Source of the DNA: Branchiostoma floridae
Lineage: Eukaryota > Chordata > Leptocardii > Amphioxiformes > Branchiostomatidae
Assembly: GCF_000003815.2 (NCBI RefSeq)
Contig: NC_049981.1
Span: 15,179,514-15,243,513 of the forward strand
Direction of reading: 5' to 3'
DNA: 64,000 bases
Below are positions 1 through 64,000 of the stretch, in pieces (position 1 is the first letter of the stretch; the number at the start of each line of letters is the position of its first letter). A program made the translations under genes and the position numbers. Below the pieces are notes generated by a model that worked only from the letters and a program-made list of their open reading frames with translations, did not search any database and was not told where the DNA came from.

Positions 1-1509
1 GAAATGTATGGGGCCTGCTGACAGAACGAGCCACACATATGATTATTATGTTCACGTCACCCTGATGATATTTTTGCAATATATAATATTTGCAATATTC
101 TAAGATATCAGATAAGAGGGGTTCTTCACAGCTTTTGGAAAAATAATCAACCCATGTTTAGATTTAGATTTTAGCTTTTAAAATTTGAATAACTGCATGC
201 GTTTAGTATGCCGGGGCTACTACACCACCCATCCTTGAGTACTAGTACTATTGGGGGTGGGGGCACAGGAGCTAACTAACCAGGATGACAGCCAAGCTTC
301 CACCTTATATAGGGGTGTGAATTCTGATATAGCATTACGGAAGGTCATCCCCGACTCAGAGGTCGGCTAAAATTACACTCTTGTGCACGACCATCTCAAA
401 TATGGCGGACGTGGGGAGGCCAAAGGCTATGATAACTGCGCCATGTATCAGGACTGCTTGAAATACTGGATACTACCAATGGTAAGACTTTGCTTGTTAA
501 TCAAGAAATCGGTGTTACCGAGTTTTTTTTGTATGATGCATAGGCGTAGCTATGGGTCTCATTTTTATATGTAGTATCAGACATTAGACAATCACACAAT
601 CTATGAAATTATATGTGTAGCTACCGACGCAGGTTTAAATCTCCAAGCAGATATAGGGTCAGAGTTTTACGCACATAAACACCCACCGTGGGGCAGTATA
701 TACGTAGAAAGACTTATAAGTTATATGAGAGCCTTAAAACATCGGCCTGAACCCTACATCTGCTCGGAGATTACGCAACCACGCACTTCAAATTGGACAG
801 AACGTATGTTTCGACGTTTGAGTTTCCTTTTTTTTACAGGAAAATGCGATAATTTTGACGGTTGAGAACGACACACACGTTTTTATGTGCGGCTTAATGT
901 GACGAAAATTACACGTGATTAAAAATGTGTAAGTTTCCATAGGGTGACGTGGCATTGGGAGGCGAGCCAAGAAAAACAGTGTCCCAAAAGTAACCAGCGG
1001 AATGGACCGTGTGCTACATATGCCAATCAAAATGGTTGCTATCATACTGGAATATGTCAGTGGATCCAAACAGTTTGTTCAAAACAGTATGTTCAACCGT
1101 GATCCAAACTATATTCAGAATATCAGCCACCAGTGAATACTTCCATTAGGTTGGTAAATAACAGGTTCTATTTCGCACTGCAACTAGGTGTTACTAATAA
1201 CAATGCGACCCAAACGTTAATCATCGTCAGTTCGTCACATACACAGGTAGTGCGAAATAAAACCAGTCAGCACTGTCCTGAGGAACGTGACGGTCACCGA
1301 AAAGTCGGCTTTCGGTGTGCATCTTAGTTGTGAATAAAGAAAATCTTGCTGTCCTGTATATAGCTTTGGAATGTACCAATGGCTGTTTCATGGCACTTAC
1401 GTTATAATTACTCATGTTTAACCATCTGACATACATGTTGAACTTAACATTGAAGCTGTAATGTGGTGATGGTTGGATTATTTTGTCACAGTGTTTCTTT
1501 TATTTCCAG
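1..1509. other. Intergenic/intronic stretch without a supported gene
   Basis: No convincing coding exon is seen. The stretch contains one inverted-repeat MITE (639-771) and ends in a polypyrimidine tract and splice acceptor (tttatttccag, ending at 1509) that opens the RING exon. A 5' untranslated exon of the RING gene probably lies here, but no donor could be assigned to it. Confidence 0.6.
639..771. mobile_element. MITE with ATCTCCAAGCAGAT-type terminal inverted repeats
   Basis: The left end reads ATCTCCAAGCAGATATAGGG and the right end is its inverted counterpart (CCCTACATCTGCTCGGAGAT). No coding capacity. Same terminal-repeat family as the elements at 34547, 35164, 57936 and 63531. Confidence 0.6.
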
Positions 1510-1560
1510 GAGTAGAAGAGCAGAAACAACTGCCAGCAAAAGTTGACCGCAACAACAACT

Positions 1561-2436
1561 ATGGAAGTTGATGATCTACTTGACACAGAAATATTGCTTT
1601 TCCTCATATTCATTCTGTTGTATGTTGCCATTCTCTTATTCATCAAATGGAGAAAATTGAAGAACGAGAATCTAAAACTTAGACAAGTCAATGCCGAACT
1701 CGCATGCTATACTCAAGAGCGCCCTCTAGTCATTTCGCCAGATAAATGCACCCACTGTGGCAGGGTGACACCACATACAATATGGATGAAGTTGGAAGTG
1801 CAGGACTTGAAGAAATTGAACAACCTTCTTCGCACCTGCGTGGAGGCAAGAGAACCCAAGACATGTCATCTCCTAAACGAAATCACTTCACTTCAAGTCG
1901 TCAACCGTTCGTTGAATACGAGTGCAAACGAGCTGTTGAACAACGAAGACGACTTGAGGACAGAAAACATGCAGCTTTGGGCAGAGGTGCTGCAACTTGA
2001 AACCACGCTGGAGGAAAAAGAGCTCAGCATTCGCAAATTGCGGATTGCAGTCCGAGAGCAGAGAGAGCTAGCATCCGATTTGGAACACAGCTTGATGGTA
2101 GCACTCGATGAGCTTCAGCATCAGAAAAAGCAGCGTCACAAAGACACCAAGCGAAAGAATTCACCTAAAATTCGCAAAGACCGAAAAGAGCCACCCTCTA
2201 TGGTAGAGCATACAAATAAAGAGGAGAAAGTGAAGATGGAGCAGTGTTTAGAGGATGAGAAAGATAGATTACGATGTGCTGTATGTCACGACGAAGACAG
2301 GAGAATCTTACTTCTTCCCTGTAAACATTTTGTTCTGTGTGGGAAGTGTTGGGGAGGCGTGAGCCGCCGTGTCAGGCGAACCTGTCCCATCTGTAACTCC
2401 ACCGTTACTGACGCCATGACCATCTTTCTGTCATAG
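1561..2436 (+). CDS. Membrane-anchored coiled-coil RING-finger E3 ligase (291 aa)
   Basis: Probable ubiquitin E3 ligase; all coding sequence lies in one exon that opens after the acceptor ending at 1509. The start is the first ATG of that exon; the open frame extends slightly further upstream only through non-ATG codons. Residues about 10-29 form one hydrophobic helix (LLFLIFILLYVAILLF), followed by basic residues, so the rest is probably cytosolic. Residues about 30-190 are rich in Glu, Lys and Leu and look like coiled coil, followed by a very basic stretch. A C3HC4 RING begins at Cys239 (CAVC, then PCKH, LCGKC, CPIC). The protein ends in MTIFLS, like the tail that IAP-type RINGs use for dimerisation. 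It is paralogous to the next gene (4799-5812). Substrate unknown. Confidence 0.85.
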   Translation: MEVDDLLDTEILLFLIFILLYVAILLFIKWRKLKNENLKLRQVNAELACYTQERPLVISPDKCTHCGRVTPHTIWMKLEVQDLKKLNNLLRTCVEAREPKTCHLLNEITSLQVVNRSLNTSANELLNNEDDLRTENMQLWAEVLQLETTLEEKELSIRKLRIAVREQRELASDLEHSLMVALDELQHQKKQRHKDTKRKNSPKIRKDRKEPPSMVEHTNKEEKVKMEQCLEDEKDRLRCAVCHDEDRRILLLPCKHFVLCGKCWGGVSRRVRRTCPICNSTVTDAMTIFLS

Positions 2437-4747
2437 AACTTGGATAGGGGCTGATCCCGGGCAGCTTTATACGTCGTCATGCTAAACTATTAAGAGGCTT
2501 AAAGTAAATTCACAGCAATACATATACGGCATTTGCTCCGGAGTCTCATATGAATTGTGTACTACATTAAAGGTGAATTAAAAGCACGGTGACGAGGATA
2601 TGGTCTAGTGCTTTTTTATGCATAATTAAAAATGCATTTCGTATGCCTTCAAATTCCGTACAAAAAATATCACTATGTTAGCATGCCCTGAGTGCCAAAA
2701 GTGTCTTGTAAATTTTCCAGTCAGCTAGCCCCCTCCTCCACCACCACCACTACGTTGTTGTGCGAAGTTGTCTCCTCCCCCAACCCCCCAAGATCAAATA
2801 AAGCAACACATTTACCCTCGAGCTCTCGGCCTTCACAATGGAATGATCCAGTCTTACAATATGTTCACAACAACATGTATATGACATGTTATTACATTAG
2901 CGTACCTGATCGCAACCCCGGTATCATTGTGTCGCTATCTCATTAAGAACGCCATGCATAATTTATACACCTTTGTAACAACATACCTATCTAGTCTTGG
3001 TAGCAGACTTTGTGGATGGACTTGTTTTTGACTTATGGTGTCCTGTTTCCTGATTGCATACCAGTTTCTTTTCATTGTTCCAGGCTGGACATCTGTCAGA
3101 AACGTTATATACGATAAGAAAATTAAATACAGTGAGTCAGAAAACGGTACATGATAAGCAAAAATGGGCCTTACTACGAAGCCTTCGTGGAGGTTACGCC
3201 TACATGGGTGTGGCAAACATAACTGCTCACATGACAACATAGCTGCTCACATGGTAAACATCGAAAATCATCAGTACACAGAACTGTGTATATATTGCTT
3301 ATCATATACAGCCACTAAGAGTTGACTAGCAGGAAACTTGTACTTTAAAAAGGAGGTTTCTTCTCCGTCTTCATGCAAGAAACTTCGTGGAAGAGGAAAG
3401 TTGGGAGGCAGTGTCTTCTCCCCATTTAACTACTGTCGTCACGGGAGTTGAGGTATCTATCTCTTTTCACATTGTATCTGTGCGTGTGTGCAACAATGCA
3501 TTCACATCCGCAGCTTCTTCGGGTGTAACGTCGGTACTATTGCAGGGCAAATATAATGTCGTTTCCAGGTGAAAGTGTGAAATATATACATCAGCATATG
3601 ACGAATAGATATCAAAATTGCGGTTTAGAATGTAAGTAAAGTTTAATGATATATTTTTGCAAAACCTTACTGGTTTGTCGTAATGTTATTGACATTGATA
3701 GAAATAAAAACTGCAAATAGTGTGTAGATGAAATAGTTTTCTTTCGTAGCGACCGTTTGTGAGTGTTTCAACAGGTAATATATATGGTGTGGTTATCTGT
3801 TGTTAACATTTGCATGATTAGTCAACCGCCTTATTGCGTGACACGCCATGTACCAGTTATGTACGTTTATAAGTACAAGCTGAGTTACACCAGACTCATA
3901 CACAGGTGATATGGACCCCTTCTCTTATCCGAGTGGTGTCTTAACATGCTATGGTGTAGCTATCCTCAAACACGTTACCAAAACAGACCAGACTTTACGA
4001 CTTAATGAAAAACCTTGGAGCTGGTCATTGACGCCCTATGTCATTCCATAGAGTATGTAATGCCGCCTGAAAAACGAAATGACAGATGATTTATTGATGC
4101 TTTCTTGCAAAACCTTGTGACACGTACAAACATCAATGATGGGTGGGGGAGATCCACCGTTAGATGGTCAACGCTTACTAAGTACATTGTACAGTTAAAC
4201 CTGCATGCCCATAGTCACCACTTAACAGACTTCGTCACAATAGACAGGTAGCTGCTATGGACAGGATTTTGAGCGACATGGGTGAAATTTAAAGAGAAAG
4301 ATGATTTAAAAGCCAACCAAAAAGTGGCAACGGTACCGTATCTTAACGTTGAATTAGAATCTAAATAAAGGCAAAAACAAACAAACAAATGTAGGTAAAA
4401 ACCTAGAACGTAGTGCTACTGTTGGTTGCTGAGGTAACGTTAGTTCACCTTTATTCGCGGGGTAACCTATGTCCGTTGCACCTAAAGACAGCATATTTAG
4501 GGATATCAAGTTGACGCACAGTGTTTTTTAAAACTTTTTTTTTAATCCGTCGACTTGATATCCCGAAATACCCTGGTGTTAAATACAGCGGATAAAGGTT
4601 ACCCCGCGAATAAAGGTGAACTAGCGTTATAAAATATTTGACCGAACAGTATGCTATTCTCTTATCTCATTGCATTCATAGAGACATACAGTAGGAAGAA
4701 GGGAAAATCAACTTCCTATTTATGTATTGTAACATTCTCCTTTGCAG
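2437..4747. other. Spacer between the two RING genes; 5' non-coding part of the second
   Basis: No supported coding exon. AATAAA-like signals near 2795 could end the first RING transcript. A stretch near 3380-3450 ending in a donor-like GAG|GTATCT could be a non-coding exon of the second RING gene; this is weak. A foldback MITE occupies 4441-4622. The acceptor tctcctttgcag ends at 4747. Confidence 0.5.
4441..4622. mobile_element. Foldback MITE, TIR TAGTTCACCTTTATTCGCGG
   Basis: Left end TAGTTCACCTTTATTCGCGG; the right end is its exact reverse complement. Similarity between the arms continues inward (GGATATCAAGTTGACG against the complement of CGTCGACTTGATATCC), so nearly the whole 182 bp can fold on itself. 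No coding capacity. It ends about 125 bp before the exon of the second RING gene. Confidence 0.8.
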
Positions 4748-4798
4748 TTAGCTTCCTCAAGGTTGTTTGTCGACAAGAGCTCCTGCCAGCCCGCAACC

Positions 4799-5812
4799 AT
4801 GCCGAGGAGGGGAAGCCTGCGAGAAAGAAGATTCAACAGAAGCGCTAGGCGGCGCTTCCAACCGAAAACAGAATCTCTCTTTCAAACCTACCTTACCAAC
4901 ATGTTCGGCGAATGGCTGACGCTAAACAGCATCTTAGGCGGCACTGTGTTGTATTCTGCTGTGTACACGTGTATGACTATGAAGTCTGCGCCGCGCTCCA
5001 AAACCATAGATTGGCTTATGATCTTCATCATAAGTGTTCCGTACGGAGTTGCACTTTCTACCACATCGCTGATCGTATGGAACATGCTGATGGAAACGGT
5101 GGACTCTTTGTTGAACCTACTTCTCGTCTCGACGGACGTCCTACTGCCGAAAGTACCACACTTTTTACGAGGTGTTTTGAAACTGATGCTGGACTTTGTG
5201 CTTGCCTTGGTGATGATGATACACTGTGTTCTACAGTTGGTGTTGTTGTCGCGCCCCAATCAAAATGTCCATGAAGCTGATCTTCTCAATGCTGTCAATG
5301 ATATAGAAGACGATAGCGACGAGTCCGAAAGTCCTAGACGATTTCAGCCGAGCAGACGACGGAAAAATTCGTCGAAATACAACAAGTCGTCAAGAAAGCA
5401 GAAAGGAAAGTCGCTCGCGAAAGCAACCAAACAACATGACAAGGAAAGCTTCATGTCGAAAGAATCAGGGTCATTTTGGCACATTGGCGAACAAACAAGC
5501 GAGAATGAAATGCTCAGTTACCTGAAAAAACTCGAAGATTGTGCGTCTCGGGCAGAAAACGAGAAATTTGGAGAAAACATGGAAAACTTGAAGCTTAAAG
5601 CTGAAAACCAGCTGTACAAGAACAGACTGGATGTGGAAAGGGACCGCTTGCTGTGCACGGTCTGCCATGAAGAGGACAGGAAGCTGGCTATCGTTCCCTG
5701 TATGCACTTCTTTCTGTGCAAGGCATGCTGGGAGAAACTTAGTCTGATTGACAAAAAATGCCCCTACTGTGACCGCACAGCAGAAGATGTCACTGAGATT
5801 TTCGTCCCATAA
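4799..5812 (+). CDS. Multi-pass membrane RING-finger E3 ligase (337 aa), paralogue of the preceding gene
   Basis: Probable ubiquitin E3 ligase coded in a single exon after the acceptor ending at 4747; the first ATG in the exon is at 4799. The N-terminus is Arg-rich (about residues 1-20). Hydrophobic segments lie at roughly 41-60, 72-97 and 125-150, suggesting three membrane passes or reentrant helices. A polar, Ser/Lys-rich linker and a short Glu-rich helix follow. The C3HC4 RING starts at Cys286 (CTVC, PCMH, LCKAC, CPYC), and the protein ends in TEIFVP. RING and tail match the upstream gene closely while the membrane parts differ, so the two share an E3 module with divergent anchors. It converges tail-to-tail with the FN3-TIR gene on the other strand. 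Confidence 0.85.
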   Translation: MPRRGSLRERRFNRSARRRFQPKTESLFQTYLTNMFGEWLTLNSILGGTVLYSAVYTCMTMKSAPRSKTIDWLMIFIISVPYGVALSTTSLIVWNMLMETVDSLLNLLLVSTDVLLPKVPHFLRGVLKLMLDFVLALVMMIHCVLQLVLLSRPNQNVHEADLLNAVNDIEDDSDESESPRRFQPSRRRKNSSKYNKSSRKQKGKSLAKATKQHDKESFMSKESGSFWHIGEQTSENEMLSYLKKLEDCASRAENEKFGENMENLKLKAENQLYKNRLDVERDRLLCTVCHEEDRKLAIVPCMHFFLCKACWEKLSLIDKKCPYCDRTAEDVTEIFVP

Positions 5813-6372
5813 GTTTTGTATTGTAAAACCAAATATTATTTACAATTTCTTTAGTTATTTCTTAAGTATCAACGCCATCTAAAGTCTACGCATATACACG
5901 AGGGTGATGATAATGATGATGAAGAATGATATACACACATGCAAGAGGAGCAGTTTGTTTGTTCAAGTATGTGTATCATAGGAATATATAACGTTAGTTT
6001 TGACAGTAGCCAATATTCCAAAATACTAATTAAGATTGTTGACAATTGTTTAATGGTGAAAACGCCCAACGTGGCCAGGCAGATCACGACAGGTCATACA
6101 TTATGAGGTGTTGATTTGCATCATGTATATATAACAGTTATGTGTAACGTTATGTTATCAAGTTGATGCTGTCATTTGGTGAATGCCTCAAATGTTGTCT
6201 AGCAAATAATCATTTGCACGGTCTTAATAGTATCAGTCTTTGTCTAGAATTGAACTTGATACTGAATATTGTACGAGGATGGTTTATGAATAGTTTTGTT
6301 CACAAAAGATCATAAGTAAAGTATTCAGTTTGGTTGTCATGTAGGCTTCTGCAGCAATATCATGGTGTTCTA

Positions 6373-6382
6373 AATAAATAAA
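6373..6382 (+). other. Candidate polyadenylation signal (AATAAATAAA)
   Basis: Two overlapping AATAAA hexamers 560 nt after the stop codon of the second RING gene. Position and motif only. Confidence 0.4.
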
Positions 6383-6592
6383 CCTTATTAGTTATTTACA
6401 CTCACGTAACTGTGACGTAAGTATTATCCGCCATGTTCGATGGCCCTGGGTTGAGCCTGGAAGTTAACAATATTACATGTAGTCTAGGCGTTTGGTGCAA
6501 AATTGCTCAAATTAATGAATACTCCAGTCTATATGTTCTATAATCAGTAAACTATAATGTACACAAATGCAAGGAGCACGTGTTTAATGAAA

Positions 6593-6598
6593 CATCGA
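6593..6598 (-). other. Candidate polyadenylation signal (ATTAAA) of the FN3-TIR gene
   Basis: ATTAAA on the minus strand about 145 nt after the stop codon at 6743. Motif and spacing only. Confidence 0.3.
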
Positions 6599-6742
6599 AG
6601 AAGGTTAAACATCAAGATAATGATAAAACTCCAGTCACTGTCAAAATACAGGAAAACGTCTGACGGTCTGATAGTTTCCAAAAACATTTGGGTAACATTT
6701 GAATCAAGAGTCTCATAAAAGCCCGGTGCTGATTCCTCCATA

Positions 6743-7799
6743 CTATCCAGTATGACTACCATCACTGTCTAGTGATTCACTTTGATTTGTCATCACAAAC
6801 TGTTGGAACCGAGCAGCCATGTCGGGGTTGCTTTCAAGAAAAGACTTGCATGCTAGACTTGCAATTGTTCTCTTCTCTCCTGTCTTCTTGTTTGTCATGA
6901 GAGTCACGACCTCCCATCCACTCTGTTCCATGTCTTGCGTCTGAAACAAAACAATTTTGTGTTTGCATGAGGTGAAATCGTTGTACTCACAGAAGTTGAA
7001 CGAAATATACTGTGCAATATATCAAAGATCAGCAGATCCGAGAAGAGTAAGTTGAAGAATAAAGAACCATAAACGCGTAACTCATTTCTTGCATGCTAGT
7101 CAACCAGATATTTTGTACCAATCGAAATATCTCTGAAAAACAAAATCTTGACATTTACATTAATATTTACTGCAGTGTTTTTATACTATGTAACAGGAAG
7201 TCACCTGCTTGTTCAGTCTCGTAACATCGTCGTCCCCTTGAGCCTGACCTGGCGTTCCTTCTCCATGTTTGTGGCTCTGAGGCACGTCTTCATTGTGGCG
7301 GTGTTCGCACGAGTGTTTACTATCTCCTCGCTCTGGAATATCGTCTGGGATGACAAGTTACCATTGGTAAAGACATGCATGGTAAATGTGTAAATAGCGC
7401 GTTGTGTATTACATATAATACATAAGCTGAGAGACGCTGGTCAAACTCTGCACCGTCACACACACACACACACGGACACACACACACACACACATACGTA
7501 CACACACATACACACACACACATGCACACATAAACGCACACAGACAGGAAGAGATGGAGAAAAAGATCTCCTTCTCAAATTCCATTGAATTACGTCCCAA
7601 CAGACAGAAAGCCATACAAAACGTATCACCACCCCGATACTTTGTTTAAACATTACTTTTTAGACAAGAAAGTTCATCATACCATCAACTGGCCCTTCCG
7701 TCGGATGTGTCGTGGTCACTGGAACCGTAGCCGCGCCTGGTACCCGTGCAGTTGGCCCTCTATATCTGTCTAATGTTCCAACAAAGGGCTCGGACCCTG
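6743..7799 (-). CDS. Exons 3-5 of the FN3-TIR gene: linker and uncharacterised C-terminus
   Basis: Exon 3 (7799 or 7796 to 7683) has a tandem acceptor and codes a Pro/Thr/Gly linker. Exon 4 (7344-7205) codes a His/Asp-rich hydrophilic stretch. Exon 5 (6940-6743) codes a compact segment with Trp, basic (NKKTGEKR) and helical (SFLESNPDMAARFQQFV) parts, ending in a Ser/Asp tail. None matches a domain I recognise. Confidence 0.7.
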
Positions 7800-10478
7800 C
7801 TGTCATTTTAGGACAAAATGTCATAAGTAAAGTATCCATCTTTTTCAAGAATATAGTTTGTATCACACAGGCTTTCTAGGTAGCAAATCTGACTTTGGTA
7901 AATTTACAAGTACATGTACGAACAATGCCGATCTAAGCTAGTACAAAAGCAACAAAGCACACTCCCTTGAATGATAAATAAAGTCACCTGTAGTTGTCGA
8001 CGTCCGCGGTTTCAACCAGGGGGAAACCTTGAACGCGATTTCTCTGGCAGCTTTCTTCACGTCGTCTGCATTTTCAGTGTAACCGACGCAAGTCGCCCGT
8101 TTTCCTTTCAGTAGGGACGATTTCTCTCCGACAAAGGAACTAAAGTTTTTAAAGTTATCATCATTTTCATCAAGCCAGATAGGATAGAGCGGGATGTTTT
8201 CTTTCAATGATAGCTCATACTCGAGTCGGGGCCAGTATTTATTCTTACCGAAGAAGTTTTTGCTTACAACGAGCACAAAGAGCTTTAATGTTTTGTTGGA
8301 TATCGCTGAGACGATTTCGTGGCGTATGGTATCTCCTGTGAAAATGGAGAATTTGTCGAAGAAAATGTCGCCCTCAGACAGGCCCTCTTCGAACAAAGCG
8401 GCCAGAAGTGGTTCAACGAACGCCTCCTTGTCCTCGCCGGCATGAGAGATGAATACGAGAGGACCTGCAAGAATGATGAACCCAATAAGCTAGTTCACAG
8501 TTTGAACTGCGCATGCATGAGTTCAAAGGTGAAGGCCCCTAACTTGTAAACAGTTCTTGTCTAGGTCATTTTTGAAATACAGTTAAGCATAAATTATCAA
8601 CAAACTTGTACTTCCACACTTCCCAATACATTAACGTAACGACTCCTAAGAAGAGGAAAGATTTTCAAAAAATCAAGGTAAAAGAAAACTTAGATCGCTC
8701 TTAGTGGGACGTGAAACATGCTCACCTTGTTGTTCCTCATACACGGGCCGTTTTTCAGCAAAAGCTGCCTCGCTCTTGCGTAGTCCTCTGATAGCTTGCA
8801 CAGAGATGACGTAAGTGACGAAAGGGTCTACGTCATGAAAGGTACAGGTGGTCCCCTTTGTTTCCAGCTTTTTGAGGATTCCTTTTGACGTCATACTCTC
8901 TGACTTCATTTCAATCAGATAGTGGTCAACCCTGCCGTTAGAGGGTGACCAAGAGACTTTGACGGTGGTTGGAGAGGGCTCTTCAATTTGAAGAGGCCCC
9001 GGTTTCTCAGGGAGTGTCCACGACTTACACTCAGACTCGGCTGTCATGACCACCTCACTAGATCTATCGATATATTGCACATATACTGTTAGAGTGTACT
9101 CGGTACCAGGCTGCAGATTCGTGAACGTATGTGCCGGACAATCCTGAATTTCATCTGAAGTTTTGATCACAGTTGATGGCATTGCGTGCTTAGGAGAAAT
9201 GCTTACGATGTAGTTCTTTACTCGAGCTTCAGGTACTTCATCGAATTTGTACCAAGTTTCCCCTGGGCTGCCTTCGCTCACACTCCAACTGAGATGAATG
9301 CTGTTGCTGGTGATGTCTTCATCATTAACCGTTATTTGTGGAGGATGTGGTTTGATTACCTGAGCATTTCTACATTCTTCGCTCGTCTTATCTCCGCTGA
9401 ATGTAGTAACGGTAACTACGTACCTGGCAAGGGGTACTAGATCGTCCTTTATCCACCGGGGTGCGACGGAACGCTGGCCAACTCTTGGTTGTACTTGTAT
9501 TCTTTGAATGGGAGCTGCCATAGCTCCCGGACAGAGAGAAAGCACATAGTGATCTTTTCGACCAGGCGCTTCGTCCCAGCCCACTGAGAGAATTCCAGGC
9601 TCATCTGAGCTAACTTTAATGTTCTCTACCTTAGCTGGGACAGTTTTTAAACTCAGTTGGACAGGCTCACTTTTGTAACCTTTGCAAGTGGTTTGTAAGG
9701 ATACATTGTACTCAGTACCTTGTTCCAGGCTTTTTAAGGTGTATGATGTTTCGTGTTCTTCGACTGGAATAGTCTGAACTGCAATGGTCTCGCCTTTTCG
9801 AACTGTCTGTAAAATGTACCCGTCTCTATCTCCAGTGGGGTGGTCCCATTGTACTGTTACTGACGCGTACGTCTTCGTTTCATACATGGTCTTGACGTTC
9901 GCTGGTCTGGCTACTTTTGTAGAAATATCAACTGTTCTCTCCTCACTCCATGCCCCGCTAGTACCACACTTGACCGTAACATGGTAGCACCGACCTGCAA
10001 CTAGCTTGTCAAAGGAATAAACTAACCTGCCATTTGCTTTTATCGTTTCTTCCTTTACAAGGTCTCCTCTACTTTTCCGATCTGTACATTCACGTAGAGA
10101 AACGTAGTAGACATCTTTAGGACCGTCTGGCTCTGGGCACTCAATTGTTATTGCGGATTCTGTCGAATTCAGTGTCTCAAAACATTTGAAGGGACAAATT
10201 TTCGTCCTGGCATTGACAAAAACGGGGTCGCTTTTAATTTTATCCCGTATGGCGACGATTTGGATTTTGTATTCAGTGTTTGGCTTTAAATCTTCAAGTT
10301 TGCACTGAATGAAATCTCCTGGTTCCGCCATGATTTCCTTGAATATGTCGTGGCCGCAGACGCTTACGTCATACTTAGTGGCAGACTCGTCCCCAGGCTC
10401 CCAGCTGACAACCAGGCTACTCTCGTTCACGACCATGACACCGGGATTGGTTACACGTCTGGGTGGATCGTTTTCCAT
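6743..10478 (-). CDS. Cytosolic FN3(x6)-TIR protein, predicted TIR NAD+ hydrolase (about 894 aa, 5 exons)
   Basis: Exons in transcript order: 10478-8726, 8464-7988, 7799-7683, 7344-7205, 6940-6743. Intron phases are 1, 1, 1, 0; all have GT-AG ends and the joined frame stays open. The ATG at 10478 is chosen because an in-frame stop lies just upstream with no AG acceptor between. Residues 1-584 form six FN3 domains. Residues about 586-740 form a TIR domain (FISHAGEDK strand A, GDTIRHEI BB-loop region, SKNFFGKNKYWPRLEYEL). W662 and E666 give WxxxE, the spacing of the catalytic Glu in SARM1 and bacterial NADase TIRs. There is no signal peptide or membrane helix. A Thr/Pro linker and an unrecognised C-terminal region follow. 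Seen: domains and motif. Inferred: NAD+ cleavage and a role in immune or cell-death signalling. Confidence 0.85.
7456..7545. repeat. CA/TG microsatellite
   Basis: Interrupted (CA)n run inside an intron of the FN3-TIR gene. It produces Val/Cys-rich spurious open frames on the minus strand. Confidence 0.95.
7988..8464 (-). CDS. Exon 2 of the FN3-TIR gene: complete TIR domain
   Basis: The acceptor ttcttgcag and the donor ACAG|GTGACT bound a 477 nt phase 1-1 exon holding the whole TIR domain, so it is a self-contained module that could be shuffled. The sequence style (FISHAGEDK, FFDKFSIFTGDTIR, WPRLEYEL) is closer to bacterial TIR_2-type domains than to the Toll/MyD88 type. Confidence 0.85.
8726..10478 (-). 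CDS. Exon 1 of the FN3-TIR gene: six FN3 domains
   Basis: One 1753 nt exon encodes six fibronectin type III repeats without interruption, each with the core Trp (for example VVSWEP, VTVQWDHP, VKVSWSPS) and the Leu-x-Pro-x-Thr-x-Tyr turn. The fifth repeat carries an insertion between its B and C strands. The donor CAACAAG|GTGAGC follows at 8725. One of its strands (VSISPKHA) closely matches a repeat in the neighbouring giant FN3 gene (VSVSPKHC). Confidence 0.85.
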
Positions 10479-10692
10479 TGCAATGGATTTCAATTTCCCC
10501 AGGAGTTATTTATCTAATTATATGTCCAAAAGTAAGTTTTCAATAGAATTTGCAAACCACTGTGGAATGAACAAAAGGGAAACTTTAATTGATCTGTCGT
10601 ATCAGTGTTAAATGATATCTTATATCGGTGTGCAGCACATACACATTCATACACACACAATAATACACGTTTTATAAATTTTCGGTGAGTAA

Positions 10693-10843
10693 CCTACGTA
10701 AATCCCCAATTACGTCAGGGAGAATTCCCACCTGTGACCTTTGAACTACTAGTATAGCGGAAACAATAGGCTATTCTAAGTCATTTAGAAGGAGCACGAT
10801 TCATGTACAACATATAGCAAACAGGCTAATGATATATGAAATC
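10693..10843. repeat. Copy 1 of a ~150 bp direct duplication with conserved TTACGTCA and TGACCTTTGAACT
   Basis: About 215 bp upstream of the FN3-TIR start codon. It shares, in order with copy 2, the CRE-like TTACGTCA (10710-10717), CCACCTGTGACC, the DR1-like TGACCTTTGAACT (10735-10747), CATTTAGAAGG and GGCTAATG. Confidence 0.8.
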
Positions 10844-10861
10844 GGTGTGCAGCATGCAGTT

Positions 10862-10863
<2 letters not shown>

Positions 10864-10907
<44 letters not shown>

Positions 10908-10914
10908 ACACACT

Positions 10915-10945
<31 letters not shown>

Positions 10946-10976
10946 ACACACACACACTCACACACACACACACAAA
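10864..10976. repeat. CA microsatellite
   Basis: Long, lightly interrupted (CA)n. The predicted Thr/His-rich open frame over it is not a gene. Confidence 0.95.
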
Positions 10977-12277
10977 CATTACTTGACTGGCGTCTACAGA
11001 CAACAAACGAAACAGTATACTTTCTATCATTGTAACAGTATATTACCTATTCATCTTCCTCAGACAAAGGCGAATTTGGCCTCAATTCAGTGGCGATCTT
11101 TGAACTTGTCACAGTATTACTTTCTTCGGCGGCTCAATGCCAAAATGAATACATGCAGTCTGTCCGCCAATCCACCTCCGGGAAAGTTTAGCCCAAGGGA
11201 GTTTTGCCGGCCCCTGGAAACCTCCTTCGAGCAATTAAAAGTCCCCGGAGCGCTAACTTTAGATCGGCGGTCAGACTACCTTGGGCCGCCGAATAAATCG
11301 GCTGGGTGCCCGTTCCGGTCTGGCAGCCAGGGTATCACAGTATTCACAGTATCTGTGCGAAAGGTCTCTTTTATGGGGGAAAAACTCACCCCCCCCCTCC
11401 CAGCAAATCAGACAGGTCACAAACACCGGGCTATGCTGGTCAAAGATTAACCAAACGTAAATCACCTGTATGACTCAAGCGGGACTTTCCATGCCCTTAT
11501 TTGTATTCCCTTTGAAACTAAGAACTGAGGACTGGTCTACTTTTGACGCGGGAGGTACTGATATTAATTTGCGAACTAACTAAAATTTTTCTAAAGTAAT
11601 ACCATCTGGCATACAGGCCAATTACAATGACCACGTTACATGTGCATATGGCGTATAAATATATAGGAAAATTTTCACTTTTAGGATAAGTAGATCAATG
11701 AAAGTTCAAAGTATTATTTTCATACCACACCTTTACATTATAGCGTGTGGTAGCAGCCGAACATTTAATTCTACTGTGCTATCATTTTCACATCATTCCA
11801 CTCAGAAATCGTCTATGTCTCCTTCAACGATCTAGGTAAGTTATTCATATTGAGATATATTTATATAATCATCAAACATTGGAACGTTACAGGTATTTGA
11901 TTGAGTCTGCAAGTTTTGTTGAGCGTTGTAAGTTTGATGCTGTGAATCAAAATCCAGGAGGACAAAATTCCCCCTCAAAATACTACTAATACCATAACTG
12001 ACATTTTGCACTTTTATATCTGTATCTATGGTATATAGCCGCGGCATAACCGCCCTTCGGCGCAAAACACCAGCTTCACAGGCGCTCTTCGCGGTAGCAG
12101 AAGGTCACATTACACTGAACGACTTGTCACACATAAACATAAAGTTACCGTCACACAAGTCTATATACCGTTATGTTATCTTACCTGTGGTAATCGTTCC
12201 CCGTCAACTCAAATGACACTGCATTTTGTGTTGTTACGTGCATAGCTGACTTCTTAATGCAGATTTTCCGAGCGAAA

Positions 12278-12430
12278 CCAACGTAAATCCCCTATTACGT
12301 CAGGGAGATTTTCCACCTGTGACCTTTGAACTATAACGAAAACATTAGGCTATTCCATTCCAGGTCATTTAGAAGGGTCATGATTCCTGTACAATATACA
12401 TATCACAAGCAAACGGGCTAATGTGAAATC
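12278..12430. repeat. Copy 2 of the ~150 bp direct duplication
   Basis: About 1.2 kb upstream of the giant FN3 gene start. TTACGTCA (12295-12302) and TGACCTTTGAACT (12320-12332) are retained exactly, although surrounding bases have diverged. Confidence 0.8.
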
Positions 12431-13627
12431 CTGTATGCATATGACATGTGTATATGTACTCTTTAACTTTTTGATGAAATGAAACACACACAAGGTTCGA
12501 CGTATCCATTGATTATTTGACTAAGTCTCCAGTGTACACATAAGTTTGGTATCGCCCATGGCCCAAGTTTCATGGTCACCAGTACCAGTTTTCTGCACCT
12601 GTTTACAACTTCTCCACAATAGTCAAGGTATGACATAGTTTTCTATGGTGAAGGAGTTGGGGTTAGCAGGCAGACATATGAATAGCAAATCTAGAACATT
12701 GCGATCTGTTTATTTATGCATACACGGTGAACTGATTTGGGCATGGTGTAACGTTACTTGCACGTTGTATAATGTCTTTCACTTTCGGTGAACAATTTTG
12801 TAAATACTGCTTTACGCTTTTAGCCTAATAGAATGTGATAGTTCGTAGTGATACCAGATACCTGGACCAATACCTGTATACTAGACAAATGATATATGAG
12901 CTGATGATCCACCCGTACCCAGCCATATAATATATGTGTCATGCTTAGTATGTATATAAATAATACTCCCGGAGTCCCAGTAGAAAATATCACATGGTTT
13001 CGTTCAGATTACGTCACCAACAATGTTTTTCACGGTTACTTCATGTACGTGAATAACGTACGATAGTAGCATATGCATGGTGAATGTATTTATTCACACA
13101 TAATAGAAGTATAGTTGTCGGAAATGTATATCCTATGCAGTTTGCAGTCATCTCGTACTTTACCTTTCGGCAGGCAAGAAAGTTTCATTTTCGCTCATAT
13201 TGGACCATGGGCGTTTTTTGTGTGTGCATGTCACAAAACCTGTTAGTACCGTCTTTCTATTGCCGTAGGTTTGGGATGTCTTGTTTATACTAGTTCTATG
13301 ATCAAGATGTGTGTGTAAGAACATATTATGCTTATGGATTATTGAACTATGTATGTTTATGATATTTATTTATCATGACAATTTATACAATCTGTCCCTT
13401 TGTTATATTTCGTCCGACCATGGCCTCGCTCTTTTCTCATGACTTCGTGATTTTGAATTGTGTGTCTCTCTGCATATTACTAGTATGTGCATATGTTACC
13501 TATCGAATGTCAAGTGCGTTATCTTATCATTACATGACATGCCTACGACACAGTGACAAGGTCAGCCGGCAAGAAGACGAGAAACGTAGTGAAAGAAACA
13601 ATTATCTTATAACGGAGAAAAGCAGCA

Positions 13628-16600
13628 ATGTCAGCCACAGGTAAGGCTAACATTTTTGGCGACGACTAAGGGGCAAGCCTAGTAGATAGTATAGTATACT
13701 GTAGACGCATTTAAGTTCGCGGGGATTTAATTTCGCGGTAGCGGGAAAAGGGACTTTTCGCGGTAACACTGCAGTCTAATACCATGATAGAAAAATGTTC
13801 GCGGTGGTTTTAAGTTCGCGGTGAAGTGGTCACTGTGAAAACCGCGAACATTAATCCACCGCGAACATTTCTGCATTTACAGTATTTCCAGTTTGCAAGA
13901 ATTAAATGAATGGTGGGGATCCTTCTATATTCAGTGTATGTGCTGAAAATTAGTAAGAAACCAAACCTATGTATTGGGTACCTATCAGGCATCCTCACAC
14001 TCAGGGTTGACAATNNNNNNNNNNNNNNNNNNNNNNNNNNNNNNNNNNNNNNNNNNNNNNNNNNNNNNNNNNNNNNNNNNNNNNNNNNNNNNNNNNNNNN
14101 NNNNNNNNNNNNNNNNNNNNNNNNNNNNNNNNNNNNNNNNNNNNNNNNNNNNNNNNNNNNNNNNNNNNNNNNNNNNNNNNNNNNNNNNACTGTGCAGCCA
14201 GTATGGGAGGCGCTATTTTTGCCGCGATTGTCAACCCTGAAGTGTGAGGGTGCTATCAGGAGAAAGTGTCATATTTGCACACCACGTACGATGTAATTTT
14301 CGTCAATAAAACTTTTTTTTCTTTCTTGTTTGTCTTGGAACAGGAGATGCTGCTACTGAAGTGGCCGAACTCATCATACAGGAGGTCGCCCCCATGGTGG
14401 TAGACATACGCTGGGATCACATGCATTTAGATAACGTAAAGAGATACACGTTAAACTATACGCCTTTAGCAAATGAAAACGCTAAGAGGGAGGAGAAATC
14501 CATTCCTCCATCTAACACAGCTGCCACTGTCGACCAACTGGTGCCAGACACAGAGTACTTATTTGATCTCTCAGCCGTGGGGACCGATGATCAAGTTCAC
14601 CACGTAGCTTCAAAGAAGTTCACAACAGGTACCATGGGCAAATGAATGTTATTCATTTAAACATGAACTACAAGGAACTCTGTATTCAAATATTTAAATG
14701 TTTACGTCTGTATTGGCTTTTACAGTGAGCATTTCAAACTCACGGAGGTCACCGGACTTCAAGCTATAGCAGTTATAATCCAAAAGCTATATACGGCACG
14801 AAGTTAGCGAATATAGAATAAGAAGACCTTTGCATATTTATAGGCCCAGTCCAGGTCGCAGCTGATGTCGCTGATACGCCAGATACAAATTGTGGATCAA
14901 CAGAGAGCGATGTTGCAGAAAAGAGCTGTCCGGATGTGAAATCTATAGTGCAAGAGATTGAAGAGCGAGGCAGTCATTCGCAAGGTAGATCAATCCGTTG
15001 ATAACTGCTTTTGTCTTCTAAGCAAGCAAGATTTTATTTCCTTACTAGAACTGCTTTCGTCATTGTAGAAGTTGGCAGATGTGTTATTGTCCTATGCTAG
15101 TATGACTAGCAGGTGAGGATTGACCAAATCAAAATGAAGGCGTTGCTTGAAGTGTTGGTAGTGACTTACATTGCATTGCACTGCACAGGAAATGGCTCAT
15201 ATGGGACAAGAGAACAGAAAGGGGCAAGCAAAGACAAAGGGACAAGTCAAAAAATGAAAGGTATCTAATAATAGTATGAATCATTTGGTATTGTGTGTTT
15301 ACCAACCATACTTTGATTTTAAAGACAAATAAAACACCATACTGAAACTGCACTGTTCTTTTGATTATGCATTATTGCTGTTGCCATTGTTTCGGATACA
15401 TAACTTAATAGTTTATGACGTCTTTTTCTTTTTGTTATTTTTATCGAACCATAATCATTGCATGTTCCTTCAGAAAACGACGTCCCCGGGCCGTTGTGTC
15501 TTAAAGTGGTTGCGGTAGGAAAGACCAGGATTGACGTGTCTTGGCAAGCTGGTTACGTTCAGGCTGGTAGTCATTACAAGGTGACTTACTCCTGCGTCAA
15601 AAAAGGACTAGTTTACAATTCCGTGAGCACCAAGGAGAAGACTGTCACGCGTCCAGGGGCACATTGTACTATTTTAGACAGCCTGGATCCCAACAAGGAG
15701 TATACAGTGTGCTTGTATCGGGTGAAAGGAAGGACGCAAACGATTCTTTGCAAGCAAACAGTAACTACAGGCAAGTATTTCATGTCTTCCCTTGAAGTGA
15801 AATATCACGTGATCGACAATATTGTCAATATACAAATAGTTAAGTTCATCTTTAAAGATAATTTAGACTGCTGACAAAACAAAGGATGATGTCCATACAT
15901 ACATATCAGTACACACTATCATGCAGCTTTGAAATGTGATTTCATCTCCTCGACCAGGAATTAAAATAAAGTGCAGGTGATGTCGAACCAGTTTTGCTCA
16001 ATGCACTCAAACAGTTGAGCTACTTTTCACTGGACGAAGCAGAGAAAACGGGCACTGCGTACAGTATTCACAGGTTCATTGCTCCAAGGTACAACAGTTG
16101 ACCGCTGCTTAGCGTCCCATCCCTTTGTAACAATTTTTACAAAATTCATCCATCATCGTTTTTCTAGGGCACACTATCCCTTCCCCGGAAAGTCTGAGTG
16201 CCAGACCAAGAGACTGTACGACGTTGGAAGCATCTTGGACACGTCCGGCCCAGATACCGAAAGAACATGTGAATGCGTACCTGGTCTCATGCGTACCAGC
16301 GTCAAGTAAAGATCAGTGGGAAAGAGTAGGAAGCACAACTTATGTATTCAAGAATCTAGATGGTGGTACAAAACACTCTGTAAAAGTTAAATGCGTCTGC
16401 GTCGATGAATCAGTCAGCGAACCTGTAGACACAACGGCGTACACAAGTAAGTTCATGATCTTATCATAATGTTTTCTTATTTTTTGTGGAAAACTTTATT
16501 ACGAACAGAATGTAAAACATAAATCTTTTGCAAATATTCAATGCTAATCAATATCGACAAGCTTTGCCACTTACATTTTGTTGTGAAATATCCGTGAATT

Positions 16601-19600
16601 TCATCGATGGTAATAACCAGAATCTAACTTTGCTCGTTGTCCAACAGAACCATCCCCTGTGAAGCCCTACCAACCCGAGTGCAGCCATTCTTCCATTCGT
16701 CTCAACTGGGAGTTTGGGGCCGGAAAGACGCAAAGTGTAGAAGTAACACTCGTGAGTGACCATCCTACACAGAAGGTATTTGGCCCCCAAAAGCTGATCA
16801 AAAAGCAAACCACCGTCCTCTTCGAAGGCCTTAGTCCTGGAACCACCTACAAATATGAGATCAAAACGGTCAGCGGTGATCAAGGGAACATTTCTGAAGG
16901 ACACGTGACTACAAGTAAGATTTTTTTTATTCCTTCCTTGCAATGAGCTGGATCATGGTTTAAACCAGGCATGTGTAGTGTGATACATTGAGGGTAATAC
17001 ATCAAAGGTGAAGGCCATTGAGTACGTCTGTACATGGTATCAATCATGGTCTAAATAAGAGCTGTTAAGACACTTCACCCATGCCCTTCTGCATGCGCAT
17101 CACAAACTGTGGGTCAGCTTATTCACAGCTATTTTGAAGAGCATATATGCACAAGGTAAAAAGCTACAGCTAGCTTCATGTTAGATCGATGTCACATATT
17201 CTATCATATCTCAAGTTATCACTAATTATCTTATTTGTTCCGAAGTGTTATGTTCACCTGGAAATCTCAAGGCAGAACAACAAAGGGCAAATGCCATCGA
17301 GCTGTCTTGGGCACCACCTACAAATATGGACAAAGTATCGGGCTACATCGTCACGTACTCTGTGAAAGGTGCGTCTGAATCAGAGCAGACAAAGGAAATC
17401 TGCCCCGCTAGTGTGACGAGGTGCCAAGTCACCGACCTGTTGGATGACACAGAGTATGACGTCAGCATCAGATCATTTGGAGGCACGAAGGACTCCCCCC
17501 TCGAAAGTGCATCGATTTCTGCCGATCCGCGACCAAAAACAGGTGAGCTTCTGGGTATTCTCATGGCACATTGGCGAGGCTTTATACTTACCCCCAAGGT
17601 GACAAGAAGACCATGCTGTACCTGTTGCACAGTTTTTGTCAAAGGTACTGTAAATTGCATTCAACCCTTTTATAATTCCAGATCCTCCTTTGAGAGACTG
17701 TAACACGTATACGGTTTCAGCTGTAGATGGGAGTGATGAGTTTGGTGCAGCATCCATCGAACATCACCATAACTTTTATCTATAAACATTTCGGCAGTGG
17801 ATACAAGATGTGAACATGAGTGTAAGAAATGTGGGGTACTTGCTTATGTCAGGTGGAGGTTTGTTTTCTTATCCCGAACAGTCAAAAGTCCGAAATTGTC
17901 CTCCCCCATGAACATTCAATTTGCATTCTGTATTTTTAGTAACATTCCCATGTAAGTGACTGATGATGTGGTTTCTTAGCCGTCTATCTCCCACGTGGCA
18001 GTGCCCAGGCACATCCGAAGTAACCTCTTTCGCTGATTTTCAACATGGGCCATGGTTAAAATGCCGGAATTCAGTACGGCGCACGGAAACTCCCTCTTTT
18101 GCGCAGTAAACTCCCTCTTTGAGCTGTAATTGCCAACACAAAAATAGATTTGTCCCAATTTTCGACTGTCCAATTCCGTCTGTCTAATCAAGGGCTTGGT
18201 CCAATACGTTCTTGACCATGTAACGGCGGTGAGCAATAGATAATATTTTGCAGAAGTCCGGTGGCGTCTTTGTTGGAAATTACCGTTCAACTTTGCTTCT
18301 AAATGATTCCTATCAGCATAGATGAAATTTCAAGCTAAGGCCAGACACTTACTCTTTGCCCCTATGGATACTTTCTGGGTCATAGGATAAATCATTTATT
18401 TTAGATACATATGAATTATTCTAATGACACTATAGACTTCCATGACAAAGTTTTACTCCATTTCAGAGGTTGCATCTGTTAACAATCCAGAGGTGGGTAA
18501 ATACACTCATGGCAGCATTGAAGTGAAATGGGAAAAACGATCACAACCATGTAAGTATTATTGTGTATTGTTTATGTGACGATGGTGGTGACGGTACTCT
18601 CAATGAACTAATCCATGGTTTGAAGTGCACATGTGCAGTGTGGTGCGTTTGCGTAATATGACAAAATTGATATGTCAAAGTTGATGGCCCCTGACTAGGG
18701 GTGGGTACCGGTACAGAAAATTTAGGTCCAGGTCCGGTTCAGGTCCAAAGGATCAGGTCCAGGTCCGGACCTGAACCTGGACCTGATTAAGTATGACTCA
18801 TACCAATGGTCCATTTTACTACAAAGAAACCTGTTTGGTGGAGTATTAAACTTACACTGGCTTTTTAAAACCCTACAACGCTAACTGCACCTGTACGATT
18901 GACTGTAAAACTTGGTAGAAATGACTATAAATTTCTTTCTACTTCACTTTTGTTATTTTCTTCCACCTGCAAGCACCAAAACGTGTGAATACCTGATGAA
19001 ATAATCTGTTAATTTTCTAATAGGTCCAACATCCGGTCCGCCTAATTTTTTCAGGTCTGGACCGGTCCAATAAGAAAAAACGGTTTTGTACCGGTACGCT
19101 GTACTGATACCCAGCCCTACCCCTGACAATACAAAAATAATCCTTGAACTTTGACATATTACCCATACTACGTCACACTGCGCATGTGCACTTGAAACAA
19201 TGAACTGGCTTATACAAATGAATGATTAACCTTGCAACTGCTGGATTTGATCTGTATGGCTGCTCAGTATCTTGCAATTCTCGTAAAATGTCGTTATACT
19301 TCAAGGTAACAAAAATCCGTTCACATCTTTGCCTTCAAGGGTTCTGGAGGAAGAGTCAAAATAGAGATTTGAGGGTCTCAATTTACAAAGTCAGCGATCC
19401 AAACTCCCACAACAGTAGTAAGGTCCTAGACGACAGCAAAGTTACCCGCTATCCGTTTCTGGCCCTTCAACCATCGACAGAATATGAGATATCCTTCGAC
19501 GTTGTTGGTTCATCAAGTAACAAGAGAACTACGCTTAAGCAGTGGACACGTGAGTAATCAAGTTTAAAAAAAAACGTCTGCATCTTTATTGACCTAAGAT

Positions 19601-22600
19601 CCATCGCGTCGGCATTGGTATAATGTTTTTAATCATTTTAAACAATATCAATTAACGTTTTATTGATTTAATTCTTACACAAAAGGAGGTTTTGCAGATA
19701 TCATTATTTTCATAGAATGTTAGAGATAGCGAAGTTTAGTTTATCTATAGAAATAATTAGACTCTTGGTTTTCTACAATTATTACGAATTAAATACAATA
19801 ATATGATATCTTATTGTATATTTGTAAACGAACAATATACAACTTCAAATATCAAGAAGCTTGCGCAATTCAATTATATATATATATATATATTGATTTG
19901 CTTGTCTTTTTGTTTCGCCACACTCAGGTCCACTTCCAGTGAACCAATTTGAAGTTGTCCAGAAGACGACAGAAAGTGTAGAGTGTAAGTGGGTCCGGCC
20001 ATCCTGTAGTATTGATGGGTACCTCATAAGCATTACAGCTGTTGGAGACTCGTCAGAGCCGAAAGAGGTACCCTTGTCAGTTGATGATACTACCTACTTG
20101 TTTGAGTCCCTTGACCCCGGCCAGCAGCACATTATTTTGATACAGTCTGTACTGAAGGTCGGTGCAGATATTATTCCCAGTAGGCCTACACAGTGGGACG
20201 TGACCACGCCGCCCATGGTCCCAAGAAATGTGAGAGTTGAAAACGTCATGGATGAAAGCGTCTTGGTCAAATGGGACCAGCCAGTACGTGGAAAGGTAGA
20301 TCGTTATCGTGTCGATCTTTCATCCCAGAACCGCACTCTACTGTGCAAAGACACCCACGAGTTAACATACAAATTCAACCAGTTACAACCCTTGACAAAA
20401 TTCGACATAACCGTATATTCCATCAGGGGCCAAGATCTAAGTGAACCCACAGAATCTGTGTCATGTATCACCAAACCCAGCGCGGTAAAATCTTTACGAG
20501 TGGAAGCAGCGTCGTACGACGAACTGACTGTAGTTTGGGACCCATCGTGCGATCAGGCAGAGTACCAAGTGAAGATAGAGCCCGATGAAGGTAAAATGAC
20601 CGATAGAAACCCCGCTGACCCATCAGCATCGTTCTCTGGTCTTACATCTGGTAAGGCGTACACTGTAACCGTGGTCACAAAAGTCGGCGAGGATCTGAGT
20701 AAACCAGCCAGGAAGTGCTTTTGGACACAGGTAAAACCTGTCGATAAAATCTATATCAACGAGGACAATGTAACAACGAGCAGTATGTACGTAAGCTGGG
20801 ACAAACCGGAAGGGGTTGTAGAGGACTATCTTGTTAGCGTTTCCCCAAAACATTGTCGTGAACACACCGTTAATATCAAACCCGAACACGACCTCGGTCA
20901 CTCGTTTGAAAAGCTGCAAACGGGCGTTCAGTATAAAATCACTGTAAAAGCACGCAGTGGTAATAGTACGAGTGCCCCCAAAGACAAATTTCAGCATACA
21001 AAGGTGGAGAAGGTAAGAGAAGTGAGAATAGCAGCAGTTGATGAGTATTCAGTGACCATATCTTGGGTTTCACCGCAAGGGAATGTAGACAATTACTACT
21101 TGAAAGCAACTCGTCAAAATCAGGATGACACTGAAGGCATACAATCTGAGCTGAAAGCAGCAGAAATCTTCATGACACCAACAACAAGACATCCGGAAGA
21201 GAAAAAAGTGCCAGGGACAGTTACGAGACACGTGTTTCGCGAACTATGTCCTGGTGCCAGCTATACTGTCGCTGTGCAGGCAGAGAGTGGTCCATTCAAG
21301 AGTGCCCCTGTTTGCACTACGGTCAGCACCAAGCCAGCTGCCATCGGGAAAGTCGAAGTAGCAGGGGTGACCGAGAATAATATCGCATTGAAATGGGATA
21401 GAGCTGTGGGAGTAAACGATAGCTATGCTATTGATGTAAGGAAAGATGGGCGATTGGTCACAAAACAAATAGTTCCAGCATCAGACAAACTAGAGTACAC
21501 CATTGCTTCTTTACATCCAGGTAGGACATACGATATCGAAATCAGGACCATGAACGGGAGAACAGCTGGAAGTAGACCATTCGAATTATCCAAAAGCACA
21601 AAACCCTTACCTCCAACTCCAAGTGGTCTTTCTGTTAAATTTAATGAACATGTACAGCGAGGGTGCATCCTTGTGTCTTGGCCACCCCTTGGTCGTAACT
21701 CAGATGTTGACAAATATTGTGTTCAGATAAGTCCTACATGGGCCGTTGACACTGCGTCGAAAGAAGTCAGGGCATCGGACCCATTGGCAGTTCAGTTCCA
21801 GGACCCGATGCAGGGACCAAAATACAGTGTAACGGTTTTCTCAGTGAGCGGTGATCAGCAAAGTGAGCCAGTAACGAAAAAGTACCAGCTGCCTTTGAGC
21901 AAGCCTACCAACGTGAAAGCAACGCCAACAGATACAAGTATCAAAGTACAATGGGATTCGATTCGGCTTGGTGACAACAGGTACAGTTATCATCTTTCCG
22001 TTGTGCAAAGACACGAAAGTTCCAGTCAGGTAAATGTTGCAGAAGAAGGGGAAAGCTCCACAAAAGACGACAAGGCTCAAGGGGAAGCTGACATACAAAC
22101 ATCGAACGAAATCGTAGATTTAGATGCCTCGGAAGCCTCATCTGTCGTTCCCGGACAATTCGTTACCGTTCCCAACTCACGGAATCACCGTTTGTCTCAC
22201 ACATTTCACGGTCTCACTCCTGGAGTAGACTATGAGGTAAAAGTGAAAAGTTTGTCTCTGAAGGTTCCTCCAGAAGACGCCAGCGAATCTAAATCGGCGG
22301 CTATTGGACCCAGTGAGGCGGAAATCTCGCATTACGAAAGTCAACCTTGTTGCAAATTTCTGAGGACAAAGCCTACAGCCCCGGAAGATATCGTGATCAA
22401 CGAATGTGACGTCCGTCCAACAAGCATTCCAATTAGTTGGCCTGAAGCGAAAGGAAAAGTTGAGAAGTACGACGTGTCCATCTTTGACGCAAAGACAAAA
22501 CAAGGTATCCAAACCAAGTCTGTTGCAAAATCTGAAGGACAAGCTCTCTCACACACCTTTGAGAATCTTGTAGCCGGTGGACAATACATCGTTGAAGTCA

Positions 22601-25600
22601 TAAGTGTCAACAAGGGAGATAAGAGTGACCCTAAGCGAATGACACAGCAAACCCCACCTCTACCCCCAACTAACCTAAAGGTAGATTGTGATAAACGTTA
22701 TAAAACCATCAGAATAACATGGAAAGCACCGCAAGGGGAAAGGGATGTATACCTTATCCAAGCAGAACCACACACAGACGATGACATGCCCATCAAAGTT
22801 GAAAAGAACAAAACGTCGTGTACAATACCAAATGCCGTACCAGGAGAAAAGTACACAATAGCTGTCTGGACAAGAAGAGGGGACCTTTCCAGTGAAAGGT
22901 CGACTGAGCCGTTCCAGGTACCAGTAAGTCAGGCAAAGAACGTTCAAACAAAGGATGTGGACGACAAGACGATTAAAGTTACTTGGGAAGAATCTAAAGG
23001 AAAAAAGACTGGTTATCATGTTTGCATTGATCCTAAAGATGGAGCAAACAAAGAACAGGAAAATAAAACTGGAGACCTGACTCATTGCTTCACAGAACTA
23101 GTACCTGGTAGACTGTACACTATAAGTGTCATCACACTGTGTGAAGAAGTGGAAAGTGAACCAGTGAAGATAACACAACGAACCGAAATCAGTCCGGTCG
23201 CTGAAATCACAACCGACGGTGGGGTCACAGAAACGTCTATAAAACTAAGGTGGAGTCAACCAGAAGGAGACCAAGATAAATACCGCGTTGCCATTTACAG
23301 GAGTTCCGTGGAAGGCCATCGTGACAAGATGGTAGGTAATCCTCACGAATTCTCATCATCAAGCAGTGATCCGGAATATACATTTCACGGCCTCCGTCCT
23401 GGTCGTTTATATATCCTTACAGTTGAAAGTGGATGTGGGGGTGACTGGAGCAAAGAAAAAGAAGAACCTCAGAGAACAACGGTTACTCCAGTAAGCAATC
23501 TTCAAGTGTCGAACGTCACTTGCGTTTCGTTCAAACTATCATGGGTACATGCAGTGGGAGACAAAGATGGCTACCACGTACGAGTTACACCAAAGCTACA
23601 AGAAGAACATAAGGATGCTTGGAAAATTATTCCTGTCCAAGAAGACAAAAATGAGTACGATCTTGAAGAGCTGACACCTGGGAGAGAATATACAGTGGAC
23701 GTTGTAACAGTCAGCGGGGACCAGGAGAGTGTCCCTGTTTCTCGTACACGACGGACTGTGGTAGCTCCAGTGACTGAACTACGCGCTAGGACCAGTAAGG
23801 AAGGCCAGCTTGAGCTCGAATGGACTGAAGCAGAAGGCGATAAAGACAAATACGTCTGCAAAATTGTCAGTCATGGCCAATGCCCAAGTCAATACCCAAG
23901 TCAGTCAATCACAAAGGACAAGAACGAATGGGTGCTGACCGGGTTGGTTCCTGGTGAAATGTATGAAATAAGGCTGATCACAGTAAGTGGTGGTGTAAAA
24001 AGTGACAAGAAACCTAATTGCTGCCAGAGGGTCATGCCATGTGCACCGAAAATACATGCTAAGTCAACATCAACCCTAGATACGTTGACAGTAACTTGGG
24101 AAGATTCGGTGAAGGACTGTGTCAAGGAGTGCTACGAAGTAAAACTTCATCCAGCTAGAGATCCTCAAGCTCTGATAACTGATCGTACTGACAGAAACGA
24201 TTACCAGTTCACAGGTTTACTTCCGGGAACAGAGTATCAGGTGTCAGTGTGTTCAGTGAGTGCAGAATTGCGCAGCAAAGAAGACCTTCAGATTGTCACA
24301 ACAGAGGTTTCCGAACCGGTTATAAGGAACATAAAAGCTGAAGAGAACAAAATTGAAGTAGAACTTGATGAAACAAAGGGAAACGTAGAGAAGTACATAT
24401 GGACGAGACAAGAAAGTGACAACAACTCACCGGGACAGGAAATCAGCGTGAATGTCGGTGACGTGTTGTCGAGTAACACTGATGTTGTCACTCCTTTACA
24501 AAAGAGTGTCCAGAGAAGGGGGCCTTCCCACAATAATTTACCTGATAAAGATGTAGAGGCCAATGATGCATGTGGCAATAACAAGTTATGCCCTCGTAAT
24601 GTTATGTTCCCAAAGCTAAAACCTTGCAAGCAATATTCCATTACCGTCCGCGCAGAAAGCGCTGGCAAGAAGAGTGATCATGTGCACATTTACCAGCACA
24701 CTCGGCCTCACCGTCCTCGGAAACCCGAATGTGGAAACGAAGGAATGAACAATTTCTCCGTCTTCTGGAGTCCGCCACTAACTGAGGAAGAACGAGGTAG
24801 AATAGTTGGCTACAGGGTGAAATTCAGAAGATTAGCTAACAACCTGTCTACCATTGAGGAAGTTGGTGAAGACGACTGGAAGTGGCTGGATCCAGGGAAC
24901 ACGACTCAACAAAAGATTGACGAAACCAACGCAGACAACACTGACTACGAGATAGGCATAGTGTCTGTCGCCGAAATCGAGTCGCATAAACCCGAAGATG
25001 AAGGAAGAAAAATCAAGATTGAGAGTGAGCCGGTGAGATTCCGGTATCGTACGATGTCATATGGCAAGAAGTTTCTACAGAATGCAGTCCTCATCTTAAT
25101 TACTGTGTTCTTCATGATTGCAGTGATTATTGCAGCGGTTTTGCTCGCTGGAGTGTACATAGATAAGTGTGGAAACGTGGATCCTGGTCGTGACTTATCG
25201 TTTAACTTTAAAAACAATGTAACATCAGCACCTGTGACGCGGCAACCTCCAACCACCAACTGCTTGTTTGAAAAGGCAGGCACAGAATTCTGGATCTTCA
25301 TCCTCTCTCTTGTAGTGCTTACAATAGATGCCGTAGTTTTGATTATCTGGTATCAGGTTGTGAGGAAGCGTTTTGCGAGAGGACGAATGCAGCTTCTAGA
25401 TGACGAGACCATAGATGAAGAAGAGGAAGAAACATCTTTCGTTCAGACGGTCCTGCAAAGAACTAGTAGATTGTTAGCATACTTACGTAACATGTGCGCT
25501 GAAACAAACAATAGCACAGACGAGCATACACGTACAGAGGAAATCCCATCGGACAGGCGTCCTAGTGAAAGCACCACAGATAGTGAATCAGACATTTGGG

Positions 25601-26196
25601 ACGAGTCTCCAATACCCTCTTCTTTCAAAAGAAAAAGAGTTACAACATTGCATTCTAACGACGAAGCAAATACAGGCGAAGGTACATCTCCAAAGGCATT
25701 ACATTTTAGTGAAGAATCGGATGGCATCTCAACAGATGGTGTACAAAATGACCAGGAACTTTTTGCTCCACAAAACGACATTGTCAATGATTCACTGGGG
25801 CAAAACCCAACTGCCGCTAGGGAGTCGCCATTTGAATATTCAAACATTGTTACGGTTGCAACTGTCGAAGAGGATGAGGATTGGGAGGACGATTATATGT
25901 CCCCACTAACTCATAGAGTTACAGTCATGGATAGTGAACCATCAGGCGAGAGTGCGTTACAAGAAGATACTGACCCTGTCACAAGTTTTTCATTCCTACG
26001 TCGTATCGGCAAGAAATGGCAAAATTTCTTCAAGGCCAGACCGTCAATGCAAGCGGAAAATGAAAGCGAAGACGAGAATACCAATGGCGGTACTTTTGGT
26101 GAAGACGATGAGATTGAAAACATAGAAGAATCTTGTAGTGTGCAGGTCGACGAAAGGACCCCCTTGCTGCAAACACCCGACCAATCAAAGAAATAG
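13628..26196 (+). CDS. Giant cytosolic-facing FN3(x23) membrane-hairpin protein (about 2737 aa, 11 exons)
   Basis: Exons: 13628-13640, 14344-14628, 14844-14984, 15189-15260, 15474-15770, 16168-16446, 16648-16914, 17246-17542, 18467-18550, 19340-19549, 19928-26196. Every intron is phase 1 and the joined length is divisible by three. The start (MSAT, ATG at 13628) is inferred from phase. Six FN3 domains come from the small exons (two exons give linkers, one FN3 is split) and 17 from the last. Two hydrophobic helices, about 2367-2393 and 2436-2460, flank a loop with two Cys and an NNVTS glycosylation site. Basic residues lie outside both helices (RFRYR; RKRFARGR), so both ends should be cytosolic. 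The acidic tail ends with ERTPLL, a [DE]xxxL[LI] endolysosomal signal. No signal peptide is seen. Family name unknown; scaffold or receptor role inferred. The 18550/19340 join uses a weak acceptor. Confidence 0.82.
13697..13884. mobile_element. TTCGCGG-rich MITE in intron 1 of the giant FN3 gene
   Basis: Ends are TACTGTAGACGCA and its inverted partner TGCATTTACAGTA. The interior contains several copies of TTCGCGG/CCGCGAA in both orientations. A diverged relative lies at 42110-42270. Confidence 0.75.
13988..14252. mobile_element. Inverted-repeat element interrupted by the assembly gap
   Basis: The left flank of the gap (CATCCTCACACTCAGGGTTG) is the reverse complement, with one indel and few changes, of the right flank (CAACCCTGAAGTGTGAGGGTG). 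The unread bases therefore probably lie inside a foldback MITE. Confidence 0.65.
14015..14188. other. Assembly gap (174 N)
   Basis: Run of undetermined bases in intron 1 of the giant FN3 gene. An additional small exon here cannot be excluded. Confidence 1.
15771..16167 (+). other. Putative GC-AG intron in the giant FN3 gene
   Basis: The FN3 exon ends ACTACAG and continues GCAAGT, the classic GC donor, with no usable GT donor in the required phase before the stop. The acceptor tttttctag at 16167 restores phase 1. Confidence 0.7.
18600..19212. mobile_element. Nested inverted-repeat elements in intron 9 of the giant FN3 gene
   Basis: The outer arms share TTTGAAGTGCACATGTGCAG (left) and the inverse of TGCGCATGTGCACTTGAAAC (right). 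Nested inside is 18696-19125 with ends TAGGGGTGGGTACCGGTAC and an inverted partner, and repeated AGGTCC/GGACCT motifs. The CAGGGGTGGG-like ends suggest a hAT-type non-autonomous element. A partial outer relative lies at about 16943-17070. Confidence 0.6.
19928..26196 (+). CDS. Last exon of the giant FN3 gene: 17 FN3 domains, two membrane helices, acidic tail
   Basis: A 6269 nt exon entered in phase 1 after cacactcag. It encodes 17 consecutive FN3 repeats (motifs such as SVSGDQQSEP and LTPGREYTVDVV). Repeats 8 and 16 of this exon carry long acidic or polar insertions. The two-helix hairpin and a ~277-residue cytosolic tail follow. Minus-strand frames across it are shadows of the coding frame. 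Confidence 0.9.
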
Positions 26197-26977
26197 AACG
26201 TATTTGTATGTTTAATGTCATAAAACGCTCCATATTTGCCAATAAGACTATGTACATGTAGGGTTATATAGATAGATATATTTTTGTCAGTTGTCACATT
26301 GTTACAATTATGTAGTAATAATCTACAGTATACAGATCCTTACAGAACGACACCGACATGACTAAAATATAAAATTAAAACGAAACGAGAAAGTCATAAA
26401 GTTAGTTTCAATGTCTTCCTGTACAAGAGCCACGATCTTTAGTGTTTTCTTTTCCCAGAGAAACTATCATGATACGAACATTCTATGAACAAGTTTGTTA
26501 TATCTAAACATATGTACATTAAATAAGGTTGTTGTCATAACATCAAACGGTCATCAAAATAATGACAATGAACACACTATTTCAAAGACTCATCTTTTAC
26601 GATATGTTGACAGTTAATGTTAAATACGTTCTCAATTGACAGAGCCTTTTGATAGCATCAACTACACTAGGAAAATGTGGAAAATTATTATTTTGGCAGA
26701 CTATAACAGCTTGCAACCTGTACAGCTGCCCCTATATATACTCCACACTCTAGATGTCACTGCTAGGCACGGCCTTAAAATTAGACGCAACTCTGTATAA
26801 CTGTACTGTAATATAGTTCTCTACAAAATGTACCTTTCCGCTTTCTTCATTAAGTCGTATTTCAACATTTCAACACTTTCCGATCATTCTACATAGAACA
26901 GCGGTATAAGCGTGAATAATATGATAGAATGACGACGTATCCCGAGATTGCAGTCGGATTGTCCTTAGTTTTTTTTT
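26197..26977. other. Convergent 3' intergenic region
   Basis: Lies between the stop codons of the giant FN3 gene (plus) and the EGF receptor (minus). AT-rich, no exon seen. ATTAAA near 26374 and 26519 are possible plus-strand polyadenylation signals. Confidence 0.5.
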
Positions 26978-29488
26978 TCACACACACGAAATGGCGCCAT
27001 TTCGAAACGAGCCTTTCTCTGCGAAACAGGAATCAGACGACACTATCGCCCCGCAAGCCGCCCCTCCCCCATCATCCACCTCGGCGATGGTCTCCAGCAC
27101 GTTTACATTCCTGTCTGCGGTCGCGTCGCGGAAGGATACAGTCAAAGACTTCCGTGCGGAGGCACTCATTGGTGGTGGGTTTCCGTTGAGCAAGTGACTG
27201 TTGTCTTGTATTGTTGCATTATCTAAGAATAAAAAAAAAGTAATTTTATTAGATATGGGACAAACGACTATTTTTGTCTAAAAGGTACATTTACATATGG
27301 AAATTTTGCCGAGTCTTTTTCAAGGACTAAAGCATCTGATTATTTTTTGTATTACAAGCACATGTTGTAATCAAGTATTGAAATTGGAAAGATTACAGTA
27401 AGAGTTACATTAAAGCCATTGCCTTACCTATTGTGACGTATTCGTTGCCCTTTTTTCTTGTTGTTCGCTGGTAGCTGCAACAGTAATTTTTTTAAATTTA
27501 ATATAAACATATACACATATGGCACGACAAGAAGCAAAACGGAGACGGTAACAGCTTCGATAGAGAATTCGACTATCTTTAGCAGCTGCGGTATTTCCTA
27601 GGGAAAAAAATCATTTAGAATAGCGGCACATGTACAAGGTAAGTACTAGTCACAAATGTAAAGGTAAAGCAGACATCCTCAATTGCGGTGAAGCCTCATG
27701 CTTTTTCCCAAAAGCTTCAAGAGCAATGCGGCTGCGTATTCAGACAAGTATACTTCTCTTCTAGATAGGTGTGTATTCTAATAAAAGTGTAAAGTAGTCC
27801 TTACAACACAGAAGAGATGCTCTCCATCCGCCTCTGTCTCTCCTCCTTCAGCTTACGGCGGAAGAACACAATAACAGCGACCAGCACTATCATGAGGACG
27901 AACACCAGCAGGAAACCGCCGATCAATGCGCCATTGGCCGTCAGCTGCGCGCCAAGCGCCAGGTCTTTGTTCGAATCGGAGGTCGCGAAAGACGGGTTAG
28001 CTGTGTAAAAAAGAAAACAATGGATGTTCGTCATCGAGTTACGGATGTGAACAAGCATGAGTCTGTAACCTGAGAATTTTTCTTAGTACACCGGGTCACC
28101 CCTAACCTTCTCGGTGTGTGCTGGGTTCTTTGACCTGCAGGAGTTTGATGCATGAGGCGCCAAATACGGTTGGTGGAGTATTTTCTTCAAGGCTTCACCC
28201 TCCCCATCCCCACTGTTGTCTTCATATAAAGCATGTTCGCGGATCCAACTGCGCATCGCAGGTCAAAGGTGATTGCCCCATTAATCGTAAACGGGTCTGG
28301 CCTCAACTGTGCTTTCTACATGTCCAGATATATATATGACCTGATTCGGTCAAATTTCACAATAATGTCCAAACGTGTCCTACTTTAGTCGGGGCCATCA
28401 TCATTGACATGTGCATGCGCAGTAAGACCCATAAACATGCTTATGAGTACAGGCTGCAAGCATGAGCTTATCATCTCCAAGCAGATGTTGGGGTAGGAAA
28501 TCGTAATGTTTTCTGCCAGGCCCGGCTTCTCGAACAGCCACTACATGTGTTAGTCCCCACCTGGTTGGAGATTCTTTTTCTTTTTGTTGAGGTAGCCAGA
28601 CACTTTTGTTACTTACACTGGGAGATCTACTGCAGGTTGAATATGAACGGATATAGAATGTTGTAACAGGGCGTATAACTTACATTTGTAGTTTGAAGCT
28701 GACCAGAGTGGAACAAAGGGCAACCTGTAGACTTCTGTTCTCATGAACGACATCTAGCGGAAAGTACGAAAATACAAAGGAGTCTTACCGTAGCAAGCAC
28801 CCGTGCGTCTGTCACATGACGTACCGCTGTGACAATGGTGACATCTGTATCTGCAGTTCACGCCGTAAAACCCCTCTGGACAGGCTAGAATTATGACAAG
28901 AAAATGTAAAGTAGTCATCTTCAACCGAGATAAGCTTGATACTTTTTCATGTAGCTAGTAGTAGTGCATGATGCTATGGCTCACATTTTTCAGAAAAGTA
29001 CACCGAGTCACCCCTTTACTCTTCTCGATATGTGTGTTGGATTCTTTTACGTACAACCGCTTAGGGCTAACGACGTCTGAAACTCCATATATACGGGGCT
29101 ACCGGCTTCACGTCCTCATCCGAAAGACCTATGAGGGCTCTCACAATCGTGCTCGAGCGGGGTCAAACCACAGACCCCAAAAAGTAACCTTGAACAGTGT
29201 ATATAGTCTTCAAGCAGATTAACCAATAACACACCGAAGCAGCCGACCAGGCAGTGTCCAACAGCCAGCGGTGGCGGTTGGACACTGCTTGGCTGCCCTT
29301 GATGCTGTCTTTTGTCACTGATAAATCGGATTGGAGACTTATGCACATAGTAGACTTACTTTCTTCGCAGAACTCTCCGGTGAAGCCGCTCCTGCAGTAA
29401 CACTCGCCCGTCACCAGGTTACAGCCCGCGTTGTTCTGACATCTGCACACCGGCGCACAGCTCTTCCCGTGGAACCCCAGCGGGCAAC
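26978..29488 (-). CDS. 3' part of an EGF-repeat single-pass receptor (5 exons; N-terminus not located)
   Basis: Exons in transcript order: 29488-29360, 28884-28789, 28000-27805, 27474-27428, 27222-26978. Phases 1, 1, 2, 1 agree and the frame stays open to TGA at 26978. The first two exons encode laminin/MEGF-type EGF repeats (CPLGFHGKSC, CRCQNNAGC; CPEGFYGVNC). The third carries a stalk and one membrane helix (ALIGGFLLVFVLMIVLVAVIVFF) followed by a basic stop-transfer. The fourth is a 47 nt micro-exon coding KKGNEYVTI, a candidate phosphotyrosine motif. The fifth is a Ser/Thr-rich tail. Architecture resembles the C-terminal half of MEGF10/Draper/SREC-like scavenger receptors. Reading through the donor at 27804 would instead stop right after ESISSVL, so a short-tail isoform is possible. 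Signal peptide and further EGF exons must lie upstream. Confidence 0.75.
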
Positions 29489-29536
29489 CTGGGGACGAGA
29501 AGAGAACACAGTTTAACCCCGGATTGCAATGTCCTG

Positions 29537-29562
29537 TAGTGTAGTGTAGTGTAGTGTAGTAA
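29537..29562. repeat. (GTGTA)n microsatellite
   Basis: Five tandem copies of GTGTA. Confidence 0.9.
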
Positions 29563-29639
29563 CATTACACAGCTCAGTGTATGCTCTTCCCGTGTGTGAA
29601 AATGAATATGAGTCATTTCCCTCTTCCAAGAACTTTTAC

Positions 29640-29935
29640 CTCCCCAGCCGAAGTCAGGCTCCCATTTTTACACCTGGGTGGGAAACGTAACTGTTTCAAG
29701 GTCACAACGTTTAGCAAGGGAGCAGGTAGGGAGGGTAGACAGGGTAGTCAACGTACATGAAGTAAGCCGCTGATTTAAGTGCGTGACGCACCAATTTGCA
29801 CGTTAATTCCAGGCTGCTGGGTTTGATCCACTCACACTTCGATGGACCATACATAAGTGTGGTGGGTTCACGAAACCGTGACCTCTCGATCCCTTGTCCT
29901 GTCACCTAACCACTAGCCCCACGACGCCACTTTAG
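29640..29935 (+). repeat. SINE-like dispersed repeat, copy 1
   Basis: Contains CCATTTTTACACCTGGGTGG, a degraded ACAACG segment and a CACCTAACCACTAG tail. The same ordered motifs recur at 30340, 34995, 36680 (inverted) and 37095. Confidence 0.5.
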
Positions 29936-30339
29936 GTTAATGACCTGACGTTTAAATAGGTCATCTCTAGAGCCCTACAGACCGGCTATTGTGGATTGTT
30001 CCATCCGGTCAACAAGGTGTTTGCGGTTCCCCATTCACACCGTTTCCGCTCTCGTGAGAAAAGCTCCTGTCATGACGTCTGAAAAGTCAATGGACGTCGT
30101 TTTTGTGGTTAACCCTTAATACGTGAACACAACCAAAGAAAAAATCTTGTCAACCCCTGTTTCAACAAGGAAAATTCTTACATGTGTCCGGTCAAACAAA
30201 TGACTGAATGAAAAGATGTTGCCAGTGGCCGGTATTTGCCGACTGCCATTCCGTACAAAATTGAATAAACGCAGATGTAAGGTCTCAAATTTTAAAGAAT
30301 ATTCAAATGGAAACCTCTTGAGACCATGCGAAAATCAGG

Positions 30340-30500
30340 GAACAGTTTTGGAAGGCGGAGCCACCCCGCTCCTGCCACCTTCCACTAACGTCAGTCGACG
30401 TCAGGTAGCCAGTTATACCTGCTTGGAGTGAGGAAAGTGGTGTAAAGTGCCTTTCCCGGGGACACAACGTCTAGCCAAGAATGTCAATGATACATAAAAA
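30340..30500 (+). repeat. SINE-like dispersed repeat, copy 2
   Basis: Carries CTTGGAGTGAGGAAAGTGGT and CCCGGGGACACAACGTCTAG, matching the copies at 34995 and 37095. Confidence 0.5.
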
Positions 30501-30505
30501 GAGAT

Positions 30506-30811
30506 ATGTCTCTCCGCTGCTTACACTGTAAGCTAAAAGGGAAAAATGCTTTTTGTAAACATTGTAGAATAGGAAGACATGTTGCTGATATAGTTAGTCA
30601 AACTTTATTAGGTAGATCCGATGAGGTCGAACCTCGTAGACCTCTAATTTCCGATGCCATAACACCCCGGCTCGTGTTTTGTAACAACCGAGCTGCGGGT
30701 TTCACTCACCACAATCGTTGCGGTGGATTTGGGACCGTTCTTGTTGATATTCGAGTCTCTGTCAATTACGACACGTCCTGTACCTGTCAATGTAGTCCCT
30801 CTTGGTCCTAG
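30506..30811 (+). CDS. Doubtful 101-codon open frame with a CxxC...CxxC motif
   Basis: ATG-initiated frame starting MSLRCLHCKLKGKNAFCKHC, which could bind zinc, with no other recognisable domain. An overlapping frame is open across its 3' part (reading VPLGPSGEVLDEGKN), as in a decayed or frameshifted gene. It may be a transposon remnant; it is not joined to any supported exon. Confidence 0.2.
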   Translation: MSLRCLHCKLKGKNAFCKHCRIGRHVADIVSQTLLGRSDEVEPRRPLISDAITPRLVFCNNRAAGFTHHNRCGGFGTVLVDIRVSVNYDTSCTCQCSPSWS

Positions 30812-32662
30812 TGGGGAGGTCCTTGACGAAGGAAAGAACACGAACATGTGTTTGTCTAAAAATTGCGTTGTCTAAAATTGCTTGCCATAAGTATTTTGCA
30901 ATGGCGTAAACGCGTTATTTATTGACAGCAAGTCTGTTGGGCGGGGGGTGGGGGTGTATAGGTACCTGGGTTAACTGATCGGATGGCACACAAGCCGCTT
31001 TGTGGCGCCTTACAATTAAGACTAAAATAAGACAGAGAAAAGGAGGATCAAAAAGGATAAGGAGTACAGGAAGAAGTAAAAGAAGGGAAACGTGTGGGAA
31101 GGTAGCACACTGATGAGAATTCATTATGATTATCTGTAACATATCAAGCCATTGTGTAGATAGTCCTTATCTTCCTTGAGAAAAGCCCTTTAAACCATGT
31201 ATAGATGAAAACCATTGTTGTGCGTAAGTTAAAGACACAACCCGAAACTGGTACCTCGAAAAAGGAGATTTGGAGGGATTACCAAGGACACCTTTTGACT
31301 GTTCCACGCCTACGGCGAAGAAACAAGCGGCGAGTGCACGAAATTAATCGAGACAGGGGTCGCTCACCCCCGAGTAAACCGGAAAACTCCTCTCGGGCAC
31401 AATTTACGAGGTAATTTTTGACATGTGGTGGTGTTTATAGAGGTCCCTACAAATACTTCTAGTATGCTGGCAGGAATTGTTTTCAAGGTTGTTCTTTAAA
31501 AAATCACCGGCGAGACTCATGTCCTATTCAGCATCCCAGCACGGAAGAGATACCTGGGAGATGCCGATTGGTGTGGTTACCAGGCTAGAATTCACGATGA
31601 ACGTTTTCAGATGTAACGTTAGTCTATAGTCTTCAGTTGGTAAAGAATTGTGGTAATTCAGATGTAGACCTGCGATTGGCTGAGAAGCTGCTGCATTGAA
31701 GAATTAGGCGATCCAACAAAAGGAACGGGTGCTTCAATCTAAAGATTTTCCAATCTTAAGATTCTCCGACTTTTTCTGCACATTTAATTAAGAGAATTGG
31801 TACAGACCAACGAAACGTCAGATAGCTTAAGTTTGTGAGGATTAAACACGGTTAGTTATCATCAATCTTCGTTGGTAATCCAATCGGAAGCCCTGTAGTC
31901 AGTGTATAATTCCTGCTCACCGCTCTGTGCTCTTCAGAGCGAACTCGAACTTGAACTGGCAATGACCGGTTGGACCTGTTTTGTCTAAAATGAGAAACTG
32001 ACGTTTGTTTCTACCGATTTGGGTTGTTTTAGGGTATCTCTAAGACAAAGCAAGCTGTGATAAGTTAGACAGGAAAAGTTCACGGCTCTTGTAAAAACGA
32101 TAGTCTAATTCATAAGTCCAAAACTGACAAAAGGAAGGTCTAGGCGATTGTCATTATAACTAGTATATGTGAACGTGTTTGAAGATCACAACGTCCATAC
32201 TAGTAATGTTATATCGTACTTTCAGCACGTTTTTAACAATTTGGAGAGAACGGAAAAAGTACAAGAAAAAGATAAAAACGAAACAAAAAGAAACAGAAGG
32301 AACAAATAAAAAATTTCGCGCACAAGCAATGACTTGAAAGGAGTGAGGCAATATTTCAAACATTGTTATCCATGAAAAATAAGTCTTTGTATCACCACTG
32401 ACGGCCAAATTGAAAGACTAGTTACATAATTAAACGTTATCTAATCGTCGCTTCCGTGTTGTGTCGCCATATTGAACATGTTTTACCTCCCAAAGGTCAA
32501 AGGTTATCACGCGGCGGTTGGCTACCGGAGGTGGGCGCCAAGGTACAGCGCAGTTGTCTCCATCACTGTACGTGTGCTGTTTTTACACTGTCACCAGTCA
32601 AATGTGTAGCCAAAGAACATCTGTTGCTGGGGTCAGTCCTGGATGTTTAGGCTAACGTCACA

Positions 32663-32818
32663 TTTCCAAACCGGGGCCCGGTCGGGTTGTTTGTGGAAAC
32701 GAAATATAAAAATATCTACGCAGATAAAGCCCACGACTATAACTTCTTTTGTAGTTTGGTGTCTTTTGTATAATACTTTTCGTCCCCGAAAGATGCCCGG
32801 CCGGGCCCCGGTTTGAAA
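32663..32818. mobile_element. Foldback MITE with CCAAACCGGGGCCCGG ends
   Basis: Left arm TTTCCAAACCGGGGCCCGGT and right arm CCGGGCCCCGGTTTGAAA are inverted. The interior is unrelated and non-coding. Confidence 0.65.
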
Positions 32819-33440
32819 GTATGACGTAGTTCTTACATCTAGGTTTGTCACTAGTTTCTAGTAATTGATCCTCCGTACCTAACCCCTCCTGGAGGAAAGG
32901 GCCTGCTTATTTCAATGCCTCTGAGGAATCATTCTTCCGATAGTTTTTGCAATAACTGTCAATAATTTCATCAGATTGGTACACAAATTATGGGTACAGT
33001 TCTCTGTTGCAAAAACAAAATTCACTCCAGTCACGAACCGTGATGAGGGGGGATACAAGTTAAGTATAGTCACGTTTGGGACACATTCTACGCAATGCAG
33101 CGCCACCGTGGGAAGTAGAAGAAGAGTAGGACAGGGACAACCGAACGTTAGCAAATAAAATTACGTTTCTCCTGTATTATTCAGTTTTTCTAACAGTTTG
33201 ACATAGGTCGGTGGGAAGTTAGTAAATGTACATGTACATGGTACATGACCTCCAGAGCTCTGGCCCGTCTCCTCTTCAAACGTCACATATGTGCCATATT
33301 AAGTTTAATTCTATACCTTTATTTTGTACTTTGTGTAATAGTTGTTGCCATACATTGTGATGTACATTTGTCGCGCAATAAACTTGAATCAGTGAGACAA
33401 TAAAAGGCATATCAACCATTGACAGGAATCTAAGAGCATC

Positions 33441-33701
33441 CTAAGAAATTAAAGCTGATCTTTGTATGACATATTCACGAATATCCCCAATGGAGGGTGT
33501 GGAGGGGTGTCCATTGCGTCTATGTGCGTACTGTACCACCCAAGCCGTGCCGACCACCTTCACCACAGCCGGCTCACCTCCTAACCTTGGTTCCACATCA
33601 GGCCGCGTGTGTTTACCAGACAACGCTCTAAACACCTCTGGCGTCGCGTGCCGACCCTTCCTACCACATTCCTGGACAGAGACTTGACAGACGAGGAACA
33701 C
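33441..33701 (-). pseudogene. Possible relic of a secreted-protease-like exon
   Basis: The frame contains ECGRKGRHATP followed by PRLGGEPAVVKVVGTAWVVQ, which loosely resembles the Cys-linker and R-[IL]-VGG-x-x-A...W activation site of trypsin-family proteases. A donor-like GAG|GTGAGCC lies in the middle. There is no flanking catalytic exon, and the opposite strand is equally open. Confidence 0.2.
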
Positions 33702-33746
33702 ATCTCTCCTTTAAGGACCTGCACCACCGTCTTAGCCTTATCTCAA

Positions 33747-33830
33747 GGAGCTGTAGCTCAGGAGGAAGGAATGCCGTCTTGAGGGTCTGTGAAGTAGCAA
33801 GGAGGTTCGAACCTCCTTGGGAGTAGATAG
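33747..33830 (+). repeat. tRNA-derived SINE head (A- and B-box-like)
   Basis: TAGCTCAGGAGG resembles a pol III A box, and GGTTCGAACCTCC about 50 nt later a B box. The stems of a functional tRNA are not all formed. Confidence 0.4.
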
Positions 33831-34546
33831 CACTTCAGCAATGTAAACGTGTTTGGTGGAAGCCGGTCACCACGATTGTAGCAGACTCTCTGAGTCTGAC
33901 TATTCTGTGGGGGGTTGTACGTTGTTAACGTGACGTTCTGCAGCCTGGTATTCATCCTAATCTAGCTCAAGCCCGTCCCTCTGATCGCATGCCAAACGAA
34001 GAGTCTGTCACAGGCCGCATTTATTCGACATAAGGGCGATCCGATGAGCAGTCGGGAGCTAGAATAAAATGAATAACTAACTAACGTTTCGTGTGTCATT
34101 CTCTAATATGACTGACTAAAATATGTCAATTTTGACAATATTTTGAAAGAAGAAAACATTAGGTTATATCAAACCATACTTTTATCAAAATAGTTTTTTT
34201 CATACCATTTATTAGTAATAATATGCGACTCTTTTCGAGCTTACCTCAATAACAACGACGCAGAATGGAATCGACACAAATTTACCTCTCGACTACATGT
34301 ATTTGTTACGGACAGTCGGGACAGAGCATACTAGCCTGATTAAATCGTGCTTATAGCAGCCTGCCCAACATCCGCCGACCTCCTCGAGGGGCCAGTTACA
34401 GCCCGGCGGACAGCAGAGTTTGTGTTACACGGACTAAGAACACAGTACGACATTTTCATTATAAGAATACAGATTCATTATTAGAATAGGGTCAATGGTG
34501 TACCTATTTCTTTATTTTCACAGTTACATATTTTCTATATCTAGTT

Positions 34547-34681
34547 ACTTTCCAAGCAGATGTTGAGTCGCGCGCGTAGATATAGAAGTAGTCGGAAAAA
34601 TTACACTGGCGCTCCTCTTACGCTGGCGTAATTTTTCCGACTACTGCTATATCTACGCGACTCAACCTCTGCTTGGAGAGT
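34547..34681. mobile_element. Long-palindrome MITE, CTCCAAGCAGA family
   Basis: Nearly the whole element is a hairpin. GTTGAGTCGCG, TAGATATAG, AGTAGTCGGAAAAATTAC on the left are mirrored by GTAATTTTTCCGACTACT, CTATATCTA, CGCGACTCAAC on the right. Confidence 0.8.
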
Positions 34682-34994
34682 AATATCTAGTCACGTTCAC
34701 CGTTAAGTGACAGGAAGTGATCAATGGACACATGTTATGTTAATCAAAGTCTTATTAGCATAATTGATGAACTACAACTGGCGAAGACGAGAAACTCTAT
34801 GAATATTGCATAGAGGCGTGAGATCTCGGAACTCTTGTTTTGGTTTGTTGCTACAGACAGTCTCCAGATCACTTATCAGCATATCGGCAGACAGGTCAAT
34901 CGGATTAATACGCGTCCAGGTTATCAATTAATGAGGAAGAATCCATTTAGCGCTATCTAAGGAGACATGGAGAGGAATGGCTTCTTTTTTTAGG

Positions 34995-35140
34995 CCCTTG
35001 ACTGCCAATTGAAGTCAGGTACCATTTTTACACCAGGGTGGAGTGAGGAAAGTCGTGTATAAGTGTTTTTCCCATGGACACGAAGTGGGGTATGAGATAA
35101 TTCGATCCCTAACCGCTAGGCCATCGATGCCACAAACCCG
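34995..35140 (+). repeat. SINE-like dispersed repeat, copy 3
   Basis: Carries TTTTTACACCAGGGTGGAGT, GAGGAAAGTCGTG and an ATTCGATCCCTAACCGCTAG tail. Confidence 0.55.
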
Positions 35141-35163
35141 CTATTATAGTAGGCCGGGTACCT

Positions 35164-35300
35164 ACTCTCAAACAGAGGTTGAGTCGCGGAGATATAGTCG
35201 TGAAATTTACCAGTGCGCTCCTCTTACGTAAGAGGAGCGCACCGGTAAATTTCCCGACTACTACTTTATGGCTCCGTGACTCAACCTCTGCTTGGAGAGT
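35164..35300. mobile_element. Second long-palindrome MITE of the same family
   Basis: Ends are ACTCTCAAACAGAGGTTGAG and the inverse of CTCAACCTCTGCTTGGAGAGT. The centre is CTCCTCTTACGTAAGAGGAG, a perfect palindrome. GGTACC flanks the element on both sides. Confidence 0.8.
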
Positions 35301-35408
35301 ATGGGTACCAACATTTGTAGTAACCGCTGACTCAATCTTTTCGCTTGCTAAACCTCCACCGTAACCGCGGCGCCATCGTTCTGTTCACAGTGCCTTTAAT
35401 CATGTTAA

Positions 35409-36372
35409 AACCCTCAAACCACCGTATGGGGTCAAAACTGACCCCAGGCGTATATCAATGTGTGCCATTCTGTCATTTCTAGTCGAAAACAAATTTCCTT
35501 TTAGGAGTTTGTTTGTATATCTGTCCTATAACTTCTTATACGTTTTTACCGAGATTGACTCATTGTTGATTAAGTTATCCTCGAAAGTTTATGCATGGTC
35601 CAGTGGGGTCAAAACTGACCCCAGCATTTTTTAAACAAACTTTTGCGACCCACACCTGAACTACTTATCGTAGGATCACGAAATTTTCAGGGAATGATGT
35701 ACATGTAAGCCAAAATTATTGTAGCAATTTTTGTGCTATTATCATGTCATATGACGACATTATGACGTCATCTGGGTAATATCGGCCGCCATCTTGGATT
35801 TTGACTGATGACGTCATCAAATTAGCATAAATTACGAATATTGAGTCCTGAAATTTATGTTGAATTTTATAAGATGTGATAAACAATTGTTTTTTGTCAA
35901 GAAAACCTTAAAACTTAAATGTTTAGTACAAAATTAGAAAATTTCGTAATTGATATGTCTGTCAGAATTCCGTTGCCATGGCAACATAAAAAATGATGAA
36001 CATACTTTGTTCACTGAAAATATTTGCTATCAACATTTTCTAAAAAAATACCAAGTTTGGTGGCCCTAGCATAAGCCATTCAGGCGCTATATGGCATTGA
36101 AGCTGGTACAGGCATCAAAAACCTCCTTCCCGGTCTGAATAGCGTTGGTGCAAAATGTGGTCCTCATGATCTTTTGCATGAATTATGATAATGAGCTAGA
36201 AGTATTCTCACCTAATCATGTCAGACTGTCCCACATAGATCAATGAAACTATACATATATACAAATCACAAAAAGATTCACACAAAAAACTGTATTTGTA
36301 CAAAACGTTTTGGGGTCAGTTTTGACCCCATACGGTAATCTACGTCACAAAAAAGCTACGGTGGTTTGAGGG
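35409..36372. mobile_element. piggyBac-like non-autonomous element (about 960 bp) with TTAA duplications
   Basis: TTAA at 35405-35408 and 36373-36376 flanks ends that read CCCTCAAACCACCGTA and its exact inverse TACGGTGGTTTGAGGG. Subterminal inverted copies of TATGGGGTCAAAACTGACCC face inward, with an extra copy at 35605-35622. No open frame for a transposase is seen. A perfect GTTGCCATGGCAAC palindrome lies at 35972-35985. Confidence 0.8.
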
Positions 36373-36679
36373 TTAATACCACAACAAACTCCACAATTAC
36401 ACCGGCTGATCGGATTAGCGCGTGTTTGGGCGGGGCAGTCGCGAATTCGACAATTAGTGAGCGGTGATTGTTTTCATAGCTGCTCTCAAAACCCTTTATG
36501 TAAGGGTGGGGCGTGTCCTCATGATCTGTGATAAACAAGAATCCAAGCAGCTTCTGGGAACACAGAATCCAGGCACTAGCTAGTAAGCCTAATGTCACAT
36601 TGTCGACCATGGCCTCAAGAGTCCAAAACATCTCCAGACCATGATTGGGAGTCGTGAGCGAGATAGCCACTTGATCTTA

Positions 36680-36830
36680 CACGACTTTCCTCAATCCACC
36701 CAGGTGTAAATGGGTACCTGATTTCGGTTAACGTTGGGGACGCATAATGCAGTGGAAGGTGAGAGATGGGCTCCGCCTTCCAATACCGTGCCCCAGACAC
36801 AGACGACTAGCAATCCGCTGCTCCTACGAC
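36680..36830 (-). repeat. SINE-like dispersed repeat, inverted copy
   Basis: Minus strand carries CCATTTACACCTGGGTGGAT followed by TGAGGAAAGTCGTG, as in the plus-strand copies. Confidence 0.5.
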
Positions 36831-37094
36831 TAAAGGCCATGAAACCTTTACCTTTCACAAGCCCCTGTCACACATTTAGGACCTAGGCCTCCAATGGATT
36901 TTCTCTCAATTCCGACAGGTTAATATCAAGGTGACCCTAGAGTATGAGTAGCCTGAATCCAACCAGCTCTAGCAACTCTCTTCGATGATCGCATCCAAGC
37001 AGAATATATCATTCCCGACATTGATTTTGAAAAATGATAGGCTGGCACAGACGACATTTAAAGACTAGTAGGCAACCGCGCAAACCAACTTCTA

Positions 37095-37195
37095 ACAACA
37101 GACATTCCCAAGGACACAACGTCTTGCAAAGAATGCCAGGAATCGAACCCATGCACGTTCATCTTAGCCTCACTGACCATTCAGCCCATGACACC
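37095..37195 (+). repeat. SINE-like dispersed repeat, partial copy
   Basis: CCCAAGGACACAACGTCTTG followed by GGAATCGAACCCATGCACG, the 3' motifs of this family. Confidence 0.5.
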
Positions 37196-40100
37196 ACCAT
37201 AACCTATGGATGTTCTCTGTCTAAAATTTCCAGAGCTGTGCCTTACTTGCACATAGCAAGTTACCCTCACTTATATACTAAAACTAGTGCACATAGCGGT
37301 GTCTATGTTGTTTACTTTTAATGAGCTCCACTAATGAGAATGAACCGGCCGGGAACCGATTCATCCTGGTGCTAGCTAAGAACACGCAAAGGTCACGTAA
37401 TCCGTGCATTCAAGGTCAAAGCTGTCACTCTAATACAGGTGGTAAGTGTTGGTGAGCACGTGACTTCCGATTTCATTATTAAAACAGCTGGGTGAAAATT
37501 TAGGTAAGGTTTGGGATTTTTCTGTGATCAGCGGCCATCAGGTGACGTGAGGAGATTTTGGTCAAGCACACCGGGTCAGCTCTCTTTTCGATAAGGGTTC
37601 AGAGGTTTCATGGGCGCCACAGGCTGCTGTAGAACATAGAAAACCCGACAAAACGCTTAAAACACGTAAAAAAGTAAAAATCGGAGTTGACCCGCTGCTT
37701 GGAGAGTGAGACTTGTGAGGATATTAGTTAGGCTACTTAAAGTCAAATCGTCAATAACTACTGTGCACTAGATATTGGTAAAGACTAGTACTAACAAATT
37801 GAACGACAAACTATTTAATACAGATAGCCACAGGATCCCTTTCTCTCTCCCTGTTCCTCTCTTTCCCCTTCCCTCTATCCCCCCTGTCCAAATTGTATTC
37901 TGGCACACGTTCTTCACCCTCACCCCCATTCTATAGTATACAAGTAGTAGCTATTAGGGCATCATCTGACAGCCTCCCCTTGTATCCCGTCAACGTTCCC
38001 CGGCCGTGTATTGAACCGCTTTGTCTATGTACTGCAGCGGGAAGCCGTGCGGTTGAATACCTGCGGTATAGTTTGTCTACCAAATCTCCCAAGATGTTCC
38101 GGGTTTTGGCTAGACTCAAAGACGAAGGCAAACATTTGGCCCAACTCTTCCGGTCTTGAGTTAACTCTCCCCACCACAAGTGGCATTACTCAAGCCATTT
38201 TAGGTCACACTATAGGAAGCCGGTACGGATGTTCTAACCGGACGTGGACTCAAGCGATAAGAGAGCCTACAAGTGAAATTTTCCGGCCCTTGCTTTTGTG
38301 GATGTGTCAGCGCGTAGCTGGTTGTGTGAGAAGCGCTATTCAGCTGCTGTCACATGGCGTGCTCTCAGAACAAGTCAAAAGCTAAGCTGCCGTAAAGGCC
38401 GCTATTATGGTCTAGTAAACCACAATTTGGCGCAAAAGAAGAAATCGACGTGCCCCATTTGGATCGTTTGACACATGAAATAAGTCATCTGTCATGAATG
38501 ACGCGAGGGAGATAGTAAGGGAGAGAAGGTGGTACTTTTCAAGCAGGCTGAGCTGAGGCAAGGAGGAGACCGTTTCCTTCTTCTGATTGGTACCAGTTTT
38601 CTGACAGCGCTCGAGGGAGTCCACTGTAAGAAAGCGAGTACAGAACTACTTTCTAGCAGAAAGGGTGAAATCACGAGAGACCTGGTCGGCCTGAAATCTT
38701 TTGTCTTTTATTATAGGTCTACTGACAAAATTGTGACGTAGTGACGGCATACATGTAGATCTCCGATTGAATATCACGGTCACATTCGCCGTATGTAGGT
38801 CGTCATTCGAATGTTAATATCATAGGATTTTCATACCAATCACCGATAAAGGATCCATGACAGCTTTTTCAAAAACAGGTCAACTGAACTTTGGACGACA
38901 CATGCACTGCTGCCCTCACAATGACCTCAGTTTGCAATCGTACGACCATCGTACGATGAATGCGAATAGATCCTATTACATCGTACGTCACTGACGCTTG
39001 ACAGATGGGCAGTTCGACATTTGGACAAACAATCCGGAACATACACCCTGCTTTTTCTTGTTACGCAAAACTAAAACACGTGTGGTGACCCATCCTTCCT
39101 GGCACCGTGCAGCCATAACCTTGTTCCTGCTAGGTTGCGCTTCCGTTTGTAACTCCGTATTTTTCTCCTGTGCAGCTAGATCGGATTTGAAGGGGCCATA
39201 GACCACAAAGGGTCATACGAGACCGGAAACGTTATATCAACATGCTGTTCTTTCCTTATTGAGTTGAATCAGTACCGTGAGCACTGTAGGGGGGTTCTGT
39301 GATAACAGGCTTGACGTTTTAAACGCTGTGTATGGTGCAAACGCACGTTCCGTGTTTACTGATGTTTTAAGACACACTTGTTTTCTTTTGGTCGTAAAAT
39401 ACATGCTCAGTGCTGTCACAATCGTGTCAACCAGGCCTTCTGGTCGAGTGTAGAAAATGGTAAGATAAAAGATAATTGTACATTTCTACATCTTTTGTGG
39501 TAGACTATAAACCATAAGTTTATTATACATAACAGTACGCGTGCGTAAGGTAACGTTAAGATTGATTGATTTGAATCTGACCATCTGCCAAAACGATCGC
39601 AATGTTTTCACTCATATTTACTTGCCCCCCTAAGGACTATCTGCTTGAGCGAAACCATTTCACGTAAGGCAGTGTTATCATAGACATCGCACATGACATA
39701 ACAATACAGGCTTTCAGTATGTGTAACTTGAAAGAGACTTACAAGACAATGACATCCTGTTCTTTTCTTCAAGACTTTTATCAGTATAGGATGGGTCAAC
39801 TTAAGAAAACATCCTGTTTTCTTGTTTTTGATTGGAAAGATATGTCTGCTGATGGTTATACAGGCTAACAGTTTCCATACGCACGCAAAAATGTCAAGTG
39901 AAAACTCATCTGTAAAAAGTTATACGGTGTTGTATTGTTTTAGGATATTTTAGGAGCTACGGAACATGCTACCACAAGGAGTGTTGGCATAAATAGGAGC
40001 ATTGTCACCTCGCTTTTTTAAAGTAACCTTAATCCACAGAGAGCTTACAACAACAGCTGCATTACGGATGGAACTAAGACCCAGGGGTTTAGTGGTTTAC

Positions 40101-40299
40101 CACTAAAGACCACATAATCACAAAGTTAAAAGAAAGAAAATGTCCAGTATAACCGCCTGTTGTGGACCGATTGATAGCCTATAGAAAGCAGGCCCAAGCT
40201 ACGGCGAGCTCAATGGTGATGCTACCGTACTGTTCGCTAGTGATCTCTGACAAGAATCTGATCGTTCCGTGTTCTGATGGCTCCGGTCTTCTCCTCTTC

Positions 40300-40430
40300 A
40301 AGAGTGCAACTGCAAATAGAGGTCAAACGATCTAAATCTAAAGGATCTGGGTTCGATTCCCAAGCAGCCCCCAATGTTCTGCCCTTGAGAAATACACTTT
40401 ACACACCCTTTTCCTGACTCGATCAGGAGA
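40300..40430 (+). repeat. tRNA-related SINE fragment
   Basis: GGGTTCGATTCCCAAGCAGC is a good pol III B box with T-arm pairing, followed by a non-tRNA tail. No complete cloverleaf could be folded upstream. Confidence 0.4.
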
Positions 40431-42109
40431 AAAAAAAGCTTCGGTTAGAGTCTTCCTCCCAGATGGGGATCACCGGGCAATTGATTCAACGAAAAGCCTT
40501 TTTGGTGAGGGAAAGCCTTTTTGGTGAGGGATACCCTAGGATGCGCAGTTAACAACAGGCTTCTGTTCGAGGCTATGTCGTAGTGAGGGAATACGGTACG
40601 GTCTGTTTCTTTCATTAATTCTCTCGCATTCCGACTTGACGCTTCCGGAGCCAAGTCTCGGCCCTGGCACGAACGTTTGCTTACACACCGGTTCTTACAA
40701 ATTACACTGACAACCGAATAAACCGAGAAGGCTTACACACGGCGTGTATATCATGGGGGAGAGTGGCAGGGAGGACAGCAGCGGGGAGGGACATCTCAGC
40801 GGGTTAGTTGACCCACTACGGGCGAATTTGTTCACGTGTGACCCATGAAGAAGCGGTATTGGCACCAGATGAAACCATGCTTCTAGCTGGATTTCGTTTT
40901 ATTTGACTAGTACCTGTGGACTTAATTAGTAAAACAAGGTAAAACAGTTATCCTCAACTGAGGTGAGGCATGACATGCCTGCTGGTTAACCACGTTTGAT
41001 CATTACCACGAAGATCATTACTAAAGAGGAAGATCAAATACTCGAAATAATTGATATAGATTCTAACAATAACAAATTTCTACAACTGCAAGGCAATGTC
41101 CAATAGATTGTTATATAACGGACAATTTTGGCACATAGTTAACATGTAGAATACTTCATCATGTAGGCTAGAATACTTCATCATTAATTTCATGGAGTAG
41201 ACTGGAATCCAATATAGCCTAGGCTCCAGGCCCAACATACCCCCGAACAAATCTGCCTTGGAACAAGGACGTTATATCAGATATAACGTCATTGCTTGGA
41301 AAGACCCTTATTTTGCTGTGAATCTTCCTTATGATACTGTAGTTAGATACGGCAAAGTTTCTTTGGGAGCATTTGATTGTTGGACTTTGAGCCGAGAAGC
41401 TGGTGTCTGTAGGTCCTGACAGCAAGCGTTTGGCTTCCGAACAAGTCAGCTCTTCTTCGCTGTCTTTTAGCCACTGCAGTAGCGGACACGGTCAGCCCTC
41501 CTATAAATCTAGAACACGCTGGGCACGTCACGTCCACATGCAAGGGCAAGCCATCACTTCCTGTCGTTTGGTTCACCTGTCAATCACACTGGGCAGCGGA
41601 TACCACGATACAAATCCGCCAGATTCGCGCGGACAAACGCTCCGGTTGTCAGCTGTTGTCCAGGTTTGGGCAAGCGTAAATCCAAAACATCCGCCGTTTG
41701 CCGAGCTGTCAATCAAACCGAGCCACTTATGAACGAGAAGAAAAGGGGAGGATTGGGAGAAAACAGAATAGGGGAGTAAGGGTTCCGTCAAGTGTCACAC
41801 AATAAGTACGTAGAAGATGGGGGTAGCTTAGGAAAGAAAAGGCATCTCCAAAAATGCGCCCTTCTTTACGTAAGTGGTGTGACTTTCTCTACCCCGCACC
41901 AAGCAAGGGATTTACCATTGTTGTTCTTCAATAATTTCACCTGGTTGGTAAATCAAAATGCTGGGATCTTTGCTACACAACCACACAAGACACACACAAC
42001 CAATGGATTTTATCTGCCGACGATGGTGTCGCGCCCACGCTACTTTCACTTGGCCAATTTTTCCTATCTTCCTATGATTTCAACCCAAGAGGTTTGGTAG
42101 AGATTACTG

Positions 42110-42270
42110 CAAAATGGGAAATTTTCGCGGGGATTTAATTTCGCGGTATACGCAGGGAGAAAGTTGCCTATTAACGGTGGTTTTAAGTCGTTTGACAAGG
42201 GGGTAGGCTGGCAAAAGTTTCGCTGTAGTTCGCGATGAAGAGGACATCCCGAAAATCGCGAAAACAAAAC
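42110..42270. mobile_element. Degenerate copy of the TTCGCGG-type MITE
   Basis: GGGGATTTAATTTCGCGGTA, GGTGGTTTTAAGT and ATCGCGAAAA follow the order of the element at 13697-13884. Ends are eroded. Confidence 0.5.
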
Positions 42271-42849
42271 CGTGGCATCGCGTATACTAGAAGTAGTACA
42301 TGCGCGTATTTCTCCTTTTCCATTATCCTATACTGTATAGTGATTTATAACGTGTGAGTAAAGACGGGACAAGTAGTACCACATTAGTCAATAGATAAGC
42401 CAACAAAACAGATGCCACGGGGATGTACTGTGACACACGAAACAACAATCCGAAGTACATCCGCTTGAGAGATTACCCAGCATTTACTCTGTCGTCTGAC
42501 GACAAATCCGGACCAACTTTCCGCAATCCCCGCGGATTTCTTTACCGCGGGGGAGCGGACTCTGTTTTCACATATTTCAGACTCGGTCCAAGAGAATCCG
42601 GCGCGCAGCTGAGGAGATATGCGGCGGCATCCTTCAGCTAGTCCGCAGGAATGTAGCCGTACAAACCCCCGCAGTTATCTTATATACTTCACCACATCAA
42701 CCCATGGACTACATTTCCAGACGACGTAAGGCATTCTGACTTCTGAGAAAGAGAACCCCGCCTAGCGTTTAAAACTGACATTTTGTCCGTCAATAGATTC
42801 GTAAGCTTGGTAATGACTTCGCTAGGTATACACATATAAATAAAATAGA

Positions 42850-43550
42850 TAATACATGTACAGTTGTTTTTTTACAGTTGTTTCACAACCTAACTTAAAG
42901 TTTGTTGTTGGGTGTCATATAAGCGTCTCCTAACGTCAAACTGTCACAGAAATTCTGTTGGAGAAGCCTTAAATGCAGCTGTCAAAGTTCTCAGAGTTGG
43001 ATGCATTTCGTCTGGGATAACGACCCCTAACCCCCTCGAGCTATTCATTGGATGGTGCGTGATACAGCCACTATTAAGATCATTTACATTTTTCCTAGCG
43101 GAATGATTAAAACGACAAAATGAGGACCACTAGAAAGATGTATTCAAATCCTAAAAAAGCACGTGTTATACACTGACTTGGGTCTTTGCATTTGATTGTA
43201 GATCAAGGAGGCATGTACGTGTGGGAATTTCATTCATGATGCTCATCGAACGATAAAGCCTTCGTTTGACAGATACCTCTCTACAAATGACAAGACTAAA
43301 GTAAAACATTGCTGCAGAGAGACCGAAATAGCATCTTTGGAAGGTAACCTGGGATTCAGACTGTAGCAGGGGCCACACAGCAAAGCTTTTAATTCGGCAC
43401 CAGGGCTAAGCGGCCTGGTAGTGACGAGGAATACAAATTCAAATGGAAAATGGATAATACATTTCTTTTACAGTTGTTACAAAACCAAAGTTTGTTGTTT
43501 GGCGGTTTGTCATATAAGCGTCTGCCAACGCTAAACTGTCATTCCTGGCT
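42850..43550. repeat. Direct repeat pair (~90 bp at 42850 and 43447)
   Basis: Both copies contain TACAGTTGTT, AAAGTTTGTTGTT, TGTCATATAAGCGTCT and AACTGTCA in the same order. Confidence 0.6.
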
Positions 43551-45589
43551 GCTAACTTTGAGTACGAAATAGTAAATTAGTCTAATCTAATCTGCAAGCT
43601 AATCAAACTACAATTTATCCTCAGCCGCCTTGAGGAAGGCCAAAATCTGATTTTCCTACTAAGGACAAACTCAACAAGGTGGGCCAGGCGGAGCAGAGTA
43701 TATTGTGCCGAGGAAACCTCGTCTACAGCCCTGGGGGAGACTGGTGACCAGGTTATTGGAAGGCTGCCAAAGGTATCGAGAAGTGGTGTCGGACAGAATG
43801 TCAGCCGACACTTTTATCTGATTGACACTTGGATAGAACGTCTTGCTTGTCCCGATGAACTCATCAGGGTTATTCCATACCATATGCCAGGGGTGGTCAG
43901 GCCATTTCAGGAGAAAAGATTAATACAATAGTGACGAAACTAGAATAGTATGGTCACCCTTCATAAACTTTTGAATATTGCAGCCCAACCGGAAATTAAA
44001 CCAATATGTATTCAAGATGGATAAATAACGACAATAAAAACGATGGAGGAAACGTATCATATGGTTCAAGAATACCTAACACGGGGGGGCGACAATGAAA
44101 GATTATCCGACTAGTAGACGACTATACTTCATAAACTAGATGTAATACTAATTTCATACACATAACTTATATAACCTAACTGGGCCTGGAATTTAAACCA
44201 GAAGATCCAGCAACAAACGGGTGGAAATGTACTTAATTCTTGAGCGTCCCAAAAGAAAACACGCATTTCCGAGCCATATACTAGTTCACATATCTTGAAC
44301 CAAATATGAGAACCATTAGATAGCCATCAAACTAATCTGTACTAACAGATAACATTACCGGAACAGGCTAGGGTCCGGCATCACAAAAACAAAATATCCG
44401 GTCTGTCTATATATGCAGTCTTATCCATAATCCGGATTTACATGATGACTTCTAGTTTTACTCGTACTGAGAAGAAAGAGACTGTTTCAGAAAATAATCA
44501 TCATATGGTTATGTACACACAATGGCACACTCGAGAGCTTGAAGCCTGCGGACAACTTACCACTTTTAAAAAATTCTATTCTATCCCAAAAGATTTAGTC
44601 ACTCTTAAATCATAAACGATGAATTTTTGCTACATAGTTGGGATGAGGGTCAAATGGTTATCTAGATTCAAATAACCCTAACTCAAAAAAGTTAGGTGCG
44701 CAAGAATACAATTTGTCAAAATCTAGGACAAAGTCCTTGCTAAAACTGTAAAATCTTCCAGACTTTGAAGTTTGAACAGAACCTTGAGAGAATACAGTTG
44801 AACATATGTTACGAATCTTTTTAAAAGCGGGCTTTTCCCTTGGCGAACCCTGCAAATGCTTCTACCACTGGTAACAGGAAGCGGTATGAATGGGATGTCT
44901 GATCGCTCAGCCTATCGGATGTACTAAGGATGAACTTGAACCTACACTTGGGAGGCATCCGTGACCTCTAGACGACCCAAGGAGCGATCTACCACAACGT
45001 CTTGAAAGTAGCGTTTGTGTCGGGAGCTCTAAGATCCACCATTAAGAGCGCTGACGGCTTCTTCGTTTCGAGACACTTTCCTGATGGAGAGTAGCCATGC
45101 AGTAACGTAAATTGAAAACTATCCGAAATACCTGTGTACGTTTTCATCCATCCTTTCTGTTTTCAATCCTACGAAGAACAAAATCTTTATTTAGAATATC
45201 ACTTTTGTTGAGAGCAAAAACAATGATTATTTAGTTCAAATGCTGGATTTGAAATCTTAATTTGAAAAGACTGTCATAATAGACAGGAAAGAGGAGAAAT
45301 AACATGACTGGAGAAGCCATTTTCAATATAATCTCCTGGAGTTTGGAGTATCTATCTACTATGGAAACATTGCATTATCGTTTCTTCTCAAAATCCACCG
45401 GGATGATACAATAGCCTTAGTCTCCAAGGTAGGAAAGCCCCCATTCTTCAATTTCTGGGGACAAATACGTTCCAGTTCTTTGCTCTTGACTTGTGATCGG
45501 TCAATCAAAACAGGAGGGACAATGTAGCCTGGTATCCATCCGTGTTCAGCTAGCTGGTCTCAAAGAACTACCCATTGCCCGATTCTGGA

Positions 45590-45765
45590 TACGGATACGG
45601 GTACTTACTGGCCAGACTCCGGGCACTGGCTAGAACTACGGGCACTGGATTATAGTGGATAGGACTGCGGGCACTGGATGGCCGAGGACTCACTACATAG
45701 GGACTACGGGTATTGGATACGACTACGGACACGGATACTGGCCAGGACCTCGGGTATTGGACAGA
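45590..45765. repeat. Degenerate minisatellite, GGACTACGGGCACTGG-like unit
   Basis: Five or more irregular copies of CTACGGGCACTGGAT-type units, some with TATTGG variants. Confidence 0.6.
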
Positions 45766-46348
45766 GCTCCCACGAAGAGGAAATAGGGATGATGACTAGT
45801 GTACAGAGGGAAATGGTGATGAGGCATGTTTGGGCATCTCTTTAGCCCGATGTATCAGTGCGATCACACGTGTCTGCAAATTTGCCCACTCAACATGGGA
45901 GATGTTGAAACAGCTCCTCCAAACAATTCTGGGCACGAGTTACGGATGTTTGTCCTCGTGTTTACAACCGTACTTAGATAGATACTGCACAGACATGATA
46001 GACGCATGCAGCTATCAGTGTTAATCAGAGGGGGTTAGAGACAGACCCAACTGAGTACTGTAAGATTCAGCCTGAGGCTGGTCTAATCTACACCACTAAC
46101 GTTCAGGGTTTGTAACGTGTTTTGCGGCACTAGTACGTCGGTTGGAGTAGCAGTGCACGGTGATGTCAAGCATGTAGCCTTATCATGCTTTTAATAGTCT
46201 TCGCGGACAACAGAAATGAAGTCAGTATAAAGGACCTAACAAAACACTCGTGAAGAAAACACTGAACCAGGTCATGTATCTGCTTGGAAATTACAAAAAA
46301 ACGACCCGCATGTACGCATTACATTAGGAGATGGCAGTACTGTAGTCT

Positions 46349-46648
46349 CTACCAGGCTTCATAGGGCGCTGAAAAATAGTACACATTGGCCATGCTGTAC
46401 TCCCAAGTCTCAGACCTGCGAGTACAGCATGTAGCATATGCATGAGTACAGCGGAGGTAGCAGCTACCTCCGCTGACATGTTCTATTCTATTATAATTTG
46501 TCAGCGACCTGTAGACAAGCAGTGTTCCCGATATGTGATTTCTATACATTAGAACCCGCCGTGGTCTCCATTGGGGCTGGTTCGATAGACATATCGCAAA
46601 ATCATACATCAAAAAGACCAAAACACTTCCTAGGAACGTTCTCTTCAT
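46349..46648 (-). CDS. Doubtful 99-codon open frame with a signal-peptide-like start
   Basis: ATG-initiated and opens with MKRTFLGSVLVFLMYDFAIC, which looks like a secretory signal, followed by basic and Cys-bearing sequence without a known domain. It could be the missing signal exon of the EGF receptor, but no good donor in the needed phase 1 is seen, and the 3' part resembles a repeat near 49.4 kb. Confidence 0.2.
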   Translation of the reverse strand: MKRTFLGSVLVFLMYDFAICLSNQPQWRPRRVLMYRNHISGTLLVYRSLTNYNRIEHVSGGSCYLRCTHAYATCCTRRSETWEYSMANVYYFSAPYEAW

Positions 46649-47030
46649 ACTGTACTATCCCGTAGGCTATAATTCTATAAAAATGGTAACCTTAGAAATT
46701 GCTTACAAAGAAAAGGACAGCGTGTGTGTTCTGTAACAATCACACTGAACGATTTGACGTAATCGAAGACGCCCTGTAAGTCTGTAATCGTTCCAACATG
46801 ACAGCTGTCACACACTGCACTATAGGCTTATTCTTTTAGAGAAGAATGGGGACTTTACATCAATTCATGTACCCAATGGCATCTTTGTAAACATGCAGAC
46901 CAGACCACGTGGCTTTAGTGAGTGACACAGTCCAAATCTCCAAGCAGATGTTGGGGGTGGGAGATCGTAATGTTTTCTGACTGCCGAGCTTATCTTCCAA
47001 AACATGTGCTGGGAGATTTAAATCACATGC

Positions 47031-47062
47031 ACACACACATACACACGCACGCACGCACGCAT

Positions 47063-47107
<45 letters not shown>
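47031..47107. repeat. CA microsatellite
   Basis: (CA)n with CACG variants at its left end. Confidence 0.95.
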
Positions 47108-47109
<2 letters not shown>

Positions 47110-47951
47110 ACACACATCTTTCGCTTTCCAAACCGTGGCAGAGCGAAAAGATTGCGTCTGCGGTTACTACGGGGGAGGGATGACACCCAGTCCAACACTA
47201 TACCAAAAATTGACCCCAGTTGTTGATGAAGGATGAATTTCTGACACCGCACGTGGCTATTTTACGTGGGTATGACACCCAATACTTCATGAGGAACATT
47301 TGGTTCCAATCATTCCGTACTGGCCTTGTTGGAAAGGTAAACAAAATGTGCGTACACCATACATATCATAGGATACATACAGTGCGCAGCCCCCTTCTAC
47401 TTTTTTGGAGAGAAAAAAAAGATAAATCATATTGAAATATCATGTAAAGCACGTCAATGCTATAGTGATCGACTGTCAATAACTCAATTTGCAAAGTGAT
47501 ACTTTTTAAAAATTATTTCATCGTTTTTATAAGAAACACAAACAGCGGTGCTCAGTTTCAATATTCTATAGTTCCAATCCGACCGAAAATTCTACTCTAC
47601 TTTATCTGCCCTCTATTTTACGTCTTTATCAAGGGCAGGATCAGACCTGACCGATCCGGGGATCAAGTCCTAATTCGGCAGCTCATCCCCGTCTGTGGTA
47701 CACGGGCGTCACAAACAATGAAACATGACGAGAACAAAACCATGTCAAGAAAAATCCTCAGCAGCAAAATCCATTATAGGAGTAACGAATTCTAAATCTT
47801 CTTTTGGACCTCGGGATGACAAAATGTGGCCAGTTTCAGTGAAATTACATGTAAAAATTAACCTCAAAATGATAGTACCATCAAAGTTGTTGCTATCACT
47901 TGTGACTATATATGAAGGACAACATGTCTAATAAAACAAAAATAGTCTTAC

Positions 47952-48072
47952 CTGATTTAGGAAAGTCTCCGTCCTTCATCGTCCTCCGCCAAACCTCGGC
48001 GTCCCGTCTCGGTAACCAGGCCGAAGCGGCACCGCCGGAGTCTCTGGTAGAATTTCTCACGTTTCGCTGCAT
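47952..48072 (-). CDS. Candidate 5' coding exon ending in phase 1
   Basis: ATG at 48072 with an in-frame stop upstream opens 40 codons (beginning MQRNVRNSTRDSGG) up to a strong donor, AAATCAG|GTAAGAC. Phase 1 would join in frame to the first EGF exon at 29488, but no signal peptide is encoded, so it may belong to another transcript or need intermediate exons. It sits at the edge of a GC-rich stretch (48000-48860) that looks promoter-like. Confidence 0.35.
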
Positions 48073-49054
48073 TATATCCACCCGACTCCAACGTCTCTGC
48101 TAAAAATACGGCCCAAATCCTTTTCTTCCTGAACAGCCGAAGTAAATCCCGTCTCGAATCCCAGCAAAATCCGCGAAAAGTACTTGCTGTGATAGCGGGG
48201 AGTCTCCAGTATGAATAGGTCGTCTGTGGTGAACTTGTCTCAAATTTGGGACCGTCTCACATACGGACTGCGTTGCGGTCTATCTCTGTCGCTATGCCTA
48301 TGCAAAGGATTTACTAGTATTTTTTGCCTTAACAGACGACAAAACAGGACAAAAAACCAAAGTACTCCTCTTTCTAGACACCGGGTTATTTCCACACCGT
48401 GCGTAGCTAGCTCCAAATTATCTTCAGTCCATAGATGCTCGGATTTCCCTAGGCCTGATATCGCGCACGATTCAGATATCCCCAAAAGGTCGACAGCTAG
48501 CTAACGTCCCATCTCGTCTCTCTGTGGGGGAAATAAACTTCCTCAGTTTGTGGCGAGAAATCGCGACCGTTCAGTGATGTTTAGTCGGAGCAAACAACAA
48601 GGGGAAACCGTTACTTGGTCTGACGAACCAACATGTGCAGCACATGTGAGGCAGCTGCTGCGGTGCCAACTGTGGTGGGACGGGGCCTAGCGGCGAGGAA
48701 AACACAACAGAACGTGTCTGACCCCTAGAGGGGCACGCCCCGCCCACCGCCTGTTTCCGGTCTGGGTCACGTGACACCCCGGGTCCGCCCCCTGGGTCGT
48801 TGCGCCCCAGGGACTGTCGACCTTCATTAACAGCGTCCCGTTTCAAGGTCAACGTCCGGGAGACTAAAATCTCGGAATATTACTTACGACAAGAGGACTA
48901 AATTTCATAGAAAATACGTAAGTGTCTATCCGACAGTACTGAACCTGAACGTTCAGGAGCCCAAAACCTCTTTTCTCACGCATGAGAAAGGGCTACATTT
49001 TATATGTTTGTTTGTATTTATGAGTGTTCTAGAGGCGGCGCCGGTGGCAGCAAG

Positions 49055-49110
49055 TTTTTTTTTTTTTTTTTTTTTTTTAACTTAGGGGTCCTTAGGGGCT
49101 CCTTAGGGGC
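49055..49110. repeat. Poly-T tract plus CTTAGGGG tandem
   Basis: 24 consecutive T, then CTTAGGGG units separated by one or two bases. Confidence 0.9.
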
Positions 49111-49150
49111 CGGGGTAGGCAGACTATTGCTGACATAATCTTCACTTCAA

Positions 49151-49714
49151 CTAGGGTAGAGTAGAGTAGAGTTCTAGTATTGGGTAGACGTAACACTCCA
49201 GTTGGGAACGCTCGTCTTGAACTTTTATATGATTCTTCTTCAGCAAGTGAAGCGCTTCCAAAGTATCCAGAGGCGCGACAATCCAAGACAGGGAAAATGG
49301 CATGCTCCACCGGGGAAATACGGAAATCTTGACACTTGAAACGCTTTTTTCTGCACTTTTGCTGGTGTGTCTGTATCTATAACCAGTGTTAGTGACAACC
49401 GGTGCATATTCACTAGCGTCTACCAGGCTCCGCAGGGCTGCTAGGTCACAAACTGTACTCCTCCGAGCGCCGCATGGGTACGGGTGATTCATGGGTGTGT
49501 ATAAAACGCAAACTGTCCTAGGCCACTGTCCTAGGCTATAGGACAAACGACGTACGTCGTTCAAAGTGCCTCGTGTAGATTGGGTCCGACTCGCGTCATC
49601 TCTTCCCAGCGACCTGTGGAGCCTGGTAGGGGCTAGCGTTTCTCTTGGATAGAGGGGGTTTCTCGAAGGAAAGTGAACTTTCTTCAAAAGATCATCAAAA
49701 GAAAGTTTATTCAT
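49151..49714 (-). CDS. Unassigned 187-codon open frame
   Basis: ATG-started frame (MNKLSFDDLLKKVHFP...) with no signal peptide, membrane helix or known motif. Part of it shares a GGAGCCTGGTAGACGCTA-like string with a repeat near 46.36 kb, which suggests that at least this part is repeat-derived. Coding status uncertain. Confidence 0.25.
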   Translation of the reverse strand: MNKLSFDDLLKKVHFPSRNPLYPRETLAPTRLHRSLGRDDASRTQSTRGTLNDVRRLSYSLGQWPRTVCVLYTPMNHPYPCGARRSTVCDLAALRSLVDASEYAPVVTNTGYRYRHTSKSAEKSVSSVKISVFPRWSMPFSLSWIVAPLDTLEALHLLKKNHIKVQDERSQLECYVYPILELYSTLP

Positions 49715-51214
49715 AATTGGACATTGTGAGACTCAAAGCCCATATCCTGTGGACTGTGGTTTATTGAAACATCAAAACTGAGACAGCTTTGATGTAATAC
49801 GAATATTTGTTTACATTCGCCACGAGCCAGCAGTCTTCAAACTAGTAACACTGCTGTAATATCAACACGTAGTTCATTCGGGCCGTGTAGTCAAAGTGTC
49901 GAGTAGAATAACATCAACAAAGAGATGAAAGAGGTTGGGGTAGGTTTATGTTTCTTGGGGAGTCGTGAATGGTTGCATGTGTGTGGCCCCTGGCCCCGCA
50001 CCGCACAGATTTGTGTAGAGAGCCATGTGACGAAACGTTGGATTAGTCTCTCGAAGCAGATGTTGGGGGTTGAATGTAGTGATGTTTTCTGACTGGCGCC
50101 GACCAAGCTTCTCTGACAGCTGCTCACTCAATACCTGTCAGTCTGAAAATGTTCATTTTCTGCATCTGACTAGATATTAATTAGATGGCACGGTGACATT
50201 CGTCATAGGTCGTCGTATGATTAATTTGTGACCGACCAGGACGTAAGACAACCCTTTCGGTAACAAGTCAGTTAGATTTTGTACGAAGCATGCACGGCTG
50301 TGCCAAGACATTCCACATGTTGAGAGCGTATGACGTATATATGTGAGCAAGAGACGGTTAGTCAGAGTTACTAATGATACAAGACAAGCCGTGGGACGCG
50401 ACAGTCGGTAAGGACATACGACAAAATCTTACGACAATCACTGTACAACTTTACTGATGGGGGGTCCTAGCGGTTTTCGACGGTACTGCAGCAGAACTTC
50501 TGGTTTTAAAACCTTTATTATTGTTTTTTCTTGTTTTGCGTATGATTTTTGGGAATCTTTTGGGTAAAACCTGAGTAAAATGCAACGTGAGTAAAATGCA
50601 AAACCATGAGTTTCAAGCAGATACGGGTCATTGTCCGACATCATGTAAAACATTTTTGAGCTTTGAGCAAGTTTCCAAGAAATAGGAGGCTGTTTTGAAA
50701 AAAAGAAAATCACCTTTAAAAGGTGCTAGTTAACCTTTACCGGATTTACCTAAACCTGAGAAACATGTGCGGCATCCCATAATGATCTCTGATGACGTCA
50801 TGACTCGCCAGTCAGACGTGCACCCAGAATCCTCTGGCAAATCATCGTCTACAGGGGGTGATGTAACGAAGGTGGATGTGCGCTTTGTGAGGTCATATAA
50901 CCTCCTTGCTGTATTTTAAGCATTTTCACGTCACCTCACTACGAATTTTGTGAAATGAAACAACGTCTAATATTCTTACGATTTACACAAGAAATGCAAA
51001 TTGAAAATAGCCAAGCAAGACGCCTTACAGAATATGACCACATTGACTCGTCCTAGATTTCCTGGTCTTGCGTGCCAACTTTGTTAACTTTTATAGCCGC
51101 TCTCGGGGTGACTGGTTGCTCCACTGTTGGCAGGGTAGTCATTCAGTGGGCCCTTCAGACTGCTCGGAGATCCCCGGACTATAGTGCCAGTGATCAAGTC
51201 AAGGACAAAGTTTG

Positions 51215-51326
51215 TTAGCCTGGTATCCAGCCGTAATATCGCTCCCGAGTCTCTTCTCTCCTCTTTGTAATTGCGAACAGGAGAGAAGAGACTCGGGAGC
51301 TATATTACGGATGGATAACAGCCTAA
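51215..51326. mobile_element. Foldback element with TTAGCCTGGTATCCAGCCGT ends
   Basis: Left arm GCTCCCGAGTCTCTTCTCTCC is followed after a ~18 nt loop by its inverse, GGAGAGAAGAGACTCGGGAGC. The outer arms also pair. A single end of the same type is at 45527. Confidence 0.8.
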
Positions 51327-51747
51327 AGGTTTATTGCACGACAAGTGTAACTGCTGCAATGCAAATGCAACTTGAACGTTAGATAATCCCACTAACAATC
51401 TGCTCGTACATCTGAATAATATATCTTAATAACATAAGATATTGATAGAAGACGCAAGCGCAATTAGGAGTTGTATGTCTACTAGACTACTCAGTACTAC
51501 ATTTTAGGGTTTCTATTCTGCATGCCGAGGCCGTTTTAGGTACTGGCCTAGATAGACAGAAATTCTGTTGGGACATGACATAATTGAAATTTATATAAGT
51601 AACGTAACGCCTTTAAGATTCCATTTTCTTACACCGAAAACCAAAAGGTTTTTCTCCAGCAACAGCTACTAGAAAGTGCCGGGAGGTTTTCCCTCACCGA
51701 ACACAGAATCTGCTGTGAGCTACCCGAGCCAAGAAGTGATGTGTCTC

Positions 51748-51993
51748 TCAACAGGACACAGAACCACCTGGCTGGAGTACCGGCTGTCGCTGATGGCGAC
51801 CGGAGGTGCGCGGTTTGTTCAGCTGTCGATCGGAAGTCGTCAAAGCCATTTCTGCCACTAAAAGCGCTGTTGTTCCTGTCGTATAAGTACCGTAGGCTGG
51901 TGCAGACGTGACAGAGACAAGGCTGGGAGGATAGCCCAAGCCACATCGATCAGTATCATATTGGTTATAATGGCGGCTTGCCATGGTCGCCAA
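51748..51993 (-). CDS. Unassigned 81-codon open frame with a strong start context
   Basis: Begins at ACCATGG, a good Kozak context, reading MASRHYNQYDTDRCGLGYPP, then Thr/Ala-rich sequence. No known domain and no clear splice donor. It could be a short first exon or chance. Confidence 0.2.
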   Translation of the reverse strand: MATMASRHYNQYDTDRCGLGYPPSLVSVTSAPAYGTYTTGTTALLVAEMALTTSDRQLNKPRTSGRHQRQPVLQPGGSVSC

Positions 51994-54073
51994 CTATCCA
52001 TCACCAATCAGATGTTGGGGTCGCCAGTGAACGCACTTCGCGTTTCGTTTTGTTTCCTAGTATCGTATGAGGGTCTGCATGGGATCCCGACTACGCTGCA
52101 GAAAAATTCCCTAGTGCGCTGAAATCGAGAAAGGTATTTACCCAAAAATTGGTCGCCTCGATACGAATTATGTGAAGTTGGAAGATCACCTCAAAATGCA
52201 CCGCCGAGGCTGATGTCCCAAAATCTGTCTATTCCCATGTCGCTGGCAGATGGACGTCGCAGTTTCTTTTATTCTTCAACATGACAACACGTTCCTTTTA
52301 ACATGACCTAAAAATGCTCCATCGAGGTTCGATATCAGTCAATTTTGGCACACTTCCCAACTACTCTCCTATTCCAAAAATACCAGTCGTGTGCTTTTTC
52401 GGCTTGAGGAGATTTAAACACTTCAAACATGTCGACATCTTATGCTTGAATATGTCAAGAGTAACAGAACCTCTCACTGGGTCCTCCAAACACCATTCTC
52501 TCTACCTGTACGCACACAACTCATAAACAACCTCCCGTTGTTTACTAAACTATCTCCATTTGTTTACCGTTACCAGGGTAACGCGAGGATGTAGGCCTAC
52601 CCTGAACAGGAAGTGTGATTATTGGGACTAATTTGGTCAGATTAAGTGACTAAATTAGAAACACTACCTCCCAGCTGGATATGACTATTCACACGTGCAC
52701 GGCAATCTTTATGGAGGGACTTTCACAGAGGGGAGCCTGAGAATAGACTCTAAACTCTTTCGGGCAACCTGGAATCGTAGTCGACACAGTACTTCACAAA
52801 GTTGACACAAGGAACTAAATTGTGCAGCATTTTCTGATCTAACAAGCTCTTTTCGTATGTTCTTAAAAGTTCTTATTTTTTGCCCCGCGTGCACAGAAGG
52901 GGTCGACTAAATCTTTGAGAAGATGTAGGGTGGTCTGGGTGTTTTACGGTATACATTTACGTTGTACGTTATTTAAGTAGTAGTGAACACTGTCCAAGGA
53001 GAAACCGAGGAGTGAGAAAGGTGTTACTAAAAAGACGATCTGATTCTGAATGTTTCAAAAACTGGCGTAAACCGCAGCGTGGGCCGGTTCCCTACATCTG
53101 CTTGGAGATAAGTCCCGCCCAACAGACGAGCTGCTGCGGTGACGGCGCCGACAGGACAGCGGGCACGCTGTGAGCCTGAGTTGACAACAGAAATAACTGT
53201 AACCACTGCAGATAAACATGTTTCTCAGAAGCCAGCGAGGAAAGTCAACCGAACCACTCGGCGGTGACCGCTCGACCCTCTCTCTCAAAATTGGGGTCTC
53301 CCTAATGCGGAAATAGACCGGTTTCAGATTAATACACCGACTGATGAATCGTATACCGCTATCATGTCCAATTCCTATATGATATTTCCACACAACATTT
53401 TAAAACCTACATTAAAAACACATAGGCGCCGGTAAAGGGGGAACCATTGCACCGGAACCGACCGGTGAATCAGTACTCGCGACCCTCTGTCGTCTGACAA
53501 CCAATGTTTCCCTATTCCATAAAATAATTATAAGTACAGCCGTTGAATACATGAGTTATACTATGAAATTCTGTATTACACTATTCCATTGGAAAACGCG
53601 ATATTTTTGAAAGAGAGTCGCTCCAAGGTGGGGTATAAAATGGTCACGCTTATTCATCTGGACAGTTGTAGAACCCAGACATCGAAATTTCAGCTTTTCA
53701 TTTGGGAAGAAATTGCCAAATGTGACTTCTATTTAATAAAGGTCTACATAATATCAGATTATACTAGAGTAGAATTAAATTGCCTGTGGGGAAAGTCTAG
53801 AATGCTTCTGTGGAAATCTAATCACTGACTAAAAAATAAATCACGTACTCATTTGTATGTGCAAACCCTCACGTAAAAGACTTCAAACCTTTATCTAAAC
53901 AGACATTGCTATGGACGAGATTAGATTAATGAGTAGGTGGCCTTAGATTGTCTACAAAGGCAGGCCTTCCTCCAGAGTGAAGGACAAGATAATCTGGATA
54001 ATCTATTGTAAGTGCATGTTAGATCAACATTGATATCGTGAAAATACTCGCACAGTAAAAATAAAATACAGTA

Positions 54074-54242
54074 CAGTGGAAGCCATTTAATTGCACATCG
54101 GATTAACGCATACTTCTGTTAACTGCACGGAATCCCTGAATCCCAAACCGGTGCGGTCCAGCTAGATAACTTCGCATTATTGCACACGCCGGATAATTGC
54201 ACCAAATTCACTGGCAGCCGTGCAATTAAGCGGCTTCTACTG
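54074..54242. mobile_element. pogo/Tigger-like MITE flanked by TA
   Basis: CAGTGGAAGCCATTTAATTG at the left mirrors CAATTAAGCGGCTTCTACTG at the right, with TA on both outer sides. Interior repeats of ATTGCAC and no coding capacity. End sequence and TA target fit the Tc1/mariner-pogo superfamily. Confidence 0.7.
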
Positions 54243-54504
54243 TAATAGTTTCCAGGCGGATTCTGCTTTTGGCATCTCTCACTTGTGCCCCCTATTGAAG
54301 GTTGTCATTATAGCAAGTCATTGTTGGTTCCGTTAGCATAATTTTACAGTATTTCATGTGTTCTTTTAGCCTTCCAATTCCTATTACCATGATCATGTTA
54401 AGTCGCATACTTTATAACAGTACACAAATATTGATTTCAAAGATTGGTTTGCTATAGTTGTAGCAATAGTATAAATTTTATAAAATCTTACAACCCGCAT
54501 ATCA

Positions 54505-54577
54505 GCCCGGCTAGCTCAGTCGGTAGAGCATGGGACTCTTAATCCCAGGGTCGTGGGTTCGAGCCCCACGTTGGGCG
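54505..54577 (+). tRNA. tRNA-Lys (CUU)
   Basis: A full cloverleaf can be drawn. Acceptor stem GCCCGGC pairs with GTTGGGC (two G-U pairs), the D arm is GCTC...GAGC, and the anticodon stem TGGGA/TCCCA holds loop CTCTTAA with CTT at 54538-54540. The T arm is GTGGG TTCGAGC CCCAC, with discriminator G. A box (TAGCTCAGTCGG) and B box (GGTTCGAGCCC) are intact, there is no intron, and no CCA is encoded, as expected for a eukaryotic gene. Confidence 0.95.
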
Positions 54578-54584
54578 AAAATTC

Positions 54585-54589
54585 TTTTT
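54585..54589 (+). terminator. RNA polymerase III terminator
   Basis: TTTTT eight bases after the tRNA-Lys end, followed by a longer T run. Confidence 0.7.
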
Positions 54590-55106
54590 CATTTTTTTTC
54601 TCTTTCGTTTAACTTTGTTGTATTCATAAGTCCTGTCCATTACTTTTATATTCTTTTGTTTTAATGTTACGTTGTGAAATGAAACACCGGTCTGAATCAC
54701 TCTGATGATATCTCGCTCCTTTTGCAATGAAATATGAATACTGGTTTGAAGTAAAAAAAAAAAAAAGAAAGATTGTTGACTACTATATACAGTAAAATCA
54801 TGGTTGTTGGACAGATCGTGCTCGCTTTGGTTTTCTCATTGGAGTTTACTATCATGATCATTCGTTGACATCGCCAGTCTCGTTAAATTACCACCGCCAT
54901 GAATGGCTCAATCACGCCACCTAGCGGAATATATCAGAAGCACAAGTCATTGCAGGTCGTTGAGTGCGAAAATAAAATTAATCGTGAAATAACCAAGGTT
55001 AAGGGTTGCTTACATTGCTAACAACAAGGAGACTTTTACCTCCTTGTTAAACGTTGTATTTACAAATAATATATATTGTCAGTACTTGTCCCCCGTGAGT
55101 CTCCAA

Positions 55107-55167
55107 AATTTGGAACAAATGAAACATTTGGAACAAATGAAACATTTGGAACAAATGAAACATTTGG
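55107..55167. repeat. 18 bp tandem repeat (ATTTGGAACAAATGAAAC)
   Basis: Three complete, nearly identical units plus a partial one. Confidence 0.9.
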
Positions 55168-55479
55168 ACCCCATTGGTCCAAGTGGGGGAAGGGTGGGCC
55201 AATCACAGCACCAGATCCAAGATGGCGGCTGGTTTGTAGTTTGTGGTCTCTGGGTCCTGATGTAACGTCCTTGGTTTTGGTGAGTATTTTTCGGGAATTT
55301 CTACGCTATCTGTGACGGAAACAAACTGCAATAGTTTATAAGCTTTGTGGCCATTTTGATATCTAGTTATAAATACAGCTTTCGAAGTCTGGGAGATTAT
55401 ACCAAATATGATTATAGAAACTAGACCGAAAAGTTTTGAAAGGTGGGCTTTCTTTACTTTTGACTCGTTCTCTTGTTTT

Positions 55480-56575
55480 GTTACCTCCATGAAAAAATGG
55501 AGGTATAGTTTTGAGTGTGTCTGTGTGTGTGTTTGTGTGTGTGTTTGTGTGTGTGTCTGTGTGTCCGCATATTTGTGGTCATCATAACTTGAGAACCTCT
55601 TGATGGACTACGATGATATTTGGTATGTAGGTAGGGGTTGGGAAGACGAAGGTCAAGGTCAATTTTGGGCCCCCTGGTGTGTGGCCTTGGTACTGCAGCG
55701 CAACTTCCGGTTTTGCTATCTCGGTGTTCTGAACATGCTATGGTCAAGATTTTTAAGCATTAGATAGCTCTTGTGCTCAGGAAAAAATTACGTAAGTTTG
55801 GGCCCCCTAGCGTCTAGTTTGGGAATAGCAGGGGCATTTTTGTCAAAAACTTCTGACGAGGATAACTCAAGAAGGGAACAACGGATTTTCATCATTTTTG
55901 GTATGTAGGTACCTTAGACAATTTTGTACAAGATTAAATACTAATTATGCAAAATAGGAGTACATTTGCATAATTAATGAGGATATTATATCATGGCAGT
56001 TTTTTCAATGTATCTCTTGTCCTGGATGTGATATGGTCTTGACATTTGGCTGGTAGATAGCTTGCAGTGTCATGACAAAGTGGGGCAGGTTTCAGCCCCC
56101 TAACATTTAATTGCGGAACTGCAGGGGCGTTTTTGTCAAGACATTCTAAAGAGGATAACTGCAGAAAGGATTGATGGATTGGCATCATACTAGGCATGCG
56201 GGTACCTTAGGCAAATATGTTCATAATGATATACATTTTATGCAAATGAGGACTTAATTTGCATGATTAATGAGGACATTGTATAATTCCATTGTTTTCA
56301 ATAACTGGACTTCAATAAATGTAACACATGTTAACTATGATAGGTGGAATATAAGCAGATACCAAATATGGTAATGAGGAACTTATTTGCATAATTTATG
56401 TAAAAATTGCAAAAACGCTTTATGATTAATAATGGGAATTTTATAATGGTGACATGTGTACGTTAGTCAATGATGAACAATACCATGCATAAATTATGTT
56501 AATGTGCTAGTCAATTGCATGAAATTTACGAAAGCTCTAAATTTTCATGGAGGTATGAGGTCGCCGAACTCTAGT
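55480..56575. mobile_element. Large dispersed repeat with CCTCCATGAAAA ends
   Basis: Begins TTACCTCCATGAAAAAATGG with a TG microsatellite just inside, and ends TTTTCATGGAGGTATGAGG. Internally it has about three related ~290 bp units, each with GATAACT...TTGGTATGTAGGTA(CC)TT-type sequence followed by GCAAATGAGG/ATTAATGAGG motifs. No coding capacity. Confidence 0.6.
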
Positions 56576-57935
56576 TTTACAAACCTCGCGAACCGCTGCA
56601 TATATGTAACGTTATATGGCGCAACACCAGGTTCATGCTGGAAAGTACAAGCTGGGTGAGGCGCTCACAACAGTATCAATTTCTTGACAAAGACAGTCGA
56701 TTCAGAGTAATAAAAAATGGGTTATAGGTAAGTCTTTCAAGAGTTGGATAGAAAGTTCAGTTTCGGGTCTACAAAGTCATTTCGACTCAAACGTCCCAAG
56801 TAAACAAACAAAACATTCTGCATGGAAGCTATTCTGAAATCTAAAATGAAAGACAAAGGACAATGGCACTCTCTCTAGGCTAGCTCTCTTTTCCTCCTTG
56901 CTAAGACTTAAATTAAGTTCCAAAGGCGAAAGTGCTTAAATGACAACAGAAAAGCACAATTTCCCCTAAAACGTTTATTCCAAAAATTTACAAATTACAC
57001 CGAGTTTGATCAGACTACACAATAGATGATATATACCTTATCACTCTCCTGTGCAATGTCATCACAGAATGTATAAGATTATTTTACAGCTGTCATCTTA
57101 TAATAGAGATATTCTGCAAAACAATTTACAAAACAACTCTTGATGTATTTAACGTTATCATAGATTCAAAGGGGAGCGTTTATACAGTATATTTTTCTGT
57201 TAAAGAGAGCTATGTTGTGCTGCAAACAAAGTGACAAAACGACACAAATATCAGTGTATTAATATGTGTTTCCCTGCCTAATTATTTCTTAGGGACAGTG
57301 ACAATACTAATATCTTCTGTACTATATATAATAGACAATCTCTCCTTAAAATACAAGCTGATATATGGTGACAGTATTGTGTAGTATTGTGCAGAGTAAC
57401 CTTTTACCTCATTCCATAAATTTTAAACCTCCCTTTGCTGGATTTGAAGTGAAGACAGTGGATTTTTTTTTGCTACCAGAAAGAGGGCAAAGATTACTTA
57501 ATAATATAACATCAGTTTGTCAAGCAGACTCCAGTGGACAAACTGCAGAACATTTTTGAATGTTGACAGTGTGACTTAAAATTGTGTTTTCATACATCAT
57601 ACAAATGTACTTGTTCCTTTTCTGGACAATATTTAGGTACATAGTCCTAACAGGAACCTTGATGTTTTTACAACAATGTATGTATTACAGTAATAACCAA
57701 ATTTCCACAATTCATGAATAGTTGGGTTTTTCCATTTGGGACACTTCTGGGAGGAGATTGTCTTCAGGAGAAATGCCACAAAAACTTATAATCCTTAATG
57801 AAACATTATACTATGATTTTCATCACAGATATATACACCCAACCTTTCCAATGGTATGACCCATATGAATCACACATGTACAGTTGTGCATTTGAAGAAC
57901 CCAGATACATCAAATGTAACATGCACAATACAGTA

Positions 57936-58017
57936 AACTCTAAGCAGATGTTGAGAACTGTCACAGAAATCAGCCAGTCAGATACATAATTTTTCACCCC
58001 TACATCTGCTTGGAGAC
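57936..58017. mobile_element. Short MITE, CTCCAAGCAGATGT family
   Basis: ACTCTAAGCAGATGTTG and the inverse CTACATCTGCTTGGAGACT bound about 80 bp. Confidence 0.6.
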
Positions 58018-59192
58018 TACATGTCATACCATTTGTAATCTTAGTGACAAAAAAAGTGTAACACTTGTAAATTATGTGCTAAAAGCTTCATCCAGGTACA
58101 GATTAATCAACGTACAGCACAGCATCCTTCATTTGCTATCTGCTGAAATCTGTGGAGCTCACAACAATTAAGTGCATAGATGAGCCCTTCACATGAAGAC
58201 GGTTTTGTAGTATGTCTGTATCACAATTGTGTACCTACATTGTATATAGAGGCCTTTGTATACACATGCCTTTGTGCATCTGTGTGCATTGTTAATCTTT
58301 CAGGTGATATCAGGGCTACATATAAAAAATCATGTACATCTGAACACTACTAATTACTATGGTATACATGAAGGTGTGCAGTTAACATAATGTTATTCCT
58401 CTTATACATTTCTTGTTAGTATGGCAACTCTACACAATCTAACTTACAGAAAAGTCAGATACAAAAAAATTGCACAGCTCAGTCTGCTATGGTGACATAA
58501 TTTCCATCTATGTACACAAGAGAACATAATGACAAAATGATAACGTTTTCAGCATCATTTGGTGAACAACAACAGATTTTAACTGATGATAGAGCAGTTT
58601 TACTGGCTGCTACATACATGTTTGAAATTCAAAACATGAAGTATGTTCACCCCTCTCGCCATGAATCAGAATGCAGCATGGTAGTTAGGTGGAACCTTGG
58701 GTAAATAGAAATGAGTAGGTCTAGTTCAAAACAAGCTTTAACCAAAACTTGACATTCTTATGCACAAATATGAATCAAAGAACTGCTAAGACCATTTCAT
58801 CTTTCCATTTACTTGGAATGTGACTTTTACATCTGCACATACATAAACAGCAACATGTTTTTAAAAAGTGGCTTTCATAATTTGTTGTCTTGATTATAAT
58901 ATACCAGTATTTTTCAAGTCATTGCTCCAACTTTCTAGCACGCATTAATTTTCACGACCATTGATTCAAATCAGTAAATAGATAGATATACAATGTAGTA
59001 GTAAAACCTTTCTTGGGAAAGATTTACAAAATCTTGGGAAAGTCTAAGTTGACCATCTGTGATAAAATCAAATTTAATAAGAAATGTCAAATTCAGCTTC
59101 CCTCCCCCAGGCCGAATACCAGCCGGCACGCCATGACCTAAATCGAACAGTTTTCGAACAGGTTTTCTATGCAGTTCGAATCGCTCCGCGGT

Positions 59193-59214
59193 CCTTAGCA
59201 ACACGTTGCTAAGG
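59193..59214. promoter_or_regulatory. Perfect inverted repeat CCTTAGCAAC-AC-GTTGCTAAGG
   Basis: Ten-base arms, each with an RFX-type half-site (GTTGCTA), around a 2 bp spacer. Binding is inference. Confidence 0.35.
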
Positions 59215-61187
59215 AAACGCTTCTCGCGAGTCAGGTGGATGGAATTTCATCCGAGTTTTACAGCTGCTTTAGACCTGATTGCCGGCCTTTCTACCAAGAT
59301 TGCGTTATATGTGTCATAGAGGAATATCGTGTAATCTCGATATGATCCATTTTTGTGGGATTTTATAACTATTATGTCTCGTTTTCTGACCATATTTGTT
59401 ACACAGTGAAATTGGCAAAATGGTGGTGCCATTATGAGCTAAATTTTCGACGAATTTGAATATCGGGGCAAATGCATTACGCCTTCGATTCTTTTGTCAA
59501 TGACTAGTGCGCCAGAATTGTTGAATCTTCTACTATACCTCTTCTGAAAATCTTGTTGGTTTGAAATCTGGGAAGGTTTGTAATTCCATGTTTACTGAGG
59601 TCACCTTTTCGACTGTTTTAAATCCAAACGTTGCAAGTCGTTGGTTTGGTTGATTCGAGTGCAATCGACTTTTAACACAAGTATCGGCACCAATATATCT
59701 CTCCAGTGTTTTCAAAGGATGCCTAAAGAAAAACTACACATGAAGACGGAGTGAATTAGCAAATGGAGTCTTAGTTTTACGGTAACTAGTACGTAAATAC
59801 AATGGTGCGGGTCCGGCGTGCGCTCTGTGGAACGGGCGCTGATGCCAGCGCTGAAGCGTTCCTTTTCGGACGCCTCTAATGAGGTGGCCTCGCGCGGTTC
59901 AAATTTAAGCCTTTTTCGCCCTCGAAATTGATAATATGCCATATACCACCTGAAAGAAGAGACTTCGGTGCATTTTACGCACTAGATTTCCTTTCGTTCT
60001 GAAATCTGCTGTGAGGTAAAACGCAGCGGGGAACTTGCGTTAAAATCAACTGATTTCAGATCATATCATCAAACGGGTGGAGGTAAAAGTCGGTTTAAAA
60101 AGTACGTAGGAGTAAAATGGAAACCTTGAAAATTGTAAACGTGATGAAATATTGATTGTACATAGTTGTAAACTCGAGCGACAAGCTTTTTGGTAGGTAG
60201 TCCCGACGCCCGGGGTTCATGGAATGTACAACTGTCTGAAAACGGCGCGCTGTTCGCTACGGCAGTCAGTCAGAAATTTTGAAGTTAGCTTTAGATCACT
60301 TCGGGTTGGTATATTGACCTGAAACTCGGATTTCATAAACTAGGGACAAAATTCCGGTCATAAACTTTAAGATTTACGGAGAGAGGATCTGTCCCGGTTC
60401 AATAATTGCTAAATCGTCAAACCCGGTGCGTTCTATTCTGGAATCAAAATTATGACATGACTTCACTGAATATCGGGGCAAATGCATTACGTCCAAATAA
60501 TCTGTAATAAATCTTATACTTTCAGAAACTAGAAGGTTTGCTCTTTCATAGGCAGGAGATTTCCTGTTGGTTTGACATCTACAACAGGTTCAAAACAACA
60601 GGGAAATTTACGCGAAAGTCACCTAATTTGGGGTCGTATTTGTGACAGGAAAACGGTACACAATCGGTTCAAAAATCTATATGAGCTAAAAAGGAGGCTA
60701 AAATATTGTGAATGACAAGAAATTAAGAAGATACGCAGCTGTATACTCCAGCGACAAGCTTTCTTGTGAGGGGTGTTGACACCCGGAGTCATGGAACGGA
60801 CTACTTTCTCTCGCGGAAGGAAAAGAAAACTGCATAGAACTCTCGGCATGGCGTGGCGGCTGATACTATCAAAGTGCAACACTCTTATACTATATCCACC
60901 CCCCTCCCATAGTGATTAGGCTTTTTATTACAACACGTTGCTGTGAATCAGTAGATGATTTTGACTATTTTGTCAGCTTTTATAACAATGTCATGTATTT
61001 ATGTTAGATTGTCAGCACAAACATTGTACATTGTACATGTAGATTGCAATCAGTTGTGAAAATATTTCAACTTAGTTACTCGTCTTGCAATCTTGAAAGA
61101 AAATGCTTTGTGTTAGCTCACATGAAGTTTTTTTTTTCTTTTTAAATTCATGTTATTTAAACTTTGAAAATTTCATGCAGCATCTAA

Positions 61188-61193
61188 TTTATT
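61188..61193 (-). other. Candidate ADAM10 polyadenylation signal (AATAAA)
   Basis: Minus-strand AATAAA about 1.1 kb after the ADAM10 stop. Position and motif only. Confidence 0.3.
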
Positions 61194-62312
61194 TTGGGAT
61201 AAAAACTACATTTTGTACATCACTAGTGAAAAAGCAGTTCCCACCTGAATTAGCTTTAGCACAGTTGCACCACAGTACTTTACGTACAGGTATTCAAAGA
61301 AAGTTGATATTCAACTGTTGGATTACAGTTTGACCATGTGTCCTTGAGTCTTCATGAAGAACAACTCTGCAAGGCTGCAACAACAGGTTATGCAACCTGA
61401 GTAACCTCCTTGAGCAACCAGATTTTGAGGCATCCTGAGGTTGCCCCATGGGCAGTGCCATGCAAGCATGCTTCAACATCTGCCCAACTTGTAACATAAT
61501 TCAATACTAGAGAGAGTTGTTATTTACATTAATGAAAAGTCTACATTTTGTATGATCAGATGTCAGCTGAAATTACAGTTTGATTTGTTAGATGACTGCA
61601 AGTGGGACCGCATGTGTCCTACATGTAAATGTTAACCCTGGGTACCCAAATTTGGCTGCATAGGCATTTCAAATGCTGTTTAAAATCTCATGGTGACTGC
61701 TTAGCATTTCTGAAATATCTCAAAATCAAAAGGCTTGAAATTATTTTCTTGTCCTTTTCTCAGATTACAAAATACTTAAGACTCAGAAAGATCAACATGA
61801 AGACAGAGGGGAAAGTCTGTACATACAGTTTCTGCAAGTGAATATAGTCAGATCAAGTTTTCTTTCTAGTCCTCTGTTTTCATTGTTTCCTCTTGCTAAT
61901 TTTATGCTTCAAAAAGTATGTGGCCTGATGCAAGTATGTGATAAAAAAGCTCCCAGTCCCACTACAAACTGTCTACAACACACTACTCACTGCAGTCACA
62001 TGAATGTCAAGCAGTGTTTAAAAAGACTGCACTTAGATATACAACAAGTTCATTTTCCAGCAGTCCTACAAATGCTATTTACAGACAAAGGAAATGTCAG
62101 CATGCCTCTTGTCAAATTCAAACTGCCTCTCATGTGGACAAAGTTAAGAAGAAATGAAAGACGGTGAAACTAAGTTCAGTCGTATTAAGACTTAAGTGAA
62201 AGTGAAGGATAATCTCATTTTTGTGTCTCTGAATTAGAGGCTCTCTAAAAATATTTGGAGAAAACTTGGGTTAGAAAAATGCGTCAAGACAGAATGTAGC
62301 CCCACATTTGTA

Positions 62313-64000
62313 TCAGTGGCGCACGTAACGCGGGTTCTGTTGTAGCTCCACGAAGTCGGGGTTGAACGGCGGTGGGTTGGTTCGACCACGCGGCTGCTGT
62401 TCCCCCCTCCTGCCGCCCTGACCTTGGCGCTGACCTTGACCCTGACCTTGGGCGCCCTGCTGGGGGCGTTTCTGCCGACGGAGGCTCATCGGTCGCGGGG
62501 GCGGCTTTTTTGGGTTGCTGCTCGGGGTGTGGACTGCGCAGAGCTTGACGAATCCAACCATGAAGAGGATCAAGCCCAGTCCCATGAGCAGAACTGCCCA
62601 CCAATAGGCCTGACAGGGAGAGACAACAAAGAAAAGTTTATGCCTGATTCTATGCCTATTCAAAACTTCCCAACACTGCTACAAATCTATCCTTAAATTG
62701 TAGACAACTACTTTTCTCATAGATTTGCCAAGTTTTGGACTGTTGCCTCAGACTGGTTTACTGTTATGCTGTATTTATCTTTATAATGTTCTACACTCCA
62801 TTTATCCTAGGGGTAAAAAAAAAGTAGTTTACATAAAAAGTGGGACACCAACACAAACACTGACAGATAAAATCATGTAAGCTCTATACTATAGCCCTAA
62901 CACTGTACACTAACCATTGGATCTAATGATAGTTCACCGCAGAGTACCCGATACCCGGTATCTTTCTTTTTGAAAACATGGTACCTAGGATATAAAGTCA
63001 ATGGACGAGATTATAAGCTTCCTTATTGAAATATTGCAGTTTAATATTGAAGACATTGCAGTTTGAAACCCCCAACTGTCAACTTCATATCCTAAAATAC
63101 CCTCTTTTTAAAAACAACAGATTTACAAATGTCGGTTACGCCATGGATTAACTAGCATTATATCTGCACTTACCGTGACCCACTGTCCAATTGTCCTGTA
63201 CAGCTCCGGATTGAAGATAGCGTTTTTCAGCCTGGCCAGCGGCCCATCAGCGTCCACCTCTCGGCAGGTGAAGAACACGTCGCAGTACCCCTTGAACTTG
63301 TTGCAGGGCGCTCCTGGCTGCATGTTGAGGATGCCACGAGAGGTCAGGTCATCATAGCGGCTCGACCAATCACTGCTGTTGCTACTCTTGCAGGAGTCTG
63401 GGTTTCCTGTAAATTAGTGAACACAAATATTTTAACAATCATTAGCTTTATACATAATTACTTTGCATAAAATACTGAGCCATTCTTTTGAAATATTCTA
63501 ATCCGTATGTAATGTTTGACCTTAAAGCAGATGTTGACTTTGGTTGAGTATTTCTGGCACATTTTGAGGTTTCTACCTCATAATTATTATATTGGGTAGC
63601 TTTTCAACTCAGTTTTCCATCAGAAAATGTTACGAACTTCTGGGCCGATGCTACATCTGCTTTGAGATTTTGAAGATCTTAACAAAAACTTCCTAAACAT
63701 ACTATTAAGTTACATAAGTATGTCATCTTAAAAGATTCTCATTCCTTAACACCAAGGAATTGTTGGATCTCCTTATCAACTACACCCAAAATACATAATG
63801 TGTTTCTTACCAAGTCTCTACCCCTTGAAACCTCCGTCTGTACATAAATTTTGTACCTACATGTCGCTACAGGGAAGTTTATGGCAACAGCCTCAGTTTT
63901 CATCCAAGCAAGAGATACATGTAGGAGAATGCCCCCTCCAAATATTTTGCCACAGACTGATCAGACATACCCTGGGAGCCAGACTCTCGCCAGGCCTGGC
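62313..64000 (-). CDS. ADAM10: ADAM10 (Kuzbanian) metalloprotease, last three exons; 5' part outside the window
   Basis: Exons: 64000-63971 (partial), 63406-63174, 62609-62313, with phase 1 and phase 0 junctions. ADAM10 is the membrane sheddase that cuts Notch and many other surface proteins. The window holds only the end of the Cys-rich region ([20 protein letters not shown], highly typical of ADAM10), the membrane-proximal stalk, one membrane helix ([20 protein letters not shown]) and the cytosolic tail. The tail starts [13 protein letters not shown], the conserved ADAM10 signature, then becomes Gln/Gly/Arg-rich and Pro-rich, probably SH3-binding, unlike the vertebrate end. The catalytic domain lies beyond the right edge. 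Confidence 0.95.
63531..63666. mobile_element. MITE of the AAGCAGATGT family near ADAM10
   Basis: CTTAAAGCAGATGTTGAC and the inverse GCTACATCTGCTTTGAG bound about 136 bp in the ADAM10 intron upstream of the 63406 exon. Confidence 0.6.

Follow-up and report, generated by a model that had tools for sequence, protein, structure and literature searches.

A bacterial-type TIR domain behind an FN3 array in Branchiostoma floridae and the exon family to which it belongs

Within a stretch of 64,000 nucleotides of the Branchiostoma floridae genome, analysed as a whole and called the window here, lies a minus-strand gene in which six FN3 domains are followed by a TIR domain. Sequence similarity places this TIR with the bacterial AbTir/PdTIR type, closer to that group than to the TIRs of Toll, MyD88, SARM1 or plants, and its exon belongs to a large family in the same genome. 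On balance we lean towards the product being a cytosolic, probably immune, receptor-like protein, made up of an FN3 array, an AbTir-type TIR effector and a tail, whose clustered TIRs would cleave NAD+.

Structure of the gene

The anatomy of the gene (Table 1), as with the type of its TIR, the exon family and the acceptor shared by that family, is read from the sequence, the exon joins being predicted without cDNA. Five coding exons give a product of 893 residues, with all introns running GT..AG in the phases 1, 1, 1 and 0. The original prediction had joined the FN3 and TIR exons across 8726/8464 and this join holds, with six fn3 stretches and the TIR recognised by Pfam; the extent it gave to the gene was right for exons 1 and 2, but exons 3-5 had been overlooked. 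The six fn3 stretches sum to 179 bits, and their exon lies within a stop-free stretch of 610 codons, the chance of which, given the base composition of the window, is about 6e-17. Exon 2 exceeds the Pfam cut-off for both TIR_2 (44.7 bits, cut-off 28) and TIR (21.6 bits, cut-off 21.3), and a W662-P-R-L-E666 motif is read at the position where it had been proposed. The C-terminal tail of 150 residues has nothing above the Pfam cut-off, its best match being HTH_39 at 16.6 against 21.3. A Pfam scan found no ARM or SAM domains in exon 1 or the tail and no CARD, Death, NACHT or NB-ARC domains in the gene, which besides the TIR consists of FN3 domains and the domain-less tail.

The FN3 exon may itself be of local origin, as an adjoining plus-strand gene packs many FN3 domains (17 fn3 stretches by Pfam) into one exon of 2099 codons, part of which can be aligned with exon 1 (27.9% identity, E 6e-39, two-sequence blastp). 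This larger gene probably starts near 14310, divergent to the FN3-TIR gene, and near residue 1731 hydropathy shows a strongly hydrophobic helix, with a second helix and an acidic tail seen by eye.

Two pairs of direct repeats are found 5' of the start of the FN3-TIR gene, the copies lying about 1585 nt apart in both pairs, and together they form a duplicated stretch that is perhaps regulatory or the remnant of a mobile element. The window also has two RING-finger frames (zf-C3HC4_3 by Pfam), both with hydrophobic stretches close to the N-terminus when read by eye.

Table 1. Positions in the window of the FN3-TIR gene and of other features
Feature	Position	Strand	Description
Coding exon 1	8726..10478	-	1753 nt; ATG and six FN3 domains; residues 1-584 and first base of codon 585
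Intron 1	8465..8725	-	261 nt; GT..AG; phase 1
Coding exon 2	7988..8464	-	477 nt; TIR domain, residues 585-743; phase 1 at both ends; W662 and E666
Coding exon 3	7683..7796	-	C-terminal tail begins; in-phase GT-AG
Coding exon 4	7205..7344	-	tail; in-phase GT-AG
Coding exon 5	6743..6940	-	end of tail and stop codon; in-phase acceptor
Direct repeat pair 1	10678-10748 / 12263-12333		71 nt; 89% identical
Direct repeat pair 2	10773-10829 / 12357-12413		57 nt; 75%
RING-finger frame 1	1516-2433	+	zf-C3HC4_3
RING-finger frame 2	4733-5809	+	zf-C3HC4_3
Exon of adjoining FN3 gene	19897-26193	+	2099 codons; 17 fn3 stretches

Class of the TIR domain

When the TIR of the window was compared as a single sequence with the PDB, 11 matches were found at E <= 1. 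Seven of them are TIRs of the BtpA, PdTIR and AbTir group (E 2.6e-14 to 8.5e-8, three of the seven being one Brucella protein), which we take to be bacterial, and the remaining four are chance matches to a glucanase (E >= 0.63); SARM1, Toll, MyD88 and plant TIRs do not appear among matches at this threshold. A profile built from 16 TIRs of this genome only (the window TIR and 15 of its 49 relatives) puts the same seven first, at E 2.3e-20 to 4.5e-16, followed by a TPR-repeat protein (2.6e-9) and plant Roq1 (3.9e-5). The TIRs of Cat1 and TIR-APAZ (SPARTA) rank lower (E 0.001-0.07), and MyD88 (0.011), Hydra TRR-2 (0.017), TLR1 (0.17) and SARM1 (0.43) are weak matches. The bacterial type that had been claimed for this TIR is thus borne out by profile search, with values of 1e-16 to 1e-20 for the AbTir/PdTIR group against those for MyD88, TLR1 and SARM1, whilst a special kinship with SARM1 receives no support from either search. 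Within the sequences used for the tree, blastp with the window TIR finds relatives from its own genome at 30-51% identity. For the rows from bacteria or prophages the identity is 28-36% (best E 2e-15), Toll-type rows have E values no better than 2e-4, and SARM1 is not matched up to E 10.

A loop pattern, D-x-x-[STEQ]-[ILMV]-x-x-G, which was chosen after the alignment had been seen and was scored in residues 20-60, does separate the TIR classes in the rows compared. It is present in the window TIR, the PDB entry 3h16, 31 of 35 paralogue rows (L052 and L054-L056 lack it) and 24 of 25 bacterial or prophage rows, and in none of the ten rows from SARM1, TLR, MyD88 and Toll-type TIRs.

The TIR tree of 72 rows, which does not include L007, L008, L035, L053 or the self copy L010, nests the window TIR in a clade of TIRs from its own genome (29 rows, support 99/94; 35 rows, 96/94). 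On one side of a branch with support of 100/97 are the own-genome family, the bacterial rows and SARM1, whose own branch is long and whose position is not firm; on the other side are TLR1, TLR2, MyD88 and six TIRs from the genome of the window (L001-L006) that were labelled Toll-type by appearance. Taken jointly, the 36 family rows have support of just 73/76, which counts against the class reading, as do the AU tests, by which three alternatives are left unrejected: the window TIR with the Toll-type rows (p 0.375), as sister to SARM1 (p 0.321) or with the bacterial rows (p 0.146). The phylogeny sets the Toll and MyD88 rows apart, but does not reject a grouping with the Toll-type rows, and the class assignment rests on sequence similarity and not on the deep order of the tree.

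Three further lines were set aside as evidence of class. A match to TIR_2 does not establish a bacterial type, since TLR2 (53.4 bits) and MyD88 (52.9 bits) also pass the cut-off, and a 2026 atlas states that TIR_2 matches nearly every TIR subclade (PMC13142454). The PDB ranking obtained with profile A2 was replaced by that of the genome-own profile, A3, because A2 includes 25 bacterial or prophage rows. A model of the TIR exon (pLDDT 84.9, pTM 0.82) matches the folds of AbTir (14.8), RUN1 (14.7), MyD88 (13.1) and SARM1 (12.2) with scores that differ too little to discriminate between classes. Searches with PADLOC and NCBIfam returned bacterial defence models and one unrelated model only, and a first scan of viral contigs gave 0 matches, with 1 locus in the scan of genome contigs.

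A family of TIR exons

In the 513,431,437 bases and 431 contigs of the genome that were searched, the window TIR has at least 49 further matches, 32 of which are at 43-51% identity, 2 at 36-40% and 15 at 29-35%. These 15 diverged exons are clustered on a single contig (C3, about 31.9-33.3 Mb), and the three of them that were read (L054-L056) are without W and E, so that the cluster is likely a non-catalytic branch. A phase-1 AG occurs in 34 of 35 readable rows at the codon where the window TIR exon has its acceptor, L052 being different and L035, a broken paralogue, unreadable. The window TIR has this acceptor, near 50% identity to its relatives and a place in their clade.

Frames that adjoin the TIR exons give an indication of the company that the family keeps. 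Pfam was run on 30 same-strand frames at 20 paralogues, and as these were picked by length and by eye they give no family-wide rate of partner domains; 19 of them, from 17 of these paralogues, pass the cut-off, with CARD at nine paralogues, NACHT at three, Death at two and NB-ARC, TRADD-like_N and DEAD/ResIII at one each. A single GRAM match lies some 5 kb upstream of a TIR for which Death was found as well (L032/L041). From their place and strand, the frames and the TIR exons probably belong to the same genes. CARD, Death and NACHT are domains typical of intracellular immune receptors, and since CARD/Death and NACHT/NB-ARC partners occur at some paralogues only, they do not define the family. 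One TIR exon (L025, 287-547, minus strand) is that adjoining the DEAD/ResIII helicase frame, a possible RIG-I-type TIR-helicase receptor.

Where CARD, Death, NACHT, NB-ARC, TRADD-like or helicase frames adjoin the other exons, the window gene has FN3 instead. Neither its FN3 exon nor its tail has a tblastn match (E <= 0.01) near the 37 of 49 paralogues whose flanks were examined (1.5 kb for 20 of them; for the other 17, about 7 kb on the upstream side and 2.5 kb on the downstream side), a search that a single diverged FN3 domain could escape. The gene probably arose by the placing of a TIR exon of this family behind an FN3 exon.

Possible function of the TIR

In the mechanism that we favour the six FN3 domains would serve as a binding or assembly array, and either this array or the tail would bind a ligand or self-associate, thereby clustering the TIRs. 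Once clustered, the TIRs would build an active site where E666 assists the cleavage of NAD+ to nicotinamide and ADP-ribose or a cyclic isomer, with the outcome being depletion of NAD+ or a second messenger. We infer the clustering, the catalysis, its product and the immune role. In prokaryotic TIRs that have been examined for NADase activity, the catalytic Glu is reported to be required and crowding to enhance activity (PMC7282519).

The WxxxE that contains the catalytic Glu lies at the aligned place in the window TIR and in AbTir-type bacterial TIRs, and both W and E are retained in 32 of 36 paralogue rows, the exceptions being L035, which has a broken frame and cannot be read, and L054-L056, which lack both. 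The motif had been put forward as a sign of NADase activity, and in this it fails, as WxxxE is also carried by all six Toll-type TIRs of the same genome and by TLR1 and TLR2, in addition to SARM1 and all 25 bacterial or prophage rows, MyD88 being without it. A published survey agrees, in that the Glu is present in more than 70% of TIRs overall and, within the TLR1/2/6/10 subgroup, in more than 90% (PMC7075850).

It is conceivable, if rather unlikely, that the TIR acts solely as a scaffold, a pseudoenzyme that recruits TIR or death-fold proteins in the manner of MyD88 and keeps E666 for structure. TIRs for which no NADase activity is known commonly have the Glu, both in that survey and in the Toll-type rows, paralogues adjoin CARD and Death frames, which are domains that signal by assembly, and three paralogues have lost W and E; yet the closest sequences to the window TIR are bacterial TIRs, including a solved NAD hydrolase, and the great majority of readable paralogues keep both residues.

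Location of the product

The highest hydropathy over 19 residues of the FN3-TIR product is 1.26, which does not indicate a membrane helix, and its N-terminus, MENDPPRRVTNPG, read by eye and without a predictor, is unlike a signal peptide. No AG was found by eye between the in-frame stop and the ATG of exon 1, so no coding exon can join 5' of the ATG, and taken with the hydropathy this makes a cytosolic product likely. The original prediction of a protein without helix or signal peptide therefore stands for the helix, stands by eye for the signal peptide, and as regards an intracellular place is likely. Toll and IL-1R receptors differ from this product in having both a signal peptide and a membrane helix.

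FN3 arrays are mostly extracellular. An extracellular or membrane-bound product, which would need an unseen 5' exon spliced to an acceptor within exon 1, is nevertheless improbable. There is an AG at position 19 of exon 1, the adjoining FN3 gene carries its strongly hydrophobic helix, and the authors of a ctenophore study term the FN3 repeats of a Mnemiopsis TIR_2 gene extracellular (PMC11797021). Against this, in addition to the missing AG upstream of the ATG, the pyrimidine fraction is 0.35-0.55 for the ten AGs found inside exon 1 up to nt 150, compared with 0.55-0.65 at the four acceptors used, a modest difference, and there are 3 N-glycosylation sites compared with 2.4 +/- 1.4 in shuffled sequence, a weak test in which the adjoining FN3 gene is likewise at the shuffled level.

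That the locus is decaying or misassembled, with FN3 and TIR exons that make no single working protein, is very improbable, since the five exons all have open frames that join in phase at canonical sites, the FN3 frame is long and W and E are intact, even though one paralogue is broken and TIR (PF13676) is reported as over-represented among the dispensable genes of two lancelets (PMC12373286).

Relation to known systems

The closest TIR sequences in the PDB are AbTir and PdTIR (7uxu, 8g83, 3h16) and BtpA, with W and E aligned and with 26-36% identity between AbTir/PdTIR and the window TIR. The entry that has the loop pattern in common with the window TIR, 3h16, is presumably that of PdTIR. Plasmid relatives have an annotated DUF1883 domain in 18 of 25 among the matches listed (of 123 records), where the window gene has FN3. 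SARM1, with its ARM-SAM-SAM-TIR architecture, resembles the window gene as an animal TIR with WxxxE that is not a Toll receptor, but it is without the loop pattern and has weak similarity to the family profile.

It had been thought that no named animal protein combines FN3 with TIR, which is not so, as 'gene 3' of Mnemiopsis leidyi, likened here by its published description only, has TIR_2 with FN3 repeats and is induced by Vibrio (PMC11797021). Among the texts available FN3 with TIR_2 was found in this paper only, and the window gene is possibly listed earlier in the supplementary tables of PMC2575513, which give the partner domains of amphioxus TIRs; the same source has 20 of 28 amphioxus TIR combinations as amphioxus-specific. 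In sea anemones TIR_2 is described in new architectures, with horizontal transfer suggested (PMC5094078). The TirC of Dictyostelium is a bacterial-type TIR in a eukaryote and a potent NADase, related to TIR-STING, with neither 'fn3' nor 'fibronectin' occurring in the available text of the 2026 atlas that describes it (PMC13142454). This atlas also reports uncharacterised eukaryotic clades and a transfer from bacteria to amoebae that gave an active NADase, and the lancelet exon family may already be among its sequences. With FN3 and TIR_2 in a ctenophore, odd TIR combinations in amphioxus and TIR_2 architectures in anemones, the kind is already known; what is new is the bacterial-type TIR under an FN3 array in this gene and its place in the exon family.

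Significance

Among animal TIRs, NADase activity was known for SARM1 only according to a 2020 survey (PMC7075850). We tentatively suggest that the lancelet family could be a second TIR NADase lineage in animals, separate from SARM1 and of AbTir type. Its TIR exon, in which W and E are retained by at least 33 members (the window gene plus 32 of the 36 rows read), would be exchanged between intracellular immune receptors, and in this gene it would give an FN3-sensing cytosolic receptor that cuts NAD+. The FN3-TIR gene is a good test piece for this, being small, with one TIR and no NTPase domain found. If the suggestion is true, a chordate would have dozens of bacterial-type TIRs that keep W and E, many of them beside NLR-type domains, and the presence in animals of immune TIR enzymes, as in plants and bacteria, would be directly testable.
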